A stretch of DNA of 64,000 nucleotides, taken from NCBI GenBank assembly GCA_025094145.1, contig JALLLS010000040.1, positions 1 to 64,000 of the forward strand. The letters are read 5' to 3'. Source of the DNA: Spinellus fusiger (Eukaryota; Mucoromycota; Mucoromycetes; Mucorales; Phycomycetaceae). The position numbers and the translations under genes were made by a program. Positions 1-64,000 of this stretch are shown here, piece by piece; positions within the stretch are counted from its first letter, which is position 1, and every line of letters begins with the position of its first letter. Under the pieces are notes generated by a model, which ran no database searches, was not told where the DNA came from, and saw only the letters and a list, made by a program, of their open reading frames with translations.

Positions 1-1001
1 ACCACCTTAAATGAACAACATCAAGATGTTTTACCACTGTCGGTCTTTACAGTACATGTTAAGATAGGATGTGGGTTTGCTTTCTCTTTTTTTTATCGAC
101 ACTAACAATGAACCAAAATAAAAAAGGGTACTCTTTCACAGTTCTTTATATTTGACTTATGACAGAGTAGATTGTATAATGAAAAATCAATAGAAGCCAT
201 CACCACATATAGTATGGAGATTCAATCTAGTGACAGTGAAATATAAAATATCAAGGATAGTATGCAGAACGTGTCTTATAAAATGATAAACAGCAGAATA
301 TAGATATAATTGTCTGGCCATTATTATCTTATCTTAAATTTTTTTTTAAAAAAAAAAAAGTTGGTTAGTTTCGGATCTTTGGACTTATACAGAAGTAGCA
401 CAAAACCAATGATATGATTTTTTCCCATTTTATTTTTTACTTTAATTTTTTAAAATAAGTGTGTATGATACAAATATAACTTAGTTTTCATTTTTTACAT
501 GAGTTCAATTGTTTTTGTCACCAGGAATATTCCTATTGATGAATCAGAATCTAATAGTCATCACTGTAACATATATTGATACTAGTGAAATCTTCTGAAG
601 AAAACTACACTAAGGCCAATTGGGGATATTTCCATGAAAGGAAAAAATAAAAAATAAAAGTAGACAGAAAGATGGACGGAGACTATACTAACAGACATTG
701 AATTTACCACTTTGTAGCAACCCAGCTCTACTTCCATGGGTTGATTCCCAAATCAATATAATTAAGAATAGCTATAGAACAGTCAACTATATCCAAAACA
801 TGTTCATAAGTTCAAATGATACGATTATTCACGCTTAAACTACATATTAAGCATTCATCTATATTAAACACAGTCTTTTGTAAATTTATTTACCAATAAT
901 ATACTTAGTTTTTTTTTTATTTAAAATTGCATTTTTAGAAGCATGAAAAGGAAAGGGAAAAAGATGATTTTAAAGGTTGGCAACTCACCAATAGTGTCCA
1001 A
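1..1001. other. AT-rich intergenic region
   Basis: I see no gene here. The sequence is AT-rich with homopolymer runs (for example poly-A/T near 340-360) and no reading frame that looks protein-coding. It lies downstream of RAT1, which is read leftwards and stops at 1002-1004, so the part next to 1000 should contain the RAT1 3' UTR and polyadenylation region. Confidence 0.6.
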
Positions 1002-4000
1002 CTAGTATGGATAATAGTTACTCTGACCACGATTGTTTCCACCATACCCACCACCGCGTCCACCACCGCGTCCACCTCCGCCGCTGCCTCCTATACCACC
1101 TCTGCCTCTGCCTCTTGTAGGCCCAGCTCCAGGTCCTCCTCCACCTCTATAGCCTCCATAGCCTTGGGTTTGTTGGTAGCCTCCATGATTTCCTTGCTGA
1201 TAGTGGCCCCCTTGACCTCCACCACGGTATCCTCCTCTTCCACCGCCATAAGACTCATTAAGATTATAGCCATGGTTATTATAACCTCCATTGTATCCTC
1301 CCCACTGCTGCTGTGGTGGTGGGGGAGGACCTCCATGCATGTAAGGGTCATGGTAGCCGCCTTGGTAGCCACCACCCCAATTGCCACGACCACGTGCATC
1401 GCCTTGATTGCCATGGTTATAAAATGGATCTACTGGGTAACGTGCACCATCCTCATAATTGCCACCGCCATAGCCACCTCTACCACGGCCACGGTTTCCA
1501 TGACGAAGATTGTTGCTATAGAGATAGATAGATGGATAAATAAATATTTATATATAAGATTTACTGTATAGATCATAGTCTTTATCTTACTGATCACGGT
1601 ATTCTTCCAAATGTTGTATCTGAGGCGTCCAACCACGTCTGTTGTAGGCGCCATGGCGCTCTGTCTTCTCAAAGGTGGCAAGTTGTATATCTTCAAAGTC
1701 CAGAACAGGTTTACACAGCTTGACATTTCGCAGCAGATGTGTCATAAAGATGTAGTTTGGAGGTACTTCAGGGATGTTATAGACAACACTATAGATACAT
1801 TCTAGTAAGCATATGCAGTAATAAAGAGAAGAAAAGAAAGAAAAAAGAAAGCCAATACGTTACCTAATGGATTTATCATTGGCAATGTCAGGAAGATCAT
1901 GACTGGGTAAAGGACTACGCAGGGTGCTTCGAGGAATACATTCAATGTCTTTGTCCACAGTGCCTGTCATGCCATCACTAAGACGAGAATCCAATTTCAA
2001 GGGTTCACTGCTGGTTCTTATTGCGTACACTGTGCTGATAGACTCGTACAGTTTATGAGATTCACCCACAAACAGAATAGCAGGACCTTCTGAGTTTCGC
2101 TGTACTTCTTCCTCTGTGAGTAAATGATATGCTGTGTTCATAGCCTCCAAGAGCCGTCCAGGGTCAATAAAAGGTAGCTTCACCACACCTATTATACGTT
2201 GAAGTATTAACATACTATGACACTAGTATTGTCTTTACCCTGCCAATCCCATTTCTTGCCATCCATATCCACTTCAAAGTCTGTAGGATAGAAATCAATA
2301 ATAGGAGATTGTTCGTCTGTCATCAACTCGTGGAATGGTACAGGAATATGATCACGACTAATCATCCATTATTACTCTATAGGCCAATGCTTTGATATTT
2401 CTTCCTTGATAACATACCTTGCAGCAGGCAAGACACCCATCAACTGTTCAAAGGGTCGAAGGGGTGTACTCAGATCAAATTTGATATCAAACGAGCTTAT
2501 GTTGGTGAAGTTGGATGCCATAGGTGCATAGTGGTATGGATAATACCATGACCATGATACACAACCCTATGCACTGTATAAGTCATTGCCCTAACAAAGA
2601 TATGGTATCTCCTTTTTGCTTACCTTGTAGTAATATTTAAACACCCAGCAAAGTCCCTCACAGTAAGACTTGACAATACTAGATTATACATTAGCCCCAC
2701 CACAGGTACGGTATACTTACTTTTGAATAGCTTCATGGTCATCCAATTGGTAGCCAAACTTAAGATTGTAATAGCGTTCTTTCCATCCATTTTCCCAGAG
2801 ACTAATAGAGAATTAAGGCTGTATGTCTTGTCAGTAAAAGACTTACCGTACAGCATCGTCAGGCTCACGTTCCTTTGCTAGTTCTTCTGCTGCCTTTTTA
2901 TCAGCGGCTACTTTCATCAAGATGGCTCTTCCTGCTGCCTCTAGATCAACAGGCGGCGCCTCTTCTGGCTTGGTTTCCACAACATCTGCTTCTGATTCAG
3001 CATTCACTTCCTCCATGGGTGCTGTCTCTGCATCTACAATGGATTGTGCAGTGGGATCTACAATAGGATCTACAATAGGATCTGCAGTGGATTCTGTCTC
3101 TTCCAGCACATCTGCTTCGTCTGCCTTTCTCTTTACACCTCTCTCAGTCTCGAGTGCTTCAGTTGATTCTGCTACTGGAGTCGATTCCATGAGCTGTGCT
3201 TTGAATGCAGCAGCAGCTGTCTGATTTGCCAATCTTAATTCTGCTCTGTTAGCTACCACTTCACTATTCGACATGCCAGAATGATAGTTATTCACAGGTG
3301 CAGCTGTCATTTCTCCAAAATCAGGACCTCTTGCAAACCGTGCCTCTTCTTCTTTGCGTCTTATATTCTCCAATTTTCTTCGCTTGGCTCCTTTTGCCCG
3401 TCGTTCATCCTCTGTCACCACCCACAGCATGAGTGCCACAATCAACCCACACCACTTGTACACAACTTACTCTCTTTTCTCTCGATGAAGATAGAATCCT
3501 CCATTTTGCCCAATTCATGCACCATGACTTGTACTTTCTTTAAATCTACCTAGAGACCATTTACATAATAATAAACATACTGTTCTAGCCACTACGCACG
3601 CATTACCTCTCCATTGTGGGTCATATAGCCGCCCATCACAGGCATCACTTGTTTCCATAACAGACTGAGGGTGCTGATAGCACCTTCTCTGATCTCAAGA
3701 GAAGGCAGGTGAGGTAAGAAATCGTTACCAACAAAGAAACACATAAACACCCAGTCATCAATAGCACGCTCCAGATCCCAGGGAACACCAGGGACACTGA
3801 ACTTGAGAGCATGTTCAAGATACTCTCTCAAGACATTCACATGCAGGAACACATAAGGCTTTTGTTCTGTCTTTTTCTCCTTTTCAGGTGCTTCTCCATG
3901 GACAGTAGGAGCGTTGGCTGTTCCCCAGAGTGAGTCAATCCCATGTTCTGTACTCATGTTCTGGTACCTACCACTACACTCTGCTGCTGTATGTCCTGGT

Positions 4001-4156
4001 TTCTTACAAACAAAACAGGCCTGCTTCTTTCCTTGCTGAACAAAGACATCTTCACGCAGAATCTTAAAGTGAGGCTCGTGTGTACCAAGGGCCAACATGA
4101 TAAGATCAGCATCCTACAGAGCAGTGAGTCGCCTATCCTTTCATCTAATGTATCTA

Positions 4157-4236
<80 letters not shown>

Positions 4237-5304
4237 ATCTATATGTTTACCAGTCCATAGATAACATGTGATGTGTTGGGGTTGTGTTCTGGACGTGATC
4301 TTTGTGTGCGGATGTATTCCATCATCTTATGCTCTCCCTCACCAGGCACAGTAGCATCTGACAAGACCACTTTAAGCTACTACCATTAGCCCACTCTCTT
4401 TTTTGTTTTTTTTTGTTTTTTGTTTTCCTTTTCTCCTTGCTTACATCTTTCCATAGAGGATCACTGTTTTGTTTGGCAGCAATATGGTAATGCAAACACG
4501 TTGCCAAATGAGCCATAAAGGGTGTTCCGGGTGTAATGCAATTAGAGTCGAAATGTTTCTTCTTGGGTGCTAACTGGTGCTGCTGTCCAATGGCTAAACA
4601 GAAATGAGTCTCTTATAGATAGATCTCCAGAGAAAAAAGAAAAGAAAATAGATTCCTTTTTTTTAATACCTCTCAACTCTTCAGCTACTCTTTCGGATGC
4701 TTCTCTTTCAATAGCAGCCAATTGTGAAGCACGGAAACGACGAGCCCGCTGTTGGTTCATCTTGGCACGAGGAGCTACACCGTCTGTAGAATGCTCAAGT
4801 GTGAGTCTTTGCAAAACAAAACAAAACAAAAGAAGAGAGAGAGAGACTCGCGTTTTCCTTACCAATGGCTATGTAGAGTACTTTTCTTGGACGCACAATA
4901 TCCACAATGCGATCAAGATAGTCAAAGATATCAATCATCATATCGTCCTCTGTCTCGGGTGCAGGCTAGTACTATGGAGTGAGTCTCTTTCTACTGTAGA
5001 TTCTTTCTTTTTTTCTTTTTCTTTTTCTTTTTTACTTTCACTCCTCTCACTTACCTTGTCTTCAGGATGACAGCATGGATGAATAATGCCGTTCATATCC
5101 AGGTATAGGTTATCAAACTCTTCACCATTAGGGTTGGGTTTAGTAGTATCCACAGGAATGAGAAGACCGTTGATGATCTTTGCCTGTTCTTCAATGACTT
5201 GACTAGCCACCTTTGGGAACTTATCCGAAAGCCATCTTATCCAATGATTAAGAATGGTTGTGGCAGAACCTTCTTTCCTACCTGAAGAAAGCTGGAACCC
5301 CCAT
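1002..5304 (-). CDS. RAT1: 5'-3' exoribonuclease 2 (Rat1/Xrn2)
   Basis: Nuclear 5'-3' exoribonuclease that degrades 5'-monophosphorylated RNA and acts in RNA polymerase II torpedo termination and rRNA processing (family knowledge). A short first exon at 5282-5304 encodes MGVPAFFR; after a ~46 nt intron the protein continues [16 protein letters not shown], which fixes the start. Later exons show the XRN hallmarks [12 protein letters not shown], then [15 protein letters not shown] and [18 protein letters not shown] (about 4750-4970), which carry the acidic catalytic residues. A CCHC zinc knuckle ([14 protein letters not shown], about 3990-4050) is typical of Rat1/Xrn2 and absent from cytoplasmic Xrn1. 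The C-terminus is a Gly/Tyr/Arg-rich tail ending NYYPY (1002-1340). There are roughly a dozen exons; one intron holds a long CTAT microsatellite. It is divergent from YHM2. Exact internal exon borders were not all resolved. Confidence 0.93.
4151..4236. repeat. (CTAT)n microsatellite
   Basis: About twenty copies of the tetranucleotide CTAT in an uninterrupted run, inside an intron of RAT1. It is likely to be length-polymorphic. No function is apparent. Confidence 0.95.
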
Positions 5305-6019
5305 AGACACTAATGAGCTGTTTCTTGTGAGCAAGGGATCAAAGAACCTTGCTGCTAATTCATATCAAATAGACTGCTAAGTGACGGCTAAATTGAGGGA
5401 TGGTTTTCAGTAGGCCTTCACGCGTCGTCACAAAGGCCTATAGGAGGTGTTTCATGGGTTGTTATGTTGAGACTGCTTTCAATGTCGACTGATGTCTGCT
5501 GATATGAACGAGCCCACTCTGCCATGATATCTCTTGACTGGTATGCCTGGCTAATTCCATGTCTCTTTCTTATCCAATGAGAATTCAGTTCTTATCCAAT
5601 GAGAATCCACTACTAGGTGTCCTATAGTTACCTCTCTGTTCTCTCTTATTTCTCTTATTTCTCTTATTTCTCTTATATCTCTGTGTGTGTGTGTGTTCTG
5701 ATTGGACACAACTCTCTGCTTTAACCACTGCCAAAACTGCTGCCACCGCCAAAACTCGTGTCTGTAGGAACCTCCAGAGCGCAGTGGTTGCAGAAGTGTA
5801 CGACCCATCCCAACACAAAAAAGGGTTGGGTTGTGTAACCTATGGAGTGGGGACAACTCGCCCACCCAAGACGGTTCCTTCCACTCTTGCCCCAGTGTTA
5901 CACAAGACACTTCACTATAAGAGATGCAGTGACGCCAGGTCCCAAGGGATGTCCGCGTGTTTTCCAGTTTCTTCCTCTTTCCCACTTGCTCCACTTTCTT
6001 CCTTGTCCATTTCTCTCTC
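5305..6019. promoter_or_regulatory. divergent RAT1/YHM2 promoter region
   Basis: Region of 715 bp between the divergent start codons of RAT1 (-) and YHM2 (+). The 15-mer TTATCCAATGAGAAT occurs twice about 20 bp apart (about 5570-5606), giving two CCAAT boxes. A TATA-like CACTATAAGAG lies near 5910, followed by a pyrimidine-rich stretch up to the YHM2 ATG, as expected for a fungal 5' UTR. A GT dinucleotide run lies at 5683-5697. Open frames here look non-coding. Regulatory roles are inferred from position and motif only. Confidence 0.5.
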
Positions 6020-7237
6020 ATGGCTCCTCTTGCTTCTATTTCAAACAGCACATCTCTCGAGAAAAAGCCAGTTTCATGGAATAACTTGGCCTTGGGAGCA
6101 GGTAGCAATGAAAGATAAAAATAGATAAAGAAGAATGGTGATTGACTGTATAAGATAAGCTCTCAATCTGTTTGAGGTGTCTTCTCTTGGTCAGCCCTTT
6201 GAAGTGCTCAAGACACAGATGGCCGCCAACAGATCACAGAGCATTGGCACTGCCTTTCGATCTGTATGGCAACGAGGAGGTGTCCGTGGGTTTTATCAGG
6301 GATTGATTCCTTGGGCATGGATCGAAGGTAAGCGTGTGGGCGGAGAAGCAGCAGAGAAGCGGCAGATGGATTGACACGAGCAGCCTCCACCAAGGGCGCC
6401 GTTCTTCTCTTCACTGCCTCTGAAGCAGAATACTACGCAAGAGCAGCAGGTGCCAGTCCCTTCTTGGTAGGTGTGGAGGGAGGCGTTGGATGCTCTTACT
6501 TAGTATGTTAGGCTGGTATCTTTGGAGGCATGGCAGGAGGCATTGCTCAAGCCTACTCTACCATGGGATTCTGTACTTTTATGAAGACAGTAGAAGTGAC
6601 TCGCCACAAGTCAGGTAAAGAGAATAAAGAGAATAAAGAGAATAAAGAGAATAAAGAGAGAGGCATCGACTGATCTCTTCTGTCCTCTAGGCGCACATGT
6701 ATCCACCTTTAGAATTGCCGCTGACATCTACAAGAAAGAAGGGTTTATGGGCATCAACAAGGGAGTGAATGCAGTGGCTGTGCGTCAATGCACCAACTGG
6801 GCCTCCCGCTTTGGTATTACTCGCTTTACACAGGACTACATTATCAAATCTCGCTACGGAGATTCTCCCGATGCCCATTTACAAGCAACTGCATTGGATA
6901 AGGCATTGGCCTCTATTGTTGGTGGCTCTCTTTCTTGCTGGAATCAGCCTATTGAGGTGATCCGTATTGAGATGCAGAGCCAGGTGGAAAGACCGGGCCG
7001 TCCCAAGAATCTTACCATTGTCACAGCCTTCAAGTATATCTATGCTGAGCACGGTGCCAAGGGTCTGTTCAAAGGAGTTGTGCCTCGTATTGGGCTTGGT
7101 GTTTGGCAAACAATGTGCATGGTGGCATTGGGTAAGTCATTGAGGGTGCTCTGTAGAATGCGAATTCGAATGTCTTGACTCATCTTTGTTGTTGCATTGT
7201 AGGTGATTATTTTAAGGAGTTCTTTGGTACAAAATAA
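6020..7237 (+). CDS. YHM2: mitochondrial citrate/2-oxoglutarate carrier (Yhm2-like)
   Basis: Mitochondrial carrier family protein of about 300 residues that in yeast exchanges citrate for oxoglutarate across the inner membrane and also binds mtDNA (family knowledge). The start [20 protein letters not shown] leads across a ~60 nt intron into [23 protein letters not shown] (first carrier repeat, PFEVLK). After further introns come [19 protein letters not shown], then [33 protein letters not shown], then [22 protein letters not shown], and [14 protein letters not shown] (third repeat). The last short exon encodes [10 protein letters not shown] and the stop. The substitution of the usual PxD/E signature residues and the GINKGVNA block match the Yhm2 subfamily rather than other carriers. 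Five or more introns; the one near 6615-6690 contains AGAATAA tandem repeats. NRK1 and the mitochondrial S12 gene follow on the same strand. Confidence 0.92.
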
Positions 7238-7699
7238 TCATAAATCCCGTTAGATCTATTCAACACACACACACACACTCTTTCCTTTTTTTTTCATTCT
7301 TTTTATTTCATTTTCAATAACATATCTCTACGTACACGCACATGAAGATATGTTTATGCAAATGTTGGTGTCTATGTTTTAGTGTTGTATTTAGTGTCTA
7401 TATCGCTGTTATTATATATCTATATATAAATATATATAAATATTAGTGTAGGTTGCATTTGGTGTTATTATAAGCTGTATCGAGTGTTATTATAGCCATC
7501 ATCATAATAATTGTTATCAGCATAGTTATCAGCATAGTTATCAGCATAGTTATCAGAGCGTGTTATTTTTATAGCTAGTGGGACCTGCCCAGAGGTAAGG
7601 GGGTCTTCCTTTGTAAGAGGGATGAAGTAAGCACTGTCTCTTTCCGCACGTGACACTTATAGCGAGGGGCTCAGCACAATCCCTCTTGGTCTGTTTATT
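7238..7699. other. intergenic region with 13-bp tandem repeat
   Basis: Between YHM2 and NRK1. It contains a CA run (7265-7276), AT-rich DNA, and about four tandem copies of the 13-mer AGTTATCAGCATA between about 7513 and 7558. It should hold the YHM2 3' UTR and the NRK1 promoter. No gene is seen. Confidence 0.5.
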
Positions 7700-8655
7700 A
7701 TGAAGTCTGTTTATATTCTGGGCATAAGGCAAGTTGCACTCACAGTAGAAAATAGCCACTCACTCCATGCAATAGTGGACCCTCATGCTCTGGAAAGACG
7801 GTAATGAGTGCCAGCCCCACCTCATGACTAACCCATAGCAGACTCTCACAAAGATACTCCATCGACTGCTCAAGAACTCGGTGGTTATTTACCAGGATGA
7901 CTATTTCAAGGTAACTCATCTGTGTTCTCTCTCACAAACAAAAGGAGACCTCAAAGGAGTCTGTTCACTGATATCCTGCCCCTACAAAGACCGATGACCA
8001 AATTCCTATGGACCCAGCTACTCAACTGGCCAACTGGGACTGCCCTGATGCCATTGACTTTCCTGCCCTGATAGATACCATACACTATGCACGCACACAT
8101 CAGGGAGAGTTGCCTTTTAACAAGCGTTCTCAAGAAATCCACAACGCCCATGACGGTGCTCTTTATATCTCAGCTGCCATGTTGAGTTCATTAGAAGCGT
8201 ATGTTTCTGCCCTTCCTCAGGGCATGCACTATGTTCTGGTGGATGGATTCATGCTGTATGGGGACAGTGCTTTGTATGCTGAATTCGACAAGCGTCTCTT
8301 TATCACTGCTTCCTATGACACTCTCAAACAGCGTAGAGAGAGCAGAACAGGCTACACCACCATAGAAGGTAAGCTTCATGTCGTCTATTAAGGAAGGACT
8401 TTTCTACCTACCCACCTTACCCACCTTACTTACCTATTCTATCTAGGGTTTTGGGCAGATCCTCCTGGCTATTTTGACATGATTGTATGGCCACAGTTTC
8501 TGAAATGGAACAAGCACTTGTTTGCCAGTGACAGTGTGAATACCATTGCCCAGAACATAGCTAGAGAAGTATTGGTGATTGACACAGACCAACACTCTAT
8601 TGATACCACAGCCAACATTGCTGTGCAAGCCTTTGTCCAAGCTTTGACGCAATAA
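7700..8655 (+). CDS. NRK1: nicotinamide riboside kinase
   Basis: Phosphorylates nicotinamide riboside to NMN in NAD+ salvage (family knowledge). Splicing gives MKSVYILGISGPSCSGKTTL, a textbook Nrk N-terminus with the P-loop GPSCSGKT. The first intron (7729-7775) appears to be GC-AG: exon 1 ends ATAAG and the intron starts GCAAGT. A second intron with acceptor ATAGCAG yields GKTTLTKILHRLLKNSVVIYQDDYFK, then a third leads to TDDQIPMDPATQLANWDCPDAIDF. The lid and C-terminal part read LFITASYDTLKQRRESRTGY and, after a ~65 nt intron, FWADPPGYFDMIVWPQFLKWN, both characteristic of the family. Length is about 230 residues, as expected. The gene ends only 94 bp before the mitochondrial S12 start codon. 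No broken residues were seen. Confidence 0.92.
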
Positions 8656-8749
8656 AAATATGTGACCGGTCCACGTGACACGGACCACAACAATAACAAC
8701 AAGAAAACAAGTGTTGGGTTTACTTCCTTGTTTTCATTTGATAGGAAGA

Positions 8750-9403
8750 ATGCAGGCCTTGCGAACAGCCTTTGCTCAATGGCAGCCACTGGCACAAAAG
8801 ACAGCTGTACAAAGGATACCTGTACAAAAGACACTGATGTTGCGTGCTGCTTTCCACAGTGCACCTCTTCGTCAGTGGAAGCCTGTGTCTTCCCTCCTTC
8901 CTCACTCTTCCTTTTCTCTCTCCTCCCTTCCCTCTGTGCCTGCTCGGATAGAACACAAGGCAGGCATGGCAACACTCAACCAAGTGATTCGTAAATGTCG
9001 AAAGTCAAAGTCAAAGTTCAGCAAGACACCTGCTCTGGAAAACTGTTACCAGCGCAAGGGTGTTTGCAATAAAGTGTATACGACCAAGCCAAAGAAGCCC
9101 AACTCAGCTGTCAGAAAGGTAGCCCGTGTGAAGCTCACCAACGGCAAGGTCGTCACTGCCTATATTCCTGGTGAAGGACACAATTTACAGGAGCACTCTG
9201 TGGTCTTGGTGCGTGGTGGGCGTGTGCCTGATTTGCCCGGTGTGCGTTATCATCTTGTCCGTGGTGCATTGGATCTTCAGGGAGTAGCTACACGCACCAC
9301 CAGTCGATCAAAGTATGGAAGTAAGTGTGTTTATTGATAGAGATATAAAAGAGCACAGTGACTTACTCTAGTGGCTATAGCCAAGAAACCCACCAAGGCC
9401 TAA
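8750..9403 (+). CDS. MRPS12: mitochondrial small-subunit ribosomal protein uS12
   Basis: Component of the mitochondrial ribosome decoding centre. The first ~70 residues ([15 protein letters not shown]...) are rich in Arg, Ala and Ser and look like a mitochondrial import presequence. They are followed by [25 protein letters not shown] and the diagnostic [18 protein letters not shown] and [20 protein letters not shown] blocks of uS12. The single intron (about 9319-9380, GTAAGT...TATAG) joins SKYG to TKKPTKA and the TAA at 9401-9403; without splicing the frame would end in a non-homologous SKCVY. About 198 residues. The promoter must fit in the 94 bp after NRK1 or lie within it. Confidence 0.93.
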
Positions 9404-9757
9404 TTGTTCTCACTACTCAAGCACTGCTTCACCACTACTCCATTGTCTATGTGTATTCAACCTTTCTATGTAATAATACAAGAGATGTATTGTTTAGTAA
9501 AAAGGAAGAAAAGGAAAGACATCTTTCCCACTCTAACACCTCATCTTCAAATCTGCACCATAAAAAAGAAAAAAGAAAAAAGAAAGAACAACGTGTCCTA
9601 TGGATTGTAATGCTTACAAGGAGGATTTATTATAGTTTTTTGACTTGTCCAGTTTCGTTAGATTTGTACAGTACTTTGAATTTATATAGCCAGAGAGAAG
9701 AGAGAGAGAAGAGAGAGAGAAAGAGAGAGAGAGAAGAGAGAAGAGATACAAATCTTC
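9404..9757. other. convergent 3' region of MRPS12 and RVB1
   Basis: 354 bp between two convergent stop codons. It contains a GA-rich tract (about 9692-9745, AGAGAG repeats) and A-rich stretches, consistent with back-to-back 3' UTRs. No gene is seen. Confidence 0.5.
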
Positions 9758-11453
<1,696 letters not shown>

Positions 11454-11641
11454 AGCGTAGTGTGGAGGGTGTGCAGCGGAGTAGAATCAACAAGAGACTC
11501 AATAGAAAAAAATATCAGTTCGTCATTGTGACTGTACTGCTTTTTTTTTTTTTTTTGTAAAGGAGACTGAGCTCGGATTTATTGTGAAAATCTAATTAGG
11601 TAACTAAAAGAGAATCACTATCTATTTTTTGTTTTATGGAA

Positions 11642-12628
11642 TTAGGGCTTGGAGGAGAGCGGAGCCTTTTGTGGGGGATTGACCAGATCCATTTCAGCAG
11701 TGAACTTGTTGTAGGAGTCTGGTGGCGGTGGAATAAAAGGAGCAGTGGTTGGGTGAGTTAAGGAAAGTGGATGTGAAAAGCCAATGAACTGGTCATCATG
11801 CAGTAGTCTGCGTAGAAGAGGTTCAAAGGCAAGACTGAAGAGGACTGGTGAGAGAAGATCTCCTTGGCGCAAATCTCTGGATTGTTTGACATGTCGAGAT
11901 AAATATCCATTGACATTCACTCTAATGTTAGTGGCAAAAAAAAAGAGGTTACGGATGCAGGTAATGAGTGGAAGGGGAAAACGAAAGTGATGGAGAACTT
12001 GGCATAGATAATCAGGATGGACCCTGTCGTAAGCCTTCTCCTGGTCCAACAAGAGTCCTATGGCTGGAGAGTTCTTGATACGTGCCTGCTGCATAATGGC
12101 CTTGGTAAGAAGACCGTTATCCGCGATGAACCGTCCACGAACAAAACCGGTTTGGTAGGGTGAAACAATGGTACCTGCAGCTGGGATCATACGGCCACTG
12201 ATCCACCTAGTGAAGACCTTGGCGTCGGTATTAATGAGAGCAATGGAGTACCAGTTCTTCAAGTCTGAAAGGTCTCCTTTCTTTGGTAACAAAGTGAGAC
12301 AAGTCTTTTGCCACGAGGCAGGGAAAATCCCAGAGAGAAGTGCCTGATTATATACTCTATCCACCAGGAAGGAGCAGGAGGGGTGGGTGATGATGAGAAC
12401 CAAAATCTCGTAAGGCAAGCCATCAGGGCCAGGACTACTGGTAGCTGGAGCACGAGAGGCAGCCAAACGGATCTCAGCTAGTGAAAAACGAGCGGAAAGG
12501 AGAGAAGACAAGGATGGATGGAGAGTGAGATCAGGGGGCATATGACATAGGAGGTCGTGGATGGCAGGGTCAGAAACAGGGTCGGGAGCATAGAGTTGGT
12601 CATAGAATGCTGCTGCTGCTTCTGTCAT
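11642..12628 (-). pseudogene. LINE reverse transcriptase, truncated
   Basis: RT domain with recognisable blocks: SSPGPDGLPYEIL (RT block 1), then FVRGRFIADNGLL, IGLLLDQEKAYDRV (first catalytic Asp in the LDQEKAYD box) and LRQGDLLSPVLFSLAFEPLL. The protein ends soon after, in a proline-rich non-homologous tail. The second catalytic motif (YADD-like), thumb, RNase-like and C-terminal zinc-binding parts are missing, so this copy cannot be active. Upstream coding (around 12640-12945, with a DTKYFHR-type linker in other frames) is frame-shifted. Confidence 0.85.
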
Positions 12629-12944
12629 ATCCTTGGGGTCTGTGCATAGGGTGTTTGGTCATAGGGTGGCATAGACTGGGCATATTCTTGCGGGATTGGC
12701 GGGTGGTAATGGTACACTTCAAATACCCAGCAGAGGTTTCTCCCTGCTCTCTCCAGTGTCAACCCACTTGGAGGGCTTGGGTCTCTACCCATTCTTTCTG
12801 GACAGACTGCAACATTTGTTCAATGGCTGGCAGCTGGAAGTTCTGGGAAGGAGAGTGGCGGAATTGGTGGATGAGGCAATCATGCTTGCTCTTTAAGAGT
12901 TTCTCTTGAGAGACAAGGTTGGTGGAGGGACAGCAGTTGAAGGA

Positions 12945-13615
12945 CTAGATGAAATGACGGACTGACTTCTTAAGGTTATCCCATTGGATCTGTGGAGACT
13001 CCATTGGTAATAAAGTTAAGAAGTAGTTAGTAATAAGCATATTGAGTTTGGTGGTGAAGGAAGAGTTATGGGCAAGACAAGGATTGGCACACCAGAGGCC
13101 TTTACCAAGGGCATGAGCAGCAGGGAAAAGAAAAGATGCAGATACCAAGCAATGGTCAGACCAATGCTGGTTGATGCATGTGACGGAGGCTGAGGAATGA
13201 AAAGAGAAGAGGTCGGGTGTGGTGAAGATGTAGTCGATGGTAGAAGAAGAAAAGGAACGGTGGAAGGTAGGAAGGGGTTTGTCACCATGGGCAGTAACAG
13301 AATCATTAAAGAATGACTCTATGTACCGTAACCATGGGATGGGTGCTTGTCTGGAAGAAGAGGTGGTGGAGGTGTATGAGTAATTGAAATCACCCAACAA
13401 CATAAAGTTAGAAGGGGATGAAGGAAGAAGGCGTCTGTTGGTAAGGAGAGAAGAAAGGAAAGTATAGCGATCTTTGCAAGTAGCCGGAGCATACAGCACG
13501 CAGATGCGGAAAGGAAGGAAGAACTTGTTGGCATGCACCACTGTAGCGGTAATGCAGCGGCCACAGAGGCTGAAAAGAGGGTTAATGAGTGTAATGTCAG
13601 AAGATAAGGATACAG
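12945..13615 (-). pseudogene. LINE AP-endonuclease-like domain, partial
   Basis: Exonuclease/endonuclease/phosphatase fold fragment. Visible blocks are ICVLYAPATCKDRY, FMLLGDFNYSY (GDFN motif), DYIFTTPDLF (DYIF) and NQHWSDHCLV (the SDH catalytic motif). The N-terminal portion with the first metal-binding Asn/Glu is absent, because the sequence begins mid-domain near 13615 where the 3' tail of a second LINE copy abuts it. Confidence 0.8.
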
Positions 13616-14530
13616 TTCAAAGTATTGTTTTATTTTTTAGTGTAATTTACTATTTGCGCATTGGGCATGTTAGCCCACCCTATGAGAACTTTTGTGAAAT
13701 AAATAAGAATAAACATATAAACACTTCAAATACAAAAGTGAAAAAATAATGCAAATGAATGGGAAACAGAAGGACCGAGAAATACAAAACCTCAAATGAG
13801 GGAAAAAATGATGGAAAATGAGAAATGATGGTAAAATGAGAATTATGAATAGACATCCAAAAGGCCATAAAGTCAGCAAGGAAACCAGGACACCAAAAAG
13901 ATAACCGTCATCCCATGGTGATTCGAAATCCAACGAGGGATACTTGGAGCAACTCGGACAATCCTGAGAATATATGTAGCAATTACATTAGCAGATTATG
14001 GCTTTACTAAACGGGTTAAGAATGGGTGGTAGAGGAGAGATCGGAGGAGAAGTGAGGATACAGCGTCTGTTGCTGCAGGAGTCTTTGCACTCTATGGCGG
14101 CGTTGGCGTTCCCGCTCAACACACCCATCAGCAGCCTCAATGAGCAGGCTACCAGCTGATGGATCTACCTTAAAGTCTCGAGTAGACGTGGCTCGATCAA
14201 TGGCTTGCAGCAGTATTAACAAACTGAGCCAAAGATCTCGCCATTTAACAAAAGACTTAACCGTGCGCGGCAGAAGATTTAGACAATAGTCAATTGGATG
14301 AATGTCTTGTGGTGGTGCAGGAACTAGGAAGAACAAGAACATGGAGCGTTCATGATCAACGAATGGGCAAGTGAGAAAGTGGTCCCAGTTGGCAGATGGG
14401 GTGGCCACATTGGCAAGGAACTGAAGGTATTGGTGGTAACCAAGCAATCCTCCATTTTAGTAGACAATGGCTCTCTTTGTGCATGCACGGTAGTAGAAGA
14501 GTTGGATCCCAAACAGACTCGCTGTATACA
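13616..14530 (-). mobile_element. LINE 3' end, copy 1
   Basis: 3' portion of a LINE: the C-terminal coding end (about 14016-14510, including WDHFLTCPFVDHERS, a zinc-binding-like block, and GCVERERQRRHRVQRLL) plus a ~400 bp 3' UTR ending in an A/T-rich tail at about 13620. The same sequence recurs at 57,745-58,440 with the same orientation and matching 3' end, so these are two copies of one family. The 5' part is truncated as is usual for LINEs, and the coding part is frame-shifted. Confidence 0.75.
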
Positions 14531-14683
14531 GTATAGTAAATAAATGCGTGTAAATAAAACTGAAGTCAATGACTTCCTTACAAAAAAAGGTATAGTAAAT
14601 AAATAAGTATACCACTCACATGAAACACATTCCAGTGCGAACATCTTAAAATCACATGAATTCTACTGAGAGTATCGGATTTT

Positions 14684-16467
14684 TCAACAGGATTTTTCAT
14701 TAAAACAATGGTAAATATTACTGGCGATCCCTTCGTTACCCTTTGAGATTTCTGATGAGAGAATCGAGGCCAACTTGTTTAATTGTCTATTTAAATCCTT
14801 GTTTGCTACGATTGACAATGCCGACGTATCCTTGTCATACAATTTATCAATCTTTTCATAAATTCGATATATCTTATGCTTAGGCTTGCATTGATCTCTC
14901 AAAGAGATGACGAATTCCTGTTCCAAAAGAGCTTCTTCACCCTTTTCCCAAACTGAGGTGGCAATATTTCTGAACAGTTTGGATACTGACTTAATAGTAG
15001 AATCCTCATCTCGATGTGTAGAACGGTCTGCTAATGTCCAAATTGTAAAAGGTCTAGTGCGATAATCATTTGTATATTTCGACGAGAATCTGTAACAAGG
15101 ATATGTGGATACTTTATCAAACTTTGATCCAAGTTGACGTAGTTGAGCAAATTCATCAAAAAGATAAAGCAGAACTTGACGAGAACCAATTTCGTTAAAC
15201 GTGGCTTTTTTCTCGATCATTCTTTGAACCTCTTCAATTTTTGTTTTTTCAATAAATATCCGAGTTTCTCTACTCGGAAAGAATCCATTCGAGCTTGAAG
15301 GTCCAATGACTGGTTTCTCATTACAATCAATACGTATAGATGATGTGATGAGAACATTCATGGTCTTGGTACCCAGCACGAGTTTTTGACTTGTGTCAAT
15401 ATTCATTAGGCATGTCTCCATATTGGGATACCTAGTATCGATGTGAGGCAAGGAAGACTGGGGAAGTTGCCTTTCGTAGTAGAAGTATTTTCGTAGTGTG
15501 TGTCGATTGAAGGAAGCCTACCATAGATCTCGCCAGATAGTACAAGCAATGCCCCATGTCCCTCCACAAAAATCATTTCTTCAAGTATTTTGGTGGCAAT
15601 ATGTGTTGCAATTGGGTTTATGGACCAGCTATTATTTAACAAAATTGGAGCTTGGTGGTCCAGCTCAATATACTTCGCTTTCGATAGTAAGTTCTTGTAA
15701 GGATTATCTAAAACAACATTGCGTATCAAAGGCGATAGATTGGTTTCAATTTCCTCCCCAGAATGGTTCCTTTTTTTTGGTGTGATAGCAAGGAATAACG
15801 GCTGATTCTCTATTTTCTGTGATGATATTAAGCTGTCTATCACTTTGGAAGCTGCTAGGAGGCTGTGTTCTTTTCCTTGATGGTCAATGTATGCTACAGG
15901 TTTGAGATCTCCCAATTCTGCTATTAAGAGCTTTTTCTCTTGATCTTCACTAGGCTGAGATAATGCATCAAAGGCTGACAAAACAGCGGTTTTGTAATCC
16001 AGTGTACTGTGGATCTTTTTAACTATTTCTTGAGCAGTTGACAGTGGTGTGGTTGTCTCGGTATCCAAAATTACTGCAACAGTATCATCGTTATCTACTT
16101 CTGTATCACTGTCTGTGCAGCTTTGATTCTCTTCACTCTCGTTGTCGGTTTGTGCAGTTGCTTTTGCTTCCTGATCTTGAAAATGCTTTTTAAAATGTCT
16201 TTTCAATGAGTCTGGAAAAGCATATTTCTGACGAGAACAACAGGGACAAACGAAGACCATCATTATTTCGTAAAACTCTGGTGGAAACTATTAGAAAATG
16301 TAATCATCAGTATTTGCTTAAAAGAATATGCACTATTGCTTTGGCTCACCTCCATTTACTAAAACGTTCACTTCTGTTGAATGCAGTCGGTAGTTGTGCA
16401 GCCTTAGTTTGGACAATTCAGAAAATGTTGTTTTACACACATCGCAAACAATCAATTTAGAACTCAT
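14684..16467 (-). CDS. two-zinc-finger protein of unknown function, frame disrupted
   Basis: I do not recognise the family. The start MSSKLIVCDVCKTTFSELSKLRLHNYRLH is a C2H2 finger. A likely intron (donor TTA|GTAAAT near 16362, acceptor TAATAG near 16294) joins it to FPPEFYEIMMVFVCPCCSRQKYAFP with a second C2H2-type finger (CPCC...HFKKHF). An acidic linker (ESEENQSCTDSDTEVDNDD) and a long mixed alpha/beta region follow. Near 15518-15522 the frame changes: upstream sequence ends in GEIYGR, while downstream coding-like sequence (FNRHTLRKYFYYERQLPQ...) starts in another frame right after a TAG. No GT-AG intron with matching phase was found, so an indel is the simplest reading. The 3' part runs to 14684. 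Flanked by LINE and mariner remnants; it may be transposon cargo. Confidence 0.5.
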
Positions 16468-16834
16468 GGCTTCAAAGATGTAGAAATTAATAAAGAAGAA
16501 AAGACAGAAGAGCGACAACTTTTTGCGAAACGCCTTTTGTTTTTGTTTTTGCGTCAACGGACAAAATCAAATCTTGCCTTTCGATAATTAGCTTTAAGAT
16601 ATTTAAAGTTGACAGTAAAACGTTTAATGGTTGTACAGTATTTATTCATATGTATTGCATTAATGTTAATGAATGATGATTTTTTTATCCTTTAATATCA
16701 ATATGAGCTTTTCTTCTTGCTTTATCATTTTTCTTTTTCTTTTTTCTTTTTTTGTTAATTATTGTTTCATGATGTTCAAATCTCAGTGAGCATTCATAGT
16801 ACGTCTGTTGAAAGCCACACTCCTAATGACTATT

Positions 16835-18284
16835 TTAAAGATTTCTTTCCTCATTCAAACACTTCTGGAAAAATGACATTGAATGCTTAATCCATCCTTC
16901 ACAATCTTTTCTTGTTACTTTTCCAGCCGATTCACCTATACGATCTGTGAGACGATCATCTGCCGTCAATGGTGTTCTTCTAACACCAGATTTTATATTT
17001 GACCAAAATTCCTCGATTGGATTCAAGAAAGAAGAATAGGGTGGCAAATATAGGCATTTATGTCCTCGTTCTTCGATGAATGCTTTGATTACTTTTGGCT
17101 TGTGAATAGGTGCATTATCCATAACAATAGACTGCCCCTTTATATTATTTTTATCTAGTGTATTCATTACGTTGTTTAGATGGGCCAAAAAGTGCTCAGT
17201 TCTTGTCCCAACCTTGCCCTTTATTTTTACTTTTTTATCATCTACCTTTTCTTTTTTTATAGAAGAAGCTGATTCTGGTTTTTTAACTCCAATATTTATG
17301 ATACCTGCTTGAGAAATTGCACCTAAAATTGTAAATGTAACACCTTTTCCAGTTGGCACAGTGCTCTTTGCAGGTGTGCCTTTTAATGAACGGCCGTGGT
17401 TTCTTTGCGTATGTAAATTGAAACCTGCTTCATCAATAAAAACACAATTCTTAGAAAAAATCCATATCTGCATCACTCTTTAGTGTTCAACAATCGCCTT
17501 TTGTCAATGCCGTTACTCTGTCAGAATTTCTTGCTGCTGGTATTTTTTCAACTTTCTTTAACGTAATGTTATGCTTATGTACTAAATGTCTGTGAATGGC
17601 AGAAATAGAGATTTTCAAACCCTCAAATTTCTCACAAAGTTTTAACTTTAACTCATCTAATAGAGCAGTAGTATTCTTTTCGATAGAGTCAACTAAAAAT
17701 TTAGAATGCTCCCCAGTCAACTTAGTACGAGGTCTTCCACGAGGTTTAGAATAAGATCCTGGAAGTCGTCTCGCAGGATCATTGTTATAAGTTTTAACAT
17801 AATTCTGGGCAGTGTGTACATTAATCCCGGTGGCTAAAGCTGCAGCTTTTGTCGTGAATCCTTCTTCGATTATTAAGTCGAAGAGTTTCTCAACTTGTTT
17901 AGGAGTATATTTTCTGTAAGAACCTCTCGTTTTAACATTCAAAGCCGTATGTCTTTCTTTTTTTTCAACGACATTGACTCTGCGAAAAGAAAAGCATCTC
18001 CAAAAAAAAACTTCACTCTCTTCCTCTATTAAATCTACCTCCATCCATTCTTCGCTCAAATTGAAATGCTCAATTTCCATTTCCTCTTGCTCGTCATCTT
18101 CCATATAATCGTCAGATGAAGTATCCATATCGTTATCTGAAATCATTTCTCTACCAGCAATAAATTCACTAACGTTTTGCATGTTTGTTCTAATATTTAA
18201 ACTAAATAAAAGAAGAAAAAAAGAGTCGAATCCTTTACGATATTTTAGATTATTTATATTTTTTGTTCTAATCTCTTGGCGCAA
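16835..18284 (-). pseudogene. Tc1/mariner-like DD34E transposase, inactivated
   Basis: Transposase of the IS630/Tc1/mariner superfamily. The N-terminal part (17487-18284) has a helix-turn-helix region (YTPKQVEKLFDLIIEEGFTTKAAALATG) and a basic GRPRTKLTG linker. The catalytic part (16835-17476) shows VFIDEAGFNLHTQRNHGRS (first Asp), IVMDNAPIHK (second Asp) and LPPYSSFLNPIEEFWSNIK (Glu; 34 residues after the second Asp). The two halves are in different frames. Near 17470-17500 the expected KRRLLNTKEWCRYG-like join needs a one-base shift and meets a TGA where Trp is expected, so at least two lesions are present. I did not find convincing terminal inverted repeats. Confidence 0.85.
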
Positions 18285-18435
18285 AATTTATTACCAAGTA
18301 ACGCAACGCAAACTCATATCCAAAAAAAAACAGATTGGGTTAAGATCATCCACTCTTTAATATAAGAATAAATAAATAAAAACAGAAACAATAAACAGTA
18401 AACTTTTTTTTTCACGATACAAAATAAATAAAAAC

Positions 18436-21400
18436 TTAGGCCTCTTTACAAATCCACCCACAGATAGAGGTATCATTTGGCACCAATTGCCATGTATCCC
18501 AATAATGAAGATCCAACTTTACTGCCACAACACGCACGGTCTCATCACGGCTCACAGTCTTGATTCGAATATACCCTTCATCATTTGTATCGTCATCATC
18601 TTCTGCCTCATCTGTCTTGAGGGCTTCTTCTTCTGAAAAGTTAAGTCTTGCTTGCTGCTCAGCCGAACGACGCACAGGTGGAATATAACTAGGACGACGA
18701 CGACGACACATTTCCGTTTCATGTTTATGCACTGCGGTCAAGAAAGAGTCCAAGTCCTGCACAGGCTGTCCCTGCACCTCCACAATCCATACACCTGGAC
18801 GCAACACATGAGAAGCAGGAGATCCATACAGTGTACATGACACATACACACCCTGAGGAACATTACGGACCTGTTCCAGCACAGACTTGTAGGGCTTCTG
18901 GATCAAAGCACCTTGCCATCCAACCACACGGGTCGTTTCCTGACCGCCCAACTCACTCAAGGGAACATTTACATCCAACTCTTTACCATCTCTCAAGATG
19001 ACCATGGGCACTGTCTCCTGGTCCATCTGCATGATATTGGGCATGCGAGTCACCAGCTGCTCATTGATGCTGAGAATAACATCGCCCACAGACAGTACTT
19101 TGGAACAGGCACTGGATTCATCAAGGATATTCAATACATACAAAAGAGTATGTCGCGTGCTCCCACTCTTCTCAATCTTCTTCACCCACGCATCCCTCAG
19201 ACCCAGTGTCCTAGCAGCAGCCATGCGCATGGTCCATAGCTCCACCCCCAGACCTTTGAACACCACCTGCCCTCGCTCAATGTATGCATCAATGGCAGGC
19301 TTCACCAACTGAATAGAGAGCCCTGACATGAACGATGTGTCCTTGCCCTTTTCTGTCTGAGAAGAGTAGCTCACCCATAGAGCCTGGGTCTTCCCATGAG
19401 CATCGATCAGCAGTCCTCCTTGAGAATTGATAGAGTCGTCGACCTTGATGCCCTCGACATTCATGGCCCTCCATCGAGGAGGAGAGCATTCGCGTGTGCC
19501 TACATTAGAAATAGCACTGACGGTGGTCTTTTTCAACACCACTGAAAAGTCGTTCCCCACCCCGACAAACTGCACATCATCGCCCTGGTTCAGTTCTGTT
19601 TCGCTCAGTTCAAGGGGCCGGACAGGTGTGTCGCCAATCAGCTGAGGGTTGTAGCTGATCAGGACGTAGTTGTAAAAGGGGTGGAGAAAGACGATTTTTC
19701 CCGGGATGATAATGGAGTTGGCAAAGGTAATAAAGATGTCTCCCAGGCCAATAGGAATAGTGTCTCGATCACAAACAATCAGAGGAGGCGAGGTGCTTAC
19801 AACATAGCCTGTGCCATAGAACTGGGTGGCCTTCATGCCATCGACGAGGTAAGGCAGGTAAAAGTCAATGGCCACAAACGAGGGCATGAGCTTCTCAGCA
19901 ATGGCCAAGGAGGAGTCCAGGGGAGCAAAGGTGGCTGAGGAAGGGGTGTAGGAGAGATCGTTGGGTGGCGGTGGCATGTCGTTAAAGTCCCACAGTCCTG
20001 TCAGATCATTGCGGGTGGCGACTCTGAACTTGTGCCAGTGTCTGTCCACATGCATGATCATGATCTTGTCCTTGTAGGCCTTTTGCAGTGAGTAGAAGCG
20101 CACAGGCACCCGTGCACCGTCGGGCAGGGTCTGCATGGCACGGATGAAGCTGTCGAGATCAGGGGTGGGGAGGGTGTTGACGCTGAGAATAATGCTCTTG
20201 CGCCATGCACTGGCACTGGCCAACATGTGTCCAGAGGCGGCGACATACACACCCTCCACTGGCTGGGAGTAGGACTTGGCCAGTTGATAGGACAGCTCAT
20301 GCACAATGCCACCGCCGATCTCCACGAATCGGTTGGGTGTGATGGAGTGCAGGTCCTGGAGGGTGACAGTGACTTCCATGACCTTTTTGCCACGGCTGAT
20401 GGTGAGAGTGACTTTTTGGTCGACAGCATCGTCCAGGATAGAGAACAGACCAATGAAGTGGGGCACCATGTGTCCGTTGCAGCCAATGACAATATCACCA
20501 GGCACAAGGCGTCCGTCGGCAGGACCCTTGGGAAGCACAGAGCGGACCACCAGAAGTCCTGTTTCTTCTGGGAACTGGTGGCGTACCTTCTCCTCCATGT
20601 GGGCCTTGAGACCCAGCCGACGCACTTCGTTGTAGGGCAGATACTCGAACTCTGTCTGGAGAGTGCCTCGAGGAACAGGCTCTCCGCGTCGCAAGTAGGC
20701 AAGGGCACGCTTCACTCGGTCCAGGGGCAGGTAGTAGCTGGAGGACGCCTTGCTTGCTCCTCCTGCATTCAGTGCCACGGCATGACCATCAATGTCCAAC
20801 ACAGGACTTCCCGAAGAACCTCCACTGGTGCCCGAGGCAGCTTGGAGGTAGAAGGTATTAAAATCATTGTATTCTCCTATCCCGTATTCAGGTGCACTTT
20901 GCTTTGTTCATTTTAAATGTATTACTTTGGGTGGACTTACCGTCGGTCGAGGCGTGCTAATGTTCCAGCAAGGATGCTTAGTTTTTCACCTGCGTCGTTG
21001 CTATTGACCGAGTGTTGTGAGGAGTGTGTCCATGTTGAAAGAAAAAAGAAAAAGAAAGAAAGAAGGGTGCTGCTTACCCTACCACACGGATGTCCAGGCC
21101 TACCTTGGCACGCTCAGGACTCAATTCAATTTCTTCGAGATCCATGAATTTGATTTTGGCAGGATCAAACTAGATACACGTCTCCATAGGTGAATGATCT
21201 GATGTGTCTATGGTTTCTTATTTATTTATTTTCTTGAAATTACCTGCATGACTCCAAAATCATGCACTGGGTCTCTGTAGATGGGCTTCAGGTCCACCTC
21301 CTCATAGTTAGTGAGGACGGCCTGAGCCACAATGGGTGCAGGAGAGACAACATGGCGGTTAGTCAAGACAAGACCTTGTTGAGCATCGACAATGAATCCA

Positions 21401-21826
21401 GTGGCAGTAAAAGCACCTAGAGAGGTATAGAATAAGTAAGTGAGTTGCTATAGGTGTAGTGTTCTCCATAGAAAATAACAACTTACCAGACACCTCTGTA
21501 TCAAAACTCCTCACATGACTGGCCTTGATAGAGACAATAGCCTTGATAGCCTTCTCCAGTGTAGGCTCCCATGAACGAGCACGGTAAGGAACGTCGATGG
21601 GCATGGGAGAAGAGTGAGGCGGCCACACCAAGCTGCCCACAGCAAGTGACTTTGATCTTGCTCGGAGTGCTTTGTCAGGTGTCTGTTCGCATAGTGTCGC
21701 CATGGAAACACTGTCTCTGTGGGCTCTTAAGCTGGAGTGTACTTCGTCTGCCACTCCTCCCAAAGCAGGTGAGCTTGGCAGGATGGGTGTTATAGAAAGT
21801 GGATGTTGTGATTCGTTCATGGTCAA
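18436..21826 (-). CDS. NMA111: Nma111/HtrA-like nuclear serine protease with PDZ domains
   Basis: Large HtrA-family serine protease (yeast Nma111, linked to apoptosis control and lipid homeostasis). The N-terminal protease domain is split over several exons: [19 protein letters not shown] (catalytic His, about 21360), [13 protein letters not shown] (Asp, about 21270) and [20 protein letters not shown] (Ser, about 20800-20850). Then come [28 protein letters not shown], typical of the family, a PDZ domain ([27 protein letters not shown]), a second degenerate protease-like unit and another PDZ-like region ([26 protein letters not shown]). The stop is at 18436-18438; the start is MTMNESQ at 21826, with MNESQ six bases in as an alternative. 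Total about 1,000 residues, matching the yeast protein. The last exon of ~790 codons is unusually long for this locus. Confidence 0.92.
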
Positions 21827-22379
21827 CCTAGTTGCCTTTGCTGACTAACGAGCTAACGAGCTAACAAGCTAACAAACTAAAGAACTAACGAACTAACGAA
21901 CTGACGGACTTTGGGTATGTCTATAGGCGTGTGGAGTGTATGTATGAATGGGTGTGGGCGACAAGTCCGCCTAGGGTGGAATGACGCACAAATCAACGTC
22001 ACTGCTATCTGCATAAATGAAGGAATAGCCTTGCATTGGTCCTGAAGAAGAAATAAGAGAACACACTCCTTCCTAGAATAGAATAAAATAGAAATAAAAT
22101 AGAAATAAATAAATAAAATAGATGAAAGAATAAGAAAATAAAACACACTAGGATGAGAAAGGTGAGAAAGGTGAGAAATGACACATCGGCCTTGCTACTC
22201 TCCACCAATCAATGTCATGTTTATTAGGACAGGGAGATCTTCCCTGGCCGTCTATCACAAGCGTCTAGTGCAGACTATAAAAGGAGTGTGAGAATGAATA
22301 AAAGAGGCTCTGTCTGATTGGTCAGAACATGAGAAGAGTGTGAATGTACAGTGGAAATGATGGATAAAAGAAAGAAGGA
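21827..22379. other. intergenic region, tandem TAAC motifs
   Basis: Between NMA111 (start at 21826) and the C2H2 gene. It begins with about eight imperfect copies of ACGAACTA/ACAAGCTA (about 21840-21905) just upstream of the NMA111 start, then AT-rich DNA with an AATAGA repeat (22080-22120). No gene is seen. The repeated element so close to the NMA111 ATG could be regulatory, which is speculation. Confidence 0.4.
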
Positions 22380-23198
22380 TCAGGGCAGTGTAGGCTTGGG
22401 TCTTCCAAAGCGGTGGACTCTGATGTGACGGCGCATATTGCTCTGTACGCTGAACCGACGACCACAGCCTTCTTCGGGACATGCAAAGGGTTTTTCGCCT
22501 GTGTGGGAGTATGTATGGATTCTGAGGGAGGAGGGCCGAGAGAACTTTTTTCTGCAAAAGGGACAGACGTATCTCCCAGTGTAGATATCTCTTTGGAGAT
22601 CCTCGGTAGGAGGGGTGGTGTTGGTGTTGGTAGGGGTGTTGGTGGTGTTGGTGGTAGAGGTGTTGGTGGTATTAGTATTAGTAGTCGTTGTAGCTGTAGC
22701 TGTAGCCGTAGCTGTAGCCGTAGCTGTAACAGCAGCAGCAGCAGCAACACTAGAGGCACCAGGACGTGAAGGAAGCGTTGGATGAGAAGTGGTTGGATGA
22801 GGGATAGGCAAAGCAGCAGCAGCAGCAGCAGCAATAGACACACCACCAGGAATACCACTGCTGATGCTTCTGTTATTATTGATACTGATAGGGTTGAAGG
22901 TGTTGATATGACTGCCATGAGCAACTGTTCTTGGCATGGGACTGATGTGCATAGCAGCCATAGCATGCACAGGCATTGAGGTCACAGAAGCAGTACGTCG
23001 ATGGGCCAAGGACTGCACACTGGGCAATACATCCGACTGTGTGCGGTGGTGTGTGTGTAGAGGTGCATGTGTGTGTGTGTAGAGGTGCTTGTATGAAAGA
23101 CTTGTGTCATCTGCAAATGTCGCAGGAAGAGAAAGACTCTGGAGATCTACAGGAAGGCTGCTTACACTGCGAGTGCTACGGTGGCCCATGCGAGTCAC
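22380..23198 (-). CDS. C2H2 zinc-finger protein with low-complexity N-terminus
   Basis: 272 residues. The N-terminal ~190 residues are low-complexity: Ser/Thr/His-rich, two polyalanine runs, an alternating Ala-Thr stretch and Asn-Thr repeats, all encoded by trinucleotide and hexanucleotide repeats. The C-terminus carries two adjacent classical C2H2 fingers (YVCPFCRKKFSRPSSLRIHTYSH, then PFACPEEGCGRRFSVQSNMRRHIRVH) joined by a TGEKPF linker, typical of sequence-specific DNA binding. The arrangement resembles fungal regulators with a C-terminal two-finger module, but I cannot name an orthologue. The start ATG at 23198 is the first in frame; an upstream non-coding or short coding exon is possible because an acceptor-like AG precedes it. 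Confidence 0.75.
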   Translation of the reverse strand: MTRMGHRSTRSVSSLPVDLQSLSLPATFADDTSLSYKHLYTHTHAPLHTHHRTQSDVLPSVQSLAHRRTASVTSMPVHAMAAMHISPMPRTVAHGSHINTFNPISINNNRSISSGIPGGVSIAAAAAAALPIPHPTTSHPTLPSRPGASSVAAAAAVTATATATATATATTTTNTNTTNTSTTNTTNTPTNTNTTPPTEDLQRDIYTGRYVCPFCRKKFSRPSSLRIHTYSHTGEKPFACPEEGCGRRFSVQSNMRRHIRVHRFGRPKPTLP

Positions 23199-23450
23199 TG
23201 GCCTTGGTGTGTCTAACGGGTAAGTACAACTCCCTGAAAAGACATACCCAAAGGTGGTGGATTTTGCAGTAGAAACTGGATAGAAGGCAGACTCGGCCTC
23301 TCATGACTGGCCATTGCCTATAGAAGACAAGAAGATAAAAGTACAAAAATGAACAAGGAAGCAAGGAAAGAAGGAAAGAAGCTCCATGTCTTTTAGCGGA
23401 TGATGAATATTTATTGATCGTTTCTCTTTTATAAATATATTTTTCTTTCT

Positions 23451-24904
23451 CTACAGTGCTCTCTTCACCAGGCGATACACTCTTACTCCACTATGAGTGA
23501 CGTTGCAATAGCTGGGGACATCCTTGGAGAACCACTTTACTATGGGACCTAGTCTCCCGTACTTCTGCTCCCAATGCACCGAGGGACATGGACTGCTCTT
23601 GTTCTGACCCAGAGAATCCTGGGTTAGACTGACATGGAAAAATCGAGAGCAGCGATGGAAGAACCTTGCCTCCTCCTCCACCCTGAGTCCTCTTCTCTTA
23701 TAGCCCAGGTACACCACCGTCCTGTTCACAGTGCACAGATCAAGAAGGGTGCGGATCAGCTGGTCAAAGCACTGAGGAACATACAGCACATCCGACGCCA
23801 GAAGAATGTCCACAGGGGCTCTGGCTGTGACTCTGCGTGCCTCCTCCTCATTGCCCCACTGCAGTGACTGGACATGGACAAGGGACCTCGACTCTCCCAG
23901 GGTGTTGAGGTGTGTGTTGTACCGAATCAATGGCAGTGCTTCAGGTAGATCTGTCATGGTAACAAGGGGACGACATCCCAGGGCACGGCACAGACACGAC
24001 AGAGCAAGTCCAAGACATCCTGTTCTACCACGGGAAGGAGATGAAGAGATGAGTGAGTGGGTGGGTGAGTGAGTGAATAGATAGCCTCCTCCATGACTCA
24101 CCCTGCACTCAGATCCACAACATGAAGATTCTCAAGATAGGTCGGCTCCTGGTGCAGTTGGGTGGCAATGAGGTCTGCCAGCACAAGTGCAGAGTCCCAT
24201 ACCTTGCCGGGGGTGCCTGCCTCCCATCCCTCTTGGATCACACAGAACAGATCGGCCGTGGTGCGTGCAAGTGTCTTTTCTATCCGCAATGCCCGTGCCA
24301 TGTGCTTGGAGGTGGAGAGAGAAGAGGCCAGTGATTCATGGCGAAATTGCAAGGGAACAATCAAAGGCAGTGCCTGGTATGTAAGGGCGTCTATGCCGGC
24401 TGGACTGTCTATGCTGTTGATGCTGGGGAGAATATGGAGACTGTATTTTGGCTTGGTTAACTTTGGTATTTGGTATCCATAGGTGTCTACTTTGTATTCA
24501 AATCCACCTTTTCCTGTCCCTGAGAAGCCTGGCCAGTCACAGCTGTTCGTCTCCCAGGCATCTCTGGGCAAGGGACGCAATAGAATGTCAAAGCGGGTGT
24601 CTTTTCTCCATACAGCGTGGGTATCTTGGTACAGCAGCTCGCATGTCAGTGTCATTGAGCAGATGGGCGTGGTACTGCCCTGGAGAGGAAGACCAAACTC
24701 ATTGACGAGAGCTAGGTCCATGCGGTACCAGTGTCCGAGAACAATAGGCACTGTGTAGGGGCGAGAGAGCACTATGCGATAGAAGGTAGAGTGTTGGTAA
24801 AGCGCCTGACATATTGTATCCTCCTGCCAGTCTTTATACCCCACTGCTTGTACTTGTACATTTTGGCACTCTGGTAAGGCAATGGCCATGGGGTCTTGAG
24901 GCAT
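23451..24904 (-). CDS. family-16 (METTL21-type) protein methyltransferase
   Basis: S-adenosylmethionine-dependent methyltransferase of the Methyltransf_16 group, whose members methylate lysines on translation factors and chaperones (family knowledge). Two exons joined across an intron at about 24024-24100 give the SAM-binding motif I VVDLSAGRTGCLGLALSC, a departure from the usual E-L-G-A/S-G. The post-I region is VTMTDLPEALPLIRYNTHLN, with DILLASDVLYVPQCFDQLIRTLL and VVYLGYKRRG...FFHRC as later motifs. About 250 residues precede the catalytic domain (WYRMDLALVNEFGLPLQG...); I do not recognise that part. The ATG at 24904 (MPQDPMAIALPEC) is chosen. An in-frame ATG at 24958 adds a hydrophobic stretch and is less likely. 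Divergent from the U1-C gene. Confidence 0.78.
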
Positions 24905-25595
24905 AAGGGAAAAAAAGAACAAAAGAGTCACGCCTCTGATAAAGACAGACAGATACACGTTGAAATGTGCCAGTCACATCTGATTGTGTGCAGGTGGAAG
25001 AGGTGGAGGAGGTGGAAGAGGTGGAAAAGGTGTGCAAGTGTATGAGGTGGACTGTCTAAAATAACAATAAAGAAAAGTCAGTCCTCTTCTTCCTTCTTTC
25101 TTCTTCCTTATCTTACACCCTCTGTGCATACTATTGCCTATGCATACATACTCTAGTAAGAAGAAGCATCAGCAGTCAGGCCTGCGTTCTTGTCGTGGGG
25201 ACTGCTGTAAGTGACTGCCTTTACTACTCATCTTGGGTCTGTTCTCTCTTAGTGAGGTAGAGGGGAAAAACTGCCAAGGTCTGTTCTGCTAGAAATGCAT
25301 TGTCTATTCTATTTCATTATCCGTCTCTATTGCCCTCACCTCCACACACACACACTTACACACTATGCACACACTTACACACTATGCACACACTTACACA
25401 CTATGCACACACTTACACACTATGCACACACAAAGAGAGTCCCGCATCTCTTCACCACTAAGAAAGAAAAGATACGTCACAGTGTATGACATCATTCCCA
25501 TTCAGTGGTGTGTATAGCAAGGAATTGTCGCCCCTTTTTTTTCTATTCTTTTAGTCAGAGCAAGAGAGAGAGAATAAAAAGAGAGTCTATGCACC
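24905..25595. promoter_or_regulatory. divergent methyltransferase/U1-C promoter region with 20-bp tandem repeat
   Basis: About 690 bp between divergent starts. Four tandem copies of a ~20-mer containing CACACTTACACACTATG occupy about 25345-25430, preceded by a CA run. TGGAAGAGG/TGGAGGAGG repeats lie near 25000-25030. The U1-C start is preceded by a GAGAGAGAATAAAA stretch. No further gene is seen. Confidence 0.5.
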
Positions 25596-26687
25596 ATGCC
25601 AAAGTATTACTGTGGTAAGTCCCTTGACTGATGAATGAATGAAGGAGAGAGAACATTAACCGTGGAATAGAATACTGCGATATCTTCTTGACTCATGACA
25701 GCTGTAAGTAAGCCACATTATGACTGCACTGACATTAGACAGCTTCTGTACGTAAAGCACACAATGCAGGCAAGAACCACGTACTGAACGTGAGAAACTA
25801 CTATGCAGGTAATACAAGTGGATCCTGTCTGTTGATGGATAGGTAGACTGATACCAGTTGCATGCTAGAGATTGGACAGGACAAGGCACAGGCTATTATT
25901 GATGAGATCACCAAAGCCTATGAGAACTCAGCTTCAGGTAAAGAAGAATTGGCAGGAGAGTTTAGCAGGAGAGAAAGTGTGACTGAGCGTGTTTTTTCTC
26001 TTCTTTCTTTCTATGGTGTGTTCTTCTTTGCAGTGCTGCCTCCACAGTATTCTGGCTATCCTCTTCCTCTTCCTGGTGCATGTAAGTGTGTGACGCAAGA
26101 GAAAGTGCATTAAATAGAAATAAAGATGCCATGCCTCACTTGTTTGGTCGTCCTCCTCCTCATATGATGGGGAGACCTCCTGCTGGATTCCCACCTTTTC
26201 CTCCTCCTCCAGGCATGTTTCCTCCCGGGCATATGCCTCACCTTCCACCTGGGGGTCCTCGTAAGTGAATTCTATAAAGAATGATACTAGTGAAAGGAGT
26301 GATGATTAATGTATGTGTGTATGTGTGTTGGATAATGGTGTATTGGTATATTGGTATATTGGTATAATGGTATATTGGTATAATGGTATAATGGTATATT
26401 GGTGTGGACATGACTTTATAATGGATCTGTCTATAATGGATTCCTATTATACAATCATAGGCCCCTTTGGACAAGGACATCCACCACCACCTAATGCGGG
26501 TGGTTATTATGGTCCTCCCGGTGGTCCCCCTCATGGTCCCCCTCATGGTTCTCCCCATGGTCCTCCTCATGGTCCTCCCCACGGTCCTCCCCACGGTCCT
26601 CCTCATGGTCTTCCTCATGGTCCTCCTCATGGTCCTCCCCATGGTCCTCCGGGCGGTCCTCCGGGCGGTCCTCCGGGCGGTCTCTGA
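25596..26687 (+). CDS. YHC1: U1 small nuclear ribonucleoprotein C
   Basis: U1 snRNP protein that stabilises U1 snRNA:5' splice-site pairing. Small exons build MPKYYCEYCDIFLTHDSxSVRKAHNAGKNHVLNVRNYYA, the U1-C C2H2 finger (Cys-x2-Cys...His...His), followed by EIGQDKAQAIIDEITKAYENSAS. The first exon contains only MPKYYC; introns are ~40-60 nt. The C-terminal part is proline/glycine/methionine-rich (FGRPPPHMMGRPPAGFPPFPPPPG) like other U1-C proteins, but ends in an unusual tandem run of Gly-Pro-Pro-His units. The stop is TGA at 26685-26687. About 200 residues. Boundaries of the middle exons (about 26030-26130) are the least certain. Confidence 0.9.
26515..26680 (+). repeat. coding 12-bp minisatellite (GPPH/GPPG units)
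   Basis: About thirteen tandem 12-bp units of the type GGTCCTCCTCAT in the last exon of the U1-C gene, encoding Gly-Pro-Pro-His, with Gly-Pro-Pro-Gly at the end. Units vary mainly at synonymous sites (CCC/CCT, CAT/CAC), so the protein repeat is older than a recent slippage event. Confidence 0.9.
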
Positions 26688-27266
26688 AGAGACACGTTTA
26701 GAAGTAAGGTGATTTGGACAAAGAACTTGCAAATATGTCTAATGTTTAAGTAGTCTTTTTTCTTTTTTCTTTTTTTTTATCTCTCTTTCTTCATGCTTTA
26801 CTGTGACTATAACTTCATGAATTCTATAAATTAAGAACTCCAACTTCCAGTCAATAAAAATAAAATAAAAGGGAGTGTTCTTGTACAATACATACAGTGT
26901 ATTTTATTACATAAGGACATTGTTTTATAAATATATTTATATATTATATATATTATATTAAATGTAGGTCTTTGTCTTTACAATGAAAATGAAAACAGTC
27001 TTTACAAATAGACATACTATTACAGAAGAATGTCCTCTCTCTCTAGGCCAAGAAAGGAGCATGAATGACTGCTGTTAATAACAAATAACAAATAATAATA
27101 TATTAACAAATAACAAATAATAATATATTAACAAATAACAAATAACAATATATTAACAAATAACAAATAATAATATATTAACAAATAATAATAATATAAT
27201 ATAAACAATGACCATCAACACGTGTCCATTAAAAGTGTCGCTTTTCCAACCCGGGTCTTCCGTACT
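26688..27266. other. AT-rich intergenic region with tandem repeat
   Basis: Contains the U1-C 3' UTR and the Lunapark promoter. From about 27078 to 27200 there is an AT-rich tandem array with units like ATTAACAAATAACAAATAATAATAT (about four copies). No gene is seen. Confidence 0.5.
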
Positions 27267-27872
27267 ATGGGTTTCTTCTTTAAGAAAAAGGTATCTCCCT
27301 CATCCGCTGCCATTAATAACACTACAAGACAGACCCCAATGACTATGAGAAGATACTTTCTGAACTGGACGAGAGTATCCAAAAGGCAGAGCTGAGACTG
27401 TCAGATATCAAGATGCGTGAACGTAGAGCCAGTGTATGGTTTAGTATCTACAGTGGAGTGCTATGGCTTGTCTATGTTGTTTTTTGGTTCTTTACTCTGA
27501 ATAAAGGCGATACCAGCTATAAGAACATCGCTCTAAAAGCAAGTCCTGTGGTGCTTATGCCTATAGTGTAAGTGACTTGCCCAGAGAAGAGTGAAAGACT
27601 GACGTGCCCAGGCTGTACTATACACGTGCTTTTGTTCGGTGGATGTATACAAGACGACAGACCAATGAAGAAGCAAGACTCACTCGACTGAGAGGAGAGC
27701 AAAAGTTGAAAGTAGAAGAGCTTAAAAAGTCCACTGCCTATTACACGACCAAATCACTACTCGAGAGATATGACAATGGGAAGAACACAGCAGCAGCAGC
27801 AGCCATGCCTGGTCAGCAGTCACCCCACGGACAAGGACAAGGACAAGGACAAGGACAAGGACAAGGACAGAG

Positions 27873-27907
<35 letters not shown>

Positions 27908-28587
27908 AGAATGGTTTACGACAGAGAACAGCAGGTAGCTTTCTAGTCAAGTTCTGTTGACAAGAACAAGTACTCAAACATCTATTAGTGAGATCCAACA
28001 ATAGCCCAATGCCAGCAAGAAGAGAAGGTCCAGTGCAGTCACTAAATGGCCACCTTCCTCCTTCTCTGTCCATTCCACCTCCTGCTGGTGCTGGTTCACA
28101 TTATCCATTGCCAGAGAATCAACGGCCACCTTCCCAGCCGCAGTGGTATGATCGATTGGTGGATGCTCTTGTAGGAGAAGACAGTCCAGAGTCAAAGTAC
28201 GCATTGATCTGTGGCCATTGTTATACGCACAATGGACTTGTATTAGTGCAGGAGATGGAAACCATTCGTAAGTGTCTAGTGGGTCTATGTTACTGCTAAT
28301 AATGAGTAGAATACACATGTCCCCACTGTAAGAAATTCAATCCCTCCCGTCGTTCAAGGCAACTCCACCCAGGCGGCCCTGTACTTCCACCCCACACACC
28401 TTCTTCCTCTACTGACTTTGGACTTCTCCTTCAAGAACATTCTGTGTCTGAAGTGTCGGTGGAGAGTCCCAAACAAATTCCCAATGCTGATGCTGATGCT
28501 GATGCAGACACTTCTTGTGCTTCTCCTACTACCACTGGCACTAGTACTAGCACAGAACAAAATAACACTACAAAAGAATCTCAATAA
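27267..28587 (+). CDS. LNP1: Lunapark-family ER junction protein
   Basis: ER membrane protein that stabilises three-way tubule junctions. The start MGFFFKKK is followed, after a 5' intron, by an acidic coiled coil (TDPNDYEKILSELDESIQKAELRLSDIK), a first membrane span (SVWFSIYSGVLWLVYVVFWFFTL) and a second (IALKASPVVLMPIV), then a coiled coil (RRQTNEEARLTRLRGEQKLKVEELKKS). The C-terminal Lunapark zinc ribbon has paired cysteines, ALICGHCYTHNG and YTCPHCKKFNPSR, split by an intron (about 28268-28314). Between them is a Gly-Gln repeat encoded by GGACAA hexamers (27828-27905). The extreme C-terminus is Ser/Thr/Asp-rich with an Ala-Asp repeat. The domain order matches the family, and five exons give about 370 residues. 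Confidence 0.9.
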
Positions 28588-28694
28588 AATCAACGGATGT
28601 GGCTGCTGTAGAAATACAAACTCATCTTTAGAGCATTCCTGCTGGCTATTATTACTACTGTTTGTTATTACTACTGTTTGTTATTACTGCTGCT

Positions 28695-31021
28695 ATGCAT
28701 ACACTACCCCTCCCTCCTCTACGCTCACTGGTCCTTCAACACCACACCCAGGACACCCTGTCAATAACACCACCCACACCACCCACACCGCCCACACCTC
28801 ACACTCTGCCACACCGCCAGCCTCTCTTGACAAGCCAACAGGAGATACTGTCTCTGATAGTAGCATGTCACTATAACTTGTCTGTAAGTAGTTGTTTATC
28901 CTCAGACTCTATACTATAAGCTATACTGTAGGACTCATAGTCTCTTCTTTTTCTTCTTTCTAATAAAACAATAGCCTACAGACAGAACAACTGTGTGCCA
29001 GTCTATTGCTATTATGAAAAGACACCTCAAGTTCTCGTGTGTTACATTTGCCCAACAGTGGTGCCAACAGAAGAGCACTGTATCCTGTCTAACTGCTTAC
29101 CATCAGTTGTGGGAGGGCACAGGGGGTGGCGTCTCCCTTGACGTTCTTCTCCACCAAGCATCTCCTGTATGGCTTGTAGAACAGCTGAAACAACTCGTAT
29201 TGGAGGATCCAACGGCATACCAAGGCAAGTTTCCTTTGAAGAAATGGACACTTTCTTCTTCTTCTTCTCTCTTTCTAGGAGACTCAACAACTTGTAGACT
29301 TTATGGCAAGACTGGTGGCAGTAGAAGAAAAGGGTGCTGCAGTGAACAGCACTCTATTACTGTTATTATCATCTGCATTGGATCGATTGATGGATATAAA
29401 GTAGGCTGATATCAAGTCATTGATATGTCTATTCTACACTCACACTCTGTTCATTTTGCTGTCTATTTTACTATGCAGTGAGTCAATGATAGACAGTATC
29501 TATCTTGTGTACTTGTTAGAATTGCTACAAGAAAAACAGAAACTATTATGGATGCGATGGGAAGAGCGTCTTGGTGTAGTAGAAGCTATTCTTGACAAAG
29601 TATTATGGACTCATAGAGATATAAGCAAGGATACTTCCCATCCCATGACAAAAGAACAATGTTTGGTAGATGCCAAAATATTCATATGCACAGGTAAACA
29701 GAGTCTACATGGACATATTTTCATTCATTCCCTACTGTGCTTGCCTACTGTTTGCTGCTGTTGTTGTTGTTGTTGTTGTTGTTGCTATTGTTGCTATTGT
29801 TGCTGTTGTTGCTATTGTTGCTGTGTTCACTTGCAGACACTTCAGATGCATTTCATTCTCGTATTCCTGTCCTTAGCCTTGTACTGCAGTGGTTTACGGA
29901 ATCAGAGATGCCCCTCTCTCAACAATGCCAATCCATACCCGTCTATTTCCTCCATCATTGCACAACCCATCGCATTGTAAGTCGTCTTTTTATTATTCTT
30001 TTTCTCAATGAAAAGCCAAGACACTCTCCAATAGTGCTCTTCTTTTTGGTCTATGTCGTATTGCATGCAGTGAATGGCAAACAGCACATGTAGCAAAGTG
30101 TGTTGCATGTCTTCATGCCACGACAGATCTTCTAGTAGAACAATTGGCAGGACATGACGCAACCAAAGTGATCTTTCTTCTAGGCTATCTTCAAATCCTA
30201 CTGCATTTCACAGGATCCCAAATTCATCTTCACTATTCTGCCTGGTTCCATGTAACTAAACTTCTTCTACACTTTTCCATGCCCTTATATTAATCCATGT
30301 CTGCAGTCAACATGGGTGGATAAACACACCACACGCATCCACAGCAAGAAAGAGGGTCAGATGCTTCTACAGTGCCTAGAAGCCATGGCACCCTATGAGC
30401 TGCCTGCCATTCTTCAGGTAAGAACGAGAGGGGGCAACAGCATCCCCTGGGCTTAATGAAGTCTTATGGCTTAGATCCATGTAAGATTAATGCAACATTG
30501 CCACACCTTGCCTGCTTCTTCCTATGTAGCAATGGTTAAAGCACGTCTAGTGAGTCTAGATGTAAGTCACTGCACTCTCACTCTCTTTATTCTTCTTCTT
30601 CATTTCTTCATTTCTTCATTTCTTCATTTCTTCATTTATGTATTCATTTATGTATTCATCTGTTGATGTATTCATCTGTTGATGTATTGGTGTCTATCCA
30701 TTAGATGGAACCCTGTCCAAAACAGATCCCTCTTTCTATACTAGCACCCCTTCTTGCTGATGTGACGCATATACGACAAGGCCACACTCAGCAGGGCATT
30801 CATACACTCATGGTGGCCTATGCTAAAACATCAACCATCCCAAAATCACTCTTGGAGGATTCTATTTTCCATGCAAGGTGGTTTAAGACTACATTTGTAC
30901 CTGCTCTATTGCAGTGGAAACCTCATGATGGCGCCCCCTTTCTTATCAAAGCCCATCAACGCTTCCTCCATGCCTTGTGTCAAATGGGCAAAATCAGTAC
31001 ACCCCTTTTGCCTTTTACTTG
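28695..31021 (+). CDS. putative FANCA-like protein (multi-exon, helical)
   Basis: About ten exons encode a leucine-rich, helical protein with no low-complexity core: for example QKLLWMRWEERLGVVEAILDKVLW, LVEQLAGHDATKVIFLLGYLQ, and VRLMQHCHTLPASSYVAMVKARL. Near the C-terminus IFHARWFKTTFVPALL is followed ~25 residues later by FLHALCQMGKI, closely resembling the pattern of vertebrate FANCA (F-x-A-x-W-F...PALL...K-I-P-x-x-L) as I remember it. That is the only basis for the name. The start MHTLPLPPLRSLVLQ and a Thr/Pro-rich linker are inferred. Splice phases could not be reconciled near 29,225 and near 29,980, so the model may be wrong there or the gene may be damaged. A TTG/TGC repeat lies inside one intron (29756-29822). 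It follows Lunapark by 107 bp. Confidence 0.45.
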
Positions 31022-31295
31022 ATGAGAAGGGTAATAATAAGTTCTTTATGTAGAAGAGTAAGAGATAAAACATGGACAAATGAGATGATAAAGAGAAGAA
31101 GAAAAGAGAGAATAATAATAAGAATAAAAAGAGAAAATAATAATAAGAAAAAGAAATAAAGAAAATAGAAAAGAAAAACAGAAGAGAAAATAAAAAGAGA
31201 AACTGTTACTATGACAATACTTTTCTTTTTTTTTCTTTTTTTTTTCTTTCTATTTTTTTCTTTCTTTTTCTCTCTCTCCTTGGTGTAAAGGAGAC
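31022..31295. other. convergent 3' region, purine/pyrimidine tracts
   Basis: 274 bp between convergent stop codons. The left half is A/G-rich (AGAAAATAATAATAAG), the right half T/C-rich, consistent with two opposing 3' UTRs. No gene is seen. Confidence 0.5.
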
Positions 31296-34058
31296 TTAGT
31301 TAAAAGCTCTACCGTTGTTCAGAGTGCTGTACAAGTCTGCAATCTCCTTTTGATAGACCTTCTTTGCTATTTCACGCTTCAATTTAAAGGTGGGTGTCAA
31401 TAAATCATTGTCAATGGTGAATTCATCGGCTGTAAGGTAGACAGCACGGATCTGCTCAAAACCTTTGAGATCGCTTTCCTTTGCAAAGGCATTCCATGTC
31501 TTTAACAGCTCATTTCTAACATCAGGTGAGGCATACAGATCTGCCTTGGACAGTTGGGAGAACTCGGAGTGCTGGGCAGCCCATGCGTTGATGCTGTGGG
31601 CATCAGGCACAACAATGGCCACCAATGAGGCCTGCATGGAGTCACCATAGACAAAGGCCTGAGCCACCAACTCGTGCTTCTGATAAACACCTTCAATCTT
31701 CTCAGGAGCAATGTATTCTCCCTGGGACAGTTTGAAAATGTTCTTGAGACGGTCAATCACAACAAGACGACCGGCAGCATCAAACAGGCCAATGTCGCCT
31801 GTATGCAGCCACCCGTCGGCGTCGATGGTTTCTGACGTCTTTTCAGGTGCGTTGAGGTATTCGCGGAAGACGGCATGGCCGCGAATACAGATTTCGCCTC
31901 GTGGGTTGGGTGTGTCGGTGGAGCGGTAGTCCATTTCAGGGACATCTACTAGTTTAATTTCTGAGCAAGGGAAGGGAATGCCCACAACACCAGATGTGTT
32001 ATCATCACGCACGGTCTATTGAGAGTAGAGTGTAAGTGATAGAGTGTAAGTGATATCACGCCCATAGAATAACACCCATAGAATAGCACTCACCAAACAA
32101 CTGGCACAGAAGTTCTCGGTCTGTCCATAGCCTTCATACACCTGAGCAGAAAAACAGATACGCATAAAGTCCATAACATCAGGAGACACGGGAGCAGATC
32201 CACTAAGAATAAAGCGGAGACGACCGCCCAATTTTTGGCGAATCTATAGACAATGTGTATATGAGAAGGGTGATGATGACGAGGATGATGACGAGGATGA
32301 TGATGACGATGATAAATGTAGGAAGCAGGTGTTTTGGATGGCCCTCTTCTTGCCTTTATATAATAAAAAGGGATAGAGTCCAACTTACTTGTCCAAACAC
32401 CAGTCGATCCCACAGCCAGTGATCCACACGGGACTGCAAATTGCCTTTCTTCTGGGAAAAGGCAGTGTGGAACATAAGACTGCTGATGCCACCCTTGGCC
32501 TTAACACCTGACAGCACCTTGTCATAGATGCGGTTAAAGAGACGAGGCACTGAACAGAACACAGTGGGCTTCAATTCTTCAATGTCGTCCAACAGTTTGG
32601 CTGTGTTTCCATGGTAATACCCAATGGATGCACCTCTGAAGATGTGGATACCCTGAGCAGCACGTTCAAATACATGAGCAAGAGGAAGATAGGAGATGTA
32701 CACATCTGTGCTGGAAATGGGAGCAAAGGTGCCTGCATCACCAGTAAGGGCAATACCAGTGACAGAAGCAACACAGTTGGCTTGGGTGAGAACAGCACCC
32801 TTAGGCATGCCTGTTGTGCCACTGTTGATTTTGAATAGTCCAGAAATGTATGCATTAGTGGGCAGCTCTCTTATTTCTCTCTCTTATTTCTTAATTTCTC
32901 TCTTTTCATCTTCTCCTTTTGTAAGAGATGGTGTATAGGAGGATCCTTATGAGTCACCAACCCAGTCCACAGCACCCAAGGGAGCACCCAAGGGAGCACC
33001 TCAAATGAAAGATGAATAAAGTCCTTCTTCTTTACCTTGTGTAGCATATAGTAGCAATGTCTGATGCACTAGGCAGCTCAGTCTCAGCCTGCGTGGCTTT
33101 TGCACCCAACCCTTCTACTTCTTTATAGGTAGTCACAGTTAAACCAGCAGCCTCTGCTTTAGTCTTGTCTGCGTCTGGAATGACATCATCCATAATAATA
33201 ACATGCTTGATGGTGGGCAGTTGTGCCTTGAGGTCAGTGATGGTGGCTAGCTTGTCGGCGCTGGAAACAATAAACTCCATCTCTGTTTGGTTAACGATGT
33301 AATCAATGGCTTCGGCACCCAGAGTGTCGTACAGGGCAACAATAATAAAGGACTGTCGGTAGCACGCCTGCTCTGTCATTGTCTAGGGCAACACATCAAT
33401 CCATATGAGAACAAACTCGGAGTAGAACCATAATAAATAATAAACACAAAGGAGGGAATAATAATAGGAATAAGAAAAGGAATCACAAGTTACCCATTCA
33501 GGACGGTTGATACTGTAAACACCGATCACTTTTTGACGACCAAGGCCAATGTGAACAAGACCCTTGCCAAAGTTCTCAATGCGCTTCTTGACGACGGTGT
33601 GAGATTCCCATACGTATTCTTTGGGCACGCCGTTTTCCATACGACGCTTACCCAAGGCAGGGCCACCTACAGCCGACAAAAGAGCAGAGTGAATAACAAA
33701 GTAGAATAGAGCATAAAGTAGAATGGAGCATAACAACAACAAACAATAACAGTAACAGTAACAGTAACAATAACAATAACAATAACAATAACAATAACAA
33801 TAACAATAACAATAACAATAACAATAACAAACACACCCCATCTTCCTTTTCCTCTTTTGTATGTGCTCTCTTTCTCTCTCTTTGTTTACCTTTGCCTTTC
33901 TCATAGCCATGCAAGTACATATCCCACATCGTGTAAATGTTTTCAGGATGATCAGCTAGCTTATCAGCAAACTTAAAATGTCGCATAGGACTCGTCTCGC
34001 CCTCTTTCTTTACAGAGCCTGTAGCAGGCACAGAGTAGGGTGGTTGAAAAGTAGTCAT
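31296..34058 (-). CDS. long-chain fatty acid-CoA ligase
   Basis: ATP-dependent acyl-CoA synthetase of the Faa/ACSL type, activating long-chain fatty acids for lipid synthesis or oxidation. The start MTTFQPPYSVPATGSVKKEGE leads through exons with TMWDMYLHGYEKGK and GLGRQKVIGVYSINRPEW to ACYRQSFIIVALYDTLGAEAIDYIVNQTE. The AMP-binding P-loop is split by an intron (about 32829-33034): CYT|SGTTGMPKGAVLTQAN. Later come STDVYISYLPLAHVFER, GYGQTE and DGWLHTGDIGLFDAAGRLVVIDRLKNIFKLSQGEYIAPEKIE (the fatty-acyl-CoA synthetase signature). The C-terminus ends LYSTLNNGRAFN, with no obvious peroxisomal SKL signal. About 680 residues. An AACAAT hexamer repeat sits in the second intron. The gene starts only about 120 bp after the Ataxin-10 stop. 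Confidence 0.93.
33741..33830. repeat. (AACAAT)n microsatellite
   Basis: About fifteen tandem AACAAT/AACAGT hexamers within an intron of the acyl-CoA ligase gene. No function is apparent. Confidence 0.9.
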
Positions 34059-34179
34059 TGTGAAGGAAAGGAAAAATAAAATAAAAATTAAAGTAATAAA
34101 AAGAAAAGCAACGTTGAACAACGTAATCTGAATGAGGGCACGTTAAATAGGAAACCCCAGCAAATTCTTAAAGGAGCAA

Positions 34180-36473
34180 CTACGGAGTCTGATTCAGTGT
34201 GTTCAATTGCACCTTTCCATTCACAAGAGTGGCCTTGAGACCCATTTCTGTCAGTTCAGGAGTCTGTACTGCTTCCATTGGCTTCAATTCCTCAATCAGC
34301 CGTTGATTCTCTGGGTTGTCTTGGAGAATGTATCTCAGGGCAAGAATGGCATGCTCACGGATATCTGATAGGAGATCACGAGATCACGGAAGAAAGAAAA
34401 GGAGTAAGTAAGCAGAATAGACGGGGGGGAAAGGGTAGCGAGAAAGTGATTTGTATTAAGAGAATAAAGGGAAAAAGAAAAAAAAAAGAATCCTGCTTTG
34501 TCTACTTACATGGATTATTGTCATCCACTCTGCATTGTCTAAGCACCAGAGGAATTCCTCCAATAAGACGTAGCTAGTTCATAGCAAAGGTGAGGTGTTT
34601 CTGTTCTCGTCTTAGGGTAAGCAGTCCCCTGTGGTGTTTACCTTATCTTGCATATCTCTGCTCCGAGAACACATCGTACCAATACATCGCACACACTCTC
34701 TTTTTAGATAGTCAAATCCTTGGCCTGTGCTTAGGGGGTTGGGTAACCTAGCAACTGGATCCACTTTGGCTGTCTTGACAACAGGACTCAGTGTCTCCAA
34801 GTCGTCAAGGAGACCTAATAATAAACGAGACTTTAATCAAGCTTACTAACCTTAGATCGCAAAAACAATTTACCCGTTGTTACTGTCAATTGATCCTGTT
34901 CCACAAGCAGCTGCATGATGAGAGGCTGCTTCTCTGCTTCTGCCGCATTCAAGCCATTCGTGATTTGTAACAGCAGTACAAGACGAGTGTACATACTGGA
35001 AAGACCTTCTACTTCTAGAGAGGACTTTTCAGATCCATGGGCAATCAGTTGTTGGAGGACAGCAGAGGATGCCTGGCATGTTTGTTTCTGAGCAATGCAT
35101 AAATAGCTCAACTCTCTGTGGGTAATAAAGTCAGGGAAGTTGTCTGGGTGGGATTGAAGACAGGAGTCCATCAGTTTCAGCAGAGGAATCTCTTGCTGGA
35201 TTCTAAATGGAAAGACAAAAGACGAAAGATTAAAAATAACAAGGCAGCGTCAGTCACCATCATTAGGAAGCAAGAGGTCTATTTTCCCACACCAAGAGAA
35301 AAGCAGTCTTACTGTTGGCACTGGACAAGATCCACCCAATAGCCTTGGTGCATTAAATGAAAAATAATGCCACACCTGTGAATAGGTCGGAGTGAGTAAA
35401 GGGTGTAGATGAATGGGGAAAAATAAATAAGAGGAGACATTCTCTCTGATTGGCTGCCCATAGCCCTCATTACCCTAATTCAAAATGAGTGCCCTGCTTT
35501 TCATGCGAGGACTCTAAATTAGACAGTAGAACGGCAAGAATACGCTGGCCTCTCTCTGTTGTGACTAGCTTGAAGCTAAAAGGCACAGACCATGCATTCT
35601 TCTTTCTTAGTATGAGACTGCTCTTTTGGGGCTGTTCTAGGGCCTGGATTACCTTGTGGCAGAACATCCTCGAAGGCCATTCAGCACCAGGACAAGGACA
35701 CTCATCACTACCTTTTCCTCCTGACACACGAGAACTCGACTGTGCAGTCCATGTGGATGAGTGGGTGTGACTGTCTAATGGTAGTCTACCTCCAAAACAG
35801 TCCTTGCTCGGTTGTCATCCATGCTGTCCACGTGGCTCTGATCAGGGCCTCATTGCCTGTCATTGCATTACAGAGTGCTTGGACACTCACTTGGATGAGT
35901 AAGTCGCCTTGTGTATCAAACAGGTGGTCTTTGCATAAAACGGTCCCAAGTACCTGTGTTAAGCCACAGTCACTTTCACCCAGCCAATAAGAGGTTAGCC
36001 TTCTTCCTTTTCTTCTTGTCTCTTTTTGTTTGTTTGTATTCATAGAAAAAGGAACAGATGGAAGAGGGGGACTTACAAAGCAAGCGATTGGTGGGAGGGT
36101 GCAGAAAGACTATTCCGCATCAACTTCACCAGTGCAATAAGACACTCTGTCTCTACTTCCTCCAACAACAATGGCACACATTCCACACTGTACATCCAAA
36201 ACTCCCGTGCTGTGCCTAACGACAGACTGAGAAAGGGAAGAGCGGGTGGATGAGCCAAGAACTGTCAACACAATAAACAAAGCACAAAAAATAGATAGAA
36301 GACTACCGAAAGGACACATCGACCAGTGTGTGCTGTACCGCAGTCACAAGTGCCTCACATAGCACTCCACATGTCATGCGACTGTGGCGGTACTCATCAA
36401 GACAGTGCGTGACATGCATTCGAAAGGGAGAAAAAGGGACAATAACAAAATAAAAGCAGTCGATTGTGTTCAT
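34180..36473 (-). CDS. ATXN10: Ataxin-10 homologue (armadillo-like, CTR86 family)
   Basis: Armadillo-like repeat protein of the Ataxin-10 family; the yeast member is Ctr86 and the exact role in fungi is unclear. The C-terminal Ataxin-10 domain is the diagnostic part: GQGFDYLKRECVRCIGTMCSRSRDMQDK, and after introns an exon with IREHAILALRYILQDNPENQRLIEEL, matching the family pattern of F-Y-K-R-D-x-V...IGNLC and NPENQ. The start MNTIDCFYFVIVPFSPFRMHVTHCLDEYRHSRMTCG at 36473 is inferred from the first exon, and the following exon gives the helical ALPFLSLSLGTAREFWMYSVECVPLLLEEVETECLIALVKLM. The stop at 34180-34182 follows VQLNTLNQTP. Roughly ten small exons, about 600 residues. Middle exons (34,830-35,990) are in the right order but their borders are approximate. 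Confidence 0.82.
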
Positions 36474-36724
36474 GACGATCAATAAAACTCCGAAGAGAGA
36501 AGAGGAGAAGTGAGTTGGGTTGAATGAGGGAAGTCTTGGTCTTTATCCTTATCCTTCCTTCCTATTTCTAACAATAGATAAGCTGTCTCTCTAGTGACAT
36601 AACTATAGCTGTCGTCCTTTCCTTTATCATCATCGTCATCGTCATCGTCATCATCATTCTCTCTCTTCTCTCTTCTCTCTCTCTTCTCTTTCCATTTTAC
36701 TAGTCCTTCCTTTGTCATCTTCCT
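36474..36724. promoter_or_regulatory. divergent ATXN10/SEC2 promoter region
   Basis: 251 bp between divergent start codons. It contains a (CATCGT)n-like trinucleotide run (about 36626-36657) and a CT-rich tract (36660-36695) just upstream of the SEC2 start, which may form a nucleosome-free or pyrimidine-rich promoter. Role inferred from position. Confidence 0.45.
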
Positions 36725-38206
36725 ATGGACTTATGCCAGACCCCTATGGCTATCGACACCTCTTCCAGTCCCCCGTCCTGCCACCCATCCTGTCCTTTAC
36801 ACACCACCCTCTTACTCTACACTGCAGAAATAGACCATCTTAGACGAGAGGTCCAGCGGTACAAAGACGCCTACCAACGACTGCAGCTGGATATGAACAG
36901 CCTGAACCAAAAGTACGTGGCAGAGATTGAGCATGTCGCTAATGTCCAGCATGAAAAAGACTTGGTAGAACATGAACTAGAAGAACTCAGCTGCAAACTG
37001 TTTGAAGAAGCCAACGGTATGGTCGCCACAGAAAAGAAGGAGAAGTGGCAGCTGGAGAACCAATTGCGACAGACACAGGAGTACCTGAGTGCAGAACAAA
37101 CCCAACTTGTGGAGCTGAGAGAGAGAATGCAGACCCTTATGGCCAAGGAACGACGCAAGGGCTCTGTTGACCCCAGAGACCCACGCAACAGAGCCCACGA
37201 CGACCTACAGGAACTCCACGGCGTCAAGAGAGCCAACACCCACTCTCATCCCCGCAAACACGACGCCCATCACCGCATTGTCTCCATGCCCCCACCTCCC
37301 TCTAAGACACAAACACAGCGCACACCCACCATTGATGAGTTCCAGCTGGAGAAGTTCCGTGAGTATGTGCAGCTGAGCAGGACCATGCCAGTGAACAAGC
37401 TGTCTCATCTGGCCTATCTCAAGTACTGCCAGACAGAAGACATTGAGCCGTGTCTGCGATTTGGTGTGCATTCCCGTCTCTCCACCAAGAAGATGATGGA
37501 GTATCTGATGCGCCAGCCCTGTTTTATTGAGCAGATCCCGTCTGGCACTCCTCCACAAGAGACCGTGGCTGTAGTGCAGCGGCCCCTGTGGGAGAGGCTG
37601 TCTCAAGGAAGAAGTGTTGCTGGAGGAGGTGGGTGTGCTGCGTGTGGAAGAGTCGAGAGCCACGAGTCACCTCTTGTCTATCGCTTTCGATTTGATGCTC
37701 AGGAGAGTTGGCTGGCGATGGATGAGTATTGCCGAGACAGATTGGTTGCTGTCTGTGAGTTTTATGTATTTCTACGCAACATTCGGCTTGGATTCTATTC
37801 AGACCGCTCAGTGCAAGATTTGTATGCTGAAAACATCCGTCTTCGGCTACAGATGTTTTATTCTCGGTAAAGGAACTTTATGTCCATCTGATGTGATATA
37901 AACTGATGCTTATGCAATATGGATGTAAGAATGGGTGCCTTGCCAGTGATATTACAAGATGCAGGCGTGTCTCTTGATGCAGTAGGAAAGGCGTCTTTGC
38001 CTGATACACCCGAGGAAGAGGTGTCTGTGGAGCATCAGGCAAAGACAGGGAGCCCACCACAGACAGCAGCAGGGAATCCACCACAGACAGCAGCAGAGAA
38101 CCCACCACCAGAAAAGGCGTCTTTGCTCTCTTATGCCGAGACAGCAGCCACTTGTTATGAAAAGGGAGGATGGACGCTGGCATCTTCCTCCCTGCGTCCT
38201 CCTTAG
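36725..38206 (+). CDS. SEC2: Sec2-type Rab guanine nucleotide exchange factor
   Basis: Exchange factor for the exocytic Rab GTPase (Sec4/Rab8), acting on secretory vesicles (family knowledge). A long coiled coil (about residues 35-150, starting AEIDHLRREVQRYKDAYQRLQ) contains the Sec2 signature DLVEHELEELSCKLFEEANGMVATEKKEKWQLE, where Rab binding and exchange occur. The C-terminal half includes a DEFQLEKFREYVQLSRTM segment and a CxxCG pair (CAACGRVESH). The simple frame stops at 37868-37870, but a GTAAAG...TGTAAG intron of ~60 nt (37869-37927) preserves the frame and adds a Pro/Ala-rich tail to 38206 (MGALPVILQDAGVSLD...). Total 381 residues unspliced, about 475 spliced. Both ends are plausible. 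Confidence 0.85.
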
Positions 38207-38332
38207 AGTTTTAATGTTGTAATGTTCCCTGGTGGTTGTCTTTATCTTTATTCTCTCTTATTTTCTCTCTTTCTATTCAGTGATTACGACTTATAGCCTA
38301 TACATAATAAACATGGATCCCAGACGACTGAT

Positions 38333-39355
38333 TTAGTCCATTTCTGTACCAATACGCAGCACACTCTCCAACCACCGAGCATGAGAAGTCCAGTCAATGT
38401 CACTCTCCAGTATCATTTTCTGTGTCTGTGAGTAGATTAGGCAGGAGAATGAGTCATTTACCAACAATACATGGCGAATCACCTCCAATTGATTCTTCAT
38501 GTCCCCAAGTCCATCTACTCTGTGATCCAAACACACATACACATAAGTATATATATATAGATACAAGTATATACAAGTATATAAAACACTTTAGAACAAG
38601 AATACTTCTAGGCAGAACCCCTCTGACATTCTTCTGCACAGATATCTTCCCTTCCATTTACCTTGGCTGACTGTCTAATGAATACTGGCTGCTAAGATCA
38701 GTGGCTCTCCTTAAAGGTGTCTGGGTGGCTTGCAGAGATAACCGACTGGCCTTATTCTCCCCGTGTAATGCTATCTCATAAATTGGTACATACAAATATA
38801 CTCCCCATGCCATGGAGAGAAGAGAGTGTATAGGTGTGGTTTACCTACAATCTGCTGCTGTACAGTGGCCATTTCTTTCTTCACCCATTGCAGCTCCTTC
38901 AGTGTCTTCATCACCACACCCACCAATCTATCTCTCTTCTCCAGGGCCTCTTGAATAGGAACACTGGGTAAGAAAAAAGAAAAAGGGGGAGAGTTGAGCT
39001 ATTCTATTCCATGCAATACACTCTCCATTCTTAAGTGTATCTACCTTTCTGCTTCGTTCTCTGTTGTTGGATAGAGTGCCTTTCGAGAAAAGAAGGAGCT
39101 GTCCAATGACTGAACCACAGCCTCCTTACCAAAGCGAAGACGCGACAGTGCCAGAACAAGGGCTCTTGAGGCAGCAATTCTTTCTTGGCAGCGGTGGAGA
39201 TTCTCTTCTATCTGACTCGTTCTACTTGCAGTGTCTGCTGAACTCTGAAGTCTCTTCTCATGAGAAGCCACCTGTGTCTGGAGCCACTCAATTTCCTTTT
39301 GGGCATCTATAATGTGCTGTTCTTTAGCTGTAAGAAGAGGTGTCTCCTTTTCCAT
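38333..39355 (-). CDS. CENP-H-like kinetochore protein
   Basis: Probable inner-kinetochore (CCAN) subunit related to CENP-H/Fta3. Four exons encode an almost entirely coiled-coil protein: AKEQHIIDAQKEIEWLQTQVASHEKRLQ, then IQEALEKRDRLVGVVMKTLKELQWVKKEMATVQQQI. The C-terminal exon reads MKNQLEVIRHVLL...LILESDIDW...WLESVLRIG in pattern, which fits the CENP-H C-terminal motif (L-K-R-x-L-x-V...L-I...S-G-I-N-W...L). The start MEKETPLL at 39355 is chosen; an in-frame ATG at 39406 would add 17 residues. An AT-rich intron with TATA repeats lies at about 38520-38640. The name rests on motif pattern alone. Its promoter lies against transposon copy A, whose edge is ~100-150 bp upstream. Confidence 0.5.
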
Positions 39356-39698
39356 AGGTCTATTATTGATATTGTTATTAGGGGTGGAAGGTAAGAAGAA
39401 AGGCAAGGTGTGTTATCCACAACAACAACAACAACAAGTCACAGATCATGACCTTTGTAGAAGAAAGGAGAAAGGAGAAAGGGTCCTTTGCCGTCTCTAT
39501 CTACACACCCAAAGATTTCTGGCCTTTAAGCGGTGATATCTCCTTCCTTTTACGTAAAAGAAAAACGCACCTTATATGGAATAATAATTATAATTAAAGG
39601 GTTTGCGGATATCCAATTGATTATTTCTTTTTGTGGAATACCTCACTATCAAATTGTATTATCAGTAAAATAGTGTTGATGAATAATATTGTTTATTA

Positions 39699-39876
39699 TG
39701 TCGTCTTTGGGTTTTTAGGCCAAAGGTATACGGAACAGTAGAACGTGTAGTTAAACTCTGTTGTTTATTGAATGGAATTGTTACGTCTTTTATACTTTTC
39801 TAATGGTATAGATTCAGGGGTTAACTACACGTTCTACTGTTCCGTATACCTTTGGCCTAAAAACCCAAAGACGACA
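39699..39876. mobile_element. foldback MITE nested in copy A
   Basis: 178 bp with about 54-bp, essentially perfect terminal inverted repeats starting TGTCGTCTTTGGGTTTTTAG and ending in the complement. The ~70 bp between them contains TTTATACTTTTCTAATGG. Copies B and C lack it at the homologous position, so it was inserted into copy A. I could not define a clear target-site duplication. Related partial copies are at 46,107-46,197, 59,262-59,370 (inverted) and 60,030-60,110. Confidence 0.88.
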
Positions 39877-40363
39877 ATATAGATAATACTATAGTATGAC
39901 TATAGCTACTTCTCAAGTGCATTCACTAATAGCAATAGAATCCACACCCTAAAAGCCTTGTGCTTTATCCTTGGGAGATAGATAACTATGCTCAGGAGTA
40001 TACCCTAGACATTATTGACCTTGTAGAAGATCACCTAAGACTGACTTGAAAAGTCTTTACTTGCCTAATAATAATACATTGAGATCAAGCCAAGATGAAG
40101 ACACCACTTACCTTTTTATCACTAGAATAGCCTTTGGTAGTGTCTATTACTTCCTTCTATTGTTTCTCTTTGTTAATAATAACACATTACCTTGCTTATT
40201 TATGCTTATTTTGAACAGTACTTAAGTGTTAAGTTGTATGTGAAATGTGGGAATTAACAAAAGGAGGGAAGTATCAAAACAAATAATAATGTTTCTCTTT
40301 CTATTCTGATGTATTACACTTTAGCCTCTTCTTTCCTACAATTAATTCAAACAATTTACCTTG

Positions 40364-40618
40364 GACCTAAAAAACTGTATTAGACATAATATTTAGTTAT
40401 CATTAAGTATCACTGTTAATACCAGTTACAATGAGTTAGTTGAGGTCATTATGGATATGGATTCAATGAATGACTATACTGTTCTTAATATAATTAAGCT
40501 TGGCTCTATTTTATGGACAATGACCACTAGAGTTAATTCTGTGTGTTCTATAATACATCTTTCTCAAGCAGTGTCATACTGCAAATACTGTGGGCTTAAG
40601 GATAACAAATTATGTTAA
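40364..40618 (+). pseudogene. conserved peptide remnant in copy A
   Basis: Decoded in one frame this gives ...DLKNCIRHNI, a stop, then NELVEVIMDMDSMNDYTVLNI and RVNSVCSIIHL..., ending at a TAA. Copy C has the matching RLKDSIRNNILLL...AEVIMNIDSINHYTVLNI...RVNSV. Differences between A and C fall often at third codon positions (GAG/GAA, GTC/GTG, ATT/ATA), so it evolved as protein. I do not recognise the family. Its place upstream of where the Fanzor C-terminal half lies in copy B suggests a Fanzor N-terminal segment. Confidence 0.45.
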
Positions 40619-40955
40619 ACAATAAATGCAGTGACTGAGTTGTAATATTAAGTGGATTCTGGTTCTATCTCTTGTTTTTACAGCTAATTCTATACTTTCT
40701 AATTACAAAGTCAGAAGCTATTGCCTAAACAGGCAAGTAGAGTTTGAGATAGTATATTTGGACATCGAAAAGGCCTTTTAAAACACATTAGCCAATCACA
40801 TGAATAATACAATTTTATTCTCAGAATATTTCCTTCTATATCCCAAAAATCTTTGGGTGTGTATCACGGAGTCATTCCTATATTTGTGTGTCTATTTTCT
40901 ATTGCAGCCCTTGGCAAAGACTGGACGTCATTTCTTCCTTTCTATCCAACTTGCC

Positions 40956-43181
40956 ATGAGACACCTCTTTGGAAAGGACGACGAGAAAAAGTCACTTAAG
41001 CTCGTGAAGAAAATACAGGCCTTGGAAGAAAGAGAGTGGGAAGAACAGGTAGAAAAGAGAAGGAGGCAGGAGGAGGAGGATATTGCACTGGCCAAGGCAC
41101 TCCAGGCACAGTTGGAAGTGAATTCATTCATGCCTCTGACGGCTGCTTCTGTGTGTTCTCCTCCACCTCTTCCACTCAAGCCTAATGCCTATCACTCAGG
41201 TAAGCCACAGCCACTATAGGGCTGTGTGTAGAGAATTGAACAGATCCAATGGGAATCCACCTGCTTATAATAAAGAGAACAAAAACAAAGGTCCAATGTC
41301 GAGTTCTTCTGTCAGTTTGCCCTCTTCTTCTCTCTCACCAAGACCCACTGTTATTGCAGGCTCACGCTCTTCTTCTGCTATTTCACCCACAACACCACCT
41401 ATTCCTCTTCTCTCTTCTGTCGCTGCTGCACCAGCATTGCCGCCACGACGTCTCTTTTCAACCCAAGCCACCCTCCATTCGTCCTATTCTCCTGTACAGA
41501 GTCCATTGACTGCTGTCTCTCTACAACCAACACCTGTCTATTCTGGTTATCCTGGTTATCCTGATTATTGTGGTTATTCTGGTTATTGTGGTTATTCTGG
41601 TTATCCCATCTATCCTGGTTATTCTGGTTATCCTGCTCATCCTACTCATCCTACTCATCCTGCTCATCCTGCTCATCCTGCTCATCCTACTCATCACACT
41701 CATGCGTCCTATCCTTCAAGGCAGAGTCCAAGTATGGCCCATCAAAAGAGACGTGAGCCAATGATGTTCATTATTCCTCCCGATACAACCAGACCCTCTG
41801 TAGTACCCACTCCACATTGCATAGCATCTCCTTCTTCTCCTTCATTATCAACACCCATAGCCATGGTAGGCACTGGTAGACAAGAGATCTACCGAGTAGA
41901 ATCCTCATATCCACCTGCCACTGGTTATCCACCACCACCTGCCATCAACACCCAGCCTTATGGACTACCTCTCTTAAAACCAGATGAAAAGACCTATACA
42001 GAAGACATGAGACCCCTCATGAATACTATACAACGGAGTCATCCATCCTCCAACCACAAAGGCTCTTGCAAGACATTCATTGAGAAAGACATCAGAGAAA
42101 AAACACCTGCTACAGATACATCAAAGCCTCTTCCCCCTCTTTCTCCTTCTCCTCCTTCTCCTCCTTCTCTTCCTTCTCCTACTACTCCTACTACTATTAC
42201 AGCACCACAGCAGGAGAATGAAAACCCTTTTTCAGATGCATGGATAACATCAGAATCATCAGAGGTGGCAGATACAGAAGAATCCACATCAACTCTTTCC
42301 CATGGTTCACTGTCGACAACCACAAGAGCACACATTATAGAGCCTACAAGAGCAGCCACTATAAGAGCCGATTCACTGCCACTGTCTTTGTCTGTGTACA
42401 GTCCAACCACAGTCCACTCACCTACCAGAGCACAATTACCACCCCAATTGCCACCCCAATTGCCACCACCACAACGGTCCACCACCATGCCAGGAAGACC
42501 CACAGCCCACCCCATAAGAAGCAACACCACACATCCACTGTCCACTGCTCCCAAAGACACCGACCCCGTTCCCAATCGCAATGACATTACACGAGAAGGT
42601 ACACCCACTGTATCTGCACACCCACTCATCCTCCTATTGTCTAGTGTCCTCTGATGACTACCATACCAGTGCATCTCCTTGGTATGCTCACAGGGCAAGA
42701 ACACTGTCAGGCCGTCCCTCTGTCTCTGTGCCCACAAGTAAGTAGGTTCTTGTGGCTGCTGCTCCCTGTCTAACCCCAGTCTCTCTTTTCTCTAGCCAAT
42801 CCTGATCAACGCCATATCACTGTCCAGAGTGTGAATCAAGGCCAACAAGCATGGATCAGAATAGATCCCGCAGACACTGGCAAGTCTCTTGCCCACCGTA
42901 TTCATACTGTAGCCACCTACAAAACACAGAAGATATTGAAGATAACGACTTGCACAGGCCGACAGATTCCATTGGATGATACGCCTGTCTTTCATGACTG
43001 GACTGCAATTGAACAGCACAAGGAAGGTGCTTTGTGGCAAGTAGAGTGGAGTCCATTGGACAGTAGTCTTTTGGATGTCCTGGAAGAAGGTAAATTCTAG
43101 GATAGAGTGGGGAGAGAGCAAGAAGAGGAATAGATGCTTTACTTTATTAGTATGTATTTTGGGGCAGATCCCCTTGACTGA
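40956..43181 (+). CDS. proline-rich protein of unknown function
   Basis: I do not recognise the family. The start MRHLFGKDDEKKSLKLVKKIQ leads into a charged helix with a UIM-like segment (EEEDIALAKALQAQLE). A long disordered region follows, rich in Ser/Pro/Thr. It contains a tandem GYP/GYS/DYCGYS array (about 41538-41640) that changes into HPT/HPA repeats (41640-41700), and then poly-Pro/Ser runs. After two short introns (about 42600-42647 and 42740-42796) a compact C-terminal domain appears: RHITVQSVNQGQQAWIRIDPADTGKSL...HRIHTVATYKTQKILKITT...GALWQVEWSP. This resembles a small ubiquitin- or RA-like fold, unproven. A final intron gives EEDPLD and the stop at 43181; unspliced it ends at 43100. 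Copy A ends 95 bp before its ATG. Confidence 0.7.
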
Positions 43182-43184
43182 CAT

Positions 43185-43375
43185 TCTTATTGGTTATTGG
43201 TTATTGGCTATTGGCTATTGGCTATTGGCTATTGGCTATTGGCTATTGGCTATTGGCTATTGTTTATTGTTTATTGTTTATTGTTTATTGTTTATTGGTT
43301 ATTGGTTATTGGTTATTGGTTATTGACTATTGACTATTGGTTATTGACTATTGACTATTGACTATTTATTCTTAT
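43185..43375. repeat. 7-bp tandem repeat (TTATTGG/CTATTGG)
   Basis: About 25 tandem heptamers of the form (C/T)TATTG(G/T) just downstream of the proline-rich gene. About fifteen contain ATTGG, the reverse complement of the CCAAT box. It is not a CRISPR array, since there are no spacers. Confidence 0.93.
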
Positions 43376-44570
43376 TTACATGACTAGGCAAGGATTATCT
43401 GCGAAACCTCAAGGCAAGTTTAAGGTTAGAAAAGACGAAACATTCCCAAGTCACCCACACATAAATATACAAATAAATGCATCCATTCATCCATTCATTG
43501 ACGCATGTTGGTGTCATTGATCCATTCTTCTTACTCTATCCCGTTCTGCCTCCCTCCGTTGTCAACCAATAAAGAAGAGGACAGACAAGAACAGACAAGA
43601 ACAGAATAGATAGACTGCTATTGTTCTCCTTGTCCTTTCTTCCCTTTGTGGAGCGTAGGACAAGATGCTATTCTTTAGAAAGAAGCATGGCGGTTGGCTG
43701 TCGTTACAGTTTGACTGTTCAACCCAACAAGCAACGTGTGTTGCTATGGAGACACGCGCCCTCTCTTTTTTTTTTATATTTTTTTATTACCTTTATTATT
43801 ACCTTTTAACCTTTTTTACTCTCCAAGCTCTGTTCTTCATGTGATCTTTGATATAGGTCATGCCTTGCCATTTCTATTGTTTATGTCTATTGTTTACTCC
43901 TTTTCACAGTAAGAATGCCTCCCTCCATGTCTTGATGTAGCGAGAAAAGAACAGAGGTAATAATAGTAGTAGTAATAATAATACAAATAATAATAGTAAT
44001 AATAATAATAATAATAGTAATAATAATAATAATAATAGTATAACACTAATAATAATAGTAATAACACTAATAATAAAAAGAAGAAACTTGTTTATTTTCA
44101 TAGAGTGGGTGGGAGAGATGGCTGGAACTGAATCCGTATTTTCACATGCTATTGTCTTTTTTTTTTTTTTTCTTTCTTTTTACATCTTTTTTTATTATTT
44201 TATTTATTTATTTAGAGAGAGATATTATTTTCTTAATATTTTCTATAGTTTGGAAGCACGGACGCATTCCTGTCTTTTATTTTCACATGAAAACTCTAAA
44301 CTGGGTAATCTGACAGCAGAGTTTAATTTTAGCTTAGCTTGGATGAGTTTGGATTGGGTTGGGTTGGGTTGGGTTGGGTTGGGTTGGGTTAGTGTGGTGT
44401 GGTGTGGTGTGGTGTGGACTGGGTTGAGATGAGTTGAGTGGACTTCATTCTTGGATAAGGTGTACAATAGAAATACCACGATTGGACGTGAATTGAGTAT
44501 AAAACAATAGAGTTCTTCTAGTCATTTCATTACTTCTTGTACCTTTTCCTCCCTTCTTACCCTATAGAAA
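43376..44570. other. intergenic region with AAT and GGGTT repeats
   Basis: About 1.2 kb without a supported gene. It contains GACAAGAACA repeats (43580), an (AAT/AGT)n microsatellite (about 43960-44075), poly-T/A tracts, and a (GGGTT)n run of about seven units followed by GGTGT repeats (about 44355-44415). A possible extra exon (GCAAGGATTATCTGCGAAACC, about 43388) follows an AG but could not be connected. Confidence 0.5.
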
Positions 44571-45779
44571 ATGTCCTTCAACACGATCACAGTAAGAACA
44601 GCAGCAGAACAGAGGAGGAAAGAGTCTCATACTATTTATTGGCTGTAGATTCCAGAGACACCCTCTCCCAACTACATTATTGTAAAGAACATCTCTCTGC
44701 AGTCTTCTGAAAAGACAGGTAAAGATTCTCCTGGTGTCCTTTTTCTTTTTTTCTTTTTTGTATTGTATTGACTCTTTATTCTAGTCAAGGAGTTCTTCTT
44801 GTTCTGTGGCAAAATCAAGGAGTTTGAGCTTGTCAGGTAAGTTGTTGTTGTTGCTGTGTGGAATAAAAGAGAGACAAGTGAGGGAAAACTGACACACAAG
44901 GGGGCCCCATTGGATGTTGTATCTAGGGATGAAACAGAAGAATCCCAAGTCGCCCTGATTCACTTTGAGCGTGCTTCTGCTGCCAAAACCGCCTACCTGC
45001 TTAGCAATGGTGTGTATCTCTCCTCTTTCTTCTTCTCTGCACTATGGACAGTCTGCACAGGAACTCATTCTTTTTCTTTTTCTAGCTCTGATCGATGACT
45101 GTCACATCACAGCTGCTCCTTATTTTGATGCCACTGGTTCGGAAGGTGAAAAATCCGCTGAACAGGACACTGTTGAAACAACCCAGGAGTCCAAGCCAAA
45201 GTCCCGTATTGCTGCTGAGATTCTTGCCAGTGGCTATTTGCTGCAGGACCACATTGTTGCCAAGGGACTTGAGTATGATTCCAAGTTCAGCCTGACCACC
45301 CGCTTTAATGGCTACTTTAACACTCTCCAGCACAATGGTAAAGTAAAGCAGAGTTGTGTGCTTGGGTGGGTGTGTGTGTGTGGGTGTGTGTGTGCATAAA
45401 GAAACGAGAGTGACGTAGGAGTTCTCTAGTGAAACAATTGGACACCCGATACCGTATCTGGGACAAGGCAGTAGAGATTGAACAAAAGTTCAAACTCCAA
45501 GAAAAGGTACAGAATGCTGCTCAAACAGCCCAAATCAAGGCCCAGGCTGCTCTTCAGACCCAGGCAGGCCAAAAGGTCCATGATCTGGCCAATCAGACAC
45601 TGGCTCAGATTGCTGCTGTTCATTATGAAGCCAAGAAGATCCAGGTAAGCGTAGAGAGAAGGAGAGAAAGAGTATAGACAAAAACAAACATACCTTGTGG
45701 ATTCTTCTAGGGAGAGAAATTGTTAAGTACTTCTTCCGAGACACCACAGACTGCTGAGCCTGCTGCCATTGCTGCCTAA
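44571..45779 (+). CDS. Vip1-like RRM protein
   Basis: RNA-binding protein similar to fungal Vip1. Exons assemble MSFNTIT, IPETPSPNYIIVKNISLQSSEKT, VKEFFLFCGKIKEFELVR, DETEESQVALIHFERASAAKTAYLLSNA and LIDDCHITAAPYFDA: a single RRM in which the RNP2-like IIVKNIS and a divergent RNP1 (SQVALIHF) are visible. The C-terminal half is a non-RRM helical region (SRIAAEILASGYLLQDHIVAKGLEYDSKFSLTTRF, then Ala/Gln-rich KVQNAAQTAQIKAQAALQTQAGQK) characteristic of this family, where the second half contains a conserved GYxL-D-x-x-x-x-KA/G pattern. Six exons, ~45-90 nt introns, about 270 residues. Ends AEPAAIAA. Confidence 0.82.
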
Positions 45780-46106
45780 ATGTGTAAGATGACATTTGAG
45801 ATAAAGTCAGTCCAAATGTCACTGAACCCACCTCAAATACCAACAGCAACGGCGTCTTTTTTCTTTCTTTCTTTCTTTCTTTATTGTCCAATCATATCCT
45901 TCTCTTTCTTTCTTTCTAATTGTATTTCTCTTCTGAAAAAAAAAAAAGTAAAGTATAATTTCCTATTTAGCTTATGCTTAAACCACTTGAACATCCATTC
46001 CCTAAATAAAGTAATAGTATGTATATCTTATCCAATCATTCAGTGATAGTAGATAGAATAAGCCAATAGCGGATGTGTTGTTTCTGAACAGTGTAGGGTC
46101 TGTGTC

Positions 46107-46197
46107 GTCTTTGGCTTTCAATCAAATGGAAATCCTGGACAGTTCAGAGTCAACAAAGTCTGATTTTTATTTACTCTTTTGCACTTGTTTTATACTT
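46107..46197. mobile_element. partial foldback MITE copy
   Basis: Left-end fragment of the TGTCGTCTTTGG family: it starts TGTCGTCTTTGGCTTTC and ends with the family's internal TTTATACTTTTCTAATGG, and the other terminal repeat is missing. It stops about 20 bp before transposon copy B. The rest of 45780-46219 is the Vip1-like gene's 3' region, AT-rich with a CTTT run near 45860. Confidence 0.7.
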
Positions 46198-46940
46198 TTC
46201 TAATGGATATTATTTACTACACACCAGGAGATTTTTCTGGCTTTTAGGCGGGGATATCTCCTTCCTTTTACGTCTAAATTTTCTTGCCTTTTATGGAACT
46301 GTGTTTAAAATCAAGAGGTTTGTGGATATCAAAAATAATATTTCCTTTTGTGGATATCTCAATATCAAATTGTATTATCAGTAAAATATATTGTTTATGG
46401 ATAAAATTGTTTATTATAATAGTATAGCTAATACTATAGTATGACTATAGCTACTGCCCAAGTGCATTCCCTCATAGCAATAGAGTCCACACCCTAAAAG
46501 CTTTGTGATTTATCCTTGGGAGATAGATAAATATGCTCAGAAGTATACCCTAGACATTATTGACCTTGTAGAAGACCCCCTAAGACTGACTTGAGAGCCT
46601 CTGCTTAATAACAATACAATGAGTGTCTTGTGGAATACAATGAGCACAAGCTGAGATGAAGACACTGCTTATCTTTTTACTTTCAGAACAGTCCTTGGTA
46701 GTGTCTACAACTTCTTTCTACTGTTTTTCTTTGTTAATAATGGCACATTACCTTGCTCAGATATGCTCATCTTGACGAGTACTTGGGCGTTAATTTGTAT
46801 GTGCAGTGTGAAAAATAACAAGATAATAACAAGACCAAAGAATAAAAAATATTTTTATTCTGGTGAGGTAACAGTCCCATGTAATAAATGAGTAGACGGC
46901 AAATCAATTTTCTATTTCTATTTTACAGTTTATTCAAACA

Positions 46941-47345
46941 ATGAAAATCAGCCAACTCATAGCCAAGAACATAAAGATAGTCCTATCAAAAGAAGAGAGA
47001 ATAATATGTTTACTAGAGGTCAAATCACAGGACAATGGAAAAGACATGTTACTTATCAATAGATTGCTGACAATGTCGACATCCCAAAGAGCACAGATTG
47101 TCCTATTGTATAAAAACAAAGGTACGATTCAACTCAAAATACATACAGAAAAATCTGAAAAGGTGTCATCTACTTCAAAACTGGCTATTATTTTGTCTAT
47201 TCGCAGAAACCCTATGAAAACAATTGTATATGATTTGAGAAATATGAATGATGTAAAAACAAGGTTCTTTGGTCTGATGAATCCTGTTTTACAGTTGTGT
47301 ACAATAATAAAAGGACTAGAGTGGTGAAGAATAAAGACTATTACA
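46941..47345 (+). pseudogene. mariner-like transposase, 5' remnant
   Basis: One frame reads STSQRAQIVLLYKNKGTIQ, a Tc1/mariner-type helix-turn-helix start. About 80 codons on, a different frame (47,262-47,325) reads VLWSDESCFTVVYNNKRTRV, the block carrying the first catalytic Asp (WSDES). The rest, with the second Asp and the Glu, is absent. At least one frameshift and a 3' truncation make it inactive. It replaces the conserved-peptide region found in copies A and C. Confidence 0.65.
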
Positions 47346-47768
47346 AAGCACTGAGCAATATCTTTATAATAAAAATGTAGACAATCAATTAAAGAACAAC
47401 TATTCCAAATATTGTATTATTCCATGAATCTTTTATTATGAACATCTTTGACTGATAGATGTACCTTTATTTTTCAAAATAAAATAAAAAGAATTCTGTC
47501 AACTCACTTATTGTTGGGACTGTATATGTACATAGAAAACATGCGGGATTCACAGTTTCCATTGATAGATACACAATATTTATGCTTTAGCACAACTTCT
47601 TAGTTTTCAAATCACGGATTGAATCAATGGCATGTGGAAACCAATTATAAAACAGAAATAGTATAAAAAGAATAGGTCAACTCGTCTTTATTTTATTTTC
47701 TTCATGGAACGTACTCTAAAGATGATAGCAGTAAAAAGCTCAATCACTGGTATTGAATAGAAGCCGAG

Positions 47769-48594
47769 TTGTCTTTATCAGGACATATATCTTCAACAGT
47801 CAATTGTGAAAGGTTTGCAAGATACATCGAGGAAAGAGCCAGAGTCACCCCAGTATTGCATAACTATTATTCAAATGAAGATACTCCTGCTATGGAAAAC
47901 CGGAATGCCAATGGTTTACTCCCATTTCTTAAAATGAAACTTTCAAGCTTTATTAATCAGCAACAATCAGACAAACGGCTAGCTAGAAATCTTCGAAGAA
48001 AGTTTGGCGATGATGCTGTAATGGTGATTGGCAATTGGTCTGTAGGAAACACAAAGTTCCATGAACCAGTGAGAGGTGTTGGAATAAGAAGAATGTTGAA
48101 GAAAGAAGGGTTCAAGGTGTTCCTTATTGATGAGTTCAAAACATCTATTTTTTGTCCTTCTTGTAAGAACGGTGAGCTTGAGAAATTCAAGAAAGTACAA
48201 AACCCAAGACCCTTCAGAAGAGAGAAGAACCCCACAGTGACATGTCATGGTCTTTTAAGGTAAAAATACTCTTCTTTCTTCTTTTATAAAAGTCAAAGAA
48301 AAGGCTAATTAGTTTATTACTATTTTATTTAGGTGCAAAAACCAACAATGTTTGAAGATCATGACTAAAACTGCTGGAGTTTCTGATGAGATAATTTCTC
48401 AACGCTTTTGGAATCGGGACATGGCAGCAACATTGAACTTTCGTCATGTTCTTTTTGGACTACGAGAGGAAGGCAAGCGACCCAAGCGCTTTTGTCGATC
48501 CAAGACAATACAGTCTGTTGGTACCAAAAGAAAGGAGACACCATTAGCTAGTAGTAGCCGACCCACCAAAACATCAAAAAAGAATCCGGTGTAG
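47769..48594 (+). pseudogene. Fanzor-type RNA-guided nuclease (TnpB homologue), C-terminal half
   Basis: C-terminal half of a Fanzor1-type protein, the eukaryotic relative of TnpB, which uses a guide RNA to cleave DNA through a RuvC domain. Exon 1 (47,769-48,259) and exon 2 (48,333-48,594) are joined by a 73-nt GTAAAA...TTTAG intron giving LLRCKNQQC. Visible in order are ERFARYIEERARV, VMVIGNWSVGNTKFHEPVRGVGIRRML, VFLIDEFKTSIFCPSC, CHGLLRCKNQQC (completing a four-Cys zinc finger), and FWNRDMAATLNFRHVLF with the RuvC-III Asp. A basic tail (KRPKRFCR...) ends at 48,594. The upstream frame has a TGA at 47,754-47,756, and no ATG or RuvC-I Asp block was found between 47,345 and 47,769, so the N-terminal half is missing. 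Not functional as it stands. Confidence 0.8.
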
Positions 48595-48848
48595 TTATCG
48601 CTACACTAAACCAAGATACACGTAAGTCTCTTTTGAACCATACTACATTTCTATACTATAATTTCCCCAAAGATGCACCAATACTTTACGACAATAGTGT
48701 AGCTATTGCTAGAATAGGCAGACAGAGTTTGAAATTGTTCATTTAGACAGCGAAAATACCCTTTTTTAAATACATTAGCCAATCATAAGAATATTGCGAT
48801 TTTATTGTCCGTGTATTGACTTTTATATCCCAAGAATCTTTAGGTGTG
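48595..48848 (+). ncRNA. candidate omega-RNA (guide scaffold) at the transposon right end
   Basis: In TnpB, IscB and Fanzor systems the guide RNA is made from the 3' end of the nuclease gene through the right end of the element. Here the 254 bp from the Fanzor stop to the right terminus contain ~160 bp conserved in copies A and C, although A and C lack the Fanzor C-terminal half. The conserved part includes a hairpin TGCT-AGAATA-GGCA (48,707-48,720) and the motif ATTAGCCAATCA. Transcription was not observed; this is inference. Confidence 0.25.
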
Positions 48849-49038
48849 TAATGACCAGCTAAATAAATAATAAAGAGCCCTTCTTGATAGAGTATCATCC
48901 CTTAGATATACGCCTTGCTAATTCACTCATCTTCTACCATGGGGTCCCATTTAGGCAATTGTGTTTCTATTGACTGGGATGATCTATAGTTCTATTTATG
49001 GAAAAGTGATTATCTGACAAGGGTCCACTGTAATATTA

Positions 49039-49857
49039 CAGCCACACCCAATTGAATTGAATACTTGCCTATATTTTAATGAAAAAATAACTTTTTTTTT
49101 GCATAAGACTCTTATTCATTCTAAATAGTGTTAAGCCAATACAATATATCAGATAGATATTTAGAAATCCATACTCGTGGAGAATAGAACAAGGCAAAAG
49201 ATAGAAGACTATTGGGCATTTATTACCAGTTGAAGGCTAGATTAAAATTGAATGTGATTGCAAATGTAGAGATGAAAAAACCTATAGTTCAAAATAATAT
49301 TAGAAATATCAATAAACACATATCACTAATACATTTAGAACGTCATGGAAATGCATCAGAAAGGAGAACAGAGAGTTTCTGTTACAAGAATAGGGTGCTG
49401 GCTGTCCTACTGGGGTCTATGCCAGAGGGTGAAAAAGACACATAAAATTAAGAGCTTTGAGTACTAGTCTATACAGAGTCCTGATTTGAACCCAATTGAA
49501 CATATCTGGTGAGCCTTGGAAAGACCAATTGAAGAAAGGAGAGTATTTGTTACCAATGTTGAATGTTTGAATACTCTACTTGTAGAAGAGTTGGAGAGGG
49601 TTGGTATTGAACTTGCACAATAATGAATTCAAAGTATGACAGATACTGTACAGTCATTGATGCCAAAGGAGACCCTACAAAATATTAACTGTATTATTAT
49701 TATTATTATTTTCTATAATTAAAGATATTGAACTTTGGTATGCTTAAGTTTGAATATTCCATATCAAATGTGGAGTGGTTTATTTAATGTTGAACATGTC
49801 ATATATTTCGTCCTGATATTTATATTCAAAGGTATTCAATTCAATTGGGTGTGGCTG
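49039..49857 (+). mobile_element. internally deleted Tc1/mariner element (copy D)
   Basis: 819 bp element flanked by TA, with 26-bp perfect terminal inverted repeats beginning CAGCCACACCCAATTGAATT (left at 49,039; right ends 49,857). Inside is the 3' part of a mariner transposase: a frame at about 49,430-49,620 reads THKIKSFEY, stop, SIQSPDLNPIEHIW, stop, ALERPIEERRVF, including the catalytic Glu block SPDLNPIEHIW. The N-terminal two thirds are missing and there are stop codons, so it is non-autonomous. The perfect TIRs suggest that it could have moved fairly recently using a transposase supplied elsewhere. Confidence 0.85.
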
Positions 49858-50377
49858 TAGAATAGGTGTCTTATGTGACTGCACAATAGCACAGGAACAG
49901 TAGAGCTATTCTTCACTTTTTTTTTCTTCTGTCAACCCACGTCATTGAATTCTCATCAACAGAGCACACACACACACACACACACGTACAATCTACTAAA
50001 TGTGCTGGCTGTATTGAATGTAATAGCTGTAATAAATTTAATAAATGCATTGACTTTATACTTTCATACACCCTCTCCTCTTCTATTTTACTGAATTTCT
50101 ACTTTTGCTTACTATAGAATACGCGCTCTTATTTTCTTCCTCCTTTTCTCTCCCTCTGTTCTATTTCTATTTTTGTAACGTATGACACGATTTTTGTCTA
50201 CGTCACGTCTTGTTGCTAGCCCACGGGCCAATCACATCTCAGGGTGTATTGAGTCCTGTGAATGGCTCTCTCCACCCCCTGCAAGCGGGGCTTTGTGCGA
50301 AATTTTTCAAGCTAGGCGCACAAATAAGTGAACGTCTGTCTTCTTCCCTTTGCATCACATCGTCGAGAGAATACAGC
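49858..50377 (+). promoter_or_regulatory. ATP2 upstream region
   Basis: 520 bp from element D to the ATP synthase beta start. It contains a CA run (49,966-49,985), a T/C-rich block (50,090-50,170) and a CCAAT box in the context GGGCCAATCACAT (about 50,226-50,236). CCAAT boxes are common at fungal respiratory genes (HAP complex), so a role here is likely but unproven. Confidence 0.45.
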
Positions 50378-52145
<1,768 letters not shown>

Positions 52146-52760
52146 ACGAAGAAAGAAAAAACAATGCATTGGTTTTATTTCTTGTCATTTTAGAAGGAAA
52201 AAAAAGAAGAAAATACTGTAATTACTCTCGTCTAAAAAAGATTATAAGACAAAGTGTGAAGATATAACATACCCTATCTATTTGCAAACATAAGAAAAAA
52301 AAAGAAAGGCCCCAGTGAAGACAATGTAGATACTATATAGATGTCTTCTATCTAAGATGCTCTGTCTCCATAGCTAACAAGTTGTAGTTCTACCTTTTTT
52401 ATATACTTGTTATTGATGCAACTCAACCCAACAAACAACCTTTTTATTTGTTCTTCTCTGTCTCTTGTGGACTTGTAGAGAGATCAAAGAGAGAATATAT
52501 ATATATGTGTGTGTGTGTGTGTCATGCAACTGTGCAATAAGCCCATTGACTTTTTATTCGAAAAGAAGAAGAAAAATACCCTCTTTTGACAAGTGTAACA
52601 AATGGACTGAACACTCACATAGTACAAATTTATTAACAATGCATCTTATCTTTTTTTTTTCATTTCATTTCTAATCCTCGTCTGTTCTGTGAGTGTGTCT
52701 GTAGTAGACTCAAGGATTTTTCTTTTCTTTTCTTCTATTGAATAGTGAGCTATCAATAGA
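52146..52760. other. intergenic region with TG/TA repeats
   Basis: ATP2 3' UTR plus upstream region of the next gene. It includes an ATAT...GTGTGTGTG run (52,497-52,521) and T-rich stretches before 52,760. No gene is seen. Confidence 0.5.
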
Positions 52761-53972
52761 ATGGATTTAGAAGCACTTCGATATCAAGTAGCACAGATGC
52801 AACAACAGCAAGAGGCTGAAAGAAAAGAGTGGAGGGCAATGGAAGAAGAACATCAAAGGCGTGAGCAAGCCATGCTGAACAAGATAGAATGGACACAATC
52901 CCAACTTACCCATGTATTGCGTCATGGCATCTTTACACAGAAGATGCGTGGGCATCAAAATATACCAAGTCAGTATCATAGAACAGACTATAGTTATGAA
53001 AACAAAAGAGAACAAAGAGAAGAGGTCTATGAAGAGAGAGGCCACTGTCCATTGAAAAATCCTAGACTAAGGCGTGTTCGATCAAAATCAAGTGATGCAC
53101 CAAGGTCAAGAAGAACAAGAGAATCTCATTCTCGCTCTCGTAGTGTTCATTCTATAAAGTATCCTCATCATTCATTCAGTGAAGAGATGTATTGGAAGAA
53201 GGAGGACAGAGCAAGACATTTACCCACACCCTACCCAGCTACTGCCAGATATGCATTCCAATCCAGTGCAATGGATGAACATGGCATGGAGGAGAGTTGT
53301 TCAATAGAAAGAGATGAAAACCATGGCAGTATAAGTTCTCTTGGTAGTGATTCTAATGATACAGTAAGAAACTTCCAACTCTCTGTTGGCCTCCAACCAC
53401 CGAGAGAAGAAAATAGAAGACATGGCAGAGAATACACCCGACAGACAATGGATTATTCACAGCCAGATTCCTATGCTAAACTCCACAGGCCCACAGAACA
53501 CTATCTAAATGAACAAGAGAGAGATGCATGGAGACCCTCCCACCATGGCCATTATGATCCATACACATACACCAGACATAACATGCCTACTTGTCAGTAT
53601 CCTCCTAGACCTCAATCTTACTACTCTCATTATAAATACCCTCCTCCACAACCATCTCCTCCTCCACCACAGACAAGACCCAACTACTACTATCAACATC
53701 CACCCAGTCAACCTGCAAAAGATGCCTATTTCTACATGTATCCCTATTCTCATGCGCCTGATGACTACTCTACACAGGCAGAACAGCGGCCTCCTACTAA
53801 ACCACGCCCCCCATCAAGTCATTGGCCATTTGTTCCTCCAATGTATACTGCACATCACTATTCTCCAGAGAAAAAGGATAAACCCAATGGCAAGACCTAT
53901 CCACCCGAAGCCATGTACCCACGGTTCTCCATGCCAAGACCAGAACAGAGGAAAAGAACCTTTATGAACTAA
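52761..53972 (+). CDS. intronless P/Y/H-rich protein, unknown function
   Basis: 403 residues in a single open frame, unlike most genes here. The N-terminus is a coiled coil (MDLEALRYQVAQMQQQQEAERKEWRAMEEEHQRREQAMLNKIEW). The middle is Arg/Ser-rich (RRVRSKSSDAPRSRRTRESHSRSRSVHS), similar in composition to RS domains. The C-terminal half is rich in Pro, Tyr and His (YPPRPQSYYSHYKYPPPQPSPPPP...) and probably disordered. I do not recognise it. The length of the frame in AT-rich DNA and the coherent composition support a real gene; codon usage was not measured. Confidence 0.65.
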   Translation: MDLEALRYQVAQMQQQQEAERKEWRAMEEEHQRREQAMLNKIEWTQSQLTHVLRHGIFTQKMRGHQNIPSQYHRTDYSYENKREQREEVYEERGHCPLKNPRLRRVRSKSSDAPRSRRTRESHSRSRSVHSIKYPHHSFSEEMYWKKEDRARHLPTPYPATARYAFQSSAMDEHGMEESCSIERDENHGSISSLGSDSNDTVRNFQLSVGLQPPREENRRHGREYTRQTMDYSQPDSYAKLHRPTEHYLNEQERDAWRPSHHGHYDPYTYTRHNMPTCQYPPRPQSYYSHYKYPPPQPSPPPPQTRPNYYYQHPPSQPAKDAYFYMYPYSHAPDDYSTQAEQRPPTKPRPPSSHWPFVPPMYTAHHYSPEKKDKPNGKTYPPEAMYPRFSMPRPEQRKRTFMN

Positions 53973-55573
53973 AGTGGAGGGGATGGTAAAGTGACCTTCA
54001 ATAAGTAACCGCTTTTTATTTCTTTTTCAAATGCAGATATTCTTTTTTTTAGTCTTGTAGTTTATCTTAATAGTGCTATCACTTTATGAATTCATTAAAG
54101 ACATAACTCTGAATAGATAAAGATAAGAGTGTTGATAATACATAACAGTGGTTTTATTACAAGGTTGCTTAGTAACCACCATTATTCTTTGGCATCTTCG
54201 CCCTATGCTGGCAATGAGGATATATGTCACTTCTTTTAGATATTTTGCCCCATTCCAGCATCAGGGCAGTCTCTAACCTTTGTCTAGTGGAATATAAAAT
54301 CTTGTCCTTTCTAATAATATTCAATTAAGTCTACAGATGCTCCCTCCACTGGATTGGGATCAGTATTGCAACAGCCAGTAAAAAGCAACTACTATACCAT
54401 TTAATACTCTCTAATTGAGTTGCCTTGTTCTTATAATCTCTAGCATTGTTCATCTGTGGGCGGTAACTGACTCCAGGGTTTAGAAGAGAGAGAATTACTT
54501 GAGTTCATGGCAGTCTGTCACAGTGGAAGTAGGCACGTTGAACATACGAAATGCCTCGACCTGAGTAGATTTCAGGTTCAGCACCTGATGAATGATGGCT
54601 GAACAAGTTTCAAAGCAGGTATCCTTTCTATACATCTCATGGGTCTTGGTGAAGATGTTTATGGTGCTAAATGGTGGAGACATTATATGAAAAGTAGCTT
54701 TTATGAAAGAAAAGGAAGATAGTGTATGTTATCTTTTTAATATAGAAATAGCCCGAAGTTTGAAAACAACTTGTTACTTTTGTTGGGTCACTTTAGATAG
54801 ATGTTTATTTAACTGTTAGCATATATGAAATTATATATTAAACATGATACACAATAATAACTTTTATAATGTTTATGTTTATAAAAAGGAATAATAGACA
54901 TAGAAGAAACTTTTTGTGTGTGTATTTATAAAGACACTACAGACTTAAGGGTATGTAAAATCAAATAAAATTATTGTAAGCTGTATTATAAGTGTGTCTA
55001 TTTGTATTTCATGCAGCTGCCTGTGTGAGATTGTTTGGACAGGTAAAATAATGAGACTGAACAAAGGCAAGATTCTTATTGAGTGAAGAAAAGTTCCTGA
55101 TTTATACTTTTGTTGGGTGCCTATCTTTCAGTGGCCTCTACCTTAGGGTTGGTTCAATGGATAAGTACAACGTTATAGAACCTTCAGTTATTTGTCTTTA
55201 CTTTAATCACCTTTGATAGGTCATTATTGTCTAAGGATTTATTGATGATAGCAGCTCTGATTAAGTGTCTAATGGTACACCAGGCTAAGAAGGTGATTTG
55301 TATTTACAACCAATTAGTGAGCTTGATAAAGAGATGTACTATGGTGCTTGTGTGCACTCAGGCTTTAATAGATGATTCTGCATGTCACAGCACACTACTC
55401 ATTGTTGACCAATTCATGGAGAATCATTGGATTAAAGTCGGGACACGACAGGGTATGCCTTTATAAACTCAGACAATTTTTCTTTAGAATAAATCAAACT
55501 TTGTAATAGAATATATTTATTGTTACAGGTTTGGTTGATTATCATTTGATATATAATTAAATAACATATAATT
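53973..55573. other. gene-poor AT-rich region
   Basis: 1.6 kb without a well-supported gene. A short minus-strand frame (54,495-54,683, 62 residues, MSPPFSTINIFTKTHEMYRKDTCFETC...) has ordinary composition but no recognised family. A plus-strand frame (55,227-55,466) ends WIKVGTRQGMPL, which resembles the G-x-R-Q-G-x-P-L box of LINE reverse transcriptases and may be a small LINE remnant. Neither is convincing on its own. Confidence 0.35.
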
Positions 55574-57702
55574 TCATAATATCTTGTCAGAACGTTCAAT
55601 AAATCGCACTTCATAAGGCTTAGGCTTCATAACAAAACCACCATTCACTGGATCTGGAACATTCCCATGCTCAGGCTTGCCATTTGAATCGAGTTTTGGC
55701 TCAACAATGTACTGTGACCAAACACTAACATATACGAGGAATAATTTTATCTCTGCCTATGAAATTCAATCACAAATAGTTTAATGGTTAGTTGCATTTC
55801 TATTTTGTTTATAATCTTACCAAGTAAATGCCAGGACAAATGCGTCTAAACAACACCACAAGCCAATATTAGTGATCAAATTATGTGTATAAGTAAGTCT
55901 TCTTTTTTTTACCTTCCCCATCCAAAAGTATATTGATCTCTGTTTGCTATATTTCCATTGGCAGATGCATAAAATGTAGAAGTGTTGCTTATAAAACGCT
56001 CAGGAATGAATTTATCAGACTCAGAGAAATAATCTGGGTTTTGGTGTATACTGTACACATTGCTTATAAGTGTTGTACCTTTTTTGACTAAATAGTCTGA
56101 TACAATGACTATAGATACAGTGTAATTATTTAGCTTCCATGTACTGTTTATGACTTTAGTATGCTTACAATCCTGCTCGGCAACATGAGGAGCTCCAAGA
56201 GGAGTAGGTGGGAATAATCGGAATAGTTCTCTTTGAACAGCTATCATGTAGGGAAAATGATTACGCTCTGAGAAATCAGGCAAGCGCTTATGTTCTTTAA
56301 TAAACGAATCCAGCTCATTGCAAATCTTCTCTTGGACTTCTGGGTACTGAGACAAATAAGCAAAGGCCCATGAAAGTGTGACAGAAATGGTATCTGTTCC
56401 AGCATTAATAAGATCATCTTTAAATAGGAGTTAGTTTATTGCAGTGATAATTTTCTTGTTCTATCTTAGCTTACTTGCAATGACGATTAAGTCTTCGTTA
56501 TCAAATCTTGTTCTATTATCTGCTTCATATGCTCTTTTAAGTGTACAATCGACATCTCCCTTGATAGCTTTGTCCAATAAGCTTTGTATGGTTGGGTTGC
56601 GTATTTCATTCACCCATTGAATCTGTCTCTTTTCTCTGTTGTTTAAGTACCCCACGAAAGATAGGAAAGGAAAGTATGACTCTAGATCCTCTTTCAGACC
56701 AGACATCTCTAGACCGGTATCAATCATGTGTATAATCTTAGCAAAAAGGGGATCATCAGTTGATTCAATATATGTGCCAAAGCAAACTGTCAGAACCAAA
56801 TTGAGAGAATTAAGAAGAAGGTCGTCAAATGGATACACTTTTCCATTCAATGAGGTTTTCTCAGCGAGTTGCTTTACAAGGATACCACTTTGTTGTTGGA
56901 GTAAATATGAAAATTCATTCACAACCTTTGGTGCCAAGAAGTCATTAGCTGTAACGATTGATTAATTAAACCAAACATCTTTATGTATGTGTGTGTATGT
57001 GTATGTATGTGTATTTACCAGCCATTCGTGCTCTCTTCCATTTTGTTCCATGTTCTGAAATTACGATGCCTCTACAGATATTTTATGATAAGAATAGGTG
57101 ATTTTAGTTTTTCTACTCATTATTACCTGCCACCAATACCGTAATGCTCAGTGCCAAATTTCTGATAGGGACGTGATGAGGTAATAGATCCGTTCTTTAC
57201 GAATACTTCATGCGCAATTAAAGGATCGGAAATAACGACAAAGTCTTTTACGCCCATCTTGACTTTAATAATGGAACCTACATACATCGTGGTCAAAATA
57301 TGGTAATTCTTTCTTTGAATAAGAATCCTTTGTTTACCTAGTTCTTTATGCCACTCATGCATATTGAGGTGGGGCAAATCACTTAGATGCAACATATGCC
57401 CTAGAGAATGGTGTTAGAAATGGTGCTGAATAGTCTGGTATTTAATTCTTACCAACATAGGGGTACCTTCCACTAAACATGGGAATCTCTTTAATTGTGT
57501 TTTTCTCTTTAGTTTTAGTCACAGAATAGGCTATATACATAGCAGTGCCAACAGATATGGCTCCTGCAAGTATTAAAGCTTTATCATCCGAGATATTGTT
57601 TGATAGGGAATATTTCTGAACAAGGGAATGATAAAAAGAAGAAATTTGTTGCAAGAGAAAACTACAATAAATTATTACACTGTAATCATAGTATTTATAC
57701 AT
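55574..57702 (-). CDS. cytochrome P450
   Basis: Haem-thiolate monooxygenase, substrate unknown. The N-terminus has a hydrophobic anchor (ALILAGAISVGTAMYIAYSV) followed by IPMFSGRYPYVG and, in the next exons, YVGSIIKVKMGVKDFVVISDPLIAHEVFVKNG and SEHGTKWKRARM. The I-helix is DDLINAGTDTISVTLSWAF (AGTDT). The ExxR helix is RELFRLFPPTPLGAPH. The PERF region reads KFIPERFI, and the haem-binding loop FGWGRRRICPG is completed across an intron (Cys ligand present). A small in-frame intron (about 48 nt near 56,095-56,142) probably removes the aberrant TWKLNNYTVSIV segment. Eight or so exons, about 510 residues, ending IERSDKIL at 55,574. It resembles mucoralean CYP5206/5208-type sequences in style, but I cannot assign a family. 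LINE sequence lies immediately upstream. Confidence 0.88.
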
Positions 57703-57744
57703 TTATCCTATTTGTCATATTCATTTTTATTCACACTATGAAAG

Positions 57745-58440
57745 TCAATGCGCTAAAGTATTTTTTATTTTGGGTGTGATTTGCTAATTGCACATCGGGC
57801 CTAATAGCCACCCTATGAAATCTTTTGGATAAATCGGGATAAACATATAAACACTCTAAATACAAAAGTGGAAAAAAATGCAAATTAAAAAAAACATGGG
57901 AAAATAAAGTAACTCGGACAATCCTGAAAATAAATACAACAGCTACACTAGCAGCTTCTGGGTTTGCTAAACAGGTTGAGAATGGGTGGTAGAGGAGAGA
58001 TCGGAGAAAACGAGGGAACAAAGAGTTTATTGTAAGAGTCTTTGCACTCTATGGCGGCGTTGGCGTTCCCGCTCAACGCATCCATCAGCAGCCTCAATTA
58101 GCAGGCTACCAGCTGATGGCTCTACCTTGAAAACTCGAATGGAGGTGGCTTGATCAATGGCTTGCAGAAGTATTAACAAACTGGGCCAAAGATCTCGCCA
58201 TTTAAAAAAAGACTTAACCGTGCGTGACAGAAGATTTAGACAATAGTCGGTTGGATGAACATCTTGTGGTGGAGCAGGAACTAGAAAGAACAAGAACGTA
58301 GTCCTGATTGGCAGATGGGTGGCCACATTGGCAAGGAACTGAAAGTGTTGGTGGTAACCAAACAATCCTCTATTTTTTTAGGCGATGTCTCTCTTTGTGA
58401 GTACACAGTAGTAGAAGATTTTGATCTCAAACATGTCTAC
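57745..58440 (-). mobile_element. LINE 3' end, copy 2
   Basis: Second copy of the LINE 3' portion seen at 13,616-14,530, same orientation. Shared coding-end features include GYHQHFQFLANVAT, PAPPQDVHPTDYCLNLLSRTVKSF, SAGSLLIEAADGCVERERQRRHRVQRLL and the 3' UTR with AACATATAAACACT(T/C)(C/T)AAATACAAAAGTG. It ends in an AT-rich tail about 40 bp upstream of the P450 start. Small deletions relative to copy 1 (for example in the HFLTCPFVDHERS block) show that it is decayed. Confidence 0.78.
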
Positions 58441-60227
58441 ATAGTTCACAGGCAAAGAAGGCTATAGTGATTAATATCTTTTGTCATGCTTACAAACCCG
58501 GAGACTATAACAAAGTTTGTTCTCAATTTTATTAAAAAGGACTTTGTCAGCTTTTTATTATTATTTGGAGAGGTTAAGAGTATTGCTACATTCCTTGATC
58601 TATTTAATGTCTTTGACTTCTATCCAAAGTTATCATCAGTTGATATTTAGTTATACTCTGCTTCTTTATTAAATAGGTTTAAAGATCTTAATATAAATTT
58701 ATTTTATATTGTGATACAGTAAGGCTATGTGAATGTGTCCAGAGTGATTTAACTATCTATTAGGGATATATTCTTTTTGATATATTCTTAGTATTGACTG
58801 TTAGTTATTTAATATACATTTTTAATCAATTGATTTTACTGAATAAATGACATACTTGTTATAAAGACACTTACCGTGATGGCACTGTTCAAAAGAAGAA
58901 TATCACTTGACTAATAACTATTTCAGTATTGATTGTAATATTAAATTAATAGTTATATGAGATCATCTCTGATAGAATATTTATAAATTGAATAGATAGA
59001 TAGACAAACAATTATCAGAGACAAATAGTATGCTGGCTGGCTGAATTTCTTTTTTGATCAAATTTATCATAAAAACTTTTTTGTCAAAAACAATAGCTTA
59101 ATTATTTTCAGATCAAGTATCGTGAAGACTTTTGTCATATTTGGACGAATCACTCTTTTGAGAATTAGGACTCATCTATTACCAAACTAAGAAGGCTCTA
59201 TTGAATATCAAGGGATGTCGATAGTTCATAGTATTTCGATAGCATAACCTTGAATCCAACACCATTAGAAAAAGTATAAAAGACGTATTAATTCCATTCA
59301 ATAAACAACAGAGTTTAACCACACGTCCTACTGTTCCGTCTACCTTTGGCCTAAAAACCCAAAGACGACAAGATTTATTTTATGTTTAGCTGAGACTAAA
59401 TAATACCTAGTTATGTTAAAGATTACAATTCCTGATTTACGCTTCCTCCACTGTCTCTGAAGGTGCTCGATCGCTTCTTACCACCCTCATCTGCGAAAAA
59501 AAACAGAAATTTAATAGTCTAGTTTATATTTACCTTATCTCCCTTTAATCTCTCGTGTGTATTTCTTATTTATTTTAGCTAGTTCTGTTTTTTCTCTATT
59601 TTTCCAATTTTTCTGCAAGTGACTTGTCCACTACATTTTCCCAGTCAGACCTCTCAGTGCGACGTAGGACAGCGTAAAGACGCTTAATAAAAGAATGTCT
59701 TATACAAAAAAAAACCTGATTTACGCTCACAGTCACCAGTCTTCATAATGCCTTTTTCTCACTGTCGTTAACTCTTCTAAAGAATTATTTTTACCGCTTA
59801 CATTTTACCTCCAACACGCTTAATATTTTCCAGGATCAACCATTTGCTACATTGTAATCTCTACTGCCTCCCGACTCCTACAATAGTTTACTGCTGAAAT
59901 AGAGTTGCCCAACTATTTAACAAAGGCTCTGTTCTCCTCTAAGGCTTAATTAGATCCAACAAGATATAACACCTCACAAGAATCAAACATTCTTTCAGTG
60001 ATTCTCCATTGACACATAATATAGACTTTATTGTCTTTGGGTTTTATGCCAAAGGTATACATAATAGTAAAACGTTTAATTAAACTACAATGTTTATTAT
60101 ATATTTCTACTCTTTTTCTGCTAGTATCTGCCTCAGGTATATGCTGTCGGATGTTATGGACCATTATTATCCGTTAATATTCAATAGTATCTCAGTTTAA
60201 TCGTCACTTCGTGCTAAAATTAGAATA
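58441..60227. other. AT-rich gene-free region with MITE fragments
   Basis: No gene supported. It contains two partial copies of the TGTCGTCTTTGGG foldback family: 59,262-59,370 in reverse orientation (ending ...AACCCAAAGACGACA) and 60,030-60,110 in forward orientation (TTGTCTTTGGGTTTTATGCC). The 13-mer CCTGATTTACGCT occurs twice (about 59,431 and 59,716). The remainder is AT-rich and stop-riddled. Confidence 0.55.
59262..59370 (-). mobile_element. partial foldback MITE copy (inverted)
   Basis: Reads on the minus strand as TGTCGTCTTTGGGTTTTTAG... followed by AAACTCTGTTGTTTATTGAATGG and TTTATACTTTTTCTAATGG, the same order as the left half of the nested element at 39,699. The second terminal repeat is missing, so it is half an element or the end of a larger relative. 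Confidence 0.75.
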
Positions 60228-61458
60228 CACACCCAAAGATTTTTCTGGCCTTTAAGCGGTGATATATCCTTCCTTTTACGAGGGTCCCAATTTTGCCCTT
60301 TTATGGAACAATGATTAAAATCAAAGGTTTGCAAGTATCTAAACTATTATTTCTTTTTGTAGTATACCTCAATATCAAATTAATTATCAATAGAATATAG
60401 TGTTGATGAATAGTATTGTTTATCATAATAATGTAGCTAATACTATACTATTATTATAGCTACTGCTGTTCTAGGTATATTCCTTCATAGCAATAGAATC
60501 TATACCCTAGAAGCCTTGTGCTTTGTTCTTGGGAGATAGATAACTATGCTCAGGAGTATACCCTAGACAGCCTAGACATATTAGACAGTATAGAAGGAAG
60601 AATAGACCACCTGAGACTGACTTGAGAAATAGTCTTTATTTATCTAATAACAGAAGAGTGTATTAGTAATAATTCAATCAAGAGAGATAATATGCTTACC
60701 TTGTACTTCATACTTGTCTTGAGAATGATGAGTCATATATCATCTATTAGAAGAAGAGTCAGTACTATGTCTTGTGGATTACATTGAACTCAAGCCCAGA
60801 GGAAGGCATTGCTTACCTTTTTATCACTAGAATAGTCTTTGCTAGTGGCTATTATTTTCTCTTCTATTGTTTCTCTTTGTTAATAATGGCACATTGCCTT
60901 GTTCAGTTATGCTTATCTTGACGAATACTTAGGTGTCAAGTTGTATGGTCGGTGTAGGAAATAACAAGACAAGGGGATTATCAAAACAAATAATAATCTT
61001 TCTTTTTCTATTCTGGTATATTATAATTTAGCCCTTACTCATAAAATTCACAAGTCAAACAATTCACACGTATTCTTTATTGAGACTAAAGGACAGTATT
61101 AGAAACAATATCTTGCTCCTAATAATTAATATTGCTGATAACACTTACAACAAGACAGTTGCTGAAGTGATAATGAATATTGATTCAATAAATCACTATA
61201 CTGTTCTTAATATAAGTGAATTTGGTTTTATTCTCTGGACATTGATTAATAGAGTTAATTCAGTATCTGTGTTTCTATATTAGCTTTATATATTCCTTTT
61301 ATATCCAATTTTATAGCGTTTAATTACAAAGTCAATAGTCATTGCTAAAATAGGCACATGGAGTTTGAATGGTTTATTTAAACATCAAACAGGTCTGTTC
61401 AAACATATTAGCCAATCAGAGAAATATTATGATTTTATTCTCCATATTTTTCCTTATA

Positions 61459-62746
61459 CACTTTTTCCAGAAATTATTAATGAAAAAATAAACATGAAAT
61501 TGGTGCATTCCATTTATGCACCAAGTGTACTAAATAAATGAATTTATTATAAACATATTCTTTCTAAACAATTGTCAAATCTGGACTGGGACTATCTACT
61601 GAATCCTTGCAAGACACTGAACAGTACTTTATTACAAAGAATATGAGATTGTTGAGGATAGTGTTTCCTCATCCAAAAGAGCTTCTTTTTTGAGTTTACT
61701 CTTTACAACTAACCAGAGCTGCTCAATAGGAATAAGCTCAGGCGAATAAGGTGGAAGATAGACGCAGCCATATCCTCTACCCTCAATGTAAAGCTGAATG
61801 TCCCTATCCATAAAAATAGAGACATTGTCTGTGATCAAATACAGTCCCACCCTTACCTTTTTGACACTGAATGGGACCAATTACTGCTATTCTATTCTTC
61901 AAAGCTGCCTCGTCAATGAAAGCATAGTTGCTCAAGAAATCAATGTTGGTTTTCTGCCAACAAGTAACCCATTTGTACCTTTCTTCAATCTTTTTGGGAC
62001 TATTTCGCTCAACTGAATACAAATGAGCTCTTTTGAGTGTGAAATGACATTTCTTGGCAAGGAAGTCATGCAAAGTAGATTTCTTGATTTCAAGACTCAT
62101 AAACTGGGCATTCAACCGCTCCATCATTTCCTCCAAGACACTATCTGGCTTTTCATCTATCATGTCAACCACAAAATCCTTGTGTTCTTTGCATAGTTTA
62201 GGTGGTCTTCCAGCCAAATTACTATTGGAAATGCTACCATATTTTCTGTGAGGTAAGTCCTCATCCTTATTTAAACTTTCTGTTTCTTTTTTGAACTAGT
62301 TTTGACCAGTGCTAGGAGATATATTGACCTTTTTGCAAGCAGCACGGACACTAAGTTGCTTCTCATATACCCAATAAAAAAAGCCTGTCCTTATCCTCTT
62401 TTTCATATTAATAATAGCTTGATTTTTCAACCTGGTCATTTTTGATGCTTTTATCATCTAAGTTGTCGAGTTTATTATCCTTGACTTGCTTTTCTATAGG
62501 CTTCAGTTCCACGTAGTGTCTAAAGTTTGTGACGTTGTGCAGTGGGTATTGTTCATTGTCCACCTCCATATCCAGAACAGCAACTGAACCCTCCTCTTCG
62601 TTGTAAAGATTTTCACTTTCATCTTTGTAAATAAATGGATCCATGTTCAATTTTGAATGTTTTTTTTATATTTTTTTTTAAAAACACTGTATAAAAGTGC
62701 ACCAAATTCGTTTTTATCTTTGCAGCAATAATTTTCGGAAAGACTG
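61459..62746 (-). mobile_element. Tc1/mariner element nested in copy C
   Basis: 1,288 bp inserted at a TA, with TA on both sides. The terminal inverted repeats are imperfect: CACTTTTTCCAGAAATTATT on the left and the complement of AATAATTTTCGGAAAGACTG on the right. It contains a broken transposase gene on the minus strand. Size, TA target and transposase type agree with the Tc1/mariner superfamily. Confidence 0.88.
61632..62650 (-). pseudogene. mariner DD34E transposase, frame-shifted and deleted
   Basis: Read leftwards. An acidic N-terminal leader (MDPFIYKDESENLYNEEEGSVAVLD) runs to a stop. A helix-turn-helix region (about 62,230-62,400) and GRPPKLCKEHKDFVVDMIDEKPDSVLEE follow, then FLSNYAFIDEA (first Asp). 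The ~60 residues normally between the first and second Asp are deleted, and the frame shifts. LITDNVSIFMDRD (second Asp) and LPPYSPELIPIEQLW (Glu, 34 residues after the second Asp) complete the catalytic set. Related to but distinct from the 17-kb copy. Confidence 0.85.
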
Positions 62747-62771
62747 TATATCCCAAAAATCTTTGGATGTG

Positions 62772-64000
62772 TACCTTAATGGTACTCAAGGATGATTATT
62801 GAAGTCCAGAACAAGAACTTGTGCCGATGTTATTTTTCTTAGAGATCATCCCTATCTTAATTACTTTATTTTCTCATTAGCTTGTTGATACGACTTGTAG
62901 TATTTTTCTATCGAAAATTTTAGTCAACCCTAAGCCCAATAAGTATGAATTGCCAAAATTCGGGGGCAACACTCTGCTTTTAAGATATTTATATTATTAT
63001 CTTTGGATATTAGACTGTACTCATTATATAGAGATCTTATGTTAAGAATGGAAGTAATGTTATTTTTAAGGATTGATATAACGTTTTGTTCGATATGAGA
63101 ACAGAAAAAGACCAATACAAAAGAGAAGAACCAGTAATATTTACACATCTACCTGTCTCTACTTCAGCTCTTCATCCTGCACTAATTCAACAAACATTAT
63201 TTGTACATTATTTTCATAAATTATCATAACCATTGATGGGAAATATGAATACCCTTGCTTATTTAAATATGGTCATTTACTCTTTCTACACGTGTTCACA
63301 ATGCTAATATTTTTTCATCGGTACTTCATGTAATTACTGTGACTTTATTTATAAGAGTAAACGTTCTTCAGAAGTGTGGATATGGTTATATATAACACTT
63401 TTAATGAATACTAATATTTTTAGATATAAAAGTATAACTTGGAACGATATCTTTGTTTATCACTCTTTTTTTTAAAAAAATTAAAAAAAAACGCTTTCTG
63501 TGTGATAGAGATGAACATTGATCTACTAAAAAACCACATATCAAATTGTATTTACCATGATGGCTCTTTCCTTTAATGTTTGACATAATTAAGGCCTATC
63601 ATGTGGTAACTATTTGAAAGACCCTCTTTTTTAAGTGGATATACTGTGAGCATGTGTATTGTGTTAGTGCCCGATCTCACATCTGTAATCTGATTATACA
63701 CTTTCAAGAAGATCGTCGATAGTCGTTTATTTTCATGCATTACAAGACTATTGATAGGCATTAATATTTCAGTAAATAAAATACAAGAATAAGTTTTTCA
63801 AATTAAGGAGATCATCAGCTATATTTTAGAATGAAAAATAATAGAAAGCAGTTATAAGCTTAAGACTAGTTAAAAAGAAACTATAGCCATGCTAGTTAAA
63901 GTGAGAAAGAAAACATTCACCAAGCAAATGCTTTTAAAAATTAGAGGTAATGAAGGCTTATAAGATAATATAGAGTATAATAATAAACAAGATACTTCAT
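62772..64000. other. AT-rich gene-free end of window
   Basis: 1.2 kb of AT-rich DNA with scattered stops in all frames and homopolymer runs (for example 63,468-63,490). I see no gene, RNA or recognisable repeat here. Confidence 0.55.

Follow-up and report, generated by a model that had tools for sequence, protein, structure and literature searches.

In the stretch of Spinellus fusiger DNA analysed here (64,000 nucleotides, hereafter the window), positions 46220-48848 are taken up by a Fanzor1-carrying transposon copy with Tc1/mariner-like ends that is dead and has lost an internal segment; the deleted form has spread as a subfamily of its own. Copies with a 3' region of the window type (hereafter A1) show a preference for positions after TTAC-TA, confined to the left side, and the elements of a second, Fanzor-like family (B) sit behind YC-TA. 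The best explanation, and a probable one, is that a dead, deleted Fanzor1 element has spread in trans and that the left motif is the TAM footprint of Fanzor-guided copying.

The element and its immediate flanks are composed of the features given below, in which L039 and L040 denote longer natural copies in the same genome and TIR a terminal inverted repeat.

46214-46217, + strand: TTAC flank outside the left TA, the TAM-like motif of A1 (from the paired-element counts for A1 and B given below)
46218-46219, no strand: left TA target site duplication (window sequence; TA at 240 of the 248 listed left ends)
46220-46260, + strand: left TIR and conserved subterminal sequence (748 genome matches to the left-end pattern at up to 3 mismatches; reversed control 0)
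46896-47327, + strand: relic of a transposase, presumably of Tc1 type, with the helix-turn-helix part followed by loss and frame changes (open reading frame)
47704-47753, + strand: likely Fanzor gene start, surviving, with ATG at 47704 (start region as in the open frames of L039 and L040)
47754-47766, no strand: junction of the internal deletion of ~1.25 kb (overlap of the two-piece L040 alignment; crossed by at least 18 other places)
47757-48259, + strand: Fanzor1 exon, C-terminal part, with RuvC-II, IDEFKTS and the first zinc-finger Cys pair
48260-48332, + strand: GT-AG intron (joining of open exons; boundaries repeated in L040)
48333-48594, + strand: last Fanzor1 exon, with the second zinc-finger Cys pair, the WNRD of RuvC-III and the stop
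48673-48850, + strand: putative omega-RNA scaffold, ending with the right TIR and TA (by analogy with the Fanzor1 reRNAs in the available text of PMC10711439)
48824-48848, + strand: right TIR (exact 24-mer pattern followed by W, 63 genome matches)
48849-48850, no strand: right TA target site duplication (window sequence; TA at 59 of the 63 type-A right ends)
48851-48865, + strand: putative guide segment in the host DNA adjoining the right end (by the same analogy, the reRNAs running ~15 nt past the duplication)

A TA-flanked element with inverted ends had been proposed in the preliminary description of this DNA, and its limits are confirmed by reading of the sequence, which begins with CACACC at 46220, closes with GGTGTG at 48848 and has TA on both sides. 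Both the terminal inverted repeats and the TA target site duplication characteristic of Tc1/mariner elements are present, the latter also at 99 of the 100 listed type-B right ends. The TIR had been put at 17 bp; the ends do match across about that length, but with just 13 identities in 17 positions by a by-eye count. The 3' region of the element comprises 254 bp and closes with the right TIR.

The identity of the gene as a spliced Fanzor1, also claimed in the preliminary description, is borne out by sequence. Removal of the intron joins two open exons into one frame of 254 amino acids, and the zinc-finger cysteines and the GNWS, IDEFKTS and WNRDMAATLNF blocks are all present; in the close copy L040 these align to solved Fanzor1 proteins. 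A phmmer search of the PDB with L040 retrieved the Fz1 of Parasitella parasitica (PpFz1; 9cf0, E 3.8e-140) and that of Spizellomyces punctatus (8gkh, E 6.5e-53), the alignment to solved Fanzor1 covering DPGRRD, GNWS, DEFKTS, the zinc finger and WNRD. The full Fanzor1 motif set (RuvC DPG; GNWS and DEFKTS; WNRD; C4 zinc finger) occurs in L040, and the window copy is without the RuvC-I part. The PDB and protein searches place the product inside Fanzor1, so that the refuting outcome named in the preliminary description, a placement outside TnpB/Fanzor, did not occur. With the Pfam profile Cas12f1-like_TNB, a general TnpB/Cas12f zinc-finger profile that is not specific to Fanzor1, the window product scored 17 bits and L040 14.3 bits, both under the cut-off of 26.3. 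A search of 5.8 billion proteins yielded 279 homologues; among the 120 matches listed, the best is from Rhizopus (65% identity, whole query), the named homologues belong mostly to the Mucorales, with some from Syncephalis and Coemansia, and none is similar enough to represent a copy from the present genome. The PpFz1 chain has 99 extra residues that fall between L040 query residues 357 and 361, and the stretch missing from L040 is probably the FRI domain of PpFz1. In a codon test among the copies, no clear signal of purifying selection on the Fanzor frame was observed, the pN/pS values (0.91 for singleton and 0.74 for shared transitions; 1.45 and 1.06 for the corresponding transversions) pointing to near-neutral decay.

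The copy had been described as 5'-truncated. This does not hold, since the likely start ATG survives and ~1.25 kb is gone internally: positions 1-1567 of the L040 element align to 46220-47766 and positions 2812-3902 to 47754-48848. The deletion takes out the middle of the protein including the RuvC-I Asp, and the frame from ATG 47704 meets a stop at the junction. Among 80 matches with the window element (from 40 of 1956 candidates scored), the junction is aligned without a break at at least 18 places besides the window, 12 of which are also without ~560 bp matching 47987-48545. The further prediction of an intact source copy has so far been borne out only in part: longer copies exist, including the full-length L039, L040 and L041 of ~3.9 kb, but among the copies read all eight that cover at least 502 of the 565 residues are broken by stops or frame changes outside the intron (one of the eight, C114, is cut by a contig end). 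One premature stop in the N-terminal part is common to six of these eight, and another further on occurs in two. The Fanzor1 gene is carried by a TIR element whose related ends number in the hundreds across the genome, and copies of this element do contain Fanzor, as had been anticipated. A profile search for the TNB family gave at least 147 matches over the cut-off, with 150 of 457 candidates scored. The spread of the deleted form as a subfamily implies that it moved in trans, and the stop shared by six of the longer copies implies that copies of the family spread even with a non-working gene in cis. The family looks old.

Movement of the window element in trans also follows from the state of its own transposase, a decayed relic in the left half that the preliminary description had missed. 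The 146-residue frame of L040 that matches the relic resembles HTH_23 (E 0.01) and the Sleeping Beauty helix-turn-helix (E 0.12), both below cut-off, and its Tc1 type is otherwise presumed from motifs typical of that group. Within the window element there is no DDE_3 match among the matches listed (at least 174 genome-wide, with 150 of 1544 candidates scored). The suggestion that the family is Fanzor-mobilising has to be given up, as nothing seen shows Fanzor moving the element. An open transposase frame of 440 amino acids enclosed by long inverted ends (L105, C110:631250-633200) was considered as the mobiliser and rejected, since it is part of a different element, one that entered the 3' region of a Fanzor element at a TA; more 440-residue frames occur among the DDE_3 matches listed. 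Just outside the window element, SPDLNPIE is readable at 49476-49500 on the + strand, which may be the end of another decayed Tc1-type transposase.

For the analysis of the flanks, 248 left ends, 63 type-A right ends and 100 type-B right ends were gathered by pattern searches and paired by position. Besides A1, the type-A elements include A2, in which the middle of the 3' region is replaced, and A3, with the same ends and a 3' region alike only across its last part (~78-82%). Excluded before counting were C113 and C139 (TTAC, right end not found; both favourable to the motif) and C182, the ends of which do not pair. The paired elements were drawn from the places listed and lean to low-numbered contigs.

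The dinucleotide AC directly precedes the left TA in 17 of the 23 paired A1 elements (mostly as TTAC, with TAC in 16) and in three of the four A2 elements, leaving six and one exceptions, respectively. It is found in none of the five A3 and none of the 36 B elements (A1 vs B, Fisher p 3.6e-10; A1 vs A3, p 0.005). Family B has YC at this position in 29 of 36, the table being made up of 27, 7 and 2 pairs, of which the last two (C192, ACCT; C35, AGGC) are not YC. The mirrored motifs are rarer on the right: GT at 3 of 55 type-A right ends (p 1.4e-9 against A1 left ends), a set that covers all type-A ends and not A1 alone and is left from the 63 after subtraction of four duplicates and four ends without TA, and GR at 18 of 99 type-B right ends (p 4e-11 against YC at the left), 99 of the 100 listed ends being counted. 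Type-A right flanks are flat, with 0.05 bits at each of +1 and +2. By manual sorting, AC is kept in 11 of 14 deletion copies as against five of six longer copies, the lone longer exception being an A2 copy. TTAC stands at 28 of the 453 exactly matching left ends: 13 among the listed window-element matches, one paired A2 element and 14 others. Twelve of the latter were sampled over 141 bp each; nine matched A1 copies best, at 89-98%, and the remainder gave one weak A1 match, one best match to family B and one to an unclassified end. These sampled ends appear to lend mild support to the A1 motif, the left subterminal sequence hardly separating the families.

Right ends of the other type number 196 by pattern; those read belong to elements whose Fanzor- or TnpB-like remnants (CGIVWNRD; DEFRTS) are in a more decayed state. 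A 74-residue piece from family B matched Cas12m (E 3.8e-5), a TranC protein (0.008) and a viral TnpB-like protein (0.02), and a comparison with controls showed that the left ends and left subterminal sequence of family B resemble those of the window family. The motif seems to go with the cargo at the right and not with the TIR at the left, a pattern that fits the TAM/guide logic of Fanzor1.

Other related elements were also observed. The window holds a second one of 1.36 kb at 39504-40861, with its left end behind CTATC-TA, an A3-type right end at 40837-40863 and no Fanzor match inside, and a third at 60228-62771, with ends of the same kind, the left flank TTAGAA-TA, no + strand frame longer than 83 amino acids and no Fanzor match. 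The same right flank recurs at four right ends on the two contigs C94 and C189, in both orientations, which suggests duplicated or inverted assembly segments.

In the proposed mechanism, the right TIR and TA at the 3' end of every copy would act as the omega-RNA scaffold and the host DNA adjoining the right end as the guide. Fanzor supplied by other copies would load these omega-RNAs and cleave alleles in which that site is empty, with the left-flank motif recognised as the TAM, and repair of the cut allele would copy the element back. Insertions behind a fitting motif would be kept by such cutting and repair, and the enrichment of the motif is proposed to arise for this reason. A wider claim, which is evenly poised, is that the persistence of individual insertions of a cut-and-paste eukaryotic transposon is decided in trans by Fanzor complexes, survival being favoured behind the TAM that matches the carried omega-RNA scaffold (TTAC-TA for one cargo, YC-TA for another) and leaving a genome-wide homing footprint that serves also the copies without a working gene.

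Some observations count against the TAM reading. Four elements bear left-type ends at both termini, and at six of their eight ends the TA is preceded by C; 50 of the 99 right ends of family B have G immediately after the TA; target preference thus probably contributes to that base. In the available text of PMC11423790, the TAM of PpFz1, the nearest tested relative, is ATN. Also to be set against this reading are the A1 and A2 exceptions, the absence of a clear selection signal on the Fanzor frame, the broken state of the eight longer copies and the fold and covariation results given below. The C and G counts at the ends of these elements, together with the frequent C before the left TA in both families and the persistence of the motif in copies without a working Fanzor, would also suit an orientation-specific target preference of the transposases moving each family, with Fanzor a passenger that plays no role in copy survival. 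Target preferences of Tc1/mariner elements are generally palindromic, however, and the flat type-A right flanks are unlike such a preference; A1, A3 and B, moreover, share their TIRs and have similar left subterminal sequence, yet differ in motif, and a pure target preference is therefore considered unlikely. That TTAC is itself part of the element, with the true left boundary outside the TA, is highly improbable: TTAC is frequent beside the left end of A1 copies, but conservation peaks beside the TA and is lower outward (2.05, 0.77, 0.62, 0.67, 0.47 and 0.14 bits), AC is lost as a whole in most motif exceptions, and at the right ends TA directly follows GGTGTG in 59 of 63.

The 3' region was also examined for traits of an omega-RNA. 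No RNA structure beyond chance emerged from RNAalifold runs with 48 copies, from the folding of single strands or from comparison with shuffles (mean fold z 0.15 over 20 of the 48 copies; 0.50 for the window), and covariation across the 48 copies is negligible. A 7-bp terminal stem is possible in 45 of 48 copies, with a fold energy no better than that of shuffles, and is uninformative, because pairing, standard or wobble, survives nearly every transition in the 5' strand and the exact pattern that gathered many of the copies fixes the 3' strand. In two 20-nt steps, the segment 48689-48728 diverges by 2.1% and 3.5%, as against a median of 6.6% and a 5th percentile of 2.9% for the left part; it is the only standout conserved block of the 3' region not favoured by the copy collection, with one half below the 5th percentile; the last 40 nt also diverge little, a value biased by collection with the exact pattern.

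If the Fanzor-guided explanation holds, the motif left of an insertion should be the TAM recognised by the enzyme that uses the RNA scaffold at the right end. In the present genome, hundreds of related ends, two Fanzor-like kinds of cargo, left ends that are alike and motifs that differ allow a direct test of this prediction. The available text of PMC10432273 gives the biological role of Fanzors as unknown, and a motif resembling a recognition mark may help to show what Fanzor does for its transposon.

The element is of the Fanzor1-in-Tc/mariner type known since 2013, and the arrangement cannot be regarded as new: Fanzor1 in Tc/mariner elements was described by Bao and Jurka (PMC3627910, as are all comparisons with that study from its available text), with Fanzors of Mucor, Rhizopus and Phycomyces in Table 1. 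As in the window, the Tc/mariner elements of that study carry Fanzor1 between TIRs, are flanked by TA duplications and in some cases have Fanzor without a transposase. Those named there are without the fungal prefixes of Table 1, and the Mucorales elements are MuDr-like or unclassified, unlike the window element. The present family further differs in its hundreds of related ends in one genome and its nested deletion forms.

Among solved proteins, the Parasitella parasitica Fanzor1 is the best relative by sequence (9cf0; available text of PMC11423790), and it differs in its TAM, ATN, and in having the additional 99 residues. The TAMs of GtFz1 and SpuFz1 are assigned in opposite ways in the available texts of PMC11423790 and PMC10432273, and the latter was followed here. 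In the SpuFz1 elements described there, CA before the left inverted repeat agrees with a CATA TAM, and the DNA that follows the right end serves as guide; the published Fanzor1 reRNAs include TIR and target site duplication (PMC10711439, available text). The Fanzor literature searched, with partial journal coverage, contained no mention of this Mucorales family or of Mucorales left-flank motifs, and within that coverage a cargo-linked left-flank motif is not described for such elements, so that the asymmetry seems to be new. The closest parallel is offered by Spu-1/SpuFz1 and its 'ghost' elements (PMC10432273, available text), which likewise have inverted repeats, gene-less copies that keep the 3' region and TAM-like bases at the left. 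The present family differs from Spu-1 in its motif, which is TTAC(TA) or YC(TA) and not CA, and in having no intact gene among the eight longer copies read; its genome differs in harbouring Fanzor-like cargo of two types, whose left ends are similar and whose left-flank motifs are not.
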